Source of the DNA: Terriglobia bacterium
GTDB lineage: Bacteria; Acidobacteriota; Terriglobia; Acidiferrales; UBA7541
Assembly: GCA_020073705.1 (NCBI GenBank)
Contig: JAIQES010000002.1
Location: 1-64,000, forward strand
Direction: 5' to 3'
Length of the DNA stretch: 64,000 nt
Positions 1 to 64,000 of this stretch are shown one piece after another. The notes beneath the pieces were generated by a model, which searched no databases, was not told where the DNA came from, and saw only the letters and a list, made by a program, of their open reading frames with translations. The translations under genes and the position numbers were made by a program. Positions within the stretch are counted from its first letter, which is position 1. Every line of letters begins with the position of its first letter.

Positions 1-134
1 TGCTTCATGTCTATGCCCCTTAGTAGGTTGTCACGCCAAGCATATAAGTGGGAGAGAATAACACAGTCGGCGGGTCCGCGACAGCGCGAAACAACAGTTT
101 GAAACAAAGACGGCGCGGGCCATGATTCGAAAGA

Positions 135-163
135 AAAGCGCCCCGACAGGATCGGGGCGCTTT
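135..163 (-). terminator. Rho-independent terminator of glnA
   Basis: A perfect 12-bp stem (135-146 with 152-163) closes a 5-nt loop. On the minus strand it is followed by a T-rich run (TTTTCTTTC). It lies 24 bases after the glnA stop codon and so most likely ends the glnA transcript. The stem itself begins with AAA and ends with TTT, so it could work in both directions. Confidence 0.85.
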
Positions 164-186
164 GCACATCGCGAAATAACTTTCGT

Positions 187-1617
187 TTAGAACATGTTCC
201 AGAGGAACTGGTTGTACACCTCGTGGTGGAACTGAACTTCGGCACCCTTGACGAGGGTTCCAAGTGCACGCGGGCAGCGGTCGGCGGCGGCCTCTTTCAG
301 ATCTGCGTAGCGGTTCTTTACACCCTCGCCGAGAATCTTCGTTGTCCACGCAGCGGCGCGGAAGTTTTCAAGCGCAGTATAAATGTTATCGGGCAGGTAG
401 CGCCCCGCCTGGCGGATGTTCTTGATCTTCGCGATTTCGCCTTCGATCCCGGTCTTGAAGATCGAGTGCATGACCATGTAGGGATTCGCGTCCGGAGCGA
501 CCGAGCGGACCTCCACGCGCGAACTGTTTTCGTTGCCAAGCGGGATACGCACCATCGCGCCGCGGTCGACGGGCGACGCGTTGATCTGGTTTGGCGCCTC
601 GAAGTGTGGATCGAGACGGCGGTACGCATTGACGCTGGCGTTCAGCATCAGACAAATGTCATTTGCGTGCGTCATGAGGCGATCGACGAACGACCAGCCA
701 AACTTGCTGAGTTTTTCTTCGCCCTTAGGGTCCCAAAAGAGATTTTTGCCGTTCTTGCTGACCGACACGTTGGTGTGCATGCCGTTGCCGTTGACGCCGG
801 CGACCGGCTTCGGCAGGAAGCACGCCGTGAAGCCCATCTTCGTCGCCACTTCACGGCAGATCAGCTTGTAGAGCTGAATTTGGTCTGCCGCAGCCACGGC
901 TTCAGTATACCCGTAGTTGATCTCGAACTGGGAAGGCGCAACTTCCGGATGGTCTTTCTCGTTCTGAAAGCCCATCGCGCGCTGCACTTCGGCGGTGGTG
1001 TCAATGAACAGTCGCAGCGGGTCGCCGGGGAGCGAGTGGTAATATCCGCCCGTGTTGACGTATTCGAACTTGCCAGTTTCGGGGTAGTGGCGCTCCGCGT
1101 CCTGACCTTTGAAGAGAAACCCTTCGATTTCATTCGCCGCGTTGAGCGTATAGCCTTCCTTCTTGTAAAGCTCCTGCGCGAATCCCTTCAAGGCGCCGCG
1201 AATGTCGGCGGTGTACGGCGTGCCGTCCTTGTCGATAACCTCACCGAAGACCAGCACCTTGCCGGCACCGAAGAAATCGGCGGGAGCCCAGTAGAAAGCG
1301 TTCCAGTCCATCCCGAGACGCAGATCGCTCTCGCGCTGAGCAGTGAATCCTCGGATCGAGGAGCCGTCGAACGTGAGGTTGTCCCAGCTCTTGATCAGGA
1401 ACTTCTTGTCATAGTCGAGCATGTGCAAGCGGCCTTCGAGGTCGCTGAAAAGCACTGTTACGGCCTTGATGCGCTTCTCGTCCGTCAGGTACTTGATCCG
1501 TTTTTCCTGAATCTTGTGGGCGGCAACGCGGTTCTTGCGCTCTTCCTTCGCCTGCAGATTCAGATCTTCCAATTCGTCATACGAGAGTGCCAAAAAATTA
1601 CGCAGTTCTGTCGACAT
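187..1617 (-). CDS. glnA: Glutamine synthetase, type I-like
   Basis: Cytosolic enzyme that makes glutamine from glutamate, ammonia and ATP, the main entry of nitrogen into metabolism. The 476-aa product has the family length. It carries the N-terminal signature FDGSSIRGF, the metal/glutamate segment NEIEGFLF, the ATP-site region around AGVNGNGMHTN, and the NRRLDPHFEAPNQINAS-like substrate stretch (here NAYRRLDPHFEAPNQ). The ATG at 1617 is chosen over an upstream in-frame start because AGGAG sits about 6 nt before it. The region where enterobacterial GSI has the adenylylated Tyr (NLYDLPPEE) reads DNIYTALENF, so GlnE-type control is doubtful; that is inference. The gene stands alone and ends at a strong terminator. 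Confidence 0.93.
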   Translation of the reverse strand: MSTELRNFLALSYDELEDLNLQAKEERKNRVAAHKIQEKRIKYLTDEKRIKAVTVLFSDLEGRLHMLDYDKKFLIKSWDNLTFDGSSIRGFTAQRESDLRLGMDWNAFYWAPADFFGAGKVLVFGEVIDKDGTPYTADIRGALKGFAQELYKKEGYTLNAANEIEGFLFKGQDAERHYPETGKFEYVNTGGYYHSLPGDPLRLFIDTTAEVQRAMGFQNEKDHPEVAPSQFEINYGYTEAVAAADQIQLYKLICREVATKMGFTACFLPKPVAGVNGNGMHTNVSVSKNGKNLFWDPKGEEKLSKFGWSFVDRLMTHANDICLMLNASVNAYRRLDPHFEAPNQINASPVDRGAMVRIPLGNENSSRVEVRSVAPDANPYMVMHSIFKTGIEGEIAKIKNIRQAGRYLPDNIYTALENFRAAAWTTKILGEGVKNRYADLKEAAADRCPRALGTLVKGAEVQFHHEVYNQFLWNMF

Positions 1618-1964
1618 GGATCTCCTTAAGAAAACGAAGATTAATTTCACTAGGGCTGCATTCAGCCGCCCCAACAGCGGTCGGTCTCCTTAAAGCAAAA
1701 ATAAGAATGTTGGCCGTCCAGCACGAGAAGCGGGACTTTACCGGAACTGGAGCGGACCGTCAAGCAGGTCATGTGTGAATTATTCCGATGGGATGCATTA
1801 CAATTCTTAATGTCTTAATGAAGTCCTTATGTCTCGTTGAGTAGATCCTTGCCTGTGCCGATTCGCAAGACGCTTGGATTCGTGTTGTAAGCCGTACTCA
1901 GCCAACTTGAAGTGAAAAACGAGGCGCAGTTTCCGCGCCCGCCTGTTCTGTCGCTGTGAGTCTC
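1618..1964. other. Intergenic region, glnA leader
   Basis: 347 bases between the TolC-family gene stop and the glnA start, both genes leftward. It should hold the glnA promoter. I see no clear -35/-10 pair, no riboswitch fold and no open frame with a ribosome binding site. Confidence 0.5.
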
Positions 1965-3965
1965 TTACTGCCCGTTGCCGGCTGCCGAAGAGCCTGCTGC
2001 GGCAGCGGGGGACGACGTGTCCTGTCTGATGCGATCGATGACCAATTGACCGGCAGACGAGGTGCCTGGGATCAGCGTGTCCTTGGGGACCTGGCCCGAC
2101 TTGGCGTCGGCGATAGTGATGTTGTTGACCTCAAGCGTACGGCCCATGGCGCGGTCAAAGTTCACTTTGGCCTCGGCGAGGTTTACACGGGCGCGGACCT
2201 CGGCGGAGGCTGCCGCAGCCAAGGTGTTTTGAATGGTCACCACATTGAATAGCGTGGAAGCACCTAGCTGCAATTTCTTTTGTTCGGCGTCGAGGGTCTG
2301 CTGATCGAGGTCGCGTGTTTTCGCCGCGGCGGCCACGGTGACGCGCGCTTGCTCAAGAACGATTTGTGTGTTGTGAACATCGATAGCGACGTTGTTCAGA
2401 GTCTGGCGGTAGCGGGTTTCGTCTTGGCGCGAAGTCAGTAAGGCAGTGACGTTATCGGCCTGTGCCTGGCGATTGCGGATCGGGATTGTCAAGCTGATCT
2501 GTGCGTTGTACTCAGGATAGACGCCAGTAAACATGTCGCCCAGGGCAGTCCCCAGTCCAGATACGATAGGGAAGAAAGGGGGAGGTGTGCATGGCTGAGG
2601 CGAACATGTCGGCGGCCTGTTGTTGCCCGCCAGGCCCTGTGAGGCATACATCCCGGTCAGATTGAGCACGGGAAGCAGCGCATTCTTGGTGGCGTGCATG
2701 CTGATGTCGTCCGCCTTGAGCGTGGTCTCTGATTGGAGAACGTCGGGGCGCTTCGTCATTGCTTCCTTGATGGCGTCTTCAAGTGAAATCTTTTCAACTT
2801 CGGGCGGGGCCACGTCGGCTGTGTCGGTGGGGATAATCTCGACTGTGCGCAAGGCAGGAGAATTGGGGTCCTTGGAGATCAAGCTCAACAGGGCGAGTTG
2901 GTCCTGAAGCACCGTCGTCTGCGCGACAATCAAAGCTTGGTTGGCGGTCGCGACCTGTGCTTCGGCCTGGACGATCTCTAATGGAGCGAGAGTGCCGACA
3001 TCGACCTGCTTCTTGTTGTCGCTGTACAGCTTGTTCGCCAGGTCAACCTGGTGCACGGCCACGTCCACGTTTCCGCGGGCAAACACGAGCTCCCAATAGG
3101 CGTTGCCGACCGCAGTGATCGAGGTAATCACCTGCTGCCGGAAGGTCTGATCGGCCACGTATTTATTCAGCTTTGCGATTCGGATGTTTCGCTCATTCGC
3201 GAGAAGGCCGAACCCGTTCAGCAACTGCTGGTTGGCTATGAAGACAAAGTTGGACGTCACGGAAGGACTGAAAAAGTTGGCAGTGCTGGATGTGGATGCG
3301 CGTGTGTTATTAAACGCGGCTGAAAACGACGTGCCAGTATGAAACCCCTGGGAATATTGCAAATTGCCTATAGCGGTGTGCGTATGCAGCGCATTAAAAG
3401 TGGCGCCGGTGCCGGTGCCCGTGCCGGCGGTGAGCGGGTTATTCACGGGAATCGCGCGCTGGTCCAAGCTGAAAGTCGAAGTAAATTGGGGATCGAAGTT
3501 CAGTGCCGGGATGTTGCCAAGCGTCACCAGAGGAGCGCCAGCCGTGGAGCGAAGGGCGCCGCCACCCATGGTACGAAGGATATTGGCTTCGGCGAGCCAG
3601 GGGGCATATCGCTGGATTGCGATGTCCAGGTTGTTCTGCAACGCAAGGTCAATGGCATCCTGCAAGCTGATGCGCAGCTTTCCGTCCTGGATCATCTGCT
3701 CGATTTGCGGCGCGTTCGTCAGAATCGGCTCCGGCACTTTCGTCGGAGTGTACGGCGCGAAGGGATTGGGGAACCACCGCTGGCCGTACATGTAGTTCTG
3801 ATTCGATACCTGGATCGTCCGAGTCGGGACCTGAGGCTGGGGTTGCGCAGGCGGCGTGGATTGTCCCTGCCCCTGCTGCTGGGCGGAGACCGGCGCCACC
3901 GGCGCCAAGGCCGTCAGCACGGCTAGGCATAGGGCAAGTATCGTGCGGTAGAGCCTTCCGATCAT
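1965..3965 (-). CDS. TolC-family outer membrane efflux protein
   Basis: Predicted outer-membrane channel component of a tripartite efflux or type I secretion system. The 666-aa product begins with a signal peptide (about residues 1-28, ending VSAQQ) followed by a Gln/Pro-rich stretch. The body contains the repeated long helical segments typical of outer membrane factors, for example around GNAYWELVFARGNVDVAVH and the C-terminal repeat with KKLQLGASTLFNVVTIQNTL. It is longer than usual for TolC (about 430-500 aa), mainly because of N-terminal and loop insertions. The ATG at 3965 is preferred to an upstream TTG because AGAGGA lies 8 nt upstream and the signal peptide then starts properly. No membrane-fusion or RND pump gene is adjacent, so its partner lies elsewhere. 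Confidence 0.85.
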   Translation of the reverse strand: MIGRLYRTILALCLAVLTALAPVAPVSAQQQGQGQSTPPAQPQPQVPTRTIQVSNQNYMYGQRWFPNPFAPYTPTKVPEPILTNAPQIEQMIQDGKLRISLQDAIDLALQNNLDIAIQRYAPWLAEANILRTMGGGALRSTAGAPLVTLGNIPALNFDPQFTSTFSLDQRAIPVNNPLTAGTGTGTGATFNALHTHTAIGNLQYSQGFHTGTSFSAAFNNTRASTSSTANFFSPSVTSNFVFIANQQLLNGFGLLANERNIRIAKLNKYVADQTFRQQVITSITAVGNAYWELVFARGNVDVAVHQVDLANKLYSDNKKQVDVGTLAPLEIVQAEAQVATANQALIVAQTTVLQDQLALLSLISKDPNSPALRTVEIIPTDTADVAPPEVEKISLEDAIKEAMTKRPDVLQSETTLKADDISMHATKNALLPVLNLTGMYASQGLAGNNRPPTCSPQPCTPPPFFPIVSGLGTALGDMFTGVYPEYNAQISLTIPIRNRQAQADNVTALLTSRQDETRYRQTLNNVAIDVHNTQIVLEQARVTVAAAAKTRDLDQQTLDAEQKKLQLGASTLFNVVTIQNTLAAAASAEVRARVNLAEAKVNFDRAMGRTLEVNNITIADAKSGQVPKDTLIPGTSSAGQLVIDRIRQDTSSPAAAAGSSAAGNGQ

Positions 3966-4296
3966 TTTTATTGTCCTCTCGAAACACAATCATCTTGTTC
4001 AACGAATCATAGCTCGTAGGTACTAAGCTAGTTAAACGTCTGGAGAGCCCAAATTGTTTCAACTATTTTCCGAGCGCTTTCCAGCATCCTTGGGCTCAGG
4101 TCCGTTACGCTGTATCAAGTAGAATGCGTCTGCTAAACCCAACGAACCTTAGGTTCTGGCAAATACAAGTCCTGGCCTGACATCAAAGGCTCAAGTATTG
4201 AACGTGACAAACGACCGAAGGTCAAGGGGCGACGGTACGTTGACATGCCGTCGGGGTTCGACTCATATCATTGCTAAACAATCAACGGAGGGGGTC

Positions 4297-4431
4297 GCTA
4301 GTGCCGTTCCAACTTGATGAGCCGATGATTACACATATGAATCGTCAACCAACAGAGAGGGAAACCGTGCGTCCGGCAACGTTTGGCTACATGGCTGGGC
4401 ATTACCCGAAATTGGTTGGAACGGCACCAGC
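4297..4431. repeat. 17-bp inverted repeat with 101-bp spacer
   Basis: Arm 4297-4313 (GCTAGTGCCGTTCCAAC) is matched in inverted orientation by 4415-4431 at 16 of 17 positions. The spacer has no other obvious feature. It could be a transcript-level long hairpin, a regulator site pair, or the termini of a tiny non-autonomous element. Confidence 0.6.
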
Positions 4432-4503
4432 AATCATTCGGACCGTCCAAACTTTCAAAACTTTCTAATGGGGCAATGCCCTACGGGGGAAATTGCGTCA
4501 TCG

Positions 4504-4512
4504 TGCGATAAT
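4504..4512 (+). promoter_or_regulatory. Extended -10 element, probable truA promoter
   Basis: TGCGATAAT matches an extended -10 (TGn plus GATAAT) and ends 14 bases before the truA ATG. No good -35 is seen. This would give an almost leaderless message. Confidence 0.4.
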
Positions 4513-4526
4513 TACACGCGGCGCCC

Positions 4527-5339
4527 ATGCATAACATTAAGCTCACTCTGGCATACGATGGAACTGATTTCAGTGGTTGGCAGATGCAGCCGGGACAGCC
4601 GACGATTCAGGGCACATTGATCGATGTTTTGGAAAAGCTGACCCAGCATCGGCTGATGATTCATGCTGCCGGGCGCACCGATGCGGGAGTTCATGCGACG
4701 GGCCAGGTGGCAAACTTCAAGACTCATTCGGAATTGAGCGCAGGCGAGTTTCAGCGAGCGTTGAACGCATTGTTGCCGCATTCGATCCGTGTGGCCGCAG
4801 CGGAGGAGGTCGGACCGGATTTCCACGCGCGGTGGGATGCCCTGGCCAAGACATATCGCTACAGAATCTTCCGCGGACGAGTCGTTCCACCTTTCCTCTG
4901 GCGCTACGTGCAGCATGATCCCTACCCGCTGGACTATGCGGCGATGGCTGAGGCGGCCCGCAGGTTCGAGGGTGAGCACGACTTCGCATCATTCGCGGCA
5001 TCCACCGGATCGGAGAAAGACGACCGGGAGCGAACTATGACTCGCCTGATCTATCGTTCCGAGGTTCTGCGCGATGCCGGCGAAGAGTCTGCCACCTCTG
5101 CCGAAGAGTGGATCTACGTGGTTCGCGGGAAGTCGTTTCTGCGTTACATGGTGAGAAAAATTATGGGGACGCTGGTCGATGTCGGGCGCGGCAAACTCAG
5201 GCCCGAAGATATACCGAAACTCTTCGAAATGCGCGATCGTTCGAAATCCGGGCCCACAATGCCGCCGCGTGGTCTGTGTCTCGCGGCAGTGGAATACGCG
5301 GATCCGGCAAACTCCCTCCGAAACAAAGTATTGTCGTAG
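4527..5339 (+). CDS. truA: tRNA pseudouridine synthase A
   Basis: Converts uridines 38-40 of the tRNA anticodon stem to pseudouridine. The 270-aa length fits the family. The catalytic motif GRTDAGVHA lies at residues 49-57 with the nucleophile Asp52. The N-terminal start of the fold (LTLAYDGTDFSGWQ) and the C-terminal FLRYMVRKIMGTL and RSGPTMPPRGL-type segments are all present. The ribosome binding site is weak; an extended -10 very close upstream suggests a short leader. It is monocistronic or leads the small gene that follows after about 200 bases. Confidence 0.95.
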   Translation: MHNIKLTLAYDGTDFSGWQMQPGQPTIQGTLIDVLEKLTQHRLMIHAAGRTDAGVHATGQVANFKTHSELSAGEFQRALNALLPHSIRVAAAEEVGPDFHARWDALAKTYRYRIFRGRVVPPFLWRYVQHDPYPLDYAAMAEAARRFEGEHDFASFAASTGSEKDDRERTMTRLIYRSEVLRDAGEESATSAEEWIYVVRGKSFLRYMVRKIMGTLVDVGRGKLRPEDIPKLFEMRDRSKSGPTMPPRGLCLAAVEYADPANSLRNKVLS

Positions 5340-5546
5340 ATGCTTTGCTGGAACCTTATTTTCGGCGCCCACGTGACCTACATGGATGCAGCGCTTGGTT
5401 CAGCACGAATGATTCGAGTAGAATACTTCAGGTGGCGATGCCGCGGGCGCAGCACACAAAGCGCGATGGGCAGCGTGCCCCTGTGCATAGGGTCTGGGTG
5501 AAAGGGACCAGTAGATTGTACTCAGATCCGAGAGAGGAATCGAAGA

Positions 5547-5870
5547 ATGGCTGAGGAAACAGCACCGCAAAGCACGAAACCCGCTGCTCCACCCCAGGCA
5601 CCGCCTGCGGCGGCGGTCGCGCCCCCCGTGGCGGCGACCGAGCCGATAGAGGTCAAAATAAAGGTGCGCAAACCAAAGCAACGTTCGTGCGACGAGAAGA
5701 ACGCGAAGGGGAAACTGTGCGCCGGACATCTGAAACGTTGGTATGACTACCCAAAGGAAGTGGAAGCGAAGATCGGGAAGGAAGCGGAAATTTACCGTTG
5801 TGAGTTTTGCAAGACGCTGTACAAGCCGGACCCGAAGCAGATGTTGCACAGTTTCACCTTGCGCTACTAG
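5547..5870 (+). CDS. Small Cys-rich protein with Pro/Ala N-terminus, function unknown
   Basis: A 107-aa protein with two parts. Residues 1-35 are an Ala/Pro-rich low-complexity tail. Residues 45-107 are basic and contain four Cys arranged as SCDEKNAKGKLC and CEFC, a C-x8-C...C-x2-C layout that could bind one zinc. A good GAGAGAGGA ribosome binding site precedes the ATG. The next gene (LeuA-like) starts 24 bases downstream, so the two may be co-transcribed. I do not recognise a named family; a zinc-ribbon-like fold is inference. Confidence 0.75.
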   Translation: MAEETAPQSTKPAAPPQAPPAAAVAPPVAATEPIEVKIKVRKPKQRSCDEKNAKGKLCAGHLKRWYDYPKEVEAKIGKEAEIYRCEFCKTLYKPDPKQMLHSFTLRY

Positions 5871-5894
5871 ACGACGTGTAGAAGTCAGCACGCA

Positions 5895-7130
5895 ATGGCA
5901 GAAGACGTCCTGATATACGACTGGAACACGGCGGGGGAATTTTCGTTTCCCGCTGTGGGCAAGATCACGCTGGACGATGAGACGCTGCGCGACGGTCTGC
6001 AAAACCCCTCAGTTCACGACCCCTCCATCGGAGAGAAAATCGACATTCTGCACTTGATGGAAGCTCTCGGCATTGAGATGGTGAATATCGGTTTGCCGGG
6101 CGCGGGTGCTCGTGCGTATGCGGATACAGAAGCGCTCGCGAAGGAAATTGTTTGTGCGCGAATGAAGATCCGGCCGAATTGCGCGGCGAGAACGCACGAA
6201 AATGACATTCGCCCGATTGCTGAAATTTCGCAACGCGCTGGGATCGCCATCGAGGCAGCGACATTTCTCGGATCGAGTCCGGTCCGGCGCCTGGTGGAAG
6301 ACTGGTCCGTGGACCATCTCCTGAAGATTACCGAGAACGCCATAAAGTTTGCCGTCGCACAGGGCTTGCCGGTAATGTATGTGACTGAGGACACGGTGCG
6401 GACGGAGCCGGAAATCGTCCAGGCACTTTATTCAACCGCAATTCATTGCGGGGCGCGCGCCGTGGTGCTCTGCGATACGGTCGGACACGCTACGCCGATG
6501 GGCGCATACAATCTGGTGAAATTTGTTCGCGAGAAGGTCGTTATGCCGTCGGGCGAATCGATTCGCGTGGATTGGCACGGACATTGTGACCGGGGCCTGG
6601 CGATTGCCAATTCGTTCGCCGCGATCGCGGCAGGCGCGAATCAGGTTCACGCAGCGGCGAATTCACTGGGTGAGCGTGTGGGAAACACTCCAACGGAGCT
6701 CATGTTGGTCAACATGCGCCTTTTGGGGATGATTGACCGTGACCTATCGAAGCTCAAGGAATTCTGCGAGACGGTGGCGCGCGCCACGCACACGACGATC
6801 CCCGCGAATTATCCCGTCGTGGGGCGCGATGCATTTCGCACGGCCACCGGCGTCCACGCCGCTGCGCTTATGAAAGCATATCGGAAGGGAGATTCCAGGC
6901 TGGCGGATGTTGTGTACAGCGGCGTTCCGGCCTCTCTTTTCGGGCTAGAGCAGGTGATCGAAGTGGGACCATTGAGTGGGAAATCGAACGCGCTGTACTG
7001 GCTGGAGAAGCACGGCATCCCGGCAAATGATGACTTGGTGAACCGCATCTTCCAGGCGGCAAAAAGTGCTTCGCGCGTCCTAACCGACGCGGAAATCTAT
7101 GCGCTTTGCAGAGAAACGGCGCGACGTTGA
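5895..7130 (+). CDS. LeuA-like DRE-TIM metallolyase (isopropylmalate/homocitrate/citramalate synthase family)
   Basis: Member of the family that condenses acetyl-CoA with a 2-oxo acid. The DRE-TIM signature LDDETLRDGLQ is at residues 26-36, the metal-binding HGHCDRGLA segment lies in the middle, and an ATGVHA motif of the C-terminal subdomain follows. At 411 aa it lacks the LeuA allosteric domain (LeuA is usually over 500 aa), so it resembles homocitrate or re-citrate synthase-like enzymes in size. Substrate cannot be read from sequence. leuC and leuD occur 10 kb away, but this gene is not in their operon. Confidence 0.8.
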   Translation: MAEDVLIYDWNTAGEFSFPAVGKITLDDETLRDGLQNPSVHDPSIGEKIDILHLMEALGIEMVNIGLPGAGARAYADTEALAKEIVCARMKIRPNCAARTHENDIRPIAEISQRAGIAIEAATFLGSSPVRRLVEDWSVDHLLKITENAIKFAVAQGLPVMYVTEDTVRTEPEIVQALYSTAIHCGARAVVLCDTVGHATPMGAYNLVKFVREKVVMPSGESIRVDWHGHCDRGLAIANSFAAIAAGANQVHAAANSLGERVGNTPTELMLVNMRLLGMIDRDLSKLKEFCETVARATHTTIPANYPVVGRDAFRTATGVHAAALMKAYRKGDSRLADVVYSGVPASLFGLEQVIEVGPLSGKSNALYWLEKHGIPANDDLVNRIFQAAKSASRVLTDAEIYALCRETARR

Positions 7131-7278
7131 ATGCCGCACGAACGTTGCGCTAGACACATCGTCCAACGATTGGATTTCCTGCTTCAGCGTGTTTTGTAGT
7201 ACTTGACCGGTGCGGGATGATGAACACTGGCGAGTTCCGCCTAAGAAGAGAAAACTTGCGGGCGCGGCTGTGTGAGTC

Positions 7279-8550
7279 GTGAAACGCTACCTTCTCTTTT
7301 GCACGATTGGGATTGCAGTGATTGCTTTCATGCAGAATTTTGCGCGAAAAACGGCTGCCACGCCGCTTCAGGATGACGGCCGCGTGACTCGCGTCCTGGA
7401 GTTCCTCCGGAGCAGTGTCTCCGCAACGACCGACGAACAAATCCGCATCACGGAGATTGCCGCGCCACCTTTCCATGAAGGCCCTCGCGCCGCGTACATG
7501 AAGAAGCTGCTCGCAGCAGCGGGCCTTCGGGTGGCGATCGACGCAACCGGCAACGTCATCGGTGAATTCCCGGGCACATCTCAGGACATAGTCATGGTGG
7601 CGGCCCATTTGGATACCGTATTCCCCATGGGCACCGATGTACGCGTCAAGCGCGAGGGCGGACGATTGCTCGCTCCCGGAATTTCAGACAACGGCACGGG
7701 GCTGGCAGCTCTGCTGGCCGTGGCGCAGGCGTTTCGGGAAGCGAAGATCAACACGAAGAGCACGATCCTGTTTGTTGCGAATGTGGGCGAAGAGGGGGAA
7801 GGGAATCTTCGCGGCATGCGGGCGTTGGTGGATGCCTATAAGAAGCATCTGAAATACGTCATCGCGCTGGACGGATCTGCCACCGAATACGTGACGACGG
7901 CGGCGTTGGCGTCGCGGAGGGTTGAGATCGTCGTCACCGGGCCGGGCGGGCATAGCTGGTCGGATTTCGGCATCCCGAATCCGATCCACGCGCTCGGGCG
8001 GGGAATCGCGCGCTTTGTCGCGGGGCACGTGCCCGCGTCTCCTAGAACGAGTTTCAATATCGGCGAGATTGAGGGTGGCACGTCGGTGAATTCGATTCCG
8101 GAACGCGCTTCGATGAAAGTTGATTTGCGGTCCGAATCGGAGGCCGAACTTGGAAAACTGGAAGCATTTTTGCGCGAGGCCGTGCAGACCGGCATCGACG
8201 AAGAAATGGCCGCGGCGCGAGATCGTGGAATGGCCGGTAGCACGAGCATGTTCGATTTGAAGATCACTGTCCTCGGAGTGCGGCCTGCCGGAGAGCTGCC
8301 CGAGAATTCACCGCTTCTGGCTGCTTTACTGTCGGCCGATCGTCAGCTCGGAAACCAATCGCGGCGCGAACGATCATCCACCGACGCAAACATCCCCTTA
8401 TCGCTGGGCATTCCGGCAATTTCCCTTGGGGCAGGCGGGCATAACGGGGGCGCACATACCCTCGAGGAATGGTATAACCCGGCGGGTCGCGAACTGGGGC
8501 TGCAACGCGTCGCGTTGACGGTGCTCGGCGTCGCTGGCCTGGAGATGTGA
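7279..8550 (+). CDS. M20-family metallopeptidase, exported or membrane-anchored
   Basis: Zinc aminopeptidase/carboxypeptidase-like hydrolase. Residues 1-28 form a hydrophobic signal or anchor. Metal ligands of the M20 fold are visible: HLD at 110-112, the bridging Asp in SDNG (136-139), EE at 171-172, and a C-terminal GGHNGGAH segment. The dimerisation domain begins at about residue 215 (TGPGGHSW). It resembles the PepT/ArgE branch. The start is a GTG; no strong ribosome binding site is seen. The 150 bases before it hold nothing else that I recognise. A substrate cannot be assigned. Confidence 0.85.
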   Translation: MKRYLLFCTIGIAVIAFMQNFARKTAATPLQDDGRVTRVLEFLRSSVSATTDEQIRITEIAAPPFHEGPRAAYMKKLLAAAGLRVAIDATGNVIGEFPGTSQDIVMVAAHLDTVFPMGTDVRVKREGGRLLAPGISDNGTGLAALLAVAQAFREAKINTKSTILFVANVGEEGEGNLRGMRALVDAYKKHLKYVIALDGSATEYVTTAALASRRVEIVVTGPGGHSWSDFGIPNPIHALGRGIARFVAGHVPASPRTSFNIGEIEGGTSVNSIPERASMKVDLRSESEAELGKLEAFLREAVQTGIDEEMAAARDRGMAGSTSMFDLKITVLGVRPAGELPENSPLLAALLSADRQLGNQSRRERSSTDANIPLSLGIPAISLGAGGHNGGAHTLEEWYNPAGRELGLQRVALTVLGVAGLEM

Positions 8551-8625
8551 GAGTCGTTCGCAACCCTTGCTGAGTTGACGCCCGCCGAAGCGTTGTCCTC
8601 AGCCGCGGACCAAGAGGGGAACTGT

Positions 8626-10605
8626 CTACGGTTCCTTCCGAAATTCAATCGACTGAATCTCGCCATCCCAGGGCTTGTCCGGCACGAGATGATAACTGAC
8701 ACGAGCGCTTCGTCCGCGCAGCCCGGTGCAAACCGCATTTTTCGCAAGAGAATTTGCGCCGGAAGATTTAATGACTAAATGTGCGACATCGGCAGCGTGC
8801 AGGTGCATGACGATGGTCTGCGCCTTCAGTGTGATTTGGATTTGCGGCGAGTCCGCACAGTTCACCTCGGAGATCGTCCCAACCATCGAGTAAATGCGGA
8901 CTTCGCCAGGCGCCGGAAGGGGCGCGGGAGGATTGATCTCCTCGCGAGTCCTGTTCGAGGGTGTCTCCGCCGGTCTGTCGTTCGGCTCTGTCTTGCGCTC
9001 GATGTGGACTGTACGGTCCGTGGAAGCAGTGAGAGGCGGGACGCGTGTGGAGGCCGGAGGCGCGGAGGTTCGGGGTTGAGAAAACTGCGCGAGCAGGTCG
9101 CCGGCCTTGTCAGCCATCCGGACATCTCTCGAAGAGTTCCGGAGTTGTTCGGCAACCTTGCGGGCCTCCTCAGTTCGTCCCAGGCTCGCCAGAATTACGG
9201 CAAGTTGATACTGATAACCGGACTCGCCGGGGACGAGTGACGCAGCGCGTCCCGCCGCGTCCAATGCCTTCTGCAGAGTTTCCGGCCTGAGGGCATAAAT
9301 CGAGGCGAGGTTGTACCATGCGGGCGCAAAATCGGCATTGAGCGAGACGGTTTTTTCAAACGCCACGATAGCGCCGGTCGGGACGCCCACAGAGCCGCCG
9401 CGCACCATCGACACCGTGCCTTGGCCGTAATAGGCGAGGGCGCTGTTCGGATCAAGCTCCAAGGCGCGGGTGAAGTGTTTTTCGGCATCGTCGAGTTGAT
9501 TCTGCTGGAGCAGGAGGTACCCGAGGCTCTGTTCCGCGCTCGCCAGCGATGGATCGAGCTCGATGGCGTTTTCGAGTTTAGTTCGAGCGCTATCGAACTT
9601 TCCGCGGCTCAACGCGAAGTCCCCCATGCGTGCCGCCGTTTCGGCGGGGGAGAGCGTCCGCGAAGATGAAGCGGCCTCGCTTCCGCCAGCATCCTGGATT
9701 TCGTAGGGCCTCGGGGCAATCTGCTTGATGTACGACTCCAGCTTGCTCTGCATTTGGTTCAAGTCCCCAAACGCTTGACGGGCCGCCTGCAAGGCATCTG
9801 CTCCGCTCTCCACCAGTGCGACGTACCGATCAATTGACTTCATTCCCGACATCTGCGGGTCCGTAAGGAGATAGTGGACCAACGCACGCGATTCGGCGAG
9901 GTACACGGTCGTCTTGCTCCCGGAATTGTAATAGGCCGAGTTGCGATCCACATGAAACACGAGGTCGAGAGGAAGCAGGGGGCTTTCCCACAGAACGCTC
10001 ATATCCTCAGGATCCGGTCTGCCGAGCCTGGTTCCTTTGTCGGTGAAAGTCATGCTGCCAAAAACATTCGCGTAGCCTTCGTCCAACCATGGCGGCAAGC
10101 TGTGATAACTGAGCTTCAGAATCAGGCGCGCATAATCCTGGTAAATATCCTGGTACGGTACTTGTCCTGAAACGTTCGTGCGCAGCGCGATATAGTTCGT
10201 CTCCGTACCGGGCACGAATAGACCGGCCGGCTGAATGCGGCGCTTCTCGACGGGGAACTCGGGGAAAAGGGTGGCGAACGAGTTCCCATCCCGTGCCGCA
10301 AGAATTCGAATCGGGAATCCCGTTTCGAGCCGTGCGCCGGGCATGGTCGCCTGGAAGACGCGGCGAACCTTTTCGAACTGGTCAGCAACGCGCCGGGCTG
10401 TTTTTTCACCGCCGTCGCTGGCCACGATGAAATGCGCTGTGCGGATTTCAACCCAAGGCTCGACCTTTTCGTTCTTTTTCTTGTCTTCACTGCGCGCGGC
10501 CGGGCAGAGCAGTCCCGCCATCACGGACAGGGCGAGCCATAAGAAAGGGGCGCGAAGATGGGGACGGAGCAACACCACTATTACATTTAACCAGCTGCTG
10601 ACCAC
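8626..10605 (-). CDS. TPR-repeat protein with a degenerate gluzincin-like domain
   Basis: A 659-aa exported or membrane-attached protein. Residues 10-38 are hydrophobic. Residues 50-300 resemble the DUF1570/peptidase MA-like fold, including the LPPWLDEGYA motif (170-179), but the place where HExxH is expected reads YQDYAR (155-160), so the metal site is lost. Residues 325-500 contain TPR units (for example ALELDPNSALAYYGQGTV). The C-terminal third has a Pro/Thr-rich linker, then a small beta-rich domain. The GTG start at 10605 is uncertain; several in-frame GTG/TTG codons follow. Likely a scaffold in the envelope; function unknown. Confidence 0.75.
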   Translation of the reverse strand: MVSSWLNVIVVLLRPHLRAPFLWLALSVMAGLLCPAARSEDKKKNEKVEPWVEIRTAHFIVASDGGEKTARRVADQFEKVRRVFQATMPGARLETGFPIRILAARDGNSFATLFPEFPVEKRRIQPAGLFVPGTETNYIALRTNVSGQVPYQDIYQDYARLILKLSYHSLPPWLDEGYANVFGSMTFTDKGTRLGRPDPEDMSVLWESPLLPLDLVFHVDRNSAYYNSGSKTTVYLAESRALVHYLLTDPQMSGMKSIDRYVALVESGADALQAARQAFGDLNQMQSKLESYIKQIAPRPYEIQDAGGSEAASSSRTLSPAETAARMGDFALSRGKFDSARTKLENAIELDPSLASAEQSLGYLLLQQNQLDDAEKHFTRALELDPNSALAYYGQGTVSMVRGGSVGVPTGAIVAFEKTVSLNADFAPAWYNLASIYALRPETLQKALDAAGRAASLVPGESGYQYQLAVILASLGRTEEARKVAEQLRNSSRDVRMADKAGDLLAQFSQPRTSAPPASTRVPPLTASTDRTVHIERKTEPNDRPAETPSNRTREEINPPAPLPAPGEVRIYSMVGTISEVNCADSPQIQITLKAQTIVMHLHAADVAHLVIKSSGANSLAKNAVCTGLRGRSARVSYHLVPDKPWDGEIQSIEFRKEP

Positions 10606-10783
10606 CTGTCAACGAAGCAGGCCGGTCAACAAACGTCAGCACAAGTGCGATTCGACCCGGGCCATGCGGGTTGCCTTTGGTTCGCAGGCTCACTAGACTG
10701 CATTTCTCATGAGCGTGTGATGAATTTGCTCTGAGATGCCGGATTGATACGTCGCATCGCGCCGCTGTGTATGCGGGTTTTAA

Positions 10784-10855
10784 GTAGCACAGACTTCAGT
10801 CTGTGTGGATTTGCTCTGGGGAATCGAAACGCACACAGGCTGAAGCCTGTGCTAC
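10784..10855. repeat. Inverted pair of REP-like palindromes
   Basis: Unit 1 (10784-10806) contains CAGACTTCAGTCTG; unit 2 (10833-10855) contains CAGGCTGAAGCCTG. Each is itself palindromic, and the two units are inverted copies of each other (GTAGCACAG... and ...CTGTGCTAC). This is the architecture of a REP doublet. No transposase of the RAYT type is in the window. Confidence 0.75.
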
Positions 10856-11024
10856 ATTACCGCGTCGGCCCTGCTCTGTGGGCGCTTGCGGTAGGACCAG
10901 CAAGAACTGCTCCAGAGTTCTTGTGAAAAATGCAGGCTAGACTCCCACGATACATGAGACGCTTGCCGATTCAAGCCGGTTTTCGAAACCTGACAAAGCT
11001 CCCGCGTCACCCGGCGCACATCCC

Positions 11025-11050
11025 GTTCACGGTGAACGTTCACGGTGAAC
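11025..11050. promoter_or_regulatory. Tandem 13-bp palindrome abutting a start codon
   Basis: GTTCACGGTGAAC occurs twice head to tail, at 11025-11037 and 11038-11050. Each copy is a 6-bp inverted repeat around one base, and the junction forms a further perfect 12-bp palindrome (11032-11043). The array ends 1 base before the GTG start at 11052 and covers the place where a ribosome binding site should be. It fits a repressor operator, or an mRNA hairpin that occludes initiation. Confidence 0.6.
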
Positions 11051-11051
11051 C

Positions 11052-11957
11052 GTGAGTCTCCGCCTCAAAGCCCAACTCGGGTTGGTGTTGTGCTCGCTGC
11101 TATGGGGAGTCACATTCGTTGTCGTGAAGGCCGCGCTGGCCGACGCCTCGGTCTTCGCTTTCCTGGCCGCGCGCTTCACTTTGGCCGCGCTGCCAATGGC
11201 CTGGATCTACCGCGCGGATATTCGGAAACTTTCGAGCGCCGAATTCTGGGCCGGTGCGCGGATTGGGATTTTCATGTTCAGCGGCTACGCATTTCAGACC
11301 GCCGGCATCGCCGAAACGACGCCTTCCAAGGCCGCATTCATCACCGGATTCAGCGTGGTGCTTGTTCCCGTACTGCTGGCGCTGCTCTGGCGGCGGCGTA
11401 TCAAGGCCTGGGTGTGGAGCGGCGCGTTAGCCTCCCTGGCGGGGCTCTATTACCTCACGGTTCCACGCGAGGGAATCACGGATCTCAACCGGGGAGATCT
11501 GCTCGTGTTGGTCTGCGCGGTACTCTATGCCCTGCAAATCATTTTCATCGCGCGCTATAGCGCAAAGCATTCGTTGGGCGGCCTCAGTTTCCTGCAAGTC
11601 GCCGCGACGGCGGCGCTTTCCTTAGCCGGGGTGCCTATACTCGCCGCGACACACTGGGAGCCGCTCCGCTTTCATCTCACATCGGAATTGATTTTTGGCG
11701 TTCTCGTCACGGCAGTGTTTACGACGGCGATTGCTTATCCGCTTCTGGTTTGGGCGCAGCGGCATACCAGCGCAACCAACACGGCGTTGATTCTCGCCAG
11801 CGAACCAATCTTTGCGGCGGTTACGTCGTTTATCGTCCTCCACGAACGTCTCGGCGTGCGAGCGTTGGCAGGTGCCGGGCTGATCCTTGCCGGGATACTT
11901 GTCGCTGAATTGAAAGGCCCTGTTCCCGCAGTTGAGGAAACTCACCTTGGTGCATGA
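11052..11957 (+). CDS. EamA/DMT-family transporter
   Basis: Inner-membrane drug/metabolite transporter of 301 aa with about ten hydrophobic segments in two EamA repeats (about residues 5-140 and 150-290). The first repeat starts LGLVLCSLLWGVTFVVVKAA and the second ends with the characteristic ILASEPIFAAVTSFIVLHERL. The start is taken as GTG at 11052; it has no ribosome binding site, because a tandem palindrome occupies that place. Substrate is unknown: family members export amino acids, purines or other metabolites. Confidence 0.85.
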   Translation: MSLRLKAQLGLVLCSLLWGVTFVVVKAALADASVFAFLAARFTLAALPMAWIYRADIRKLSSAEFWAGARIGIFMFSGYAFQTAGIAETTPSKAAFITGFSVVLVPVLLALLWRRRIKAWVWSGALASLAGLYYLTVPREGITDLNRGDLLVLVCAVLYALQIIFIARYSAKHSLGGLSFLQVAATAALSLAGVPILAATHWEPLRFHLTSELIFGVLVTAVFTTAIAYPLLVWAQRHTSATNTALILASEPIFAAVTSFIVLHERLGVRALAGAGLILAGILVAELKGPVPAVEETHLGA

Positions 11958-11982
11958 ATTCGCCGGGCGGAATTTTTTGGAA

Positions 11983-12240
11983 TTAGCCCGGATTTCTCAC
12001 CATGAGAGCCTCGGAATGAGGCGGCACAAGGTAGCCCAGCACGTAAGTGCTGGGAATTTACAGGGCCCACAGAAAAGCCCCGTAGGGGCGACACAGATTA
12101 CGCTTACGCAGAGCGTTAGGTTCCTTCTTTCGCCCCTAACGGGGCTTGGCATCCCTGAAGGGCCGCTTTCCCAGGGCTTGCGCCCTGGGCTACATTCTCT
12201 TCGCGCCTCTGGCGCTGCCGTGGTGAGAAATGCGGGTTAA
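11983..12240. mobile_element. MITE-like 258-bp nested palindrome, no coding capacity
   Basis: The ends match as inverted repeats at 18 of 20 positions (TTAGCCCGGATTTCTCACCA at 11983-12002 against the complement of 12221-12240). Inside are a second inverted pair beginning GTAGCCCAG (12031 and 12193, each also a hairpin) and a third, AAGCCCCG-TAGGGGCG (12076-12090 and 12131-12148). The whole is symmetric about position 12111. No target-site duplication is clear. It resembles a non-autonomous mobile element or a composite REP cluster. Confidence 0.6.
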
Positions 12241-12271
12241 ATCCACTGGGCATAGAAAATCAAACCAAGAA

Positions 12272-12299
12272 CCCGCCCTTGTAAACCGTCAAGGGCGGG
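12272..12299. terminator. Strong GC hairpin, possible terminator
   Basis: CCCGCCCTTG (12272-12281) pairs with CAAGGGCGGG (12290-12299), a perfect 10-bp stem with an 8-nt loop. No T-run follows on either strand, so intrinsic termination is uncertain. Confidence 0.4.
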
Positions 12300-12433
12300 G
12301 CACCCTCCAAAGCCATTCACCCCAACCGAGACAAGGACACCGTTTGCTAAGATTGCTACGGTCAGTAGTTCTAAATTATTCGCTATTTGTTCGCTGCGTT
12401 CCGTGATAGTCTCCCTGTTAGGAGAACGAACGC

Positions 12434-12712
12434 ATGATAACTGCTGTGGTGGTTGGGAACATTGAGAAAGTCGGGCCGGACTACATCTGGTGGCGGAATG
12501 GTGCCGACAAGCGCCAAGTGAATTTTGCCGACAATTGGGCGATGACGAAGGAAGATTGGGCCGCTAGCTTCCGCGGGCTAGTGGGCAAGCCAGCGGCGAT
12601 ACCCGTGGGCGGCCCGTTCTTTATCGCTGTCGATTTTCTGCCGGGCATTTTTGAGGGAACTGTCAGAGTCATTCAGTCTACTTTTCCCGTTGCCTCGGTC
12701 GAAAGACTCTAA
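12434..12712 (+). CDS. Small hypothetical protein
   Basis: A 92-aa soluble, Trp-rich protein with no family I recognise. The ATG has a good TTAGGAGA ribosome binding site 9 nt upstream, which supports translation. It is followed after 9 bases by the next hypothetical gene, so the two probably form an operon. The pair lies between a MITE-like element and a displaced leuD fragment, and its base composition looks less GC-rich than its neighbours, which suggests acquisition by transfer. Confidence 0.65.
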   Translation: MITAVVVGNIEKVGPDYIWWRNGADKRQVNFADNWAMTKEDWAASFRGLVGKPAAIPVGGPFFIAVDFLPGIFEGTVRVIQSTFPVASVERL

Positions 12713-12721
12713 TCCGCAGCC

Positions 12722-13573
12722 ATGAACTGGATCAGAACCGTCGCTGTCTACCTCTCCACGGCTGGTGTGCTCTATCTCGTCCTCGCCTACATAGGGGATT
12801 TGTCAATCCGGCAGAGCATTGTACTTGCCCTCCTGATGGCGTCGCTGGCCGTGGGCATCATCACAATCGCCGCAGCAAAGCCTGCCGGGAGATTCAACCC
12901 ATATTACGTCCGCATAGACCCGAACTGGTATGACCTTCTAATTGACTTCAAGTTGATCGACAAGCCAGAGGAGTGGCACGCCATTCAGAAGTCTTTTGAG
13001 GGACTACCCACCACTGAGTATCGTGTGCTCAGGAGCGGCATCTGTTTTACGGTCGTTCATCAATCAGAGGACTTCGAGCGCACGTTGGTCTACTCGGACA
13101 ATCATCGCGCATTCGTCAGCGAAGTCGATTTTGAGGAGGACGTGGAACCCATAAGGGTTGAACATACGAACCCGTTTGGAGAGCCAAACACCTGCGATGT
13201 ACGACTCTTCATGAAATCGGGTGGGCATGGTTACAATCTGGGAATCCGCGTGCCAGGACGTTGGTGGGATCAAGTAAAGGGAGCATGTCCAAAGCCAATT
13301 AAAGAAATAGACGACCACCCAACGGGTCGCGTGGAACTCATTCTGGCGACAATCTCCCATCGGGAATTCGATCTATATTGGGAGCCGGTAGAGTGGAGCA
13401 GCACGTTTTATGACAAAACCGCAAAGCAGATCAGGGGTCGAAGGGACGAACAGCGCCAGAAGCTTGGCTGGAAGACAATCGAGCATGACGCCGACTTAGG
13501 GGCAGAGCTAGGAATCGACTTTCCTGAGTCCATTGAGCACAAGTACTTCAATGTCGAGCACCGTGGAATTTGA
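12722..13573 (+). CDS. Hypothetical membrane-anchored protein
   Basis: A 283-aa protein with two N-terminal membrane segments (about residues 6-25 and 31-52) followed by a soluble domain of about 230 residues. That domain is rich in Trp and acidic residues (for example RIDPNWYDLLIDFKLID) and has no motif that I recognise. The ATG lacks a clear ribosome binding site, so translation may be coupled to the 92-aa gene ending 9 bases upstream. A displaced leuD 3' end begins 20 bases after the stop. Probably accessory DNA. Confidence 0.65.
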   Translation: MNWIRTVAVYLSTAGVLYLVLAYIGDLSIRQSIVLALLMASLAVGIITIAAAKPAGRFNPYYVRIDPNWYDLLIDFKLIDKPEEWHAIQKSFEGLPTTEYRVLRSGICFTVVHQSEDFERTLVYSDNHRAFVSEVDFEEDVEPIRVEHTNPFGEPNTCDVRLFMKSGGHGYNLGIRVPGRWWDQVKGACPKPIKEIDDHPTGRVELILATISHREFDLYWEPVEWSSTFYDKTAKQIRGRRDEQRQKLGWKTIEHDADLGAELGIDFPESIEHKYFNVEHRGI

Positions 13574-13593
13574 ACAACAAGTCGGGTGCGTCA

Positions 13594-13794
13594 GGCCTTG
13601 AGCGGTTTTGAATTGGCGGATAGCCGCGCCGTCACGCGAGATACGAATTTCGGCGTGTCCTACTGCCTGGGAGAATACTTCGAGTCTACGGTTTCGTGCA
13701 TTGTGGCGCTCGGATGCCTGGCCTGCTCGTAGGCAGTAATATCGGCCTCGTGCTTGAGAGTGAGTCCGATGTCGTCCAGGCCTTCCAGAAGGAC
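13594..13794 (-). pseudogene. Displaced leuD 3' end, copy A
   Basis: Bases 13660-13794 on the minus strand encode 44 residues and a stop that match the last 44 residues of LeuD (17576-17710) at 37 positions, with no frameshift ([20 protein letters not shown] is identical). Similarity continues past the stop (GAGCGGTTTTGAATT and GCCGCGCCGTnACGCGAG). The copy ends abruptly at a hairpin (13799-13830). No start codon or 5' part of leuD is present, so this is a fragment, not a second gene. Confidence 0.85.
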
Positions 13795-13798
13795 ATGC

Positions 13799-13830
13799 CC
13801 CACGCTTTCGCGAAGTTGCGAAAGCGTGGG
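13799..13830. repeat. 13-bp perfect hairpin at the edge of the leuD fragment
   Basis: CCCACGCTTTCGC (13799-13811) is followed after 6 bases by its exact complement (13818-13830). It marks the point where similarity to leuD stops, as a REP-type insertion or a recombination junction would. Confidence 0.65.
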
Positions 13831-13926
13831 CTACCAAACCTACACGCTCGAACGGAGCCGACGCTGTTATTAGGATCAACAATTCAAAATCGCTTAAAGA
13901 GTCGCGCACCCGGCAAAACGATTCCC

Positions 13927-14010
13927 TTGACAACCCGCAATTAGGAGCCTAGTCTACAATCCAACAGGAAGTCGCAACTACAGTGAGCGCCCCAAGGTGG
14001 GCGTTTTTTT
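13927..14010 (+). ncRNA. Promoter-to-terminator unit encoding a very short RNA (candidate)
   Basis: A perfect -35 (TTGACA, 13927-13932) is followed after 17 bases by TAGTCT (13950-13955), then by a hairpin (13988-13992 with 13999-14003) and seven T residues (14004-14010). If both signals work, the transcript is only about 45-50 nt and codes for nothing obvious. It lies between the two displaced leuD ends. Confidence 0.4.
13988..14010 (+). terminator. Rho-independent terminator
   Basis: CGCCC, loop CAAGGT, GGGCG, then TTTTTTT. The stem is short, but the T-run is complete. Confidence 0.65.
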
Positions 14011-14130
14011 ATTTGGGGCTGCAGTCTAAAGTAGACAAAAAGTAGATGGCGAAAGGCGCTCGGAATAGATCAAAAGCCGATGTCAAATTCTCCTCGATAA
14101 AATATTCAAGAAGGTAGACCCAGTATAGAA

Positions 14131-14297
14131 GTTGGTGACTCTTCTGAAAGAGAGAGGTTGTCTCCGCTACATCGCCCTAGTTGTGTGGCTGCTGGTGCCA
14201 ACATGATCCGTTGACGGGAGTGTGCCGCCTGAGTGCGGGAGCTCCCCGCTTAACTTTCTACTTCAATGAGGCCGCAGATTTTTCTGCGGTTTTTTTT
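14131..14297 (+). ncRNA. Structured small RNA candidate ending at a terminator
   Basis: A TATAGA (14124-14129) could serve as -10. About 165 bases follow without a credible gene but with several complementary segments: GTTGG at 14131 with CCAAC near 14197, and a GCGGG-AGCTC-CCCGC hairpin near 14236-14250. A strong intrinsic terminator closes it. The size is in the range of 6S-like RNAs, but I cannot assign a family. Confidence 0.4.
14272..14297 (+). terminator. Strong Rho-independent terminator
   Basis: CCGCAGA (14272-14278), loop TTTT, TCTGCGG (14283-14289), then eight T residues. A textbook intrinsic terminator. Confidence 0.8.
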
Positions 14298-14441
14298 ATG
14301 AAAAAAAAACAGACCCGTTCACCTATCGAGCAAATCAAGAAAGTGACCCGCTTGATTAAGGCGCTTCGGATCTTGGCTGCTAATGCCTACCCCCTCGCCA
14401 AGCTGCTTTGGCGGCTCTACAAGTTCCTAGGGCATCTCTAG
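14298..14441 (+). CDS. Possible 47-aa basic peptide
   Basis: An ATG directly after the terminator T-run opens a 47-codon frame. The peptide is strongly cationic (starts MKKKQTRS) with an amphipathic C-terminal half (LAANAYPLAKLLWRLYKFL). There is no ribosome binding site, because the upstream sequence is the terminator hairpin. It is probably not translated; the composition alone keeps it on the list. Confidence 0.2.
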   Translation: MKKKQTRSPIEQIKKVTRLIKALRILAANAYPLAKLLWRLYKFLGHL

Positions 14442-14536
14442 CACCAAGTTCGATCTCCGAGCGCGCGAGCACGAACCGTGGAGTCTCCCACGTCGTGGAG
14501 CGCGCACGCGAAGCCTGTCTGTACGGTTTACGCCAC

Positions 14537-14666
14537 CTTTTGGCGGGTGGCCGCGCCGTTACGCGAGGTGCGAACTTCGGGGTGCCCTACCGTCTGGGGA
14601 ATACTTCGAGTCCACGGCTTCGTACATCGTGGCGCTTGGGTGCTTGGCCTGCTCGTAGGCTGTAAT
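14537..14666 (-). pseudogene. Displaced leuD 3' end, copy B
   Basis: Bases 14587-14666 correspond to the last 27 codons of leuD ([23 protein letters not shown]). One base is missing relative to leuD (GTCTGGGGA for GTCTGGCGGA), so the frame runs past the leuD stop. Similarity continues downstream through GGCGGGTGGCCGCGCCGTTACGCGAGGT-like sequence to about 14537. The copy ends 5 bases before the stop codon of the neighbouring beta-barrel gene. Same orientation as leuD and copy A. Confidence 0.85.
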
Positions 14667-14671
14667 CCAGG

Positions 14672-15289
14672 CTAGTGTTGTTGCCTTCCGAGGCGAAGAA
14701 CGAATCCGCTGGCGAAACGCCAGTTTGAATGAGGATTGTTGGGGAAGTTCGTCCTCATCCAATCCACTTCCAGCAGGCGAATCGAGACTTGATGAGGAAT
14801 CTTCAGGTCTATTCCGGAGCCTAGGGCGTTGATCCAACTAACGCCGGTAACAGGCGGTTCAATCGGGAGCTGATTATCTCTGGCATAGGCAATGCCCGTC
14901 AGGTAATGACCGAAAACGCTCAATTTGCGATTAGGCCGGCGGTAGACGAATTCAGGCCCGACTAATCCTAGAAGCAGCTTGCTATTATGATGACGTGAAC
15001 CCGCGGGCAAGGTTTCCAGATCCATGATTCGGTCGGCGAAGCCGGCGTCGAACTCGCCGGCAACTCTAAAATAATTATTAAATGAACGGGCGAGCCCAGC
15101 TTGAGGACCGTGCCCTTGGGTCGTTATACTCCGTGTCGGCGGGCGACCCACCAGATAGTACTGAGCTCCACCGAACAACTCCCACCGCGGAAAGTCTTGA
15201 GCTTGGCAAAATGGGGAGAAAAGCAAAAAGAGACACGCCGGCAAAAACAATCTACAAATGCCGCGTGCCCGCCAATCGCGGGCGAGCAA
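14672..15289 (-). CDS. Outer membrane beta-barrel protein, paralog 2
   Basis: Predicted small outer-membrane barrel. It is paralogous to the gene just upstream; shared positions include PRWELFGG / PRWELMGG near the mature N-terminus, YFRVAGEFD / YFRVTGELN, LPAGSRH / LPAGGQY, FGHYLTGIAYARDNQ / FAHYLIGFSYGVDNQ and the end NWRFASGFVLRLG. The N-terminus has a signal peptide ending FCQAQ. I place the start at TTG 15289 because GGAGGA lies 5 nt upstream and this gives 205 aa, the exact length of its paralog; an in-frame TTG at 15364 is the alternative. A leuD fragment lies directly after the stop. Confidence 0.7.
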   Translation of the reverse strand: MLARDWRARGICRLFLPACLFLLFSPFCQAQDFPRWELFGGAQYYLVGRPPTRSITTQGHGPQAGLARSFNNYFRVAGEFDAGFADRIMDLETLPAGSRHHNSKLLLGLVGPEFVYRRPNRKLSVFGHYLTGIAYARDNQLPIEPPVTGVSWINALGSGIDLKIPHQVSIRLLEVDWMRTNFPNNPHSNWRFASGFVLRLGRQQH

Positions 15290-15321
15290 ACGAGATCCTC
15301 CGGCCTTTACATCAGTGTCAT

Positions 15322-15939
15322 CTAGTGGCCGAATCGATAAACAACTCCTGAAGTAAAGCGCCAATTATCCTCCGCGTTAAAATCTTGTTTAGGGAAATGC
15401 GATATAATCCAATCTGCTTCCAACAAACGGATCGCAAGCCGATGCCGCGTTTTCAGATCCAGACCGACACCTGTACCATACACCCATGAGGTAAACGTGT
15501 TATTTGCGACCGCGGGAACCTGGTTATCCACTCCGTACGAAAATCCGATCAGGTAATGAGCAAAGACATCGAAATGCTTTAGCGTTCGCACGGTGGCTTC
15601 GGGTCCAAACAGGGCCATGATTTCATATCCAGTTTTGTATTGGCCTCCGGCGGGCAGGTGCTCGACGGCAACCACTTCCTTGCCAAACAATCCGTTTAGC
15701 TCCCCAGTCACCCGGAAATAGCTCTTGATGGATCGAGACAATCCGATTTGGAAACCTTTGGCGGGTAACTGCCCCGGATTTGCAGCCATTGAACCGTCCG
15801 GTAAAACCGATGCATATTCGCCGCCCGCCAGATACGTCGTGTATCCACCCATTAGCTCCCAGCGCGGCGTGGCCGTTTGCGCAAAACAAACTGACGAAAA
15901 AATAACAATCGAGCAGGCCGTCAGAAAAAGCTTTCTCAT
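15322..15939 (-). CDS. Outer membrane beta-barrel protein, paralog 1
   Basis: A 205-aa protein with a clear signal peptide (residues 1-20, ending VCFAQ) and alternating short beta strands that end in an aromatic (VVYRFGH), as usual for outer-membrane barrels. The ATG has AAGGAA upstream. Paralog 2 follows 32 bases downstream, so the two form an operon from a local duplication. Cargo or function is unknown; small OmpA/OmpW-like barrels are the nearest comparison by layout only. Confidence 0.75.
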   Translation of the reverse strand: MRKLFLTACSIVIFSSVCFAQTATPRWELMGGYTTYLAGGEYASVLPDGSMAANPGQLPAKGFQIGLSRSIKSYFRVTGELNGLFGKEVVAVEHLPAGGQYKTGYEIMALFGPEATVRTLKHFDVFAHYLIGFSYGVDNQVPAVANNTFTSWVYGTGVGLDLKTRHRLAIRLLEADWIISHFPKQDFNAEDNWRFTSGVVYRFGH

Positions 15940-16404
15940 TCAGTTCCTTATTCTAGGATGACGATCCAGAAGTTTTGCGGGAATACGCTTTGTCGCGGTG
16001 AATTCCTCGCGCCATCCACGGAGTTACCAAATCAGTGACGAACCCGTAGTTCGAGTCATTAAACAGCCCGTGAGACCAGTCCAATTTCTCCCAAATAGGC
16101 CGCGCATGTATTCGACGGGATGAAACATGTACTGTATCCGCTGTTCGGTGTCAAGTTCGAAAGCGAGTCTGGCGATGGGTTGCCGCTCAGCAGACCACCG
16201 CGTAATCATTTCAGGAAAACTAATCAGGAAAGAACTACGAAGTCTCACTCCGGAACTTCCAGGCTTAACTTGTACTGCAAGTTAACATACCTACTACGCG
16301 GAAACGGTAGTCGGCGACGCCTCCACGACGGGCCTGGGAAAAGCGATAGCGTTGCGTCCGAAGATTCATCGAAAACGATGCAGTTAAAACCCGGAGTCCG
16401 GATT
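15940..16404. other. Intergenic region, possible decayed gene on the minus strand
   Basis: 465 bases without an intact gene. The minus strand from about 16248 reads a protein-like segment (FHPVEYMRGLFGRN) and, after a shift of frame near 16080, a second one (WSHGLFNDSNYGFVTDLVTP) that ends near 15950. This looks like a frameshifted remnant, but I do not recognise the parent family. Confidence 0.3.
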
Positions 16405-17295
16405 CTATTTGGATATTGCCGCAGGCGCTTCTTGGATTGCCGTTTGATAACTCAGCGTCTCCACCCATTTGCCGTCTCGCGCAATCCAAACTCGAGTGAT
16501 GTGAAGCGGTTTGCCCCGGTCGGGCTGGTGGAGCGATAACATAACGACTGCATCTCCGAAGTCAAACATGCGCGCAGATACCAGCGGCGTGGGCGAAACT
16601 CCAGCCATCTTTTCGCGCTCGAGCCCCGCCATTCGCTCCGCTTTGTCGAGCAGCACGTCGCTGTTGGAACTGGCCGCCGCGAATTCATCGGCAACATGCG
16701 TGCCAAAATCGGACGCGTTATGGGCCACGGCCGCGCTTTCAAGCCCCAGGTACGAAGCGATGACCGCCTTCTCGGTTTCATTTTTCGGATGGTACGGAAC
16801 ACTCTTGCACGGATTCTCGCAGGCACGGCCCGCGCCGGGCGCAAACGTAGGAGGCGCATCGAGCGATTTTACCTCTTGATAAACAAGCGCTCGCCAGCCC
16901 GCGGGACGCTTCACCCAGACGCGCAAGATGTGCACTTTCCCGGCGTCCTTCTGCACGACCGCGACCTGCCCATAGGTGTACTCCCTTACCCGAGCACTTT
17001 CGCCGCCAGTGGCAAATTCAGGCCCTTTCCCGGCGTCGAAGCTACGAAGAACCTGCGCTCTCGCGCTGGTCTTTCCAGCCGCGTCGGTCCATGTAAATTC
17101 CGCGTCGAGGAATTTGCCCACTGCCGCCTTGGCAATCTTCTTGTCCGCAATGCCCACGGCCTGCTCAAAAGCACGATCGGCCTCGCGCACCGCCTCCATG
17201 TCGTCGGGAGCGGCAACCGGCCCGGCGGTCAGCGCGGCAACGGCCCCGGCACATGCAATTCCGATGGCGAACACACTTGCCAAAAGGCGCTTCAT
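16405..17295 (-). CDS. Exported protein with two SnoaL/DUF4440-like domains
   Basis: A 296-aa protein with a signal peptide (about residues 1-28). Two NTF2-like halves follow, residues 33-150 and 175-290. Each starts with a helix carrying E-x2-V or E-x3-A patterns (AVREADRAFEQAV and AVIASYLGLESAAV) and ends with a strand pair containing HI-x-RVW (HILRVWVKR and HITRVWIAR). The repeat of this last motif supports an internal duplication. The ATG has GGAGGATGCA upstream. NTF2-like folds bind small ligands or act as enzymes; no catalytic set can be read here. Confidence 0.75.
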   Translation of the reverse strand: MKRLLASVFAIGIACAGAVAALTAGPVAAPDDMEAVREADRAFEQAVGIADKKIAKAAVGKFLDAEFTWTDAAGKTSARAQVLRSFDAGKGPEFATGGESARVREYTYGQVAVVQKDAGKVHILRVWVKRPAGWRALVYQEVKSLDAPPTFAPGAGRACENPCKSVPYHPKNETEKAVIASYLGLESAAVAHNASDFGTHVADEFAAASSNSDVLLDKAERMAGLEREKMAGVSPTPLVSARMFDFGDAVVMLSLHQPDRGKPLHITRVWIARDGKWVETLSYQTAIQEAPAAISK

Positions 17296-17575
17296 TGCAT
17301 CCTCCTGCGATTCGGATCTAATAGGAACAAAATTCTAGACCCAGAGGATGCCTTCTTACAACCCTTGGATCGCTATTTTCGCAAATGCCGCCCTGTTGAT
17401 TGCCAGGGCCGATTATTGTGAGCCTGTATTGATGATTGAGCCGGTCCGCGATCTCATTCAGATAGGGACAGGTGGCCCGGGCTTTGAGCGGTTTTGAATT
17501 TGTGGGTGGCCCGTCCTTCGTTGTGGGAAGGGCGGGTGGCCGCGCCGTTACGCGAGGTACAAACTTCGGCGTGCC
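17296..17575. other. Region downstream of leuD, part of the repeated unit
   Basis: Bases 17481-17575 follow the leuD stop on its transcript side and recur, partly, next to both displaced leuD ends. A hairpin (GGCCCGTCCTTC ... GGAAGGGCGGGTGGCC, 17507-17541) lies within it and may end the leuCD transcript. The rest holds nothing I recognise. Confidence 0.55.
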
Positions 17576-17710
17576 CTACCGTCTGGCGGAATACTTTGAG
17601 TCCACGGCCTCATATATCGTGGCGTGCGGGTGCTTGGCCTGTTCGTAGGCGGTAATATCGGCCTCATGTTTGAGAGTAAGTCCGATGTCGTCCAGGCCTT
17701 CCAGAAGGAC
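17481..17710. repeat. Parent copy of the leuD 3'-end direct repeat
   Basis: The last 45 codons of leuD plus about 95 downstream bases. Related copies lie at 13594-13794 and 14537-14666 in the same orientation. Three direct copies around small cargo segments is the pattern expected of an attachment site at a gene's 3' end, or of old tandem duplications. Confidence 0.7.
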
Positions 17711-18214
17711 ACGCTTGCGGAACTCGCCGATTTCAAACTTATAGCTCAACCCGTGCGCATCGCTGATGGTTTGACTGGGCAAATCCACCGTCAGCTTGTA
17801 GCCTTCCTCGCTTTCTGCGAGTTTGAATAGTTCATCCACCTGATTTTCGGCCAGCGTGACGGGAAGAATACCGTTCTTGAAGCAATTGTTATAGAAAATG
17901 TCGGCATAGCTTGGAGCAATTATGACGCGGAAGCCGTAGTCGGCGAGGGCCCAGGGGGCATGCTCGCGGCTTGAGCCGCACCCGCAATTAGCGCGAGCCA
18001 ACATGATCGATGCGCCTTTATACCGCGGCCAGTTCAGGATGAAGTCTGGGTTCGGTTTCTCACCCGGGAGATAGCGCCAGTCGTAAAACAGCACCCGGCC
18101 GAAGCCCTGTTTTGTCTGGAGCTTCAGGAACTGCTTCGGCACCATCTGATCCGTGTCCACATTTACACGGTCGAGCGGAAAGACCAGTCCGGTATGTCGT
18201 GAAAAAGGCTGCAT
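17576..18214 (-). CDS. leuD: 3-isopropylmalate dehydratase, small subunit
   Basis: With LeuC, isomerises 2- to 3-isopropylmalate in leucine biosynthesis. The 212-aa length fits. Recognisable are the substrate-loop region [19 protein letters not shown] and [15 protein letters not shown], which shapes the active site with LeuC's cluster. The ATG at 18214 has GGAGAAAACG upstream and gives the usual N-terminus; an upstream in-frame extension overlaps leuC and is rejected. It follows leuC by 65 bases on the same strand. Its 3' end is the source of two displaced fragments 3 and 4 kb away. Confidence 0.93.
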
Positions 18215-18279
18215 CGTTTTCTCCGGCGGGTTCCACGCTTCAATTGAAGCGTTCAGCGTAAAAGTAGGGCCCGCACCCT

Positions 18280-19701
18280 CTACTCCACTGCGTCCACGTT
18301 CCACTCGCGCACGTCCACGAAGTGGCCGGCGATGGCCGCGGCTGCGGCCATGATTGGGCTCACCAGATGTGTTCGGCTGTCCTTCCCCTGGCGGCCTTCG
18401 AAATTCCGATTCGAAGTGCTGGCGGATCGCTCACCGGGTGGGAGTACGTCGGGATTCATGGCGATGCACATGCTGCAACCTGCATCGCGCCATTCGAATC
18501 CGGCGTCACGGAAAATTTTGTCGAGCCCTTCGCTTTCCGCCTTCGCCTTGATAGTCATCGAGCCAGGTACCACCAGCGCTTCCTTGAGATCCTTGGAGAT
18601 GTGCTTGCCGGCGACGACGCGCGCCGCGGCCCGAAGGTCGTTCAAGCGCGAATTCGTGCACGATCCGATGAAAACCCGATCGACGGGGATATCAACCAGA
18701 GGGGTGCCAGGCTTAAGCCCCATGTATTCGAGGGCGCGTGCAACAGCCTTTTGATCATCGGGATCGTGGAAGGAAGCTGGATCGGGCACCCGACCGGTAA
18801 CGCCGGTGACCATGCCGGGGTTTGTTCCCCAGGTCACCTGCGGGGCAAGCTTCGACGCGTCGAGCGTGACTGTGCCGTCGAATGCTGCGCCGGGATCGGT
18901 GGCGAGAGCCCTCCAGCCCTCGACGGCTTCCTGAAATGCCTTCCCACGCGGAACAAAGGGCCGCCCTTCCATGTAGGCGAAGGTCGTGTCGTCCGGAGCA
19001 ATCATTCCGGCGCGAGCCCCGCCTTCAATGGACATGTTGCAGACCGTCATTCGGCCGTCCATCGAAAGCGCGCGAATCGCTTCGCCTGAGTACTCGACCA
19101 CGCGGCTAGTGCCGCCCGCAATGCCGATCTTTCCGATGATCGCGAGAATAATATCTTTGGCCGAAACGCCCTTCGAGCGCTTTCCGTTGACGACGATATT
19201 CATCGTCTTCGATTCGTATTGCGAAAGGCACTGCGTTGCGAGCACATGCTCGACCTCGCTTGTGCCGATCCCGAACGCCAGGGTTCCGAACGCGCCGTGC
19301 GTCGAGGTGTGACTGTCGCCGCAGACGATGGTCTGGCCAGGCTGCGTGATGCCAAGCTCCGGACCGATGATGTGCACGATGCCCTGGTTTCGGCTGAACA
19401 TGTCGAACAGTGTGATGCTGAACTCACGGCAGTTGCGCGCGAGCGCCTCGAGTTGTCCGGCCGCGGCCTCGTCAAGGATCGGCAGATTGCGATTCTTGGT
19501 CGGGACGGAGTGGTCCATGACGGCGAAAGCCAAGTCAGGCCGCCGTACCGTGCGGCCTGCCGCTTTCAACCCGGCAAAAGCCTGCGGGGACGTGCCTTCG
19601 TGGACCAGGTGGCGGTCAATATAGATTAAAGAAGGTTCTCCGGGGGCCTCGCGCACAACATGCGCGTCCCATATTTTGCGATACATTGTGCGAGGAATCA
19701 T
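18280..19701 (-). CDS. leuC: 3-isopropylmalate dehydratase, large subunit
   Basis: Aconitase-family subunit of 473 aa that carries the 4Fe-4S cluster of isopropylmalate isomerase. The three cluster cysteines are Cys348 (GSCTNS), Cys409 and Cys412 (AGCSMC). The His/Asp-rich motifs VMDHSVPT and [13 protein letters not shown] are present. The ATG at 19701 has TAGGA upstream; a second ATG five codons later is possible. leuD follows. The gene is divergent from the degP-like gene, with the two promoters in about 170 bases. Confidence 0.94.
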
Positions 19702-19816
19702 ATTTGTGCGTCCTAGTTTAGCAGGGCGGGGGAATTTCGCAACCCACCCTTTTGTACTGTGGTTGCTCACACGCATTGGCGGCGTACGTCGACAAGGATG
19801 CGCGTCCGCTGTAGAG

Positions 19817-19825
19817 TGGTATAAT
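19817..19825 (+). promoter_or_regulatory. Extended -10 promoter of the DegP-like gene
   Basis: TGGTATAAT is a perfect extended -10 (TGn + TATAAT), 46 bases before the ATG at 19872. No good -35 at normal spacing, as expected for extended -10 promoters. Confidence 0.6.
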
Positions 19826-19871
19826 AATATTTGTGGTTGGCCAAAACGACTGGCCTAGAGGAGTGAATAAC

Positions 19872-21455
19872 ATGGGCATGCAGCTTCGAGAATTTGCTGC
19901 CTGGGCGCGAAACCGGAAGGTTATGGCGACCCTGCTGATGTCGATGACATTGGCCGTTGGCATATTGGTTGGCACCGTGATCTCTGGGCGCGTGGGCGCA
20001 TCACATCCTGCGACAGGCGTCGACGCCACACCACTGGCGATTCCGGATCCGGTACAGTTGTCCAGCGCCTTCGCTTCTATTGTGAACAAAGTGCAGCCGG
20101 CCGTCGTGAATATTTCGACGACACAGGTTATCGAACGTCGCGGTCCAGGGCGTAGTACGCCGCGCGGGCGCGACCAGATGGGCCCGCAGGATGACGACCA
20201 GCAACCATTTCAGGACTTTTTTAATCGTTTCTTCGATTTTCCGGAGCAGGGACCCACTGCCGAGCGCAGCCTTGGTTCGGGCGTGATCGTTGACAAGAAG
20301 GGATACATCCTGACGAACGGTCACGTCGTGGATCAGGCTACCAAAATCCAGGTGAGGCTCGATGGTGAACAGACGCCCTATACCGCAAAAGTGGTCGGTA
20401 CCGACGAGGAAACCGATCTCGCCATAGTGAAAATCGAAGTGGGGCACGATTTGCCTGCCGCTAAGCTGGGTAATTCCGATGCTGTTCAGGTCGGCGACTG
20501 GGCTCTTGCCATAGGCAACCCGTTCGGTTTTCTGGAAGGCAGCGTCACCGCAGGAATTATCAGCGCAAAGAATCGCGGCAATGTGGGGCAGCAATTTCAA
20601 AGATTCCTCCAGACAGATGCGGCCATCAACCCAGGGAACTCGGGCGGGCCACTGGTGAATATGGCGGGACAAGTGATCGGCATCAACACGGCGATCATTA
20701 CGGGAGGCCGCGGGAATGAAGGTGTTGGTTTTGCGCTGCCGTCGAACACGGCGATCGGCGTGTATAACCAGATCATTGCCAACGGCAAAGTCACGCGCGG
20801 TTCCATTGGCGTCAGCTTCACCGAGACTCAAGGCAGCAATCCCATCGTCCTGAAAGAACTGGGAGCGCCATACGGAATCGTGTTGCAACGCGTCGAGCCG
20901 GGCAGCCCGGCAGAGAAGGCCGGCTTACAGTCAGGGGACGTCATCATGAGTGTTAATGGCAAGCCCGTCCACACCGGCAACGATCTGGTCACTCCGATTG
21001 CCTCAACCCCGATTGGCAACAGTATCCGAGTGACCTATATCCGCGACAAGAAGGAGCACGAAGCCTCCTTGACGGTCGCCGATCGTACAAAGATTTTCCC
21101 GGACCGTGCGGGCAACGGAAACAGTAACAACAACGGCCCGACATCAGCCGAGTTCGGCCTGCGCGTGGAGGATCTCGGAACGGAACGGGCTCGGCGCGCC
21201 GGATACGAAAATATGAAGGGCGTGTTGGTGACGGAAGTCGACCCGGCAAGTTTTGCCGAGGACATTGGGTTCGTCCGCGGCGACGTCATTTCTGAGGTCA
21301 ACCACACCGCGGTTGCTTCCGTATCGGAGTACCGCCGCGTAGTCTCGGGACTGAAACAGGGAGAAGATGTCCTGTTTAAGGTCCGGCGGCGTACCGGCAA
21401 CGACCAGTTCGACACGGTGTATCTGGCCGGCGCCGTTCCGGCTCCAGAAAAGTAA
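19872..21455 (+). CDS. Periplasmic serine protease, DegP/HtrA family
   Basis: Envelope protease and chaperone of 527 aa. Residues 17-38 are a membrane anchor or signal peptide. The protease domain has His151 (TNGHVV), Asp182 (ETDLAIVKI) and Ser257 (GNSGGPL), a complete triad. A Gln/Asp/Phe-rich Q-linker (about 90-128) fits the LA loop. Two PDZ domains follow (about residues 300-395 and 420-520), with a polar Asn-rich linker between. The ATG at 19872 has GAGGAG upstream. The peptidoglycan-binding gene starts 9 bases after the stop, so both are likely co-transcribed. Confidence 0.92.
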   Translation: MGMQLREFAAWARNRKVMATLLMSMTLAVGILVGTVISGRVGASHPATGVDATPLAIPDPVQLSSAFASIVNKVQPAVVNISTTQVIERRGPGRSTPRGRDQMGPQDDDQQPFQDFFNRFFDFPEQGPTAERSLGSGVIVDKKGYILTNGHVVDQATKIQVRLDGEQTPYTAKVVGTDEETDLAIVKIEVGHDLPAAKLGNSDAVQVGDWALAIGNPFGFLEGSVTAGIISAKNRGNVGQQFQRFLQTDAAINPGNSGGPLVNMAGQVIGINTAIITGGRGNEGVGFALPSNTAIGVYNQIIANGKVTRGSIGVSFTETQGSNPIVLKELGAPYGIVLQRVEPGSPAEKAGLQSGDVIMSVNGKPVHTGNDLVTPIASTPIGNSIRVTYIRDKKEHEASLTVADRTKIFPDRAGNGNSNNNGPTSAEFGLRVEDLGTERARRAGYENMKGVLVTEVDPASFAEDIGFVRGDVISEVNHTAVASVSEYRRVVSGLKQGEDVLFKVRRRTGNDQFDTVYLAGAVPAPEK

Positions 21456-21464
21456 CCTCTACCG

Positions 21465-21893
21465 ATGAGAAAAAGATCCTGGCTCTGTTGTTTAGGGGCC
21501 GTGCTCCTTGCGAGCGCGGCCCCTGTTGTATTAACTGCCGCGCAGCCGGCTGCGACGCAGTCGTCTGTGAAGAAGAAGAAAAAGGCGGCCTCATCGAAGA
21601 AGAAGTCCAAACGCACTGTGCACGGACAAATGGCTCCCACGCCTGATCGGATTCAGGAGATTCAATCGGCCCTGAAGCGAGAGGGCGCGTTAGAGGAAGA
21701 ACCGACCGGGAAGTGGGACAACACGACCGTCGAGGCAATGAAAAAGTATCAAGGGGACCATGGACTGAATCCGACGGGCAAGATCGATGCATTAACGCTC
21801 CAAAAGCTCGGATTAGGTTCCGAAACTGCCGGTAAAGGGGCCCCGATTCCGTCATCGTCTTCCGCCGATCCGCCTTCCAATCCTGCCCCATAG
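21465..21893 (+). CDS. Exported peptidoglycan-binding domain protein
   Basis: A 142-aa protein: signal peptide (1-26), a Lys/Ser-rich linker (about 35-52), then one PG_binding_1-type domain (about 58-116) with the typical pattern [20 protein letters not shown] and [24 protein letters not shown] Ser/Pro-rich tail ends it. It probably tethers to the cell wall. It follows the DegP-like protease by 9 bases, which suggests a shared envelope role. Confidence 0.82.
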
Positions 21894-22030
21894 ACTCTCA
21901 CAGACGCGGTTTGACGCACCCATGTGCCTCTGCTACATTGAATTGCCACACGGGAATTTTGTCCGCAGTTATCCGGCTCGTGAAGCGGACCACCTGCTTT
22001 GTAAGGCCTCATAGATATCTAGGAGGCAGT

Positions 22031-23542
22031 ATGGCGACAAGTGCCGTTCCCAAGGTTCACAAAAACTACATTAATGGGGAGTGGGTCGAAGCGCGGGGCG
22101 GACGCGCCTTGGAAGATCGCAATCCTGCCAATCGGGCGGAACTCATCGGCATTTTCCCAGCCTCTACACAGGACGATGTGAATGACGCTGTGGACGCTGC
22201 GAAGGCCGCATTCCGGAAATGGCGCCTCGTGCCCGCCCCTAAACGTGCGGAGATCCTCTACCGCGCTGCGGAAACTCTGGTGAAGCGCAAGGAAGATCTC
22301 GCACGAGATATGACGCGTGAGATGGGGAAACCGCTCTCGGAAACGCGCGGCGATGTCCAGGAAGCCATTGACATGACCTATTACATGGCCGGAGAGGGGC
22401 GCAGGCTTTCGGGCCAGACCGTGCCCTCGGAGCTTCCGAACAAGTTTGCTATGTCGGTCCGGGAGCCGCTCGGCGTGGTGGGCATGATTACGCCGTGGAA
22501 TTTTCCGATGGCGATTCCGTCGTGGAAAATGATGCCTGCGCTGGTTTGCGGCAATACCGTGGTGATCAAGCCAGCCACGGACACGCCTCTTTCGACGTAT
22601 AACTTGGTGCAAATTCTGATTGAGGCGGGCCTGCCCGCTGGAGTTGTGAATATCGTAAACGGCAGGGGGCCCGATACAGGAATGCCGCTGGTCACTCACG
22701 CCGGTGTGGCGGCCGTGAGCTTTACCGGCTCAACCGAGACGGGCCATCTGGTGAACCAGGGTTGTGCAACTTCGTTCAAACCGTGTCATCTCGAGATGGG
22801 CGGAAAGAACATTATTATCGTCATGGACGATGCCAACCTGGAACTTGCTGTCGAAGGCGCAGTGTGGGGCGGATTCGGCACAAGCGGACAGCGCTGCACA
22901 GCTGCGAGCCGCGTCGCCGTGCACAAGAAAGTGTACAAAGAATTTCTCGATCGGTTCGCTGATCGTGTGAAGGCCCTAAAAGTAGGGGACGGACTCGACC
23001 CGGAAACCGAGATGGGCCCGCTGATCAACCAAACGCAACTTGAGACCGTTATGAAGTACGTCGAGATCGGCAAAGCCGAGGGCGCGAAGCTTGTCACCGG
23101 AGGACATCGCGCCGAATCCGGCGGCTTGGCCCGTGGCTGGTACCACGAGCCGACGATTTTTGCCGACGTGACACCGAAGATGCGTATCGCTCAGGAGGAA
23201 ATCTTCGGTCCGGTGGTTGCCTTGATTCCATTCGCATCGTTTGATGAGGCCCTCGAGATTGCCGACGATGTCGCCTATGGCCTCTCTGCCTCGATTTATA
23301 CACGCAACGTAAATCAAGCATATCGCGCCATGAGGGACCTCGAAACCGGCATCGTCTATGTGAATGCGCCCACCATCGGCGCGGAGATCCAGTTGCCGTT
23401 TGGAGGCACCAAGAGCACCGGCAATGGACACCGCGAAGCCGGAACCGCTGCCATCGACTTCTACTCCGAGTGGAAAACGCTCTACATCGACTACTCCGAC
23501 CGCCTTCAGCGCGCGCAAATTGATACCGCTGATCTTAGTTGA
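22031..23542 (+). CDS. NAD(P)-dependent aldehyde dehydrogenase
   Basis: A 503-aa soluble enzyme that oxidises an aldehyde to the acid. Active-site residues are visible: Cys289 (SGQRCT), Glu255 (LEMGGKN), Asn157 (TPWNFP) and Lys180 (VIKPA). The C-terminal motif [16 protein letters not shown] is typical of the succinate-semialdehyde / alpha-ketoglutarate-semialdehyde branch, but the substrate is not determined. The ATG is preceded by an ideal AGGAGG. It stands alone, about 180 bases before hrcA. Confidence 0.9.
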
Positions 23543-23722
23543 GCAGCAAGCTGATCCATCGCCTCTGGTCACTGGCCAATTTTGAATTCAGCGCTAGTGT
23601 TGAAAGACGCCATTACCGGCTTTTGTTGTCAGCACAATGGCACAAGGTTCTTTCGTCGCGTTTGACGTGAGCGACTCCTGCGCATAAAATCAATTCAGGA
23701 AGATATGAGAAGCGATTGAGCA

Positions 23723-24766
23723 ATGCCACATTCCGTGCCACACAACGAGCGTAACCGGCAAATTCTTTCCGCCGTCGTCCGCGCCTATATCGAAACAGGA
23801 GAACCAGTATCCTCGCGCTCGATTTCGCGGCGGCATGTCGAAGCTCTTAGCTCCGCAACGATCCGCAACATCATGGCGGACCTCGAAGACGAGGGCTACC
23901 TCTACCAGCCGCACACCTCGGCGGGCCGAGTCCCGACCGCGGCGGCTTACCGGTTTTTTGCGCAGCAGGTGGCGGCTGTGGCGACGTTGAGCCCGGAAGA
24001 CCAGGCCTGGATCCGGGGCGAACTCGCCGCGGCGACTACCACAGAGGAAATTTCCGAGCGCGCCGGGCACGTGCTGGCGGAGGTTTCGCGCGGGCTGGGG
24101 ATTGTCGTATCGCCTCCGATTGCCAAGACGGTGCTCGAACACATGCGGTTCATTCTTCTGCCCGATGGGCGCGTCGTGGTTGTCCTAGTCTCTACCGGCG
24201 GAGCCACTCGAGACAAGATCATTCGGCCCGAGCGAGCGTTTAACCAGGCTGACCTTGATCGCACGGCGGATTATCTGAACCGTCATTATGTTGGGCGCAC
24301 GCTCGAAGCCATTCGCGCGGATCTTCTCGCCCGTCTGGCGAAGGAGCAGGAGCGCTATGACCTTCTGGCCCGCGATGCGCTGGCCCTCTGCGACCCGGAA
24401 ATGTTAGAGCAAGGCTCGACACAACGCGTGCACATCGAAGGGGCCGCGCAGATGGCCGCTGCGGCCGAGTTCGCCGATCAGGCGCAGTTGCGGGAAATTC
24501 TCGTGGCGATCGAGGAAAAACACAAATTGATCGCATTGCTCGCCGGCTGCATTGATACGCCCGATCCAGTGCACGTGCAGATCGGTGTCAAGGGCATTGA
24601 TCCGGCGGGCGAACATCTGTCGCTGATCAGTGCGCCGTATTCGTTCCAGGACCAATCGCAGGGCACGGTCGGCGTGCTGGGGCCCATGCGAATGCATTAT
24701 GAGCGTGCAATTACCGCGGTGGCATTTGTCGCCCGCGCATTCAGCGAAACATTGGACCGGAGTTAG
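23723..24766 (+). CDS. hrcA: Heat-shock transcriptional repressor HrcA
   Basis: Represses chaperone genes by binding CIRCE and responds to GroEL. The 347-aa protein has the N-terminal winged helix (about 5-80), including SSATIRNIMADLEDEGYL and TSAGRVPT, and the C-terminal HrcA domain ending GPMRMHYERAITAV. I do not find a CIRCE element in the 180 bases upstream, so autoregulation is not evident here. It heads the hrcA-grpE-dnaJ cluster. Confidence 0.93.
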   Translation: MPHSVPHNERNRQILSAVVRAYIETGEPVSSRSISRRHVEALSSATIRNIMADLEDEGYLYQPHTSAGRVPTAAAYRFFAQQVAAVATLSPEDQAWIRGELAAATTTEEISERAGHVLAEVSRGLGIVVSPPIAKTVLEHMRFILLPDGRVVVVLVSTGGATRDKIIRPERAFNQADLDRTADYLNRHYVGRTLEAIRADLLARLAKEQERYDLLARDALALCDPEMLEQGSTQRVHIEGAAQMAAAAEFADQAQLREILVAIEEKHKLIALLAGCIDTPDPVHVQIGVKGIDPAGEHLSLISAPYSFQDQSQGTVGVLGPMRMHYERAITAVAFVARAFSETLDRS

Positions 24767-24771
24767 CGAAC

Positions 24772-25398
24772 GTGGCAGAACCCAAACGCGAGGAAGAAAA
24801 AGTGATTCCTTTTGACTCTGAGCATGGCGGGGAGGCGGCGAACGAGTCCCTGTCGCGCCCTGGAGACGACTCTCCGTCACAAGCCTCGGAGACGGGAGGT
24901 GATTCCGCGGTCGCCGCAGAGATCGCCAAGCTCCGCGGCGAGAAGGATGATTTGCAGCAATTGCTTATCCGCAGACAAGCGGACTTCGAAAATTATCGGA
25001 AGAGGATCGAGCGCGACCGGCATGAAGAGGGTCGCCGGGGAGTTGAGCGCCTGATCACGGAACTGATCCCCGTTCTCGATGCGTTTGATCGCGCGCTCCA
25101 TGCGCACGAGGATCCTGCCAACGAGGAATATCGCCAGGGAGTGACGTTGATTCGGAAGCAGCTCTGGGACGCGCTGGCACGCCATGGAGTTACGCGCATC
25201 GATGCTGCTGGAAAGATGTTCGATCCGCACGTCCACCAGGCAATAGAGCGCGTCGAATCGATAGAATGTCCCGACGGTTCCATCGTCGATGTATTTCAGG
25301 ATGGGTACCTGTTCCACGGACGCGTCCTGCGGCCTGCAATTGTCCGCGTCGCCGTTCATCCCAATGACGCCGTAAATTCGGAAACAAGGAAGAACTAG
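24772..25398 (+). CDS. grpE: Nucleotide exchange factor GrpE
   Basis: Releases ADP from DnaK. The 208-aa protein has an acidic disordered N-terminus, a coiled-coil segment (about 45-100, LRGEKDDLQQLLIRRQADFE) and the C-terminal beta domain with VHPNDAVN-type ending. The start is GTG, 5 bases after hrcA, so translation is probably coupled. dnaK is not in the window. Confidence 0.93.
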   Translation: MAEPKREEEKVIPFDSEHGGEAANESLSRPGDDSPSQASETGGDSAVAAEIAKLRGEKDDLQQLLIRRQADFENYRKRIERDRHEEGRRGVERLITELIPVLDAFDRALHAHEDPANEEYRQGVTLIRKQLWDALARHGVTRIDAAGKMFDPHVHQAIERVESIECPDGSIVDVFQDGYLFHGRVLRPAIVRVAVHPNDAVNSETRKN

Positions 25399-25412
25399 GA
25401 GGGCCGGCAAAC

Positions 25413-26546
25413 TTGTCGATGAGTCAGAAACGGGATTGTTACGAAGTGCTTGGAATTGACCGCGCGGCCTCGGCCGAAGAAATCAAGTCCGCCTACCGCA
25501 AAGCGGCATTGAAGTGGCATCCAGACCGCAACCCGCAGACGAAGCAGGAGGCGGAGGAAAAGTTCCGCGAGGCCACGGAATCTTATTCGATCCTTTCGGA
25601 CCCGCAGAAGCGCGCCACCTTCGATCGATATGGCTACGCGGGACTTTCCCGGGGCGGTTTCGATGGCGGAGTCAATCAAACAATTTTCGATGAATTTCAG
25701 GATATTTTCGGAGATTTTTTCGGCTTCGAGGATATTTTCGGCGGGCGCCGCTCCGGGAACCGGTCGCAGCGTGGCGCGGACCTGCGGTACGACATGAAAT
25801 TGAGTTTTGAGGAAGCGGCCGCCGGCGTCAACACGAAGATTCGGCTTCCGCGTCTGGATTTCTGCGAGAGCTGCAACGGCACCGGCGCGAAGGCTGGCAC
25901 CGGGGCGGTTGCCTGCGTGACTTGCGGCGGCCGGGGCCAGGTCCACTACCAGCAAGGTTTCTTCACGATATCGCGTACCTGTCCGGATTGCCGTGGCGCA
26001 GGTCAGATCGTGCGCGAGGCATGTCAGGATTGCCGTGGCCAGGGACGTGTCGAACGCACCCGCACGATCGACTTGCGAATTCCCCCAGGCGTGGATTCGA
26101 ACACCCGCCTGCGCGTGCCGGGCGAAGGCGAACCCGGTGATAACGGCGGTCCCCCGGGCGATCTTTACGTGGTTCTCGACGTCAAGGCACATCCGTATTT
26201 CGAACGCCGCAATGCGGACCTCTATTGCACCGTACCTGTGACGGTCGTCCAGGCTGCCTTGGGCGCAGCAATTAAGGTGCCCGGATTAAACGGGGAAGAG
26301 ACGGTCAAGATTCCCGAAGGTACCCAGACGGGCGAGATCGTTCGATTGAAAGGGAAGGGATTGCCCGATCCGCACGGCGGAGGCAGGGGGGATCTGTATG
26401 TGAATATTCATGTTGTCACACCTACCAAACTGACGCGCGAACAGCGCCGCCTGATCGAGCAACTCGGCGCGACGCTTCCCGTCGAAAACCGTCCGGCGCA
26501 GCGCGACTCCTCCTTGTTCGACAAGGTTAGAGACATCTTCGGCTGA
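25413..26546 (+). CDS. dnaJ: Chaperone DnaJ
   Basis: Hsp40 co-chaperone. J domain at about residues 5-72 with HPD at 36-38; a short Gly/Phe region; zinc domain (151-212) with four C-x2-C-x-G-x-G repeats (CESCNGTG, CVTCGGRG, CPDCRGAG, CQDCRGQG); then the substrate-binding C-terminal domains. The start is uncertain between TTG 25413 (10 nt after AGGAGGG) and ATG 25419 (16 nt); I prefer the TTG for spacing. It follows grpE by 14 bases. Confidence 0.92.
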   Translation: MSMSQKRDCYEVLGIDRAASAEEIKSAYRKAALKWHPDRNPQTKQEAEEKFREATESYSILSDPQKRATFDRYGYAGLSRGGFDGGVNQTIFDEFQDIFGDFFGFEDIFGGRRSGNRSQRGADLRYDMKLSFEEAAAGVNTKIRLPRLDFCESCNGTGAKAGTGAVACVTCGGRGQVHYQQGFFTISRTCPDCRGAGQIVREACQDCRGQGRVERTRTIDLRIPPGVDSNTRLRVPGEGEPGDNGGPPGDLYVVLDVKAHPYFERRNADLYCTVPVTVVQAALGAAIKVPGLNGEETVKIPEGTQTGEIVRLKGKGLPDPHGGGRGDLYVNIHVVTPTKLTREQRRLIEQLGATLPVENRPAQRDSSLFDKVRDIFG

Positions 26547-26686
26547 TGCTGGAGATACTGTTCGAAGCGATATGCTCTGAACCGAAATCCCTCAACGAAC
26601 TCTTAGCACCTTGCGAAAAAACGGTGGAAGCCTTGTGGCTCGCGGCTCTTGTGGTGAGCGCAGCCGAACCATCAGCCGCAACATAA
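26546..26686 (+). CDS. Possible 46-aa protein coupled to dnaJ
   Basis: An ATG overlaps the dnaJ stop (TGATG) and opens a 46-codon frame ending TAA. The peptide starts MLEILFEAICSEPKS and includes a hydrophobic stretch (EALWLAALVVSAAE). Overlap of this kind is a common sign of translational coupling, but there is no ribosome binding site of its own and no family I recognise. Confidence 0.3.
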   Translation: MLEILFEAICSEPKSLNELLAPCEKTVEALWLAALVVSAAEPSAAT

Positions 26687-26699
26687 AGCCTGCATTCCC

Positions 26700-26721
26700 C
26701 TCAGGGGTTTCAATCCCTGAG
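26700..26721. other. Short hairpin between dnaJ and rsmE
   Basis: CTCAGGG (26700-26706) pairs with CCCTGAG (26715-26721), loop 8. It is not followed by a T-run. It may attenuate readthrough from the chaperone cluster. The other bases of 26687-26867 show nothing else. Confidence 0.35.
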
Positions 26722-26867
26722 CGGATCCCAAAGAATTTTTCGGCAACCTGTAAAGGTGGCTACCGCAGGACTTGCTAGTGCGACTGTCGCAAGCCAATCC
26801 CACGCGAAACAAAAGCCTTGGCTGTCCGGCGGCGCGATCTCATGGGATTGATATAACATAGCAGGGG

Positions 26868-27662
26868 ATGCGCCGGAGATTCTTTGTCGGACGGTTTGAA
26901 GGTGGCGCCGCGGTCCTGCGCGGAGAAGCGGCACATCATCTTGGACGCGTGCTGCGTGCCGAACAGGGACAACTGTATGAACTGAGTGACGGCGAGTCCG
27001 TTTGGCTGGCGCGAACCCAAGGCGTGGGCCGCGATGCGATCGAGTTTGCTCTTATCGAGCGTTTGCCGGCACTCCCCGCACCCCTGCGAATCACGCTGCT
27101 GCTGGCAATCGTGAAATTCGACCGTTTTGAATGGGCGATCGAGAAGGCGACGGAACTCGGAGCGGATGAAATCGTTCCGCTGGCCGCTGAACGAAGCGAG
27201 AAGGGGCTCGTTGCGGCTTCCATGAAGCGCGCGGCGCGATGGGAGAAGATTCTGATGGAGTCGGCACAGCAGTCGCGCCGGCTGCGGGTTCCAGTGCTGC
27301 ACGATGCAGCAAGGCCGCGGGACTCGTTCCGCGCGGCAGATGCGCAAGTTCGTTTCCTGCTCTCCGAACGCGCGGGTGCAAAGCCGATGCGGGACTTGCT
27401 CGAGCCTGCGGCCGCAGCGGTGCGCGATGGGGAGCCCGTTAATCTGGCAATTGCAATCGGTCCCGAAGGCGGTTGGACCGATGCGGAGTTTGCGGCAGGC
27501 CTCGGCTGCGGTTTTGCCGAGACCGCGCTTGGAGCGAACATTCTTCGCACGGAGACTGCGGTTTGCGCCGCGCTGGCAGCCGCGCAATACGCGTTCGGCG
27601 CGGTACGGCAGCCGGACAAACTTGCGGGATCGGGCGCCGAAGTGAACGAGGGGACCGCATGA
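26868..27662 (+). CDS. rsmE: 16S rRNA (uracil-1498-N3)-methyltransferase
   Basis: SPOUT-class methyltransferase of the ribosome. The 264-aa protein has the N-terminal PUA-like part (HHLGRVLRAEQGQ) and the C-terminal knot motifs AIGPEGGWTDAEFA and LGANILRTETAV, diagnostic for RsmE. rsmE after dnaJ is a frequent order in several phyla. It overlaps the next gene by 4 bases (ATGA). Confidence 0.93.
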   Translation: MRRRFFVGRFEGGAAVLRGEAAHHLGRVLRAEQGQLYELSDGESVWLARTQGVGRDAIEFALIERLPALPAPLRITLLLAIVKFDRFEWAIEKATELGADEIVPLAAERSEKGLVAASMKRAARWEKILMESAQQSRRLRVPVLHDAARPRDSFRAADAQVRFLLSERAGAKPMRDLLEPAAAAVRDGEPVNLAIAIGPEGGWTDAEFAAGLGCGFAETALGANILRTETAVCAALAAAQYAFGAVRQPDKLAGSGAEVNEGTA

Positions 27663-28450
27663 GTCAAAGGATGAGTGAAGCCTCGAAGGAACGCCGGGCG
27701 GCGTGGGACCCCAATTTATATGACGCGAAGTACGCGTTCGTCTGGAAATATGGTGCAGATGTGATTTCATTGCTCGCACCGCAGGCTGGGGAGCGCGTTC
27801 TGGATCTCGGATGTGGGACGGGCCATCTGACGGCCCAGATTGCTGATTCTGGCGCGACTGTGCTGGGCACGGACCGTTCGTCGGAAATGGTGAATGCGGC
27901 AAGGAGGAAATATCCCCACCTGCAATTTGAAGTGGCGGATGCAAGAGATCTGCGGTTCCAGGCCGAGTTCGATGCCGTATTTTCGAATGCAACGTTGCAC
28001 TGGATACTCGAACCCGAACGTGTGATCCAGGGTGTGTGGAACGCCCTTCGGCCGCGCGGACGGTTCGTCGCGGAATTTGGCGCGAAGGGAAATATACGCA
28101 AGATTCAGAGTGCTCTCGATCAAGTAGTCGGGGAATTGGGTGTGGCGAGACAAGGCGAAATCAATCCGTGGTATTACCCAAGCATAGGCGAATACGCTCC
28201 ATTGTTGGAAAAGAATGGGTTCGAAGTGCGATTCGTCACATTATTTGACCGTCCGACCCCGTTGGAAGATGGCGACGCCGGGATGCGGAACTGGATCGCG
28301 ATGTTCGGTTCGGACTACTGCGCCAAGCTGAGTCCTGAAAATCGCGAACCTTTCTATCGAAGGGTTGAAGAGTTGCTCCGGCCGGATCTTTTCCGGGAGG
28401 GGCAGTGGTGGGCGGATTTCCGCAGGTTGCGCTTGGTTGCATGCAAATGA
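27659..28450 (+). CDS. SAM-dependent methyltransferase, trans-aconitate methyltransferase-like
   Basis: A 263-aa class I methyltransferase. SAM motif I is VLDLGCGTGHLT (about residues 46-57), motif II TDRSSEM follows, and NATLHWILEPERVIQGVW matches the Tam/BioC group. The start is the ATG that overlaps the rsmE stop, although the frame stays open further upstream inside rsmE. Substrate unknown. Confidence 0.85.
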   Translation: MSQRMSEASKERRAAWDPNLYDAKYAFVWKYGADVISLLAPQAGERVLDLGCGTGHLTAQIADSGATVLGTDRSSEMVNAARRKYPHLQFEVADARDLRFQAEFDAVFSNATLHWILEPERVIQGVWNALRPRGRFVAEFGAKGNIRKIQSALDQVVGELGVARQGEINPWYYPSIGEYAPLLEKNGFEVRFVTLFDRPTPLEDGDAGMRNWIAMFGSDYCAKLSPENREPFYRRVEELLRPDLFREGQWWADFRRLRLVACK

Positions 28451-28550
28451 AAACGGCGAGGAAAAACAGTGCAAAGATTCGGTGCGAAGAAATTGGTCGC
28501 GGACTGGATCAGCGTCTCTCAAATCACGTCTAGCGCGTGGCAGCAGGGCA

Positions 28551-28559
28551 TGGTATAAA
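28551..28559 (+). promoter_or_regulatory. Extended -10 promoter before lepB
   Basis: TGGTATAAA, 24 bases upstream of the lepB ATG. No clear -35. Confidence 0.5.
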
Positions 28560-28582
28560 ATAAGTGATTCCGAAGCAAAGAC

Positions 28583-29191
28583 ATGGAGCCGAACGCCGAG
28601 AGAAGTGCCGCTGTTGCGCCGGACGCGACGCAGCCATTGCGCCGCGAAATCCGGAGTTGGGGGCGCGATCTCGTGATCGCGCTGAGCCTCGCCATTGTTA
28701 TCATCATTTTCTTCTACCAGCCCGTTAAGGTGGAAGGCACGAGCATGACCCCTCTGATCTCGGACCAGGAGCGAATTTTCATCAATAAATTCGTCTACCG
28801 GTTTGAGCCGATTGAGCGCGGAGATGTCGTCGTGTTCTGGTATCCTCTGGACCGCACGAAGTCGTTCATCAAGCGCGTCGTGGGGTTGCCGGGAGACACG
28901 GTCGAGATTCGCGGCGGGCATGTGTACGTCAACGGCAAGCTCTTGCCGGAACCCTACCTCCCACCGGAGTCGGCAGATTCGGGTAGCTTTGGTCCCACGC
29001 ACGTTCCCCGAGGCGAATACTTCGTGATGGGCGATCATCGCACAAGCTCGAATGACTCACGCATCTTCGGGCCTGTGGCGCGACCATTTATTTATGGCAA
29101 GGCTGTGTTCGCATATTGGCCGGTGGATCATTTCGGTTCGATTCCGGCTTTTGCCGAAGCAGCAAACCAACTCCCCGGGAGGGTCCGCTGA
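28583..29191 (+). CDS. lepB: Signal peptidase I
   Basis: Cleaves signal peptides at the periplasmic face of the inner membrane. The 202-aa protein has one membrane segment (about 29-45) and the catalytic dyad Ser54 (EGTSMTP) and Lys97 (FIKRVVGLPGD). Box D (GHVYVNGKLL) and box E (VMGDHRTSSNDSR) are intact. It is at the short end of the family, close to the type with a single anchor. Its stop overlaps the proposed start of carA. Confidence 0.93.
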   Translation: MEPNAERSAAVAPDATQPLRREIRSWGRDLVIALSLAIVIIIFFYQPVKVEGTSMTPLISDQERIFINKFVYRFEPIERGDVVVFWYPLDRTKSFIKRVVGLPGDTVEIRGGHVYVNGKLLPEPYLPPESADSGSFGPTHVPRGEYFVMGDHRTSSNDSRIFGPVARPFIYGKAVFAYWPVDHFGSIPAFAEAANQLPGRVR

Positions 29192-30387
29192 CAGAAGCTG
29201 TCGTACGGCCAGGGATTCTTGCACTCGAAGACGGACGGATCTTTAGCGGGCGCGCCGCCGGGGCGAATACCCGGCGCGGCGGCGAAGTCGTTTTCAACAC
29301 AAGTCTCACCGGATATCAGGAAGTTTTTACCGATCCGAGCTACGAGGGGCAGATTGTCTGTCTGACCTATCCGCACATCGGAAATGTGGGGACGAACCTC
29401 GATGATGAGGAATCGACGCTGTCTCACATTGAATCGCTCGTGGTGCGGGAATTCTCCGCTATCGCCTCGAACTGGCGTTCCAGTGAGTCGGCCCAAGCTT
29501 ACCTGTCAAGACACAACATTCCTGTCCTCTGGGATGTGGACACGCGCGCGTTGGTGCGGCATATCCGGCAGGTGGGCGCGCTCCGGGGCGTGGTGGCGAC
29601 CGATGGAACCCCTGCGACGCTACTGGTAGCAGAAGCGCGCGCGCTGCCGTCGATGGCGGGGCTCGAGCTTGCAAGCCGTGTTACGACGGAAAAACGATAT
29701 GTCTGGGACCGCGGGTCCATCGAGCTGACCGCTTCCCCTTGGCATGAGGCAATGGGCGAGGCGCTCTCCAGCGGCGAAACCCAGAAATTTAGGGTCGTCG
29801 CATACGATTTCGGGATCAAGCAAAATATTCTTCGCCTCCTGGTGGATCACAACTGCGACGTGGTTGTGGTGCCGGCAAAAACATCCGCCGAAGACGCGCT
29901 CGAATTAAAGCCCGACGGCGTGTTTCTTTCCAATGGACCGGGTGATCCTGAACCCGCGACCTACGCAGTCGAAACCATCCGCAGCCTGCTGGGCCGCGTG
30001 CCGGTCTTCGGAATTTGCCTGGGGCACCAACTGTGCGGGCTGGCCCTCGGCGGGAAGACGTTCAAGCTGAGATTCGGCCATCACGGGTCGAACCACCCGG
30101 TTAAGAATCTACTGACCGGGCAGGTGGAGATCACGGCGCAGAATCACGGATTCTGCGTGGACCCGGATTCGCTGCCTTCGAGCGATGTAGAAATCACGCA
30201 TTTGAATTTGAACGACCACACAAATGAGGGTCTGCGGCATCGCAGCCTGCCGCTGTTTTCCGTGCAGTATCACCCCGAGGCGTCCCCGGGGCCGCACGAT
30301 TCGCATTATCTGTTCCGGCAGTTCACCGAGACGATAAGCCACTGGAAATTGTCCGGCGCTCTGCGGCGCGGACAGGCGAAGGCCTAG
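29188..30387 (+). CDS. carA: Carbamoyl phosphate synthase, small (glutaminase) subunit
   Basis: Provides ammonia from glutamine to CarB for arginine and pyrimidine synthesis. Of 399 aa, residues 10-150 are the CPSase small N-domain ([33 protein letters not shown]), and the rest is a class I glutaminase with the nucleophile in FGICLGHQ and the His/Glu pair in [12 protein letters not shown]. No ATG or GTG exists near the expected start. I place it at CTG 29188, 4 nt after GGGAGGGTC and overlapping the lepB stop as CTGA. The alternative is TTG 29116 inside lepB. carB follows by 8 bases. Confidence 0.9.
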
Positions 30388-30395
30388 CAAACACG

Positions 30396-33300
30396 ATGCC
30401 GAAGCGCACAGACCTCAAGAAGATCATGATTATCGGCTCCGGCCCGATTGTTATCGGGCAGGCGTGCGAGTTTGATTATTCCGGCACACAGGCGTGCAAG
30501 GCCTTGCGGAACGAAGGGTATGAGGTCGTGCTGGTGAATTCGAACCCGGCGACGATCATGACGGACCCCGAAATCGCCGACCGCACTTACATCGAACCTC
30601 TGACGAAGGAATACCTCGAACCGATCATTGCCGTGGAAAGGCCTCAGGCGCTGTTGCCCACTGTGGGCGGGCAGACCGGACTGAACCTCGCGGTGGAGCT
30701 TGCCGAGAGCGGGATCCTCGAACGCTACGGTGTGGAACTGATCGGCGCGTCGCTTCGCGCAATCAAGGTCGCCGAGGACCGGTTATGGTTCAAGGATGCG
30801 TGCCGCAAGGTGGGGCTGGATGTGCCGACGTCGGCGCTGGTGAATAACGCGCAGGACGCACTCAAGCTTGCCGGTCAGCTCGGATATCCGGTGGTGATCC
30901 GGCCTTCGTTCACGCTGGGCGGAACGGGCGGGTCGATCGCATACAACCGCGAGGAATTTTCCGAAGCCATTTCGCATGCGCTGGATGCCAGCCCGGTTCA
31001 CGAAGCGCTGGTTGAGGAGTCCGTGCTCGGGTGGAAGGAATATGAGCTCGAGGTCATGCGCGATTGTCGCGACAACTTCGTGGTGGTGTGCTCGATCGAA
31101 AACTTTGACCCGATGGGCGTGCACACCGGCGACTCGATTACCGTAGCGCCCGCGCAGACGCTGACCGATAAAGAATACCAGCGCATGCGGGATGCCGCTG
31201 CGGCCATCATCCGTGAAGTGGGCGTCGACACGGGCGGTTCGAACATCCAGTTTGCGGTTGAGCCCGCGACGGGCCGGATGATCGTGATCGAAATGAATCC
31301 GCGGGTTTCGCGGAGTTCGGCGCTCGCTTCGAAAGCGACAGGGTTCCCGATCGCGAAAATCGCCGCGCGCCTTGCGGTCGGCATGACGCTCGATGAAATC
31401 CCGAACGACATTACCCGGAAGACCCCGTCGTGTTTTGAACCGTCGATCGACTATGTGGTTGTGAAGATCCCGAAATGGCAGTTTGAGAAATTTGCGGGTT
31501 CCGACCCGACGCTGGGAACACAGATGAAGTCTGTCGGAGAAGTGATGGCGATCGGCCGGACGTTCAAGGAGGCGTTGCAGAAGGGCATCCGTTCGCTCGA
31601 GCCGAGTTCACCGTGGCGCGCGCCGGCGGACGCGCCGGTTTCGCTGCTGCGCGAAAAAATCGCCACGCCGCGTCCCGACCGGATTCATTGGCTGTTCGTA
31701 GCGCTTGAGGGGGGGATGTCGTCGAAAGAAGTGGTCGAACTGACAAAGATCGATCCATGGTTCGTGCAGCAGATGCAGGAAATCGTGGCGGTGAATCGGC
31801 GGCTTGCGTCGGTGACCGTCGAGACCGTTCCCGAAGACTTGCTGCGAGAAGCCAAGCGCATGGGCGCGAGCGACGAGCAACTGGCGCAGATTTGGAAAAC
31901 GACTCCCGCGGCCGTGCGTCACCGCCGGACGAAGGCTCACATCGCTCCTGTCTTCAAGCGTGTCGATACCTGCGCGGCGGAATTCGAGTCCTTCACCCCG
32001 TATCTGTATTCGACTTACGAGGACGAGGATGAAGTGGAGCCGTCCGATCGGCCAAAAATCGTAATTCTGGGCAGCGGGCCGAATCGCATCGGGCAGGGAA
32101 TCGAATTCGATTACTGCTGCTGCCATGCTTCTTTTGCGCTGCACGAAGATGGGTACGAAACCGTGATGATCAACTGCAATCCGGAAACGGTTTCTACCGA
32201 TTACGACACTTCCGACCGCCTGTACTTTGAGCCGCTCACGCTGGAGGACGTTCTCTCCGTGGTGGAGCGGGAAAAGCCGCAGGGGGTGATTGTGCAGTTT
32301 GGCGGCCAGACGCCGCTGAACCTGGCTCTGGAGCTGAAACGGAACGGTGTGCCGATTATCGGCACGGCTCCGGAATCGATTGACCTCGCGGAAGACCGCC
32401 GGCGATTCGGTAGGTTGCTCGATGAGCTGAAAATTCCTCAGCCAAAGAATGGCACGGCGCTTGTGCCGGAGGAAGCGGCTCGCGTTGCGGGCGACATCGG
32501 ATTCCCGGTCCTGGTACGCCCGAGCTACGTGTTAGGCGGGCGTGCGATGGTGATCGCGTACGACTTGAACACAGTGCAGGAGTACGTGGCCCAGGCCGCG
32601 CTGATGGGTCCGGCTCGGCCCGTGCTGATTGACCAGTTTCTCGAGGAAGCGACAGAAGTGGATGTGGACGCGCTGGCCGACGGCGAAGATGTTGTCATCG
32701 GTGGCATCATGGAGCACATCGAAGAAGCCGGCGTGCACTCGGGAGATTCCTCGTGCGTGCTGCCGCCGGTGAGTTTGTCGCCTTCAGTGCTCGCGCGGAT
32801 CCGTGACTACACGAAGCGGTTGGCCAAGGCGCTGCAGGTGGTCGGACTGATGAACGTGCAGTATGCCATTCAGCGCGAGACGGTCTACGTGCTGGAAGTG
32901 AACCCGCGTGCGTCGCGCACCGTCCCGTATGTCAGCAAGGCAACAGGAGTGCCTCTGGCGAAGGTGGCGGCAAGATTGATGGCCGGGCGCAAACTGCGCG
33001 ACATGAACCTGCCTGTGGTCGAAACCGACGGCGTCGCAGAGATCGCCGTACAGGATTACTATGCGGTGAAATCCCCGGTGTTCCCATTCAACAAGTTCCG
33101 CGGGGTGGACACGATCCTGGGGCCTGAGATGCGCTCGACGGGCGAAGTGATGGGCATTTCGAAAAGCTTCGGCCGGGCGTTTGCCAAGGCGCAGCTCGCG
33201 GCGGGTCAACGCCTTCCCCGCAAGGGAGCTATCTTCTTGAGCGTGAGCGACCACGACAAACGGCACGTTGCTCCGCTGGCGAAAGAGTTGCATGCCTTGG

Positions 33301-33656
33301 GTTTCCGGTTGATTGCGACCCGCGGCACGGCGGCGGCGCTCGAAGCGGCGGGAGTTCCGGCGGAGGCGGTCTACAAGGTGAATGAGGGGCGTCCCAACAT
33401 CGTGGACCTGGTGAAGACGGGCAAAGTGGACATGATCATCAATACTCCACTCGGCCGCGAATCGTTCTACGACGAAAAGTCCATCCGGCGGGCCGCCATT
33501 CGGTACAACATTCCATGCATCACGACGCTCTCCGCCGCCAATGCCGCAGCGCGCGGAATTCGGGCGCTGATCGAGCACTCGTTTGAGGTACAGGCTCTGC
33601 AGTCGCTGCACGTGAAGAAGGCCGCCGCGCAGCAACTGCCTTCGTCGGCTGATTGA
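30396..33656 (+). CDS. carB: Carbamoyl phosphate synthase, large subunit
   Basis: Makes carbamoyl phosphate from bicarbonate, ammonia and two ATP. The 1086-aa protein shows the expected order: first ATP-grasp half ([20 protein letters not shown] at 10), oligomerisation region, second half ([18 protein letters not shown], about 555) and the C-terminal MGS-like allosteric domain (about 945-1075). Both halves keep their ATP-grasp Glu/Asn motifs ([12 protein letters not shown] and [12 protein letters not shown]). It forms an operon with carA. Confidence 0.96.
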
Positions 33657-33726
33657 AAACACCGAGAAGCGCTCACCGCAGAGATCACAGAGGGCACGGA
33701 GAAGGAAGAGGAATTCGTTTTAGAAC
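33657..33726. repeat. Short repeat-like leader rich in GAGA/CACAGAG
   Basis: CTCACCGCAGAGATCACAG plus GGGCACGGAG (33672-33700) resembles a degenerate 'CACCGCAGAGnnCGCAGAG' sequence found between genes in many bacteria. Its role is unknown. An AAGGAAGAGGAA purine tract downstream may be the ribosome binding site of the next gene. Confidence 0.35.
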
Positions 33727-34629
33727 ATGCCGATCCAACTGAATGGAATTATCCCGGCGTTGACGACACCGTTTGATGACCGTGGCGCGTTGGCGCTGGG
33801 GCGCTTGCGCGAGAATATTGCGCGGTACAACCAGACTGGACTATTGGGCTACCTGGCCGTCGGCTCGACAGGCGAATCCGTGCTGCTCGAGCGAATGGAA
33901 TTCGAGAAAGTTCTCGCGGCGGTGAGGGAGACAGCGGCTCCAGGGCGCGCTTTAATTGCCGGAACGGGCGTGGATTCGACCGCAGAGACGATTTCCCGGA
34001 CGGAAGTTGCCGCGAAGCTTGGCTTTGATTATGCCCTGGTGAAAACGCCGTATTTCTTTAAGCCAATGATGAAGCCTGAGATTCTGGTCGAGCATTACCG
34101 CCGGGTGGCGGATGCCTCCAGGATTCCCATCCTGCTGTATTCGGTGCCGCAGTTTACGGGGGTAGCACTCGAGGCTGATGTGGTAGCGCGTCTGGCCGAG
34201 CACCCCAACATCGCTGGGATGAAGGACAGCTCCGGAAACGTCGATCGTGTGGGAGCGATTTTGGCGTCGGTGCCTGGCAATTTTCAATTGTTGACCGGCG
34301 CCGCGACCACCGTCTATCCCTGCATGGTGTTGGGCGCGAAGGGAGCGATCCTGGCGCTCGCGGATTTTCTTCCTGAGCTTTGCGTGACACTACACGCTGC
34401 GGCCGCGGCGCATGATTCGGCAAAGTCGCTGGAATTGCAACGGCGTATCATGCCCGCGTCACGGGAAATCGTCGGCGCGAAGGGAATCGCGGGTGTGAAA
34501 TACGCGATGGATTGCCGGGGATACTACGGTGGTCCCGCGCGCCGTCCGCTGGCGCCACTCGACGAAACCCAAAAACGGGAAGTCGAATCACTGCTCGCAG
34601 CGGTTGCACCTGTGACGGTCAGAACCTGA
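33727..34629 (+). CDS. DapA/NAL-family lyase or aldolase
   Basis: A 300-aa TIM-barrel class I aldolase/dehydratase. Key residues are present: Lys166 for the Schiff base (IAGMKDSSGN), Tyr138 (LLYSVP) and the substrate loop GSTGE (46-50). The loop and SVPQFTG segment are closer to 4-hydroxy-2-oxoglutarate aldolase-like members than to canonical DapA (usually GTTGE, YNVPGRT). The reaction is therefore uncertain. It stands between carB and bshC without obvious partners. Confidence 0.82.
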   Translation: MPIQLNGIIPALTTPFDDRGALALGRLRENIARYNQTGLLGYLAVGSTGESVLLERMEFEKVLAAVRETAAPGRALIAGTGVDSTAETISRTEVAAKLGFDYALVKTPYFFKPMMKPEILVEHYRRVADASRIPILLYSVPQFTGVALEADVVARLAEHPNIAGMKDSSGNVDRVGAILASVPGNFQLLTGAATTVYPCMVLGAKGAILALADFLPELCVTLHAAAAAHDSAKSLELQRRIMPASREIVGAKGIAGVKYAMDCRGYYGGPARRPLAPLDETQKREVESLLAAVAPVTVRT

Positions 34630-34825
34630 ATTTACGAATATGGACCTGTCCGCCCTGTACGAAACGGGGCACAAGCGACGTGATTTCATGGTCTGTCCAT
34701 GGCCTGCTCGGGGCGCGCCGTCTCGGCTTTGTTCGTCTGAATCGTAACGATTTCAGTGCCATCTAAATTTCTTTGACAGGTACGCGTTGCCGGACTTGCC
34801 TCTGGCTTGTATTATGGAGCGCCCC

Positions 34826-36433
34826 ATGGAGTGTCATTGGATCTCAGCGGCTGAGTTGCCCCACATCACGCTCCTGTACTCGACGTATCTCACCGATTTT
34901 CCCCGCGTTTCTGAATTCTACGTCCATCCCCCTGACTTCAATGGAATTTCGCAGGCAGCTGTCGAAATTCAGCTCGAAGATTCCATTCGCGGCGGTGTTG
35001 TCGAGGTGTTGAGGAAGCAGAACATCGCGTTCGGCAGCGACTCGGAGACAAGCCGGAATCTTGAACAGCTTCGAGACGGCGCTGCGGCCGTCGTTACAGG
35101 ACAGCAGGTGGGATTGTTTGGCGGACCTCCCTACAGTGTTTACAAGGCGTTGACTGCTATCCATGTCGCGAACGAATTGACGGCGCGCGGGACGAACGCA
35201 GTTCCGGTGTTCTGGCTTGCGACCGAAGATCATGATCTGGCGGAGGTCGATCATTGCTATTTCGGCGCTCGCGGCGGGCACGAACGCTTTGACCTGAGCA
35301 CGCCCGGCGCGGAAGCCCGCCGCGTCGGCGAGATTCAATTGGGAGAAGCTGTGCGCGAGCTTTCCGCTCGTGCAGCCGGGATTTTGGAGGGGGCGACAGC
35401 GGCTGAGGTCGCGCGTTGGATCTCGAATTGCTACCGCCCGGAGGAAACCTTTGGTTCCGCCTTCGCGAAGCTGATGGCGCGAATATTCGCTGGACGCGGA
35501 TTGATACTCCTCGACCCTCTGTCGCCGGAATTACATCGGTTATCGGCGAAAACCATGCTTCGCGCCGTAAAAGAGCACGAAGTTCTCGCGCGGGAACTTG
35601 TGGCGCGATCCGCCGCGCTCGAGCGGGCGGGCTATCACGCCCAGGTGAAAGTCGCCGAACAAAGCACCTTGGTTTTCCGCATCGTCGATGGACAGCGAGT
35701 GGCCCTTCGGCCAAAGGACGGCGGATTCCTTGCTGGTAGCAAGCAGGAGTCATTCGACGAAACCTTAAAGGCGGTGAAACTGCATCCGGAGGAGTTCAGC
35801 GCCAACGCTCTGCTCCGTCCGGTGATCCAGGATACGCTGCTACCGACTGTGGCATATATTGGCGGCCCTGCGGAAGTTGCCTATCACGCGCAGGCTTCTG
35901 TTGTGCATAAGAGGCTTCTCGGGCGCGCTCCCGCGGTTCTGCCACGGGCTGCGTTTACACTGGTGACGCCGCACGCCGCGAATTTGCTCAAGAAGTACAA
36001 CGTGGATGTACAGGACGTTTTCGCCGGACGCCAGCAGTTTCGTGCCAAGCTGGAAGCCGAGGTGCTGCCGGAGGACCTGACGTCGCGCTTTGCGGAAGGT
36101 GAGAAAAACTTGCACGACCTAGTCGAACGTCTGCGCGAGCCTCTCGCAAGGCTGGACCAGAGCTTGGTGGGGGCGCTCGATACCGCGGCGGAGAAAATGC
36201 TTTATCAATTTACCAGCTTGCGCACCAAAGCCGGCCGTGCCGAGGGTTTCCGAACCGGCGTGCTCGACACGCATGAGCGGGAAATCACCAGTCTTCTGTT
36301 TCCCAACGGCGAGTTGCAAGAACGGTCTTTGTCGTTGCTTCCGTTTCTGGCCACCGAGGGCGGGGATCTGCTCGATCAACTCGATCGCCACATCAAGATC
36401 GGAACGGGCGATCATTGCGTCCTGTATCTATGA
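34826..36433 (+). CDS. bshC: Bacillithiol biosynthesis cysteine-adding enzyme
   Basis: Putative ligase that joins cysteine to glucosaminyl-malate in bacillithiol synthesis. The 535-aa protein shows the family hallmarks VVTGQQVGLFGGPPYSVYKA and PVFWLATEDHDLAEVDH in the Rossmann core and ends with the usual GDHCVLYL. A predicted coiled coil (about 395-450) matches the known BshC architecture. The ATG at 34826 has GGAG 6 nt upstream and gives an N-terminus like other BshC proteins (MECHWIS). bshA and bshB are not in the window. Confidence 0.9.
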   Translation: MECHWISAAELPHITLLYSTYLTDFPRVSEFYVHPPDFNGISQAAVEIQLEDSIRGGVVEVLRKQNIAFGSDSETSRNLEQLRDGAAAVVTGQQVGLFGGPPYSVYKALTAIHVANELTARGTNAVPVFWLATEDHDLAEVDHCYFGARGGHERFDLSTPGAEARRVGEIQLGEAVRELSARAAGILEGATAAEVARWISNCYRPEETFGSAFAKLMARIFAGRGLILLDPLSPELHRLSAKTMLRAVKEHEVLARELVARSAALERAGYHAQVKVAEQSTLVFRIVDGQRVALRPKDGGFLAGSKQESFDETLKAVKLHPEEFSANALLRPVIQDTLLPTVAYIGGPAEVAYHAQASVVHKRLLGRAPAVLPRAAFTLVTPHAANLLKKYNVDVQDVFAGRQQFRAKLEAEVLPEDLTSRFAEGEKNLHDLVERLREPLARLDQSLVGALDTAAEKMLYQFTSLRTKAGRAEGFRTGVLDTHEREITSLLFPNGELQERSLSLLPFLATEGGDLLDQLDRHIKIGTGDHCVLYL

Positions 36434-36516
36434 GATGCAATGACCCAACGGTTTGAATCCCCCTGTGTGTTTTTCGTTGCATAGCGCCAAGAGAAAACCT
36501 CCTGTAGGCTCGGGCG

Positions 36517-36525
36517 TGGTAAAAT
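36517..36525 (+). promoter_or_regulatory. Extended -10-like element before the aldolase gene
   Basis: TGGTAAAAT, 49 bases before the ATG. It fits the TGn + TAnAAT pattern seen upstream of other genes here. Confidence 0.4.
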
Positions 36526-36574
36526 CCGGTGTTGCGTCGGTTTGTTTGTTAGCCTGCGAATGGAGGAATGTCGA

Positions 36575-37591
36575 ATGAAAGTTACCCCCGGAAAGCGCAA
36601 AGGTCTGGAAGCGGTCTCGGATTCGCGCGGTGTGATCGGTGCGGCTGCGATGGACCAGCGCGGTTCGCTGAAGAGCGCAATCGCCAAGGATAAGGGCATC
36701 GATAAGAAAGCGGTTACGAATGAGATGATGGCCGAGTTCAAGGAAGCCGTCGTGCGCGTTCTCACGCCTCATGCGAGCGCGATCCTGTTGGATCCGGAAT
36801 ACGGTCTCTCGGCTGCCAAGCTGCGCGCGAAGAACGCTGGTCTTCTGCTGGCCTACGAAAATAGCGGATATGACAACACGCGCCCCGGCCGGCTGCCCGA
36901 TTTGCTGGACCACTACTCGGTGCGGCGTCTGGTCGCCCATGGCGCGGATTGCATTAAGATCCTCCTCTACTACACGCCGTTTGATCCGGCGGAGATCAAC
37001 GACGTCAAGCATGCCTGGGTCGAGCGAATCGGCGCGGAGTGTACGGCGGCGGACGTCCCATTCTTTCTGGAATTCGTAGGCTACGAAGAGGGAATGGACG
37101 AAAAGGGCATTGAGTTTGCAAGGAAGAAGCCCGAGTGCGTGACCCGCAGCATGCAAGAGTTCAGCAAGCCGCAGTACGCTGTGGACATCATGAAGGTGGA
37201 AGTCCCGATCACGATGGCCTACGTCAAGGGCACGCGCGCGTGTAAAGGCGATTCGGCCTACACGCGCGACGAAGCTAAAGAATACTTTCGCAAGGCTGCC
37301 GCAGCCGCCCGGAAACCTTTCATCTATTTGTCCGCCGGCGTGAGCAACGACACATTTACCGAAACACTCGACCTGGCAGCGGAAACCGGCGTGAATTTCT
37401 CAGGCGTGCTGTGCGGCCGCGCCACATGGAAGGACGGCATCCCGGTGTACGCCAAACAGGGCGTCAAGGCGCTCGAGGATTGGCTCAGCGATCAAGGTGT
37501 GAAGAACATTAAGAACGTGAATGGCCGCTTGACAGCGGCAAAGCCGTGGTTCGGGTTTTACGGCGTCTCGTCGGTTGCAGCGTTGGCGTAG
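36575..37591 (+). CDS. Tagatose 1,6-diphosphate aldolase-like protein (LacD family)
   Basis: A 338-aa class I aldolase that would split tagatose or fructose 1,6-bisphosphate to triose phosphates. The LacD pattern is clear: AAAMDQRGSLK near the N-terminus, ILLDPEYG, then DCIKILLYYTPFD with the phosphate/substrate lysine, EFVGYEEG, and IMKVEVPI with the Schiff-base lysine region. The ATG at 36575 has GGAGG upstream. No lac or tag genes are nearby, so a central-glycolysis role is possible; this is inference. Confidence 0.85.
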   Translation: MKVTPGKRKGLEAVSDSRGVIGAAAMDQRGSLKSAIAKDKGIDKKAVTNEMMAEFKEAVVRVLTPHASAILLDPEYGLSAAKLRAKNAGLLLAYENSGYDNTRPGRLPDLLDHYSVRRLVAHGADCIKILLYYTPFDPAEINDVKHAWVERIGAECTAADVPFFLEFVGYEEGMDEKGIEFARKKPECVTRSMQEFSKPQYAVDIMKVEVPITMAYVKGTRACKGDSAYTRDEAKEYFRKAAAAARKPFIYLSAGVSNDTFTETLDLAAETGVNFSGVLCGRATWKDGIPVYAKQGVKALEDWLSDQGVKNIKNVNGRLTAAKPWFGFYGVSSVAALA

Positions 37592-37622
37592 TGCGCGCCT
37601 GCCGAGCCGCGAGCGCCCTGCG

Positions 37623-38063
37623 ATGAGCGCTTCCGATAAGCGCCCGGACGGGTCCCGGCTTCAAACGCTGACGCTCAAGACGAGCCGCCGCACGGAACTT
37701 GTCGACGTTACGGCGGAAATCACCCGGCGCGTGGCGGCTTCGGGCGTTGCCAGCGGTGTTTGCCATTTGTACGTGCCCCACACCACGGCGGGTCTCGTCA
37801 TCAATGAGGGGGACGACCCGGACGTCGCCCGCGATATCGAGGCCGCGCTCGACCGCTTGGTTCCGCGCGACGCCGGATACAAGCACTACGAAGGCAACTC
37901 GGACTCGCACATCAAGTCGTCGCTGGTCGGCGTGTCGCGAACCGTGCTGATCGAGAACGGCCAGCTTGTCCTCGGCCGCTGGCAAGCGATCTTCTTCTGT
38001 GAGTTTGACGGACCCCGCCACCGCGAAGTCCATCTCAAAATCCAGCCCGACACCGGCGCCTAG
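37623..38063 (+). CDS. YjbQ/UPF0047-family protein
   Basis: A 146-aa small beta protein with the conserved metal-site motif CHLYVPHTTAGLVINEG and the later HYEGNSDSHIKSSLVG and GRWQAIFFCEFDGPR stretches. Family members have been reported to have weak thiamine-phosphate-synthase-like activity; the biological role is not settled. It follows the aldolase by 31 bases. Confidence 0.85.
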   Translation: MSASDKRPDGSRLQTLTLKTSRRTELVDVTAEITRRVAASGVASGVCHLYVPHTTAGLVINEGDDPDVARDIEAALDRLVPRDAGYKHYEGNSDSHIKSSLVGVSRTVLIENGQLVLGRWQAIFFCEFDGPRHREVHLKIQPDTGA

Positions 38064-38176
38064 CGGCGCATCTCCCCAAAATGCTCTTGCCTTATCTAGA
38101 GCAAGGGTATCGAACTTGATAATCTTCCGCCACAAGCAGGCGGGGCGAATAACGAGTGTGCTAGAGTCTTGTTGTG

Positions 38177-39337
38177 ATGACACGCCTCGGCATTTACGTG
38201 CAGGTTCCCTTCTGTCAGACCAAGTGCACCTACTGCAATTTCCACACAGGTGTGTTTTCCAGGAATCTGCACATTCCCTACGTCGAGGCGGTTTGCCGCG
38301 AAATTGCCGGCTATCCTGAACTGCTTCGCGGGGCAGGGATCATGCGAGTGTCTGAAGCACTTGTTGATACCGTTTATTTCGGCGGAGGGACGCCAAGCCT
38401 TTTTGATCCCATCGGGCTTGCTCGGGTTCTTGATGCGATTCGTGCTGGGTTCGAATGCACATTGGAAGAGGTCACGCTCGAAGCCGACCCCGAGACGATT
38501 ACATCTGACAATGCCGCCGCATGGCGCGAGGCCGGGTTCAATCGCATCAGCATGGGCGTGCAGTCCTTCCAAGACAACGAGCTGAAAGCCGCCGGACGGA
38601 TGCACCGCCGCGACGACGTCTTCCATGCGACCCGAACCCTTCGCGAGGCCGGTTTCCAAAATATCAGTTTCGATCTGATTGCGGGGCTGCCGCACCAGAC
38701 GCACGAGAGCTGGGACGAGTCGGTCGGGCAGTTGATTACCCTCCGGCCGGAACATGCCTCTGTCTATCTGATGGAAATCGACGAGGGCAGCCGCCTGGGA
38801 TTGGAAGTGCTTCGTGGCGGAACCCGCTACTCTGCTTCGGCATTGCCGAGTGATGACGCCATGGCGGGTTTTTACGAGCGGGCGTGCGGGCGGTTGGCCG
38901 CCGCAGGCTACGTTCACTACGAAATTTCGAATTGGAGTTTGCCTGGCTTCGAATCAAAGCACAATCTCAAGTATTGGCGTCGAGAGCCATACGTCGGCTT
39001 CGGAGCAGGTGCGCATTCCTTCAACGGCACCCAACGCTGGGCCAATCCCCACGACCCTGCCGCATACGTTACGGCCATCGGGCAGGAAGGTTTTCGCGTT
39101 GAACAGCTTGAGGACATTTCTCGTGAACAGGCGCTTGAGGAAGAGTTGTTTCTAGGGCTGCGGCAGCTTGAGGGGATCGACCTTGCACGCATCGAGTCCC
39201 AGTACAGCGCGTGTTTGCGACCTCGCGTGGAACAATTGTGCGCCCAGGGCCTGGTCGAATGGAGTGGCACTCGGCTTCGCCTGGCTCCGGACCGATTGAC
39301 AGTTTCGAATGAAGTTTTCGTCAATCTGTTGAATTGA
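38177..39337 (+). CDS. hemW: HemW-like radical SAM protein
   Basis: Heme chaperone or coproporphyrinogen-oxidase-like protein of 386 aa. The radical SAM cluster motif is Cys13-x3-Cys17-x2-Cys20 (CQTKCTYC). FGGGTPSL, EADPETI, GVQSF and DLIAGLPHQT follow in the order of HemN/HemW proteins. The C-terminal HemW domain is present. HemN proper has an extra N-terminal arm that is lacking here. The start is the ATG just after an in-frame GTG at 38174. Confidence 0.9.
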   Translation: MTRLGIYVQVPFCQTKCTYCNFHTGVFSRNLHIPYVEAVCREIAGYPELLRGAGIMRVSEALVDTVYFGGGTPSLFDPIGLARVLDAIRAGFECTLEEVTLEADPETITSDNAAAWREAGFNRISMGVQSFQDNELKAAGRMHRRDDVFHATRTLREAGFQNISFDLIAGLPHQTHESWDESVGQLITLRPEHASVYLMEIDEGSRLGLEVLRGGTRYSASALPSDDAMAGFYERACGRLAAAGYVHYEISNWSLPGFESKHNLKYWRREPYVGFGAGAHSFNGTQRWANPHDPAAYVTAIGQEGFRVEQLEDISREQALEEELFLGLRQLEGIDLARIESQYSACLRPRVEQLCAQGLVEWSGTRLRLAPDRLTVSNEVFVNLLN

Positions 39338-39429
39338 ACAAAGGCAGGGTGGGCTGGAATTAGCCGCTTGGGCGCGTTGCGAATTCGGAACGTATCCACG
39401 ATGGCCTTCCGGGGGCGTCCGAGACCCTA

Positions 39430-39438
39430 TGGTATAAA
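39430..39438 (+). promoter_or_regulatory. Extended -10 promoter before acyl-CoA dehydrogenase
   Basis: TGGTATAAA, 44 bases before the GTG start. No clear -35. Confidence 0.5.
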
Positions 39439-39482
39439 TAAATGTTTCGCATTTTAGCATCGTTGCTTTCCCTGAGGCTCCC

Positions 39483-40631
39483 GTGGATTTCTCCTTCACT
39501 GACGAACAGCAGCAGCTCCGGCGCAGCGTCCGCGAATTTGCCGAGTCCGAAATCGCTCCTCATGTGATGGAGTGGGATGAAACCTCGCGTTTTCCGGCGG
39601 AACTAATTCCCAAGCTGGGAGAAATGGGCCTGCTGGGGATCATTTTCCCCGAAGAATTCGGCGGCGCAGGCCTGGGATACATAGAATACGTCACGGTGAT
39701 CGAGGAGCTGGCTCGCGTCGATGGCTCCGTCGGCTTGATTGTCGCCGCCCACAACTCGCTGTGCACGAATCACATTTACAAATTTGGGACCGATGAACAG
39801 CGCAGGAAGTATGTCGTGCCGCTCGCGCAGGGCAAGAAGTTGGGTTGCTGGTCGATGACCGAGCCTGGGTCAGGGTCCGATGCCGGGGGGATGCGAACCG
39901 TTGCAGTACGCCAGGCTGGCAGGTGGATTCTCAACGGTGCGAAGACCTTTGTCACCAATGGTCATTATGCCGATGTGTGCGTGGCCATTGCGGTTACCGA
40001 TAAGGCCAAAGGGTCCAACGGAATCTCTGCATTCATTTTGGAAAAGGGGAATCCAGGTTTTCGCCCGGGCAAGAAGGAAAATAAGCTTGGCATGCGGGCC
40101 AGCGATACGTCCGAGGTCGTTCTCAGCGAGTGTTTCGTTCCCGGGGCGAACCTGTTGGGCGCGGAAGGCCGCGGCTTTGTGAACAGCTTGCAGGTGCTCG
40201 ACGGCGGCCGGATTTCAATCGCGGCGCTGGCGCTCGGGATGGCCCGAGGCGCTTGCGAAGCGGCCGCGGAGTACGCGAAACAGCGGAAACAATTTGGAAA
40301 GACGATCAGCGAATTTCAGGCCATTCAATTCAAGCTGGCCGACATGGCCACGGAGATTGAGGCTGCTCGCTGGCTGGTGTATCATGCGGCGTGGCTTGCG
40401 GACCAACAGAGCCCTCGCTTCACGAAGGAGTCCAGCATGGCAAAGCTGTATGCCAGCGAGGTCGGCGTGCGGGTTGCAAACGAAGCGGTGCAGATTTTCG
40501 GAGGCTATGGTTTTATCAAGGACTATCCCGCCGAGAAATTCTACCGGGACTCCAAACTCTGCACGATCGGTGAAGGCACGAGCGAGATTCAACGCATGGT
40601 CATTGCACGGGAGATTCTGCACCAGCGTTGA
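39483..40631 (+). CDS. Acyl-CoA dehydrogenase
   Basis: FAD enzyme of fatty acid or branched-chain amino acid catabolism; 382 aa, the family length. Recognisable are the [16 protein letters not shown] flavin/substrate segment, [21 protein letters not shown], and the C-terminal [20 protein letters not shown], which carries the catalytic glutamate region of short/branched-chain members. GTG start. meaB follows, a pairing consistent with propionyl-CoA and branched-chain acyl-CoA metabolism, but no other pathway gene is here. Confidence 0.92.
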
Positions 40632-40744
40632 TTTCCAGGCACGGGGCGCGGTCGACCGTGGTGAATGTTGTGGTTTTGCCTTCTCGTTTCCTTTTCCAAA
40701 TCCGCGTTCCTTTGTGCAATTCATTGCTTTCATGAATCTCAGCT

Positions 40745-41698
40745 ATGCCTGTTGCCGTTGACATGTGGGCCGACCAAATCCGCGCGGGAGATGTCCGCGC
40801 CATCTCGCGCGCCATCACGGCGATCGAAGACCATGATCCTCAGTCGGAAGAGTTGCTGAAGCGCATTTTTCCTTCCACCGGACGCGCCTATGTGATCGGC
40901 GTGACGGGTGCGCCGGGGACGGGAAAAAGCACTCTGGTCGATCGCCTCGCCGCCCATTATCGCCATCTGGGGGAGCATGTCGGGATTATCGCCGTCGATC
41001 CGACGAGCCCGTACACCGGTGGTGCCATCCTGGGCGATCGCATCCGAATGCAGGCGCATGCGACCGACGCGGGGATCTTTATCCGTTCCATGGCGACGCG
41101 GGGTTTCCTGGGCGGGCTGGCGCGTGCCACGGGCGACGTCGCACTCGTCCTGGACGCGGCGGGCAAGCGATACGTGCTGGTGGAAACCGTGGGTGTCGGC
41201 CAGGACGAAGTCGACATCGTTCGTCTTGCGGATTGCACGCTCGTCTTGCTCGTGCCGGGGCTTGGCGATGACGTTCAAAGCATGAAGGCCGGGCTAATGG
41301 AGATCGCAGATATTTTCGTGCTGAACAAGGCCGACCGTGAAGGCGCGGACCGGCTCGCGGCGGAGATCGAGGCGATGCTCCAGCTTGTCCCGGAACGCGA
41401 TGGTTGGAAGCCGCGCATCGTGCGCACCGTAGCCACGGAGAACAAAGGCGTGGACGAACTTGCCGGCGAAATAGCGGAATTTCGCGAACGCACCAAGCAG
41501 AGCGCCGAACGCCAGGCCAAGCGGGTGGAGCACTGGAGGCGCAGATTGCTCGCGCTAGCCGAAGAACAGTTCTTGCAGCGCGCCGTTCCGGGCACACAGG
41601 GAGAGGCTGCGCTCGATGCATTGGCTCGTGAGGTCGCCGACCGGACCAAGGATCCTTACGCGGCCGTACGCGAATTGTTATCTCGCGCGGGCCTTTAA
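40745..41698 (+). CDS. meaB: Methylmalonyl-CoA mutase-associated GTPase MeaB
   Basis: G3E-type GTPase that protects and loads B12-dependent acyl-CoA mutases. Walker A GAPGTGKS is at 55-62; base-recognition NKAD and the MeaB-specific DPTSPYTGGAILGDRIRM and ETVGVGQDEVDI are present. The 317-aa length fits. The mutase itself is not in the window. It follows the acyl-CoA dehydrogenase by about 110 bases. Confidence 0.93.
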   Translation: MPVAVDMWADQIRAGDVRAISRAITAIEDHDPQSEELLKRIFPSTGRAYVIGVTGAPGTGKSTLVDRLAAHYRHLGEHVGIIAVDPTSPYTGGAILGDRIRMQAHATDAGIFIRSMATRGFLGGLARATGDVALVLDAAGKRYVLVETVGVGQDEVDIVRLADCTLVLLVPGLGDDVQSMKAGLMEIADIFVLNKADREGADRLAAEIEAMLQLVPERDGWKPRIVRTVATENKGVDELAGEIAEFRERTKQSAERQAKRVEHWRRRLLALAEEQFLQRAVPGTQGEAALDALAREVADRTKDPYAAVRELLSRAGL

Positions 41699-41709
41699 GG
41701 GAAGAACGG

Positions 41710-42552
41710 ATGAAACTGGGCGATCTCGAATTCTGGCTTCTGACCGACGGGACATTCCGGCTTGACGGGGGCGCCATGTTTGGCGTCATACCGCGGCCGA
41801 TGTGGGAGCGTGTTTCCCCGCCGGATGGCCGAAATCGAATCCTTATGGCGATGAACTCTCTCTTGATCCGGGCGGCGGGGAAATGGATTCTGATAGAAAC
41901 CGGCGCGGGCGATAAGTGGGACGCAAAACGCAAGGACATCTACTCGTTCGAAGGTTCCCCGAGGCTTCCGGAGAAGCTCGTTGCTCGCGGCATTCCTCCG
42001 GAAAAGATCGACATCGTGATCAATACGCATCTTCATTTTGACCATTGCGGCTGGAACACCCGCATCGTGAACGGGGAGGCCGTGCCCGTGTTCCCCAATG
42101 CTAGATACTTTGTCCAGCAGGGAGAACTCGAACACGCCAAGGCGCCTACCGAACGCGACCACGCGAGCTATTTCCCGGAGAACTTCGTACCCATGGAAAA
42201 GTCGGGACAGTGGTCGTTGCTTAACGGAGACGCGGAGGTGGTTCCAGGCATCGAATTGATCCGGGTGCCGGGCCACAACCGCGACATGATGTGTGTGCGC
42301 CTACGCGGCGGGGGCAAGACAGCGTTCTTCTTTGCCGACTTAATTCCCACGGCGGCCCATCTGTCCTATCCTTGGATCATGGCCTATGACTTGTACCCGC
42401 TCACGACCCTTGACAATAAGAAGAAATGGATTCCGCAGGCGGCACGCGAAGGCTCCCTTGTGATTTTCGGCCATGAAGTGGGAACTCCTGCAGGCTATTT
42501 GCGGGAGAAAGATAAAAAGTACGTAATGGAACCGGTTGTGCTCGATTCATAA
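41710..42552 (+). CDS. Metallo-beta-lactamase-fold hydrolase
   Basis: A 280-aa binuclear metal hydrolase. HLHFDHCGW (107-115) is the zinc motif; further His in VPGHNRDMM and a C-terminal IFGHEVG complete the site. By layout it resembles N-acyl homoserine lactonase-like members. There is no signal peptide. Substrate unknown. It follows meaB by 11 bases and is probably in its transcript. Confidence 0.85.
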   Translation: MKLGDLEFWLLTDGTFRLDGGAMFGVIPRPMWERVSPPDGRNRILMAMNSLLIRAAGKWILIETGAGDKWDAKRKDIYSFEGSPRLPEKLVARGIPPEKIDIVINTHLHFDHCGWNTRIVNGEAVPVFPNARYFVQQGELEHAKAPTERDHASYFPENFVPMEKSGQWSLLNGDAEVVPGIELIRVPGHNRDMMCVRLRGGGKTAFFFADLIPTAAHLSYPWIMAYDLYPLTTLDNKKKWIPQAAREGSLVIFGHEVGTPAGYLREKDKKYVMEPVVLDS

Positions 42553-42577
42553 TTCTGCTTTCCCGAAGGATTCATTC

Positions 42578-43495
42578 ATGGCGAGAACAAAACATAAGAT
42601 GAAGGTGCCGAGCGCGAGTTTCGACCCGGTCCGCATCGGCATCATTGGCGGCAGCGGGCTGTACAACATGCCGGGCCTCAAGGACACGCGCGAGTTGCGC
42701 ATCAAGACTCCGTTCGGCGCCCCATCGGATGCGCTTGTCGTGGGGTCGCTCGAGGGAAGGCGCGTCGTATTTCTGGCAAGGCATGCGCGCGGCCATCGCT
42801 TTCTCCCGTCGGAAATTAATTATCGCGCCAACATCCATGCCATGAAGCAACTTGGCGTGGAGAGGATCATCTCCGTCAGTGCGGTCGGTTCTCTGAGGGA
42901 GGATTTGAAGCCGCTCGATTTTCTTATCCCTGACCAGTTCTACGATCGCACGAGCCACAGAGTGTCCACGTTTTTCGGAGAAGGAGTGGCCGCCCACGTC
43001 GGATTCGACAAGCCCGTTTGCGCGCAGCTCAGCGGCGTGCTGGGCGACGCCTGCGATCGCGTCAAAGTGCGTGTCCACCGCGGCGGCACGTATATCTGCA
43101 TGGAAGGGCCGCAGTTTTCAACGCTCGCGGAAGCGCAAATCCACCGGCAATTGCGTTTTGAAGTGATTGGGATGACTAACGTGACCGAGGCCAAACTTGC
43201 CCGGGAAGCCGAAATCTGCTTTGCAACGGTTGCGATGATCACGGATTACGATTGCTGGCATCCCGATTACGCTTCCGTGACGCTCAAGGAGATCATTTCG
43301 AACCTGAGCAGCAACGCCGAACACGCGCAGAATATGATCCGCGAAGCGGTTCGGTCGATACCGTCCGAGCGCGCGTGCAAGTGTGGTTCGGCATTGGCGC
43401 ACGCCATTATTACGGACCTGTCCGTCATTCCCGCGGCCGCGCGCAAGCGGCTCAGGGTAATCGCAGGAAAATACCTCTCACCGGGAGCCCGCTGA
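42578..43495 (+). CDS. mtnP: S-methyl-5'-thioadenosine phosphorylase
   Basis: Cleaves methylthioadenosine to adenine and methylthioribose 1-phosphate. The 305-aa product contains IGIIGGSGLY, RHARGHRFLPSEINYRANI, GGTYICMEGPQFST and MTNVTEAKLAREAEICFA, the MTAP/PNP family 2 set. The ATG at 42578 has GAAGGA upstream. It heads a close-packed run; the kinase gene starts 2 bases after its stop. Confidence 0.93.
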   Translation: MARTKHKMKVPSASFDPVRIGIIGGSGLYNMPGLKDTRELRIKTPFGAPSDALVVGSLEGRRVVFLARHARGHRFLPSEINYRANIHAMKQLGVERIISVSAVGSLREDLKPLDFLIPDQFYDRTSHRVSTFFGEGVAAHVGFDKPVCAQLSGVLGDACDRVKVRVHRGGTYICMEGPQFSTLAEAQIHRQLRFEVIGMTNVTEAKLAREAEICFATVAMITDYDCWHPDYASVTLKEIISNLSSNAEHAQNMIREAVRSIPSERACKCGSALAHAIITDLSVIPAAARKRLRVIAGKYLSPGAR

Positions 43496-43497
43496 TC

Positions 43498-44406
43498 ATG
43501 TCGTTACTCGTGGTAGGTTCGGTTGCGTTCGACGCCGTGGAAACGCCGCACGGGAAGATAGACCGCATGCTGGGCGGCGCGGCGACGTATTTTTCCGTCG
43601 CGGCGAGTTATTTTACACACGTCAATCTTGTCGGAATTGTAGGGGAGGACTTCACCGAGAAGGACGCATCCATTTTTCGGGGCCGGCGTGTGGATACCGT
43701 GGGTCTGGAGCGAGCGGAGGGGAAGACGTTTTTCTGGGCCGGACGGTACAGCGAAAATATGAACGAGCGAACAACTCTGGCGACGGAATTGAATGTTTTC
43801 GCGGAATTCAAGCCGCGGCTGCCTGCGGCCTATCAATCGCCGGAGCATGTCTTTTTGGCGAATATCGATCCCACCTTGCAAAGTTCGGTCCTGCATCAGG
43901 TCAAGCGCCGTCCGAAGGTCGTCGCACTCGACACCATGAACTACTGGATCGAGCGAACGCCGAAGGAACTACGTGAGACGCTGCGGCATACGGATATCCT
44001 GATGATCAACGACTCAGAAACACGCCAGCTATCGAATGAGCATAACCTGCTGCGCGCGGCGCGCCACATTTTCACGCTTGGTCCAAAGGCTCTCGTCATC
44101 AAGCGTGGCGAGTATGGAGCCATGCTGGTTCATCAGAATCGGACATTCAGCGTCCCGGCGTTTCCGCTCGAACAAGTTCACGACCCCACGGGCGCGGGCG
44201 ACACGTTTGCGGGTGGTTTTATGGGCTATCTGGCAAGCGTGTCCCGCCTGGGCGATGCGGAACTCCGGCGCGCGATGGTATACGGCTCGGTGATGGGAAG
44301 CTTCACGGTGGAGAAATTCGGCCTGGATCGTCTCCGGGAACTGAAGCGCTCGGAAATCCATGCCAGGGCCCGGCACTTTTCCAAGATGACCCAGTTCTCG
44401 CTCTGA
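43498..44406 (+). CDS. PfkB-family sugar/nucleoside kinase
   Basis: A 302-aa ribokinase-fold enzyme. The family signature 2 is DPTGAGDTFAGGFMGY, with the catalytic Asp in GAGD; the N-terminal GG of signature 1 is GGAATYFS. It starts 2 bases after mtnP, and the same pairing suggests phosphorylation of a nucleoside or of a product of methylthioadenosine salvage. Substrate not determined. The start is the first ATG after the mtnP stop; the open frame extends into mtnP but is rejected. Confidence 0.85.
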   Translation: MSLLVVGSVAFDAVETPHGKIDRMLGGAATYFSVAASYFTHVNLVGIVGEDFTEKDASIFRGRRVDTVGLERAEGKTFFWAGRYSENMNERTTLATELNVFAEFKPRLPAAYQSPEHVFLANIDPTLQSSVLHQVKRRPKVVALDTMNYWIERTPKELRETLRHTDILMINDSETRQLSNEHNLLRAARHIFTLGPKALVIKRGEYGAMLVHQNRTFSVPAFPLEQVHDPTGAGDTFAGGFMGYLASVSRLGDAELRRAMVYGSVMGSFTVEKFGLDRLRELKRSEIHARARHFSKMTQFSL

Positions 44407-44492
44407 ACGCGCACGTTGGCGGCATGGAGGCCGCGTTACGGCCAGAGCAACAGTGTCTGTGTGGACGGTCCTTTCGTTTCCCGTGTGCGTTG

Positions 44493-44498
44493 TATACT
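44493..44498 (+). promoter_or_regulatory. Possible -10 box before ldcA
   Basis: TATACT preceded by TTG, 20 bases before the ATG at 44519. If used, it separates the wall-recycling genes from mtnP-pfkB. Confidence 0.35.
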
Positions 44499-44518
44499 TC
44501 TGCGTGTTGTCTTCTCCT

Positions 44519-45457
44519 ATGCGCAAACCTCATAAGCCGCCGGCACTCGCTCCCGGGAGCACGATTGCGGTCATCTCACCGGCGAGTTCCGCCAAGGAAG
44601 ATCGGGTGAAGCAGGGCTGCGAGAACCTGGAGCGGCTCGATTACCGGGTGCGCGAAATCCCCGGCAATCGAAAGCCAGACGGCTATTTTGCCGCATCCGT
44701 TGAGGCCCGGCTAAAAGAGCTCCAGGATGCGCTGACCAATCGGGATTATCAGGCGGTCTTTTGTTCTCGCGGCGGCTACGGCAGCGCGGAACTGTTGGAC
44801 CGGTTGAAGATATCCCGGATGAAACAGCCGAAGATTTTCTGTGGGTTCAGCGATCTGACCTCGCTTCATATCTTCCTATGGCAGAAGCTCCATTGGGTGA
44901 CGTTTTACGGACCACTCGTAGCGGGTGGCTTTGACGCGGGCGCAAATGCGACCGGGGGATATGATCCGGACTCGTTTATGTGCGCGATGACCGCGACGAA
45001 CAGTGCTTGGTCGACCCCTCTGCGGGGTGAAACTCTAATCCGCGGTGCGGCCACGGGCATCCTGCTTGGCGGGTGCGTCACACTTCTGGAAACGTCTCTT
45101 GGAACGCCCTGGGAACTCGATACGCGCGGCGCGATCTTGGTGCTTGAGGACCGCGGAGTGAAACCTTATCAACTTGATCGTATGCTGCTGCATCTCAAGC
45201 AGGCTGGAAAATTCAAAGGTGTGCGCGGCATCGTGCTCGGTGAATTTCCCGAGTCGGAACCGCCCGAGGGAAGCACGGTTACAGTGGGTGATGTCTGCCG
45301 GCGCATCCTTGCTCACTTGCGGATTCCCATCGTGTACGGCGTTCCGATCGGACATACCCCGCGACCGATGCTGACGCTGCCTTTCGGGGTTCGGGCGCGG
45401 CTCCATGCCGCGGGCGAAGGACGCCTGGAAATTCTGGAGCCGGCGGTGCGCGCGTGA
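44519..45457 (+). CDS. ldcA: LD-carboxypeptidase, S66 family
   Basis: Cytoplasmic enzyme that removes the terminal D-Ala from recycled murein tetrapeptides. The 312-aa protein has the nucleophile Ser111 in CGFSDLTSLH, the SRGGYGS substrate loop, Glu in LEDRGVKPYQLDRML and His in GVPIGHTPRPML, a Ser-Glu-His set. MccF-type self-immunity proteins share the fold, but the next gene is mpl, which supports the recycling role. The ATG at 44519 is chosen; an upstream frame overlaps promoter-like sequence. Overlaps mpl by 4 bases. Confidence 0.88.
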   Translation: MRKPHKPPALAPGSTIAVISPASSAKEDRVKQGCENLERLDYRVREIPGNRKPDGYFAASVEARLKELQDALTNRDYQAVFCSRGGYGSAELLDRLKISRMKQPKIFCGFSDLTSLHIFLWQKLHWVTFYGPLVAGGFDAGANATGGYDPDSFMCAMTATNSAWSTPLRGETLIRGAATGILLGGCVTLLETSLGTPWELDTRGAILVLEDRGVKPYQLDRMLLHLKQAGKFKGVRGIVLGEFPESEPPEGSTVTVGDVCRRILAHLRIPIVYGVPIGHTPRPMLTLPFGVRARLHAAGEGRLEILEPAVRA

Positions 45458-46887
45458 CGCGGCCGATGCACTTTCATCTTTCCGGGATTGGCGGGGCGGC
45501 GATGGCGCCGCTGGCGGGAATGCTGGCCGAGCGCGGCTATCGCGTTACAGGCTCGGACGCAGGTGTCTATCCTCCGGCTTCCAATCTGCTGGAAGGCCTT
45601 GGGATTCGCTGGACCAGCGGGTTCGCCGAAGCTAATCTCGATCCGGCTCCGGACATTGTCGTCATTGGGAACGTGTTGTCGCGCGGAAATCCAGAGGTCG
45701 AATATGTGCTGGACCGGAAAATCCCCTATCGCTCGCTTCCTCAGACGCTCGAAGAGTTTTTTCTTCCCGGGCATGACTCGCTCGTCGTGACGGGGACGCA
45801 CGGGAAGACAACGACAACTTCCATGCTCGCATGGATTCTGGAGGTCGCCGGGCACCGGCCGAACTTTCTTATCGGCGGGATTGCGGAAAACTTCGGACGC
45901 AGCTTCGGCCTTGGCGGCGGGGGTGAATTTGTTCTCGAGGGCGATGAGTATGACTCGGCGTTCTTCGACAAGGCGCCGAAATTTCTGCACTATCATCCGG
46001 ATGAAGTTATCATCACGTCGCTCGAATTTGACCATGCGGACATCTATTCCGACCTTGCCGCGATAGAGCTCCAGTTCCGGCGCATGGTGAACCTGGTGCC
46101 CCGGCGTGGCCGGATTGTTGCCTGGGAAGAGAGCGAGACCGTCCGTGCGGTTGTGCAAAAAGCATTTTGCCCGGTCGAAACATACGGCTTTAGTCCCGGG
46201 GTGGATTGGCTCGCGGGGGACCTGGAATTCACCGAAGGAGAGACGCGATTTCGAGTGTCACACCGGGGAGCCGAGGTGGCGCGCGTGCGCATGTCCGCTG
46301 CCGGGAGTCACAATGTCCTCAATGCGCTTGCGGCCATTGCGATTGCGCGCGGACGCGGCGCCAGCCGCACGGCAACCGAGCAGGCCCTGGCCACGTACCG
46401 AGGAGTTCTGCGGCGGCTCGAGGTGAAGGGAGAAGCCTCTGGCGTGCTCGTTGTGGACGATTTCGCGCATCATCCGACCGCGATCCGCGTGACGATCGAT
46501 GCCGCGCGCAATCGCTGGCCGGGCCGGCGTCTCTGGGCCGTGTTTGAGCCTCGTTCGAACACGATGCGAAGAAGGGTATTCGAAAACGATCTCGCATCTT
46601 CACTTTCGACCGCGGATGCAGCAGTCCTGGGCGCCGTGAATCGAGCCAGCCTGCTCGGCGATGAGGAGCGCTTGTCTCCAGCGCGAGTTCTTCAATCCAT
46701 CCGCGTAGCCGGGCGAAGGGCCGAAGGATTCGATTCCGCCGATGAGATCGCCGAATTTCTTGCGCGTGAAACTCGGCCGGGCGATTTAGTACTCGTGATG
46801 TCCAACGGCAGCTTCGATGGGCTCTGCGGAAAACTGCTCGGCAGGTTGCAGGAACGGGGTGTGCCGGCAGGGAAGACACAAGGATGA
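45454..46887 (+). CDS. mpl: UDP-MurNAc:L-Ala-gamma-D-Glu-meso-DAP ligase
   Basis: Reattaches recycled murein tripeptide to UDP-MurNAc. The 477-aa Mur-ligase fold has TGTHGKTTT (113-121) for ATP, and the Mpl-type stretches GGIAENFGRSF and EFDHADIYSDL. GTG start inside the ldcA stop (GTGA). Directly follows ldcA, whose product is an Mpl substrate, and overlaps the M61 gene by ATGA. Confidence 0.92.
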   Translation: MTRPMHFHLSGIGGAAMAPLAGMLAERGYRVTGSDAGVYPPASNLLEGLGIRWTSGFAEANLDPAPDIVVIGNVLSRGNPEVEYVLDRKIPYRSLPQTLEEFFLPGHDSLVVTGTHGKTTTTSMLAWILEVAGHRPNFLIGGIAENFGRSFGLGGGGEFVLEGDEYDSAFFDKAPKFLHYHPDEVIITSLEFDHADIYSDLAAIELQFRRMVNLVPRRGRIVAWEESETVRAVVQKAFCPVETYGFSPGVDWLAGDLEFTEGETRFRVSHRGAEVARVRMSAAGSHNVLNALAAIAIARGRGASRTATEQALATYRGVLRRLEVKGEASGVLVVDDFAHHPTAIRVTIDAARNRWPGRRLWAVFEPRSNTMRRRVFENDLASSLSTADAAVLGAVNRASLLGDEERLSPARVLQSIRVAGRRAEGFDSADEIAEFLARETRPGDLVLVMSNGSFDGLCGKLLGRLQERGVPAGKTQG

Positions 46888-48692
46888 TTCGTCGTGGGCG
46901 AATCTGGCATTGCGCTGTCGTACTGGCCGCGCTGCTTTTCGCCGTGCTGCCCGCGCACGCGACGATCGATTACGCCGTTTCAGTCGCCCACCCCGAGAGA
47001 CACCTCTTCCGAGTGACGATGCGTGTGCCGAACGTTCACAATGGGGTCACGCTCCAAGTGCCCGCCTGGAACGCTCTCTACCAGATCCGCGACTTTTCAT
47101 CGCACATGATGCAGGTTAGCGCCAGGGACGAAATAGGAAGTTTCCTTCCTATCGTAAAGCTGGACAAGCAAACCTGGCAGGTGACGGGCAACGGCACCGT
47201 GACGGTGAGTTATCCAGTCTACTGGGATGAGCCCGGTCCCTTCTCCTCACAGTTGAATCCGGACCACGCCTTTCTGAATCTCGCCATGATCCTGTTGTAT
47301 GTTCCGGATCGCCGTGGGGAGGATGCTCGTCTGGTTTTTGACGATATGCCCGAGAGCTGGCGCGTGGCAGTAGAGCTTGAGCCAGCGGGAGTGGCCGCCG
47401 GACGCCACACGGCTGCATACGCGGCGCCAAGCTACGACGCGTTGGTGGACGCACCCGTTGAACTTGGCACGTTCGAGGAATTCCGCATCGAGGCCGGAGG
47501 AAGGCCAATTCGCATTGTGGTTCATGGCGATGCGGGTGATCGATCCCGGCTTGCCGACGCACTGAAGCGCATCATCGATTATCAGGTATCGCTGATGGGC
47601 GGGGCGCCCTTTCGTGAATTCCTGTTTCTGTTTCACGTTGGGTCCAATTTCGGCGGCGGGGGGATGGAGCATGCGAACAGCACTGCGATCTCCGCCGATG
47701 TTCCCGGCCAGTTGGCAAGCTATTCGGCGCACGAATTTTTTCATACGTGGAACGTGAAGCGTATTCGTCCGCAATCGCTCGAACCGGTGGACTTCACGAA
47801 GGAGATGTGGACGCGCTCGCTCTGGTTTGCCGAGGGCGTGACGAACACCTATGGGGCTTACACCCTGGTGCGCACAGGCCTTTGGTCCGCCCAGCAGTTC
47901 TATGGCAACCTCGCTGCGCAGATCAACGACCTCGAATCCCGGCCTGCTCACCTCTGGCAGAGCGCCGAGCAGTCCAGTCTCGATGCATGGCTTGAAAAAT
48001 ACCCGGAGTATGACCGCCCGGAAGAAAGTATTTCCTACTACAATAAAGGACAATTGCTGGGCATCCTGCTCGACATTCTGATTCGGGACACCACAGACAA
48101 TCGGGCCAGCCTGGACGATATGTTGCGGGCTCTCAACGAGGAATTTGCGCTGCGCGGCCGGTTCTATAACGAGAGCGACGATTTGCGTGCGGTCGCCGAG
48201 GATGCGATTCGCAAGAAGGCCCCCGCAGCCGGGGCGGACCTGCGAGGCTTTTTTGCTCGTTATGTTTCCGGGACCGCCGAAATTCCATTTGCCGATCTGC
48301 TTGGCCGTGCCGGCTGGATACTCAAAGATATAGGGCCGCACCGTGCCGCGTTTGGGTTTGCAATCAACCATGAGAATGGCGGCTTTTTTTCGGTCACGAG
48401 GCTTGAAACCGGCAGCGCGGCCCAGCAAGCTGGTTTGCAAGACGGAGATATTCTAGAGGCGTTGAACAATGACGAAGTTCCGCGTTCTCCGGAACGATGG
48501 TTGCGCGACCGCCAACCGAATGAACGCGTCACGGTGATAGTGCGCCGGGGTGGGGAAGAAAAGGAGTTCTCCTTCGTGCTTGGCAGGCAATCGGAGGCGG
48601 TCTATCAGGTTGTGGAGGCGCCGGAACCGACGGAAAAACAGCGCCGGATCCGGGATGGTATATTGCACGGCACGGTTGACCCTCCTCGATGA
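46884..48692 (+). CDS. M61-family aminopeptidase with PDZ domain, exported
   Basis: A 602-aa zinc peptidase of the glycyl-aminopeptidase type. Signal peptide 1-26; beta-sandwich N-domain; thermolysin-like domain with GGMEH (259-263), HEFFH (283-287) and the third ligand Glu317 (FAEG); C-terminal PDZ (about 500-590, AGLQDGDILEALNND). It acts in the periplasm or outside. Translation is coupled to mpl (ATGA) and to plsC (ATGA). Confidence 0.9.
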   Translation: MIRRGRIWHCAVVLAALLFAVLPAHATIDYAVSVAHPERHLFRVTMRVPNVHNGVTLQVPAWNALYQIRDFSSHMMQVSARDEIGSFLPIVKLDKQTWQVTGNGTVTVSYPVYWDEPGPFSSQLNPDHAFLNLAMILLYVPDRRGEDARLVFDDMPESWRVAVELEPAGVAAGRHTAAYAAPSYDALVDAPVELGTFEEFRIEAGGRPIRIVVHGDAGDRSRLADALKRIIDYQVSLMGGAPFREFLFLFHVGSNFGGGGMEHANSTAISADVPGQLASYSAHEFFHTWNVKRIRPQSLEPVDFTKEMWTRSLWFAEGVTNTYGAYTLVRTGLWSAQQFYGNLAAQINDLESRPAHLWQSAEQSSLDAWLEKYPEYDRPEESISYYNKGQLLGILLDILIRDTTDNRASLDDMLRALNEEFALRGRFYNESDDLRAVAEDAIRKKAPAAGADLRGFFARYVSGTAEIPFADLLGRAGWILKDIGPHRAAFGFAINHENGGFFSVTRLETGSAAQQAGLQDGDILEALNNDEVPRSPERWLRDRQPNERVTVIVRRGGEEKEFSFVLGRQSEAVYQVVEAPEPTEKQRRIRDGILHGTVDPPR

Positions 48693-49405
48693 TTCGGACA
48701 GCCATCGTTGCGGTGTTCCTGACCCTCTACGCTCTCCTAGCCGGCCCGCCGCTCATTCTTTACACGCTCGTGTCGCGCTCTCCGGATCTGTTGTATTGGG
48801 CCGGAACCAAAGGCTTGGTTTTTATCCTGCGCGTCGTTGGAATGCGCGTGAGAGTAGAAGGCCAGGAGAACATCCCACCGGGTGTGTGCCTGTTCGCCGC
48901 CAATCACACCAGCAACGTGGACGCCCCCGCAATTGTCGGGGCCATTCCCCGACGCATCGCCATTTTGGCCAGGAAGTCGCTTTTTGACATTCCCATCATA
49001 GGATTGGCGTTTCGTCTGGCAAACTTCGTTCCGGTGGACCGCAGCAATCGCGAAGCCGCGCTGGCGAGCGTCAAGCAAGCCCTTGAATATATCAAGATCG
49101 GTTCCTCATTCCTGGTTTATCCGGAGGGAACGCGCAGTCCCGACGGCCACCTCCTGCGCTTCAAGAAAGGTTCCTTCGCGATGGCGATTGAAGCGGGTGT
49201 ACCGATCGTGCCGGTCGCCTGTTCCGGGGCTCACCGCATTATGAAGAAAAACTCCCTCGTGATTCACCCGGGAAAAGTCACCGTGCGATTTGGACTACCC
49301 ATCGATGTTTCGGGATACACAATCGAGAACCGTGACGATCTGGCGCGACGCGTTCACGACGCGATTGCGGCACAACTACCCGAGGATCAGAGGCCTGTAA
49401 GCTAA
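48689..49405 (+). CDS. plsC: 1-acyl-sn-glycerol-3-phosphate acyltransferase
   Basis: Inner-membrane enzyme that makes phosphatidic acid. The 238-aa protein has two hydrophobic N-terminal segments, the HX4D motif NHTSNVD (His73, Asp78) and PEGTR (145-149). It ends the close-packed run that begins at mtnP. The ATG overlaps the stop of the M61 gene. Confidence 0.9.
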   Translation: MIRTAIVAVFLTLYALLAGPPLILYTLVSRSPDLLYWAGTKGLVFILRVVGMRVRVEGQENIPPGVCLFAANHTSNVDAPAIVGAIPRRIAILARKSLFDIPIIGLAFRLANFVPVDRSNREAALASVKQALEYIKIGSSFLVYPEGTRSPDGHLLRFKKGSFAMAIEAGVPIVPVACSGAHRIMKKNSLVIHPGKVTVRFGLPIDVSGYTIENRDDLARRVHDAIAAQLPEDQRPVS

Positions 49406-49431
49406 GCAGTATTCGGCCAGCCGTGTGATTC

Positions 49432-50475
49432 TCATTTCTTCCCGGCCTTGAGGCGCGCCATTTCCCCCGTCAGTTCCCGGACCGTTTTTTGTATCTCTGG
49501 CAGCCGTTTGAGGGCCGCGATGACCTTCAGCCACAATTTATTTTCCATGACCGGTGTTCCGGAACGGACAGCCCCCGGGGGGACATCCAGGTGCATGCCG
49601 CTCTGCGAAGTAATGATTGCTCCGTTACCAATTTCCAGGTGGCCCGCTGAGCCCACTTGCCCCGCCAGGATGCATCGATTTCCCACGCGGGTCGATCCCG
49701 CCAGTCCCACTTGGCCGCAGAGGATGGTGTCCTCGCCGACATCACAGCCATGGCCAACCACGACCAGATCGTCAATTTTCGCGCCGCGCCGGATGCGCGT
49801 CTCACCGACCGTCGCGCGATCTATGCAGGAGTTCGCTTGGATTTCGACGTCGTCCTCAATCACAACGGGAGCTTGCTGCTGAATCTTATGCCAGCTTCCG
49901 TCGGCGCGCTTTGCAAATCCAAAGCCATCCCCACCGATGACGACGCCATTCTGCAGGATTACTCGGTTTCCAATGCGGCAGCCTTCGCGCACAACGGTTT
50001 GGGAATGGGCGAGGAAATCGTCTCCGATGTGCGCGTTCTTATAGATTGTGACCAAACTATGAAGCACGGCGTTCCGGCCGATTTCCACGCCCTCATCCAC
50101 AAAGCAACATGGTCCGATATGAGATCCTTCGCCGATCCTTGCCGAATTGGCCACAACCGCCGTGGGATGAATTCCAGGCAGATAGGTCTGCGGGAAGTGA
50201 AAGAATTCGATCGTGCGTGCAAAATCGAGATAAGGGTTCTCGGACCTCAGGGCGGCGAGCGTGGGCAATTCCGGGCTCCGTTTGATGACCACTTTGTCAT
50301 CGACCAGTACCGCTGACGCGCGCGTTGTGGCAATCGTGCGGGTATATCTCGGGTTCGACAGAAATGTGACTTCACCAGGCCCGGCGGCCTCTATCCCTGC
50401 AACGCCGTGAATTTCGATATGCGCGTCGCCTTCCAGCGTGCAGCCAAGTCGCGCGGCCAGTTCTCCGAGTTTCAT
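49432..50475 (-). CDS. lpxD: UDP-3-O-acylglucosamine N-acyltransferase
   Basis: Third step of lipid A synthesis, which shows a Gram-negative envelope. The 347-aa protein has the N-terminal uridine-binding domain (GVAGIEAAGPGEVTFLSNPRY), a long left-handed beta helix of hexapeptide repeats (about 100-310) with VVGHGCDVGEDT, and a C-terminal helix. The ATG has AAGGAGAT upstream. It is not next to lpxA or fabZ, unlike in many proteobacteria. Confidence 0.93.
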   Translation of the reverse strand: MKLGELAARLGCTLEGDAHIEIHGVAGIEAAGPGEVTFLSNPRYTRTIATTRASAVLVDDKVVIKRSPELPTLAALRSENPYLDFARTIEFFHFPQTYLPGIHPTAVVANSARIGEGSHIGPCCFVDEGVEIGRNAVLHSLVTIYKNAHIGDDFLAHSQTVVREGCRIGNRVILQNGVVIGGDGFGFAKRADGSWHKIQQQAPVVIEDDVEIQANSCIDRATVGETRIRRGAKIDDLVVVGHGCDVGEDTILCGQVGLAGSTRVGNRCILAGQVGSAGHLEIGNGAIITSQSGMHLDVPPGAVRSGTPVMENKLWLKVIAALKRLPEIQKTVRELTGEMARLKAGKK

Positions 50476-50592
50476 GTCTCGATCTCCTTTAAGGTCCATA
50501 CCGGCAGGATTTCGACGCTCCCGCGCAGATGATCACTCACTTTACAACATACTGGGATTGCGCTGAAATTTGAACTGTGGGGAAGTTCCTGG

Positions 50593-51075
50593 TCACTCGG
50601 TGAAGAGGCCGGGCTGAACCGGTGCGGCGGGTTTTCGCCGTGCAATCCCAACCACGCCAAGGACGGTCATCTCCGACAGTGCGGTGCGCGGGATAAAGAT
50701 GCGCACGGTTGTCCCGTGAAGGTCCGGCGGGGTGATTTGGACGCCGCGGTCAAGCAGGGAGAGTAGATCATTTGGGACGATACCTTCGATGCTGTCATTG
50801 TCGCGGAATTTCAATCGTACCCAAAGCCCTTCAAGTTTCGGCCTCGACAGGAATGCCTTTCGCTCCGGCTCAAAATCTCCGGTGAAATCGCGCACGAAAT
50901 AAATGCTGCGCACATCCTTGACCGGGAAGTTCCGATGCTCGCCTTCGGGGGTCAATAGCTCGAGCGTATCTGCGTCACCGAGTCGTGCAGGATTGAGGTA
51001 GCCCCGCAAGGTTGTTCGATCGAGTAACAGCACCACGACCTTCTTGTGTGTAGAGGCAGGGGCGTGTGTTTTCAT
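50593..51075 (-). CDS. Conserved-looking hypothetical protein
   Basis: A 160-aa protein. It starts with a short polar tail, then a beta-rich domain (VVVLLLDRTTLRGYLNP ... TLELLTPEGEHRNFPVKDVR) and a second similar half (LWVRLKFRDNDSIEGIVPND), an arrangement that suggests two small barrels, perhaps Sm-like. The C-terminus ends in a short hydrophobic strand and a tail. No ribosome binding site is strong; ATG 51075 and an upstream TTG are both possible. Function unknown. Confidence 0.65.
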   Translation of the reverse strand: MKTHAPASTHKKVVVLLLDRTTLRGYLNPARLGDADTLELLTPEGEHRNFPVKDVRSIYFVRDFTGDFEPERKAFLSRPKLEGLWVRLKFRDNDSIEGIVPNDLLSLLDRGVQITPPDLHGTTVRIFIPRTALSEMTVLGVVGIARRKPAAPVQPGLFTE

Positions 51076-51201
51076 GGAAGAAGGCCCGGTGTACAAGTCT
51101 TGCGGCCCAATAAAATGTATGTTATGTTACGTTTTCCGTGGCTGTCAAGTGTATATGTATCAAAGGTTTAGAATGAGGCTTAGACTGGGGGCCTCGATCT
51201 T

Positions 51202-52821
51202 TTGACTCACATCGTCACCCACAAGAAGCAGATCCTCAAGTCTGCTTCGATTATCACTATCATTACGGTTGTCAGTCGAATTCTCGGATATGTCCGTGAT
51301 CAACGGTTGACTCTGCTTCTGGGAACCACGGGCATCGCCGATTCCTTCGTTCTGGCATACCGGATCCCGAATATCCTTCGCCGTCTCGTTGGCGAGGGAT
51401 CGATGACGGCTTCGTTCATTCCGGTCTTCACCGATTACATGCGGAATCGTTCCCGGGAAGAAACCTGGACGTTTGCGAATCGCCTGTTCTGGACATTCTC
51501 CGCGGTGCTGGCCGCCCTGGCTGTATTGGGCGTGATTTTTTCCCCGTTGGCGGTTCGCCTGCTTTCCATGTTCGGGAAGAATCAAGTTCAGATCGAAGCT
51601 GTTTATTTGAACCGGCTCATGTTTCCGTACATCCTGTTCATCGGGATGGCTGCCTTGGCGATGGCGATTCTGAATTGCTTCCATGTTTTCGGGTTGCCTG
51701 CCGCGACGCCCATCCTGTTTAATATCTCGTTTATCGTGTTTTCCGTCGCGCTGGTGTGGAAATACTTCTCAAGTCCAGCTGCGGCTCTGGCGGTTGGTGT
51801 CCTGATCGGCGGCATTTTTCAGTTTTTCCTTCAAGTGCCCCAACTGGTTCGCCGGGGAATGAATTTCCAATTTGGAGTTTCATTTACGGATCCCGGAGTG
51901 CGGCGCGTCGCGCGTCTGATGGTACCGGGCTTTGTCGGCATTGGCATTGCCCAGATCAATCTTCTTGTGGACACGATTTTTGTAAATGCCAAGCGCATGC
52001 CAGAAGGGAGCCTGATTTCGCTCTACGTAGCCGACCGTGTGACCGAATTGGTCCTTGGGGGATATGCCGTCGCGGTAGCCACCGCAATTCTGCCGATGAT
52101 GGCGCACCAGGCTTCCGCGGGCGACTACGAGGGGATGAAAAAGACGTTTGGCTTCTCGTTGCGGATTGTATGCTTCATTACGATCCCGGCCGCGGTCGGT
52201 CTGGTGATTTTGCGTGAGCCGATCGTGCAGGTCTTGTTTCAACATGGCCTGTTTGTCGCCGAATCTACGCGCTTGACTGCTCGTGCTTTACTGTATTACT
52301 CGATGGGACTTCCCGCATTCGCGGCGGTCAAATTGATCGTGCCGGCCTTCTATTCGACGCAGGATACGCGCACCCCGGTGCGCGTGGCCGTCATCACGCT
52401 CCTTGTGAACGTCTTGCTAAATGTGATTTTTCTCTTTTATTTCTTTCCGAAGTTCAAGAATGGTGGTCCGGCACTGGCCAGCGCACTGGCCAGTTATTTC
52501 AATGTGTTGATTTTGTTTGTTGTGTTTCGTCTGCGGTTTGGGCGGCTCGGGACGAGGGAGATTTTGGCATCCGTGGGCAAGATCGCAATGTGTTCCGCCG
52601 CAATGGGCGCTTTGTGCTGGACGGCGCTCAGGTACTCTCACTTCGATTTCATCGAGAGTTTTCTAACGCGCTTGGTTGTTTTCATCGCCTTGATCGGCGG
52701 TGCGACGCTGGCTTATCTGGGCCTCGCCTGGCTATTTCGTTGCGACGAGATCCACGAAGTTTACGGCATTGCCTTTCGCAGGCATGGCACGGAACCGGGG
52801 AAGGTTGGTCTGATGGGTTAG
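51202..52821 (+). CDS. murJ: Lipid II flippase MurJ
   Basis: Flips lipid II to the periplasm. The 539-aa protein has about 14 membrane segments and the family motif GYVRDQRLT / GIADSFVLAYRIPNILRRLVGEGS near the N-terminus, with the conserved basic residues of the central cavity. The likely start is TTG 51202; a ribosome binding site is not obvious. xerD begins 2 bases after the stop. Confidence 0.92.
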   Translation: MTHIVTHKKQILKSASIITIITVVSRILGYVRDQRLTLLLGTTGIADSFVLAYRIPNILRRLVGEGSMTASFIPVFTDYMRNRSREETWTFANRLFWTFSAVLAALAVLGVIFSPLAVRLLSMFGKNQVQIEAVYLNRLMFPYILFIGMAALAMAILNCFHVFGLPAATPILFNISFIVFSVALVWKYFSSPAAALAVGVLIGGIFQFFLQVPQLVRRGMNFQFGVSFTDPGVRRVARLMVPGFVGIGIAQINLLVDTIFVNAKRMPEGSLISLYVADRVTELVLGGYAVAVATAILPMMAHQASAGDYEGMKKTFGFSLRIVCFITIPAAVGLVILREPIVQVLFQHGLFVAESTRLTARALLYYSMGLPAFAAVKLIVPAFYSTQDTRTPVRVAVITLLVNVLLNVIFLFYFFPKFKNGGPALASALASYFNVLILFVVFRLRFGRLGTREILASVGKIAMCSAAMGALCWTALRYSHFDFIESFLTRLVVFIALIGGATLAYLGLAWLFRCDEIHEVYGIAFRRHGTEPGKVGLMG

Positions 52822-52823
52822 CC

Positions 52824-53726
52824 ATGATGGATACCGCCACCCACGTCTTTTTGAGCTATCTGCGGGTCGAGAAGGGCCTGTCCCAGAACACAATTCTTGC
52901 ATACGGACGCGATCTGAAAAGGTTCGCAGCCTTTCTGAACAAGCGCCAAAAACATAAGATTGACGCTGTGGACCGCGAGGATATTGTCGATTTCCTGTCC
53001 AGTCTTTACAAGGACAAATTGGACAGCCGCTCCGTGGCTCGGTATCTGGTTTCGCTGCGCAGTTTTTTCAAGTACGCGTTGATGGAGGAATTGGTCCGGG
53101 TGGACCCCACGGAAAACCTGGAATCTCCGAAGATCCGTCAGAGCCTCCCGACGTATCTGCGCGTGGATGAGGTGGACCGCCTCCTGGCGGCGCCGGATGT
53201 TAACACGCCCAGCGGTTTGCGGAACCGAGCCATGCTCGAAGTGCTCTATTCAACCGGCCTCCGCGTTTCCGAATTGCTCAACCTTCGTCTTTCGGACGTG
53301 GATGTGCGAATGGGTTGTGTCCGATGCATCGGCAAAGGGAACAAGGAACGCCTGGTTCCCATCGGGCGCAAGGCCATCGCTGCCGTTGAGCAATACCTGG
53401 CCGACTCGCGCTCGCAGTTCATCCGATCCGGAAGCTCCGCCCCGCACAACCAGGTGCTGTTTCTGACGCGGAATGGCCGGCGGCTTAGCCGCGTCAGCAT
53501 CTGGAAGATCTTGCATGATTACGGCGTCAAGTTGGGTTTGCGTGGGCGTCTGACTCCGCATAAACTTCGTCACAGTTTTGCGACTCACCTGCTGGAGCGG
53601 GGGGCGGATTTGCGTTCGGTTCAGTTGATGCTGGGCCACGCCGACATTTCAACAACGCAGATTTACACGCACGTGGTCGAGGAACGTCTGAAGCAGATTT
53701 ATAAGGCGCACCACCCGCGCGCGTGA
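52824..53726 (+). CDS. xerD: Site-specific tyrosine recombinase XerC/XerD
   Basis: Resolves chromosome dimers at dif. The 300-aa protein has the SAM-like N-domain (1-105) and a complete catalytic set: Arg147 (STGLRVSEL), Lys171 (GKGNKE), His246 and Arg249 (HKLRH), His272 (LGHADIS) and Tyr281 (QIYTHV). No flanking att sites or phage genes, so a housekeeping Xer is likely. XerC versus XerD is not certain. An ATG 3 bases later is an alternative start. Confidence 0.9.
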   Translation: MMDTATHVFLSYLRVEKGLSQNTILAYGRDLKRFAAFLNKRQKHKIDAVDREDIVDFLSSLYKDKLDSRSVARYLVSLRSFFKYALMEELVRVDPTENLESPKIRQSLPTYLRVDEVDRLLAAPDVNTPSGLRNRAMLEVLYSTGLRVSELLNLRLSDVDVRMGCVRCIGKGNKERLVPIGRKAIAAVEQYLADSRSQFIRSGSSAPHNQVLFLTRNGRRLSRVSIWKILHDYGVKLGLRGRLTPHKLRHSFATHLLERGADLRSVQLMLGHADISTTQIYTHVVEERLKQIYKAHHPRA

Positions 53727-53829
53727 AGGCCATGGATCAATCCAGGGGAAACACTAGGTCGGATTAAGAATTCAAACAGGTACGAGGGCGCGAGACAGCC
53801 TGGCGCCCTCCGCCGAGGACGGGATACGC

Positions 53830-55356
53830 ATGCCTGATTACATGTACCTTCTGGAAAGCCGGCTCTCCGCTGAACAGCGCGCCGCATTGGTTCGCGTTCA
53901 GGAGCTTGCCGTCGCCGACGAATCCAACCTTTATCTGGTTGGCGGCGCCGTACGCGATCTGATCTCAGGAATGCCGATCCGTGATCTGGATTTCACCGTG
54001 GAAGGAAATCCCTCTCGCATTGTCCGGGCACTCGAGAAGGGTGGGACCCGGGTCGTAAGCGAAAATGAATCCTTGCGCCACGCGGAACTTGTTCTCACCG
54101 GTGACGTGGACGTAAGCATCGCCGCCGCACGCGAGGATGTCTATGCACGCCCGGGAACGCGGCCTGACATTCGATTCTCCACCATCATGGAAGACCTCAA
54201 GCGCCGGGACTTTTCCATCAATGCGATCGCGATTTCTCTGAACCCGAACTCACGAGGCCTCCTGCTCGATCCGACAAATGGTCTCGCCGACCTCGAACGC
54301 CGCGAGATTCGCGTTCTGTCCATCCATAGCTTTACCAACCAACCCGCGCGATTATTGCGCGCATTGCGTTATGCGGCGCGAATGGGGTTCGAGATGAACG
54401 CCCGCACCGCCGAGTGGTTCAAGTTGGCCATGGAACGCGGTCTGCACAGCACAATCCTTCCCGAGGATGCGGGAAGCGAGTTTCGGCAGGTCACGCGCGA
54501 GGAAAAACCTGCCGCTGTCCTTAAGGCCTGGGAATCTTGGAGCCTCTTGAGTGCGCTGCATCCACAACTCGCGAAGCGGCACCCGGACTATGAGGCGATC
54601 AATCGGATCACTCGTGTCCGGGACGACATGTGGAGTGCTGGTTTTCGTCCGCGTCTTTTTGCGCCGGTTGCGTTCGCTGTACTCGGACGGCTCAAGCCGC
54701 GCGAACGCAGCGCCGCGCTCACCCGGATGGGGTTGCGGGCTGCAGAAATACACCTCGTGGACGAACTCGAATCGGACGCAAGAAAGATCGTGAAAATCCT
54801 CGCTGGGCCCAAGACAGCTTCGCCCCGGGATGCCTATGCCTTCCTTGAGAAAACACGGCTGGACTTGCTCGCCTATATTCTGGCCGAGTCTTCGAATTCC
54901 AAGGCTGTCGCTAAGATCCGAAACTATTTGCACAAGTGGAAGCCTCTGCGCCAGGCATTACCGAATGTCGCTGGCGAACTGGAGGCCTTGGGACTGGAGC
55001 ACGGACCGAAGTTCGACAAGGTCCTGGAGGACTTCTTTCAGGCACAACTGCTGGGCAAAGCACGTAAACCGGAAGCCCATGCCAAGGTCTTGCGCAAGCT
55101 TGCGGGCATCAAGGAACTGCCGAAGAAGGTAGAGGAGAAAAAGAAGCCGGAAAAGCCGAAGAAAAAAGGCGATGCGAGGAACACGGAAGGAGCCTCTGGC
55201 CAGGGATCTGCTCCGCCAAAAGGAACCGCGCCGGCTCATCCTGCGTCCTCAGGGAAGGGGCAGGCACGCAAATCGAAGCCGGTCCATGTGCGAGAGAAAA
55301 CTGCATCAAAGGGCCATGAAAAACCCAAGCCGCACGGAAAGAAGAAGATTAGGTAG
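53830..55356 (+). CDS. CCA-adding enzyme/poly(A) polymerase-family nucleotidyltransferase with Lys-rich tail
   Basis: A 508-aa class II nucleotidyltransferase. LVGGAVRDLISG (36-47) and DLDF (52-55) give the metal-binding acidic pair; RRDFSINAIA and ARLLRALRYAARMGF are the following motifs. Residues 428-508 form a Lys/Pro/Ala-rich low-complexity tail not needed for the fold. Whether it adds CCA, only CC or A, or poly(A), cannot be read from sequence. It follows xerD by about 100 bases. Confidence 0.88.
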   Translation: MPDYMYLLESRLSAEQRAALVRVQELAVADESNLYLVGGAVRDLISGMPIRDLDFTVEGNPSRIVRALEKGGTRVVSENESLRHAELVLTGDVDVSIAAAREDVYARPGTRPDIRFSTIMEDLKRRDFSINAIAISLNPNSRGLLLDPTNGLADLERREIRVLSIHSFTNQPARLLRALRYAARMGFEMNARTAEWFKLAMERGLHSTILPEDAGSEFRQVTREEKPAAVLKAWESWSLLSALHPQLAKRHPDYEAINRITRVRDDMWSAGFRPRLFAPVAFAVLGRLKPRERSAALTRMGLRAAEIHLVDELESDARKIVKILAGPKTASPRDAYAFLEKTRLDLLAYILAESSNSKAVAKIRNYLHKWKPLRQALPNVAGELEALGLEHGPKFDKVLEDFFQAQLLGKARKPEAHAKVLRKLAGIKELPKKVEEKKKPEKPKKKGDARNTEGASGQGSAPPKGTAPAHPASSGKGQARKSKPVHVREKTASKGHEKPKPHGKKKIR

Positions 55357-55458
55357 TGACTGGATGCGTTGCGCGGAATGATGGCTGCCGTTCCTGTGGT
55401 GATTTACCGAATCGCGCCGTAGCCAAAACCCTCGCGCACGACTAGAATAACATGCGGT

Positions 55459-58400
55459 ATGAAGACCCCTCGATTTGTTCACCTGCATCTGCACACGGAT
55501 TACAGCCTTCTGGACGGAGCGTGCGATCTGGAAGAAGTCGTAGAGGAGGCGGCCCGCCGCCAGATGCCGGCCGTGGCTGTCACCGATCATGGCAACCTGT
55601 TCGCTGCCGAGTCGTTCTATCAGAAGGCTGTAACGCGAGACGTTAGGCCCATCATCGGCTGCGAAGTTTACGTCGCCAAGGGAAGCCGGCACGACCGCGG
55701 CGAATCATCCCAACGCGAAGCAGCGACCGGCCGTTCGGATTCCCCCGCGGAGCCCGGGCAGCGCGGCGCCAACCACCTCGTTTTGCTGTGCGAGAATGCC
55801 GAAGGCTATCACAATTTGATCAAGCTTGTTTCCGCGGGATTTCTCGAAGGCTTTTACTATAAGCCAAGAATTGATTACGACCTTCTGGCGAAATACAGTG
55901 GCGGATTGATCGCGCTGTCTGCGTGCTTGCGCGGCGCGGTCACCGAAGGACTGGTGGAAGAGCGGCCGGACCAGGCTCGTGAAGCCGCGTACCGGCTGCG
56001 CGATATCTTCGGGAAGGGAAACTTTTTTCTCGAAATCCAGGATCAGGGCCTGGAAATCGAAAAGCGTGTCAATCCTAAAATCGTCAGCCTCTCGCGCGAG
56101 ACAGGGATTCCTCTGGTCGCGACGAACGATTGCCATTATCTGACGCACGCCGATGCTCGCGCCCAGGAAGTCTTACTCTGTATCCAGACGGGCAAGACGA
56201 TGAGCGACACGCACCGTATGAAATTTGCCACGGATCAATTCTTCTTCAAAACAGCGCAAGAAATGGCGCAGGTCTTCGGCGAAATTCCCGAGGTGCTGGA
56301 GCGGACGGTGGCCATAGCCGAGCGCTGCAACGTCAAGATCGAGGCCGTACGAAATTCATTCCCGGAATTTCAAGTTCCCGGCGGCCACACGCTCGACAGT
56401 TATTTCGAGGCCGTCGTGCGGGAGGGTTTCGCTTTACGCGTGCCCATCCTGGAAGCGCGCGCCAAGCAGGACCGGCTGCGAAAGACGCTGGCGGAATATG
56501 AGACACGCCTGATGAACGAAATCCGGATGATCAAGCAAATGCGGTATGCCGGCTACTTCTTGATTGTCTGGGATTTCATCCGTTATGCAAGGTCGCAGGG
56601 GGTTCCCGTCGGCCCGGGCCGCGGCTCTGCCGCCGGCAGCCTGGTAAGTTACGCCCTTCAAATCACTGACGTCGATCCGCTCCAGTACGACCTCTTGTTC
56701 GAGCGATTCCTCAATCCCGAACGGGTTTCGATGCCTGACATTGACATCGACTTCTGCATGCGGCGACGCGGCGAAGTGATCGAGTATGTGACGGGAAAAT
56801 ACGGCCGTGCGAATGTCGCGCAGATTATCACCTTTGGGACGATGGCGGCCAAGGCGGCGATCAAGGACGTCGGACGGGCCATGGACCTGCCATACGGGGA
56901 AGTGGACCGGATTGCCAAGCTCGTCCCGAATCAGCTCAACATCACGCTTGACGAGGCGCTCAAGCAATCCCCGCAGCTTCGCAGCCAGATTGAAAGCGAC
57001 CCGCGCTACGCCGACATGATGGAAGTCGCAAAGCGCCTGGAAGGCCTCGCGCGGCACGCTTCGACGCACGCCGCCGGTGTCGTCATTTCTCCCGAACCAC
57101 TTACGGATATTCTTCCTTTATACAAGTCGAACCGGGATGAAATCACGACGCAGTACGACATGAAGGGCCTGGAACACATCGGTCTGCTGAAGATGGATTT
57201 CCTGGGGCTGACGACGCTCACGGTGCTCGACGACGCCGTGCACATGATCGAGCAGAATCGAGGCGTTCACATCGATCTGGGCACACTGCCGCTTGATGAC
57301 GAACCGACGTACAAGATGTTTGCCCGCGGAGAGACGACGGCCATCTTCCAATTTGAATCCCACGGCATGCGGGACATCCTGCGCCGCTACCAGCCCACGC
57401 GCCTGGAGGACCTGACCGCCCTCAACGCCCTGTACCGTCCCGGCCCGATCCAGGGCGGTATGATCGACGATTTTATTAATCGAAAGCAAGGCAAGAAGCG
57501 CGTCACTTACGATCTGCCCGAACTGAAAGAAATCCTCGAAGAAACCTATGGCGTCATCCTTTACCAGGAACAGGTGATGCAGATCGCCAATCGCCTCGCG
57601 GGATTTTCGCTGGGCGAAGCGGACATCTTGCGCCGCGCGATGGGGAAAAAGAACCGCGACGAAATGGCGGCTCAGCGCGAAAAGTTTCTGGCCGGATGTG
57701 CGATCCGAAAAATCCCCTTGAAAAAAGCTGAAAAGATTTTCGATCTGATGGCGGAGTTCGCCGGTTATGGCTTCAATAAGTCACACTCCTGCGCCTACGC
57801 ATTCCTTGCCTATCAGACCGCTTATTTGAAGACGCATTATCCAGTCGAGTTCATGGCCGCATTGCTGACCTCGGAAACGGGCAACACCGAGAAAATCGTA
57901 AAATACATCACGGAAGCGCGCGGCATGGGCATCACCGTACTCCCTCCCGACGTGAACTCGAGCGATCTCGACTTCACTCCGGTCGCCGAAGCCATCCGGT
58001 TCGGTCTCCGCGCCATCAAGAACGTCGGGGAAAACACGGTGAAGGGAATTCTCGATGCACGCACCGAACTCGGGCGCTTCAACTCGTTTTATCAGTTTTG
58101 CGACTACGTGGACACACGCCTCCTGAACCGGCGCGTTCTCGAAAGCCTGATCAAGTCCGGGGCCATGGATTCCATCGGAGCCCCCCGGGCGCAGATCTTC
58201 GCAGTGATCGACCGCGCCATGGAGCGTGCCCAGCGGCGCCAGCGCGAACGAACCAGCGGCCAGCATGGACTTTTCGGCGGAACCGCCGCCGCTGCGGCCC
58301 CGGCGGACGAACCTTTGCCGGACTTGGAAGAATGGCCCGAACACGAATTGCTCGCCTCGGAATTTTCCACAGTTGGTTTCTACATCTCCGGCCATCCGCT

Positions 58401-58974
58401 GTCGAAATACGCTGCAAAACTTACGGAATTGGGAGCCATCGGTCTGGGTGCAGTGGAAGGGCGCAAGAATGGAGAAGAAATCACGGTCGCCGGTATGGTG
58501 GTCGCGATGCGCAGCATGCGCTCGCGCAAGGGCGACCGCTGGGGCATTCTCACGCTACAGGACATGACCGGGGTGCTTGAAGTGCTGGCATTTCCGGAAT
58601 CCTTCGCCCGCCTGGAAGCAGTCTTCAAGAGCAATGCGCCGCTGGTGTTGAAGGGGCGCGTCAATGTTGAGGAGGCCGGCACTCGGCTTGCCGTGATCGA
58701 CGCCCGCCGGCTTGAAGACATCGGCCAGCGTCCCCCGAACCTCATGCGTGTCCGGGTGGACATGACCGCAGTGGATGCCCGGATTCTCGACGAATTGAAG
58801 CAACTCTTCGCCAGCAAGCCGGGTTCGTGTTCGGTCGCGTTCGATCTGATTTCTTCCGAAGGCGCCGTGGCCACGCTGCGCGCCGAGCAGCGCATCCGGG
58901 CGGACCAGGATCTGATTCAGGAAGTTTGCAGGTTATGTGGCGAAAATGCCGTCCAAATGGAGACGCGCGGCTAG
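55459..58974 (+). CDS. dnaE: DNA polymerase III, alpha subunit
   Basis: Main replicative polymerase, 1171 aa. The PHP domain (HLHTDYSLLDGA at about 8, TDHGNLF at 47) keeps its metal-binding residues, so it may have an intrinsic exonuclease; the polymerase active site is MPDIDIDFC (about 425), followed by GRGSAAGSLVSYAL-type and HASTHAAGVVI stretches. The OB domain (about 1000-1080, ITVAGMVVAMRSM) and the C-terminal part complete the DnaE1 layout. A short insertion rich in Ser/Arg/Pro occurs at about 78-100. Confidence 0.95.
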   Translation: MKTPRFVHLHLHTDYSLLDGACDLEEVVEEAARRQMPAVAVTDHGNLFAAESFYQKAVTRDVRPIIGCEVYVAKGSRHDRGESSQREAATGRSDSPAEPGQRGANHLVLLCENAEGYHNLIKLVSAGFLEGFYYKPRIDYDLLAKYSGGLIALSACLRGAVTEGLVEERPDQAREAAYRLRDIFGKGNFFLEIQDQGLEIEKRVNPKIVSLSRETGIPLVATNDCHYLTHADARAQEVLLCIQTGKTMSDTHRMKFATDQFFFKTAQEMAQVFGEIPEVLERTVAIAERCNVKIEAVRNSFPEFQVPGGHTLDSYFEAVVREGFALRVPILEARAKQDRLRKTLAEYETRLMNEIRMIKQMRYAGYFLIVWDFIRYARSQGVPVGPGRGSAAGSLVSYALQITDVDPLQYDLLFERFLNPERVSMPDIDIDFCMRRRGEVIEYVTGKYGRANVAQIITFGTMAAKAAIKDVGRAMDLPYGEVDRIAKLVPNQLNITLDEALKQSPQLRSQIESDPRYADMMEVAKRLEGLARHASTHAAGVVISPEPLTDILPLYKSNRDEITTQYDMKGLEHIGLLKMDFLGLTTLTVLDDAVHMIEQNRGVHIDLGTLPLDDEPTYKMFARGETTAIFQFESHGMRDILRRYQPTRLEDLTALNALYRPGPIQGGMIDDFINRKQGKKRVTYDLPELKEILEETYGVILYQEQVMQIANRLAGFSLGEADILRRAMGKKNRDEMAAQREKFLAGCAIRKIPLKKAEKIFDLMAEFAGYGFNKSHSCAYAFLAYQTAYLKTHYPVEFMAALLTSETGNTEKIVKYITEARGMGITVLPPDVNSSDLDFTPVAEAIRFGLRAIKNVGENTVKGILDARTELGRFNSFYQFCDYVDTRLLNRRVLESLIKSGAMDSIGAPRAQIFAVIDRAMERAQRRQRERTSGQHGLFGGTAAAAAPADEPLPDLEEWPEHELLASEFSTVGFYISGHPLSKYAAKLTELGAIGLGAVEGRKNGEEITVAGMVVAMRSMRSRKGDRWGILTLQDMTGVLEVLAFPESFARLEAVFKSNAPLVLKGRVNVEEAGTRLAVIDARRLEDIGQRPPNLMRVRVDMTAVDARILDELKQLFASKPGSCSVAFDLISSEGAVATLRAEQRIRADQDLIQEVCRLCGENAVQMETRG

Positions 58975-59004
58975 AAGCTCGCCCGTAGCTCAGCCGCCAA
59001 GATC

Positions 59005-59961
59005 ATGAAGAGAGATCACCGGAGCGAAGAAATAGAAAAATTGGAACGCGAAGTAGAGGATTTGCGCCGCCTCGCCGGGCCGGAAGAGCCGTCTGGCGAA
59101 CTCGACCGTCTCCGCACTGAGGTGTTGCAACTGCGCCGCGAGTTTTATGAGCATCTGGGCGCCTGGCAGCGCACTCTTCTGGCCCGCCATTCGCAGCGCC
59201 CTTACATGATGGATTATGTCCGTCTTCTCTTTGAGGATTTCCACGAATTACACGGCGACCGGGCCTATGGCGAAGATCCGGCAATGATCGCAGGCTTTGC
59301 GAAGTATCACGGACGTCCGGTAGTCGTGATCGGACAGCAAAAGGGCAGAGACACGAAGCAGAGAGTGGCTCTAAATTTTGGCCAGGCGAAGCCGGAGGGC
59401 TACCGCAAGGCGCTGCGCGTCATGCATATGGCCGCTAAGTTTGGCCGCCCGATTCTTACTTTCGTCGATACTCCCGGCGCGTATCCCGGACTTGATGCCG
59501 AGGAACGCGGTCAGGCCGAAGCCATAGCGCGGAATCTGCGGGAAATGGCCCGGCTGCCCGTCCCTATCGTCGTTACGATCACCGGGGAAGGCGGCTCCGG
59601 CGGCGCGCTGGCCATTGCCGTCGGGGATCGCGTGAACATGCTGGAGAATTCCATTTACTCCGTAATTTCCCCGGAGGGCTGCGCCTCGATTCTTTGGCGT
59701 GATCCGGCCAAGGCCGAGGTTGCCGCCGAAGCGCTCAGGATCACGGCCCGGGATTTGCGCGAGCTCGGTATCATTGACGAAATTATTCCCGAACCTGAGG
59801 GGGGCGCGCACTTGGACCATGAGGTTTCTGCGGCGCTGCTAGATCGGGTTCTCGATCGTTCGCTTCGAGATCTGCTCGCGCTCACCCCCGCCGCGCTGCT
59901 CGAAGGCCGCTACAATAAGTTCCGCCGCATGGGCCAGTTCTTCGAAGCCATTCGCACCTGA
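59005..59961 (+). CDS. accA: Acetyl-CoA carboxylase carboxyltransferase, alpha subunit
   Basis: Transfers the carboxyl group from biotin to acetyl-CoA, the committed step of fatty acid synthesis. The 318-aa product shows the N-terminal helical part and the crotonase-like core: GHRA-equivalent HGDRAYGEDPA, GRDTKQR, FVDTPGAYPG, GEGGSGGALAIAVGDRVNMLE and SVISPEGCASILWRD. accD is not adjacent. The ATG follows dnaE after 30 bases. Confidence 0.95.
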   Translation: MKRDHRSEEIEKLEREVEDLRRLAGPEEPSGELDRLRTEVLQLRREFYEHLGAWQRTLLARHSQRPYMMDYVRLLFEDFHELHGDRAYGEDPAMIAGFAKYHGRPVVVIGQQKGRDTKQRVALNFGQAKPEGYRKALRVMHMAAKFGRPILTFVDTPGAYPGLDAEERGQAEAIARNLREMARLPVPIVVTITGEGGSGGALAIAVGDRVNMLENSIYSVISPEGCASILWRDPAKAEVAAEALRITARDLRELGIIDEIIPEPEGGAHLDHEVSAALLDRVLDRSLRDLLALTPAALLEGRYNKFRRMGQFFEAIRT

Positions 59962-60089
59962 CCAGCCTGTTCATCCCCCATATTAGCCGGAGTCCAATGC
60001 AGCATTGCCATATTCGCGTCACGACGAAGCATCTTCGTTGTTGCGATGGGACATCTCGTCTAGTCTGGTCGGGCGGAGAATCTCCTGTC

Positions 60090-60443
60090 ATGTCAAAGTC
60101 AACCGGACCTCAGATCACGGAAACAGTCGGGGCAAATGGAACGAATCAGGTTTTTCGGCCGTACGAACGGCTGGTCCGGATCAAGATCCTCGGGAAGGCA
60201 TTCAATGTCCCCGAAAAAAACACGATTCTCCGCTGTTTCCAATACATCAGCCCGGAAACCATTCCGTACGGACGCTTTTGCTGGAATCAGGATTGCCAAT
60301 ATTGCCGCGTAGTTGGCAAACTGGCGGACGATGACCAGCCGCACGAATTGCTGAGCTGCAAATTCCTGGTCAGCGCAGGTATGGAAATCACAGAAATCAG
60401 CCCCGAACTTAAATATTGCCTCCGAAATAAGCTCCGCAAGTAA
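60090..60443 (+). CDS. Small 2Fe-2S ferredoxin-like protein
   Basis: A 117-aa protein. Residues 28-105 look like a plant-type ferredoxin fold as in HoxU/NuoG N-termini: KILGKAFNVPEKNTILRCF, then four cysteines, Cys64-x4-Cys69-x2-Cys72-x17-Cys90 (CWNQDCQYC ... LLSCKFLVSAGMEITE). That spacing fits 2Fe-2S ligation. The ATG at 60090 has GGAG about 12 nt upstream; an upstream in-frame extension is possible but not family-like. No redox partner is adjacent. I have not seen this exact protein described. Confidence 0.7.
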   Translation: MSKSTGPQITETVGANGTNQVFRPYERLVRIKILGKAFNVPEKNTILRCFQYISPETIPYGRFCWNQDCQYCRVVGKLADDDQPHELLSCKFLVSAGMEITEISPELKYCLRNKLRK

Positions 60444-60741
60444 GTTTTGGGCGATTTCTCCAGTAAGTTCTTTTTTAATAGTCTTGTAGACCTCTGACAG
60501 GCCGCGGAAGAAAGTCTTGAGTTGTCATTCTGGGGTCCTCTCAATGAAATTTTCGAGCAGGCCGCTATAGCCTCGTTGGACTACGGCCAGCTACAGACGC
60601 TTCCCAAGGCAGGCGACACAGCCTAGGTAGCGTGTTTCCGCGAAGCCAGGGCGCGGAAACTCCTCGCGCAGAATCTTCCTCCGGGGTGTGATAGAATTGC
60701 GGCAGGGCAGGTCTAGCGAAGTTTTGGATCGGGAGGCTTCC
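60444..60741. other. Intergenic region before the ccm genes
   Basis: About 300 bases. It contains a perfect 9-bp hairpin (GTTTCCGCG at 60634-60642 with CGCGGAAAC at 60652-60660) and an extended -10 (60689-60697). No gene is evident. Confidence 0.5.
60689..60697 (+). promoter_or_regulatory. Extended -10 promoter of the ccm cluster
   Basis: TGATAGAAT (TGn + TAGAAT), 44 bases upstream of the ccmE start; a hairpin lies just upstream (60634-60660). Confidence 0.4.
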
Positions 60742-61179
60742 GTGAAAAGCAAAGCGAAGTTTGCCATTGGGGCAGGAATTATTATCGTTACGCTTTTCTG
60801 CCTGGCCTGGGTCGGGGCTCAACAAAGCAAAACGTATTATCACACTATCTCGGAGCTTCCGACATTGACGGGTGCTTCCCTGCATCAGCGCCTTCGCGTA
60901 GGAGGCGATGTCAAGGCCGGTTCGATCCAACACTTGTCCGGCCGTGTTGATTTTGTTCTGGTCGAGCAAGGGAAGGATCTTTCGGTCAGCTATGTAGGAA
61001 CGGACCCACTGCCCGATACGTTTAAGGACGGAGCGCAGTGCCTGGTTGAGGGCAAAGTTACCCCCGATGGACGATTTGTCGCAGAGACGGTTCAGGCGAA
61101 ATGCGCGTCTAAGTATGAGGCAGCCCCCGCGCAGGCGCAGCCCGGCTCTGAATCTGGGGTTTCGGATCGAAAAAGCTGA
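60742..61179 (+). CDS. ccmE: Cytochrome c maturation protein CcmE, CxxxY type
   Basis: Periplasmic heme chaperone anchored by one membrane segment (about 7-27). The 145-aa protein has the OB fold (LRVGGDVKAGSIQ ... YVGTDPLPDTFKDGAQCLVEGK). The heme-binding motif, HxxxY in most proteobacteria, reads Cys121-A-S-K-Tyr125, the rarer CxxxY variant. The GTG start at 60742 has GGGAGG 5 nt upstream and gives the normal N-terminal anchor. It leads ccmF and ccmH. Confidence 0.9.
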   Translation: MKSKAKFAIGAGIIIVTLFCLAWVGAQQSKTYYHTISELPTLTGASLHQRLRVGGDVKAGSIQHLSGRVDFVLVEQGKDLSVSYVGTDPLPDTFKDGAQCLVEGKVTPDGRFVAETVQAKCASKYEAAPAQAQPGSESGVSDRKS

Positions 61180-61284
61180 GTGCTGCGCAGTTGGCCGGAA
61201 TGATGTAGGGCTGGTCTGGAAAGTACACGGGCCGCGGACGGCAGTCTAGGAAGCCGTCGATCAGGAAACCTTTGAGGCGCTAAT

Positions 61285-63357
61285 TTGGACCTGTTCGGAT
61301 CGTACGCTCTGCTATTGGCTTTTGCCCTGGCGATATATGCAATCGCGGGCGGAATTGCCGCGGTCATCACACGCCGTCCTCTTCTGATCAAGTCCGCACG
61401 CAATGCCGGGTTCGCTGTTTGCGTCCTCATTTGGCTCGGAATGGCCAGCCTGGTCTATCTGTTTTTTACCGATAACTTTACGATGGCGTATGTGGCCGAG
61501 CACAGTAATCGCAACCTTGCCACATTTTACAAGATCTCCGCAGTTTGGTCTGGGCAGGAAGGGTCGTTGCTGTTCTGGAGCTTTTTGCTTTCGATTTACG
61601 TCTTTTCTGCTCTGTTCGCCTATCGAGGCAAACATCCTGAATTAATGCCTTATGTCGGCGTGGTTCTTGCCGCTGTGCAGCTATTTTTTCTCACGCTCAA
61701 CAATTTCGTCGCCAGCCCGTTCAAGGTGTTTGCCGCCACCAGCGGCGGCGGTGTGATGCATTTGGTCTCACAGGCGGACGGCCACGGCCTCAATCCCTTG
61801 CTTCAGTATCCGGAGATGGTGATTCATCCCCCGGTGTTGTATTCGGGATACACAGGCTTCACGATTCCGTTTGCGTTTGCGATGGCCGCCCTGCTCGGCC
61901 GGTATCCGGGCGAAAAATGGATTCATCTGACGCGCCGCTGGACCATGATTGCGTGGTGTTTCCAGTCAGCGGGTATTTTGCTGGGTGCGCACTGGGCGTA
62001 TGCGGTGCTCGGCTGGGGCGGCTATTGGTCCTGGGACCCGGTGGAGAATGCTTCGCTGATGCCTTGGCTGACAGGCACGGCGTTCCTACACTCCGTCATG
62101 ATGCAGGAAAAGCGCGGCATGATGCGCGTGTGGAACGTTTGGCTGGTCTTCACGACGTTCCTGTTGGTCATCTTCGGAACATTCCTGACCCGCAGTGGCG
62201 TGGTCAGCTCCGTGCATGCGTTCGCGCAGTCCTCGATCGGACGCTGGTTCGTCGGCTTCCTCATTCTTGCGATTGCGGTTTGCCTTGCGGCGTTCCTGAA
62301 GAATCGTGACTATTTGCGCAGCGATAACCAGCTCGACTCGATGCTTTCCCGCGAGTCAAGCTTCCTTTTCAATAACCTGATCTTGTTGGTTGCCTGTGTC
62401 GCGGTTCTCTCCGGCACGCTCTTTCCGGTGCTGTCCGAGGCGGTTCGCGGAACGAAGATCAGCGTGGGCGCGCCGTTCTTCAACCGCGTCAATATTCCGA
62501 TCGCCATGTTTCTCCTGTTCCTGACCGGCGTTGGCCCGCTCCTTGCCTGGCGCAAGACTTCGGTGGAAAGTCTCCGCCGGAATTTTGGCTGGCCTCTGCT
62601 TGCCGGCATCGTAGGCGCCGTAATTGCCGTGGCATTCGGCCTTCGCGATTTTTACGTCACGCTTTGTCTGTTGCTGTCGGCGTTTGTGACTTTCACGATT
62701 CTTTCAGAGTTCTACCGTGGAGCGCGTGTCATCTCTGCTCGCACCGGGTCGAATCTGCTCTCCTCCGCCAGGCAGCTCACCATGCGGAATACGCGCCGGT
62801 ATGGCGGATACGTCATCCACTTCGGAATGGTGCTGATCTTTATTGGCATCTGCGGGCAGGCGTTCAATCAGGATAAGCAGATGGACATGTCGGCGGGCTC
62901 GGTCATGACGATTGGGCCCTACAGACTCCACCTTCAGAATTTCGATTCCGACCAGCAGCCCAACTACTCCTCCGAGCGCGCCACGATTGACGTCGACCAG
63001 GGAGGCCGCTCCGTGATGATGCTCTATCCGCAGCGGCGCTTCTATCCGTCGAATGAAGAGTCCGGCACAATGGTCGCGATCTCCTCAACACTCCGAGAAG
63101 ACCTGTACGTGGTGTACGCCGGACGCAGTCCGGACTCCAATCTCCCGGTCATCCACGCCTACTTGAATCCGCTGGTAAAGTGGATCTGGTTGGGTGGCGT
63201 GATCGTTGTCCTGGGGACAATTCTGGCGCTGCTACCGAATCGCCACGCTGTTCTTGTGATGTCCCCCGCGACGGAAAGCGCTTTTGTCCCTGCTGGAGCG
63301 CAGCCCGCCCGCGCGTCGATTTCTGCGAGAGCGCAGATTCCGAGAGACAATGACTGA
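61285..63357 (+). CDS. ccmF: Heme lyase CcmF
   Basis: Inner-membrane protein that attaches heme to apocytochrome c. The 690-aa protein has about 14-15 membrane segments and the WWD-type motif WGGYWSWDPVENASLMPWL (about residue 245-263), which binds heme, plus the conserved GQEGSLLFWSFLLS segment. Start is TTG 61285 with GAGG upstream. It follows ccmE by about 100 bases and overlaps ccmH by 8. Confidence 0.93.
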   Translation: MDLFGSYALLLAFALAIYAIAGGIAAVITRRPLLIKSARNAGFAVCVLIWLGMASLVYLFFTDNFTMAYVAEHSNRNLATFYKISAVWSGQEGSLLFWSFLLSIYVFSALFAYRGKHPELMPYVGVVLAAVQLFFLTLNNFVASPFKVFAATSGGGVMHLVSQADGHGLNPLLQYPEMVIHPPVLYSGYTGFTIPFAFAMAALLGRYPGEKWIHLTRRWTMIAWCFQSAGILLGAHWAYAVLGWGGYWSWDPVENASLMPWLTGTAFLHSVMMQEKRGMMRVWNVWLVFTTFLLVIFGTFLTRSGVVSSVHAFAQSSIGRWFVGFLILAIAVCLAAFLKNRDYLRSDNQLDSMLSRESSFLFNNLILLVACVAVLSGTLFPVLSEAVRGTKISVGAPFFNRVNIPIAMFLLFLTGVGPLLAWRKTSVESLRRNFGWPLLAGIVGAVIAVAFGLRDFYVTLCLLLSAFVTFTILSEFYRGARVISARTGSNLLSSARQLTMRNTRRYGGYVIHFGMVLIFIGICGQAFNQDKQMDMSAGSVMTIGPYRLHLQNFDSDQQPNYSSERATIDVDQGGRSVMMLYPQRRFYPSNEESGTMVAISSTLREDLYVVYAGRSPDSNLPVIHAYLNPLVKWIWLGGVIVVLGTILALLPNRHAVLVMSPATESAFVPAGAQPARASISARAQIPRDND

Positions 63358-63868
63358 GCGTCGCCGTCTCGCACTGATTTTCTCCGTCGTCGTGGGAATT
63401 GCCTCGGCGATGCTTCCTCTGCATGTGGACGCGCAGAAGACCGAACGCGCCAAGGTCTTGGGTGCGAGGCTCATGTGCATGTGTGGTTGCGGTCAGATCC
63501 TTACGCAATGTAACCACCTCAATTGCCCGTCTTCCGGGCCCATGCTCAAGGAGCTCGACCAGCACGTGGCTGCGGGCGAAGCGGATGACTTGATCGTTCA
63601 GGATTTTGTGCAAGAGTATGGAGAGAAGGTGTTGAGTGCGCCGCCCTCCACCGGTTTCAACAGCATCGCGTGGTACATTCCGGGAGTTGCGTTCGCTGTG
63701 GGACTTGGAATTGTCATGGTTGTGATTCGATTATGGCGCCAGCGGGACATTGCCAGACTCGCGGCTGCTCCCGGGGCGCCCGCGAGCGCGGCAACTCCCG
63801 CTTCCGAAGCACGAAACGTGCAACTGGAGCGCGCCCGCCAGCAAGCGGACCGGGAGACTGAGGACTGA
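63350..63868 (+). CDS. ccmH: CcmH-type thiol oxidoreductase with CxCxC motif
   Basis: Reduces the apocytochrome CxxCH thiols. The 172-aa protein has a signal or anchor (1-28), a helical domain, and a membrane segment (about 108-127). The usual LRCxxC motif reads LMCMCGCGQ (Cys43, Cys45, Cys47), with further Cys54 and Cys59. The ATG at 63350 overlaps the ccmF end. The C-terminal tail is Ala-rich with a short basic helix. Confidence 0.88.
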   Translation: MTERRRLALIFSVVVGIASAMLPLHVDAQKTERAKVLGARLMCMCGCGQILTQCNHLNCPSSGPMLKELDQHVAAGEADDLIVQDFVQEYGEKVLSAPPSTGFNSIAWYIPGVAFAVGLGIVMVVIRLWRQRDIARLAAAPGAPASAATPASEARNVQLERARQQADRETED

Positions 63869-63874
63869 AAATCG

Positions 63875-64000
63875 ATGATGGTGACGTTTGCATTCGCCGC
63901 AATTGTCCTTCCGGATACGGTCATGGTTTCGGCTTGCCTGGTCCTTACCCTGGCTGCGCTCATCTTTGTCTTCTGGATCGAACCGGACGCCGGAGACTCC
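63875..64000 (+). CDS. N-terminus of a membrane protein, probably in the ccm operon (partial)
   Basis: The frame starts at ATG 63875, 6 bases after ccmH, and is open to the window edge (42 codons). It encodes a membrane segment (about 18-34) ending IFVFWIEPDAGDS. By position, CcmI or another cytochrome c biogenesis protein would be plausible; the visible part cannot decide. Confidence 0.5.
   Translation, partial: MMVTFAFAAIVLPDTVMVSACLVLTLAALIFVFWIEPDAGDS

Follow-up and report, generated by a model that had tools for sequence, protein, structure and literature searches.

Between two displaced 3′ ends of leuD, the plus strand carries a promoter-like site (P1) followed by two intrinsic terminators (T1 and T2), and the reading we favor, to which we give about an even chance, is that the three form an orphan transcription unit, specific to this species and probably acquired. 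From P1 an RNA of ~46 nt would be made, some read-through of a leaky T1 would continue as far as T2, and T2 would insulate what lies beyond. The window, meaning the whole stretch of DNA analyzed, comprises bases 1-64000 of contig C7 of a 3.79-Mb assembly.

T1 (13985-14007, plus strand) has an 8-pair stem, a 6-nt loop and a T run, and T2 (14268-14297, plus strand) combines a stronger stem of 10-11 pairs and a TTTT loop with a T run; both were read from the sequence and examined by terminator scans and shuffles. Under a strict rule (a stem of at least seven pairs, at least four of them G-C, and at least six T in eight), T1 and T2 are the only plus-strand sites in the 64-kb window, which has one such site on the minus strand, and they lie within 313 bp. 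The strong terminator reported at 14268-14297 by a first-pass annotation of this DNA is thus one of just two. Twenty shuffled windows gave a mean of 0.55 sites on the plus strand and 0.50 on the minus strand, and when 13900-14400 was shuffled 500 times, at least one strict terminator appeared in 0.8% of the shuffles and two in none (0/500). The excess depends on the strict rule, because a looser scan was not selective (seven sites in 4 kb versus 4.7 expected). Applied to seven leuD regions from relatives, the strict rule left five empty, and the remaining two had a single site each, one on the plus strand and the other on the minus strand. The sequence signals of T1, T2 and P1 are mostly real, beyond what chance provides.

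P1 (13927-13955, plus strand) is a sigma-70-like site, TTGACA-17-TAGTCT, with a matrix score of 11.1 and a predicted transcription start at ~13961-13964. It has a rank fraction of 0.00005 among the 127,938 positions on both strands of the window, a figure limited by the matrix, which is E. coli-like. Its exact 12-base pattern occurs once in the genome, with ~0.5 occurrences expected by chance. A consensus promoter scan did not list P1 because TAGTCT has three of the six consensus -10 bases, and this weak -10 is a caveat to the pairing of P1 with T1, which otherwise presents a promoter and a terminator at small-RNA distance (30 bp from the end of P1 to T1) and no ORF. The predicted RNA (13961-14007, plus strand; fold z = -1.3) would be ~46 nt long (43-50), in agreement with the upstream promoter-terminator unit of 45-50 nt postulated in the first-pass annotation. 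With the intergenic small RNAs of bacteria that end in intrinsic terminators it shares an intergenic promoter-like site, a short distance and a 3′ hairpin followed by a T run, although no conservation was found for it in the genomes searched.

In the reading we favor, P1 would start a plus-strand transcript and most polymerases would halt at T1, giving a ~46-nt RNA with a mostly unpaired 5′ half followed by the T1 hairpin. If this candidate acts at all, it would most likely do so by base pairing through its 5′ half. Polymerases that read through T1 would be halted by T2, and their RNA would not exceed ~335 nt. T2 would thereby shield the stray leuD end that follows, and the minus-strand genes farther on, from this transcription. 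Judging from the sequence, one or two small RNAs are probably made from the stretch.

The 260 bases between the terminators (14008-14267, plus strand; the body) contain no recognizable gene and have an unexceptional fold by sequence, fold, ORF and domain searches, and they would be transcribed only with read-through of T1 or from an unrecognized promoter. The idea that the short RNA pairs with the body was considered separately and rejected, as pairing was equally good or better in 96% of 300 shuffles. A promoter, an early terminator, a gene-free interval of ~260 nt and a final terminator are also what a lost operon might leave behind. P1 and an attenuator-like T1 would then have stood before a gene since deleted, T2 would be the terminator of the operon, and the RNA would now be functionless. 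This is the main rival, and though on balance unlikely it carries considerable weight: deletions are plausible because truncated leuD copies and inverted repeats lie near by. However, ten open stretches of 25-86 aa, chosen from the six frames of 13830-14540, had no hit in PHROGs and three in Pfam, all of them sub-threshold (DosC_2nd, HKR_ArcB_TM and DUF7229; E 0.058-0.22), with scores of 12-14 bits that fall far below the cut-offs of 27-31. The stems and T runs of T1 and T2 are also intact, where decay would be expected to wear them down.

The first-pass annotation had proposed something larger, namely a structured RNA of ~165 nt with several complementary segments that starts from its own promoter at a TATAGA box and ends at T2. 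A functional small RNA of this kind is in our view distinctly unlikely. Its minimum free energy (MFE) does lie 3.3-3.7 standard deviations below that of shuffled sequences: 14128-14297 (170 nt) has z = -3.68 with 200 shuffles and -3.33 with 100, and 14035-14297 has z = -2.32 or -2.08 in two shuffle runs. However, T2 alone (14264-14297) reaches z = -6.18, and without it the values are -1.65 for 14128-14267, -1.47 for 14133-14263 and -0.86 for 14035-14267. As a reference, 376 window pieces of 170 nt, taken from both strands at every second 170 bases with 25 shuffles each, gave a mean z of -0.19 (sd 1.12). Four pieces were as low as -3.68, seven as low as -3.33, 32 as low as -1.65 and 37 as low as -1.47, so that the fold of 14128-14297 ranks among the strongest 1-2% of window pieces with T2 and among the strongest 9-10% without it. 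The terminator therefore supplies most of the fold signal. The predicted MFE fold of 14128-14297 consists of a short closing stem, four branches and the terminator. The region illustrates that genuine promoter and terminator signals may enclose a stretch in which a structured RNA is unsupported, and by itself it has little significance.

The promoter assigned to the larger RNA did not hold up either. The TATAGA box (14124-14129, plus strand) has AATATT at the -35 distance, that is, no -35 partner, and it belongs to none of the eight plus-strand sites that score best by matrix in 13860-14300. It is outscored by the TATACT (14122-14127) of an overlapping possible promoter on the minus strand, CTTTCA-17-TATACT (14122-14150; score 8.79). 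Control of a minus-strand transcript that starts from this TATACT and runs antisense to the P1 RNA is an improbable role for the stretch. The rank fraction of 0.00036, obtained with the same E. coli-like matrix and limited by it, speaks for the site, but ~46 of the 127,938 window positions do equally well, the strict rule finds no minus-strand terminator there and no recognized gene comes before the stray leuD end.

Covariance models give the stretch no known identity. No family of Rfam 15 reaches its gathering score at 13850-14500, where nine sub-threshold matches occur at E up to 10. The 6S RNA (RF00013), which the first-pass annotation had named for this check, has no match in the window nor, at E up to 10, in 13850-14500; the genome's own 6S sits elsewhere (G000:C13:48279-48473; 55.4 bits versus a cut-off of 46.4), and 6S matches at E 0.001 are present in 32 of 41 genomes, this one included. 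6S RNA forms a long, rod-like structure whose large central bubble mimics an open promoter. At 187 positions, its model is close in length to the proposed 165-nt RNA, but the predicted fold of 14128-14297 is multi-branched rather than a long bulged rod. The sub-threshold match of lowest E (0.097) is SorY (RF02651), which likewise has a pair of hairpins with a U run after the second, but scores 20.5 bits here versus a gathering score of 111. No tRNA or tmRNA was found in the window. The only Rfam family that passes in the window is the Acido-Lenti-1 RNA (RF01687), twice, at 12007-12054 on the minus strand and 12170-12216 on the plus strand, just behind the EamA transporter gene; near by as it is, it has no match in 13850-14500. 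A table in PMC2864571 gives this motif for Acidobacteria and Lentisphaerae, and the two matches hint at an acidobacterial source for the DNA. The piece that holds the first match (11901-12070) has the strongest fold of the 376, with z = -5.5 on the minus strand.

Searches for relatives returned little. In 60 other close genomes, blastn of 13880-14460 found short matches and no homologous stretch. The only match near E 0.001 among them covers 37 bases (14043-14079) that are 84% identical in genome G009 (E 9.8e-4) and does not extend, although it may still represent a shared fragment. No match at E 0.001 to 13920-14450 was found by blastn in 395 other genomes of the phylum, a set that was drawn from a larger group and overlaps the 60; weak homologues may be missed, since only the two best first-look candidates were scored per listed genome. 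An RNA model made from the single sequence (R1) gave nothing below E 0.25 in 88 other genomes of the family, where three matches lay at 0.255-0.86, and two matches that passed E 0.01 in 296 other genomes of the phylum, under strict filters that can lose weak matches. For L077, L078 and L065, which are three of the five matches and include both from the phylum, the alignments comprise the terminator hairpin and the short closing stem with most of the body omitted, which argues against the structured ~165-nt RNA.

Collections of phage and plasmid DNA had no match to 13830-14540 at E 1. Exact seeds from the body occur in six stretches of genome_contigs, from unrelated genera and with ~7 expected by chance, and in three stretches of viral_contigs, where the exact P1-T1 seed is absent. 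These nine stretches were rejected as homologues, as blastn at the seed covers 17-24 bases and R1 matched five of the nine over 15-24 bases and the other four nowhere. The body thus has no homologue in the genomes searched, and therefore the compensatory changes that the first-pass annotation had proposed to look for in homologous regions could not be counted, nor any covariation. That annotation had named the joint lack of conservation and of a transcript as grounds for dropping its RNA; no conservation, the first half of this, is what we see as far as the 60 close and 395 phylum genomes reach. We found no literature on Acidobacteriota that combines small RNAs with transcription start sites, and no report on Acidobacteria stood among the entries inspected on small RNA, intrinsic terminators or orphans; no wider claim of absence from print is made.

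The first-pass annotation had also described the region as free of genes, and the longest ATG ORF in 13830-14540 is indeed one of 47 aa, a length reached by 68% of 500 shuffles. This cationic ORF (14298-14441, plus strand) starts at the end of the T run of T2, its AUG lying directly 3′ of the U8, and such contact would suit a leader in which T2 is an attenuator and the peptide is made only on read-through. The ORF's own frame has the best codon score of the six (0.144), and 3.4% of 2000 residue shuffles attain a hydrophobic moment as high as the maximum of the peptide. We nevertheless think leader control very improbable, as a length expected by chance comes with no Shine-Dalgarno sequence by eye, no protein family match at cut-off and no confirmed relatives. 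With E allowed up to 1, matches turned up in 11 of the 60 other genomes, 0.156 being the lowest E, and in pattern scans that reach close relatives only, confirmed matches number 0 of 348 for genome_contigs and 0 of 68 for viral_contigs.

A more elaborate version, which we regard as the least probable of all, would make the stretch a lineage-specific regulatory cassette. A new small cationic peptide (14298-14441) would be controlled by the P1-T1 RNA and by read-through to T2, and an antisense promoter would converge from 14122-14150. It would be a type I-like toxin-antitoxin system or an attenuated peptide gene with no known relatives. In type I systems an antisense RNA controls a small toxin ORF; the sequence here contains a cationic 47-aa ORF of chance length and without confirmed relatives, and a minus-strand promoter-like site upstream.

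The stray leuD 3′ ends that flank the P1-T1-T2 stretch on both sides, as the first-pass annotation had correctly recorded, are minus-strand copies at 13615-13798, 84% identical to 17531-17714 at the end of the intact gene, and at 14542-14666, 90% identical to 17531-17656. Repeat searches revealed inverted copies of a dispersed genomic repeat around the first of them (13583-13615 and 13880-13912), and these arms read TTCAAAATCGCT...GCGCACCCGGC. The repeat occurs at four further places, two on contig C15 and one each on C45 and C6; three were found by pattern (at most three mismatches; reversed control 0) and the C6 copy by blastn. In the genome itself, the blastn query 13880-14460 also matches the repeat at 13883-13915, and a partial copy lies beside the intact leuD end (17480-17500). 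The stray ends may plausibly have arisen by repeat-linked duplication, and their position next to a dispersed repeat makes them a concrete case of possible repeat-linked shuffling. A perfect 13-bp inverted repeat with a 6-nt loop (13799-13830) starts precisely where the first stray copy ends.

In the window, leuD and EamA lie 5.6 kb apart (11957-17576). EamA is convergent with leuD in six of the seven leuD regions fetched from relatives, and no EamA match was found in the leuD stretch of the seventh (G007); a further genome, G002, has no leuD match. The ends of the leuD and EamA matches are adjacent, 35-124 bp apart, in the same-genus genomes G001, G004 and G005. In G003, G006 and G008 the two genes are separated by 2.8-3.4 kb with other ORFs between; 3.4 kb is the distance in a fourth same-genus relative. 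Since spacing and content differ among relatives, the junction is a place of gene turnover, and it is there that the favored unit would sit. That different species of the family hold different genes at this junction is mildly useful in itself.

The G+C content is 0.51 for 13830-14540 versus 0.58 for the window, and on this and the absence in relatives the stretch was probably acquired. The suggestion in the first-pass annotation that it could be cargo stands insofar as it sits in an insert missing from three same-genus relatives; cargo of a mobile element is unsupported, because none of the six insert proteins matched integrase or transposase families. Between 11957 and 17576 are a DUF4440 protein, two related proteins (41% identical, outer-membrane-like by eye, without a Pfam match) and two orphan ORFs. 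A 283-aa ORF at 12722-13573 has no Pfam, PHROG or NCBIfam match, and its only homologue in the 60 other genomes is in G013 (36% identity, E 4.8e-36). An N-terminal extension of the leuD frame (18217-18304) has nine short matches scattered over G003, G004 and G005, and may therefore not be protein but an intergenic repeat that the frame reads through.
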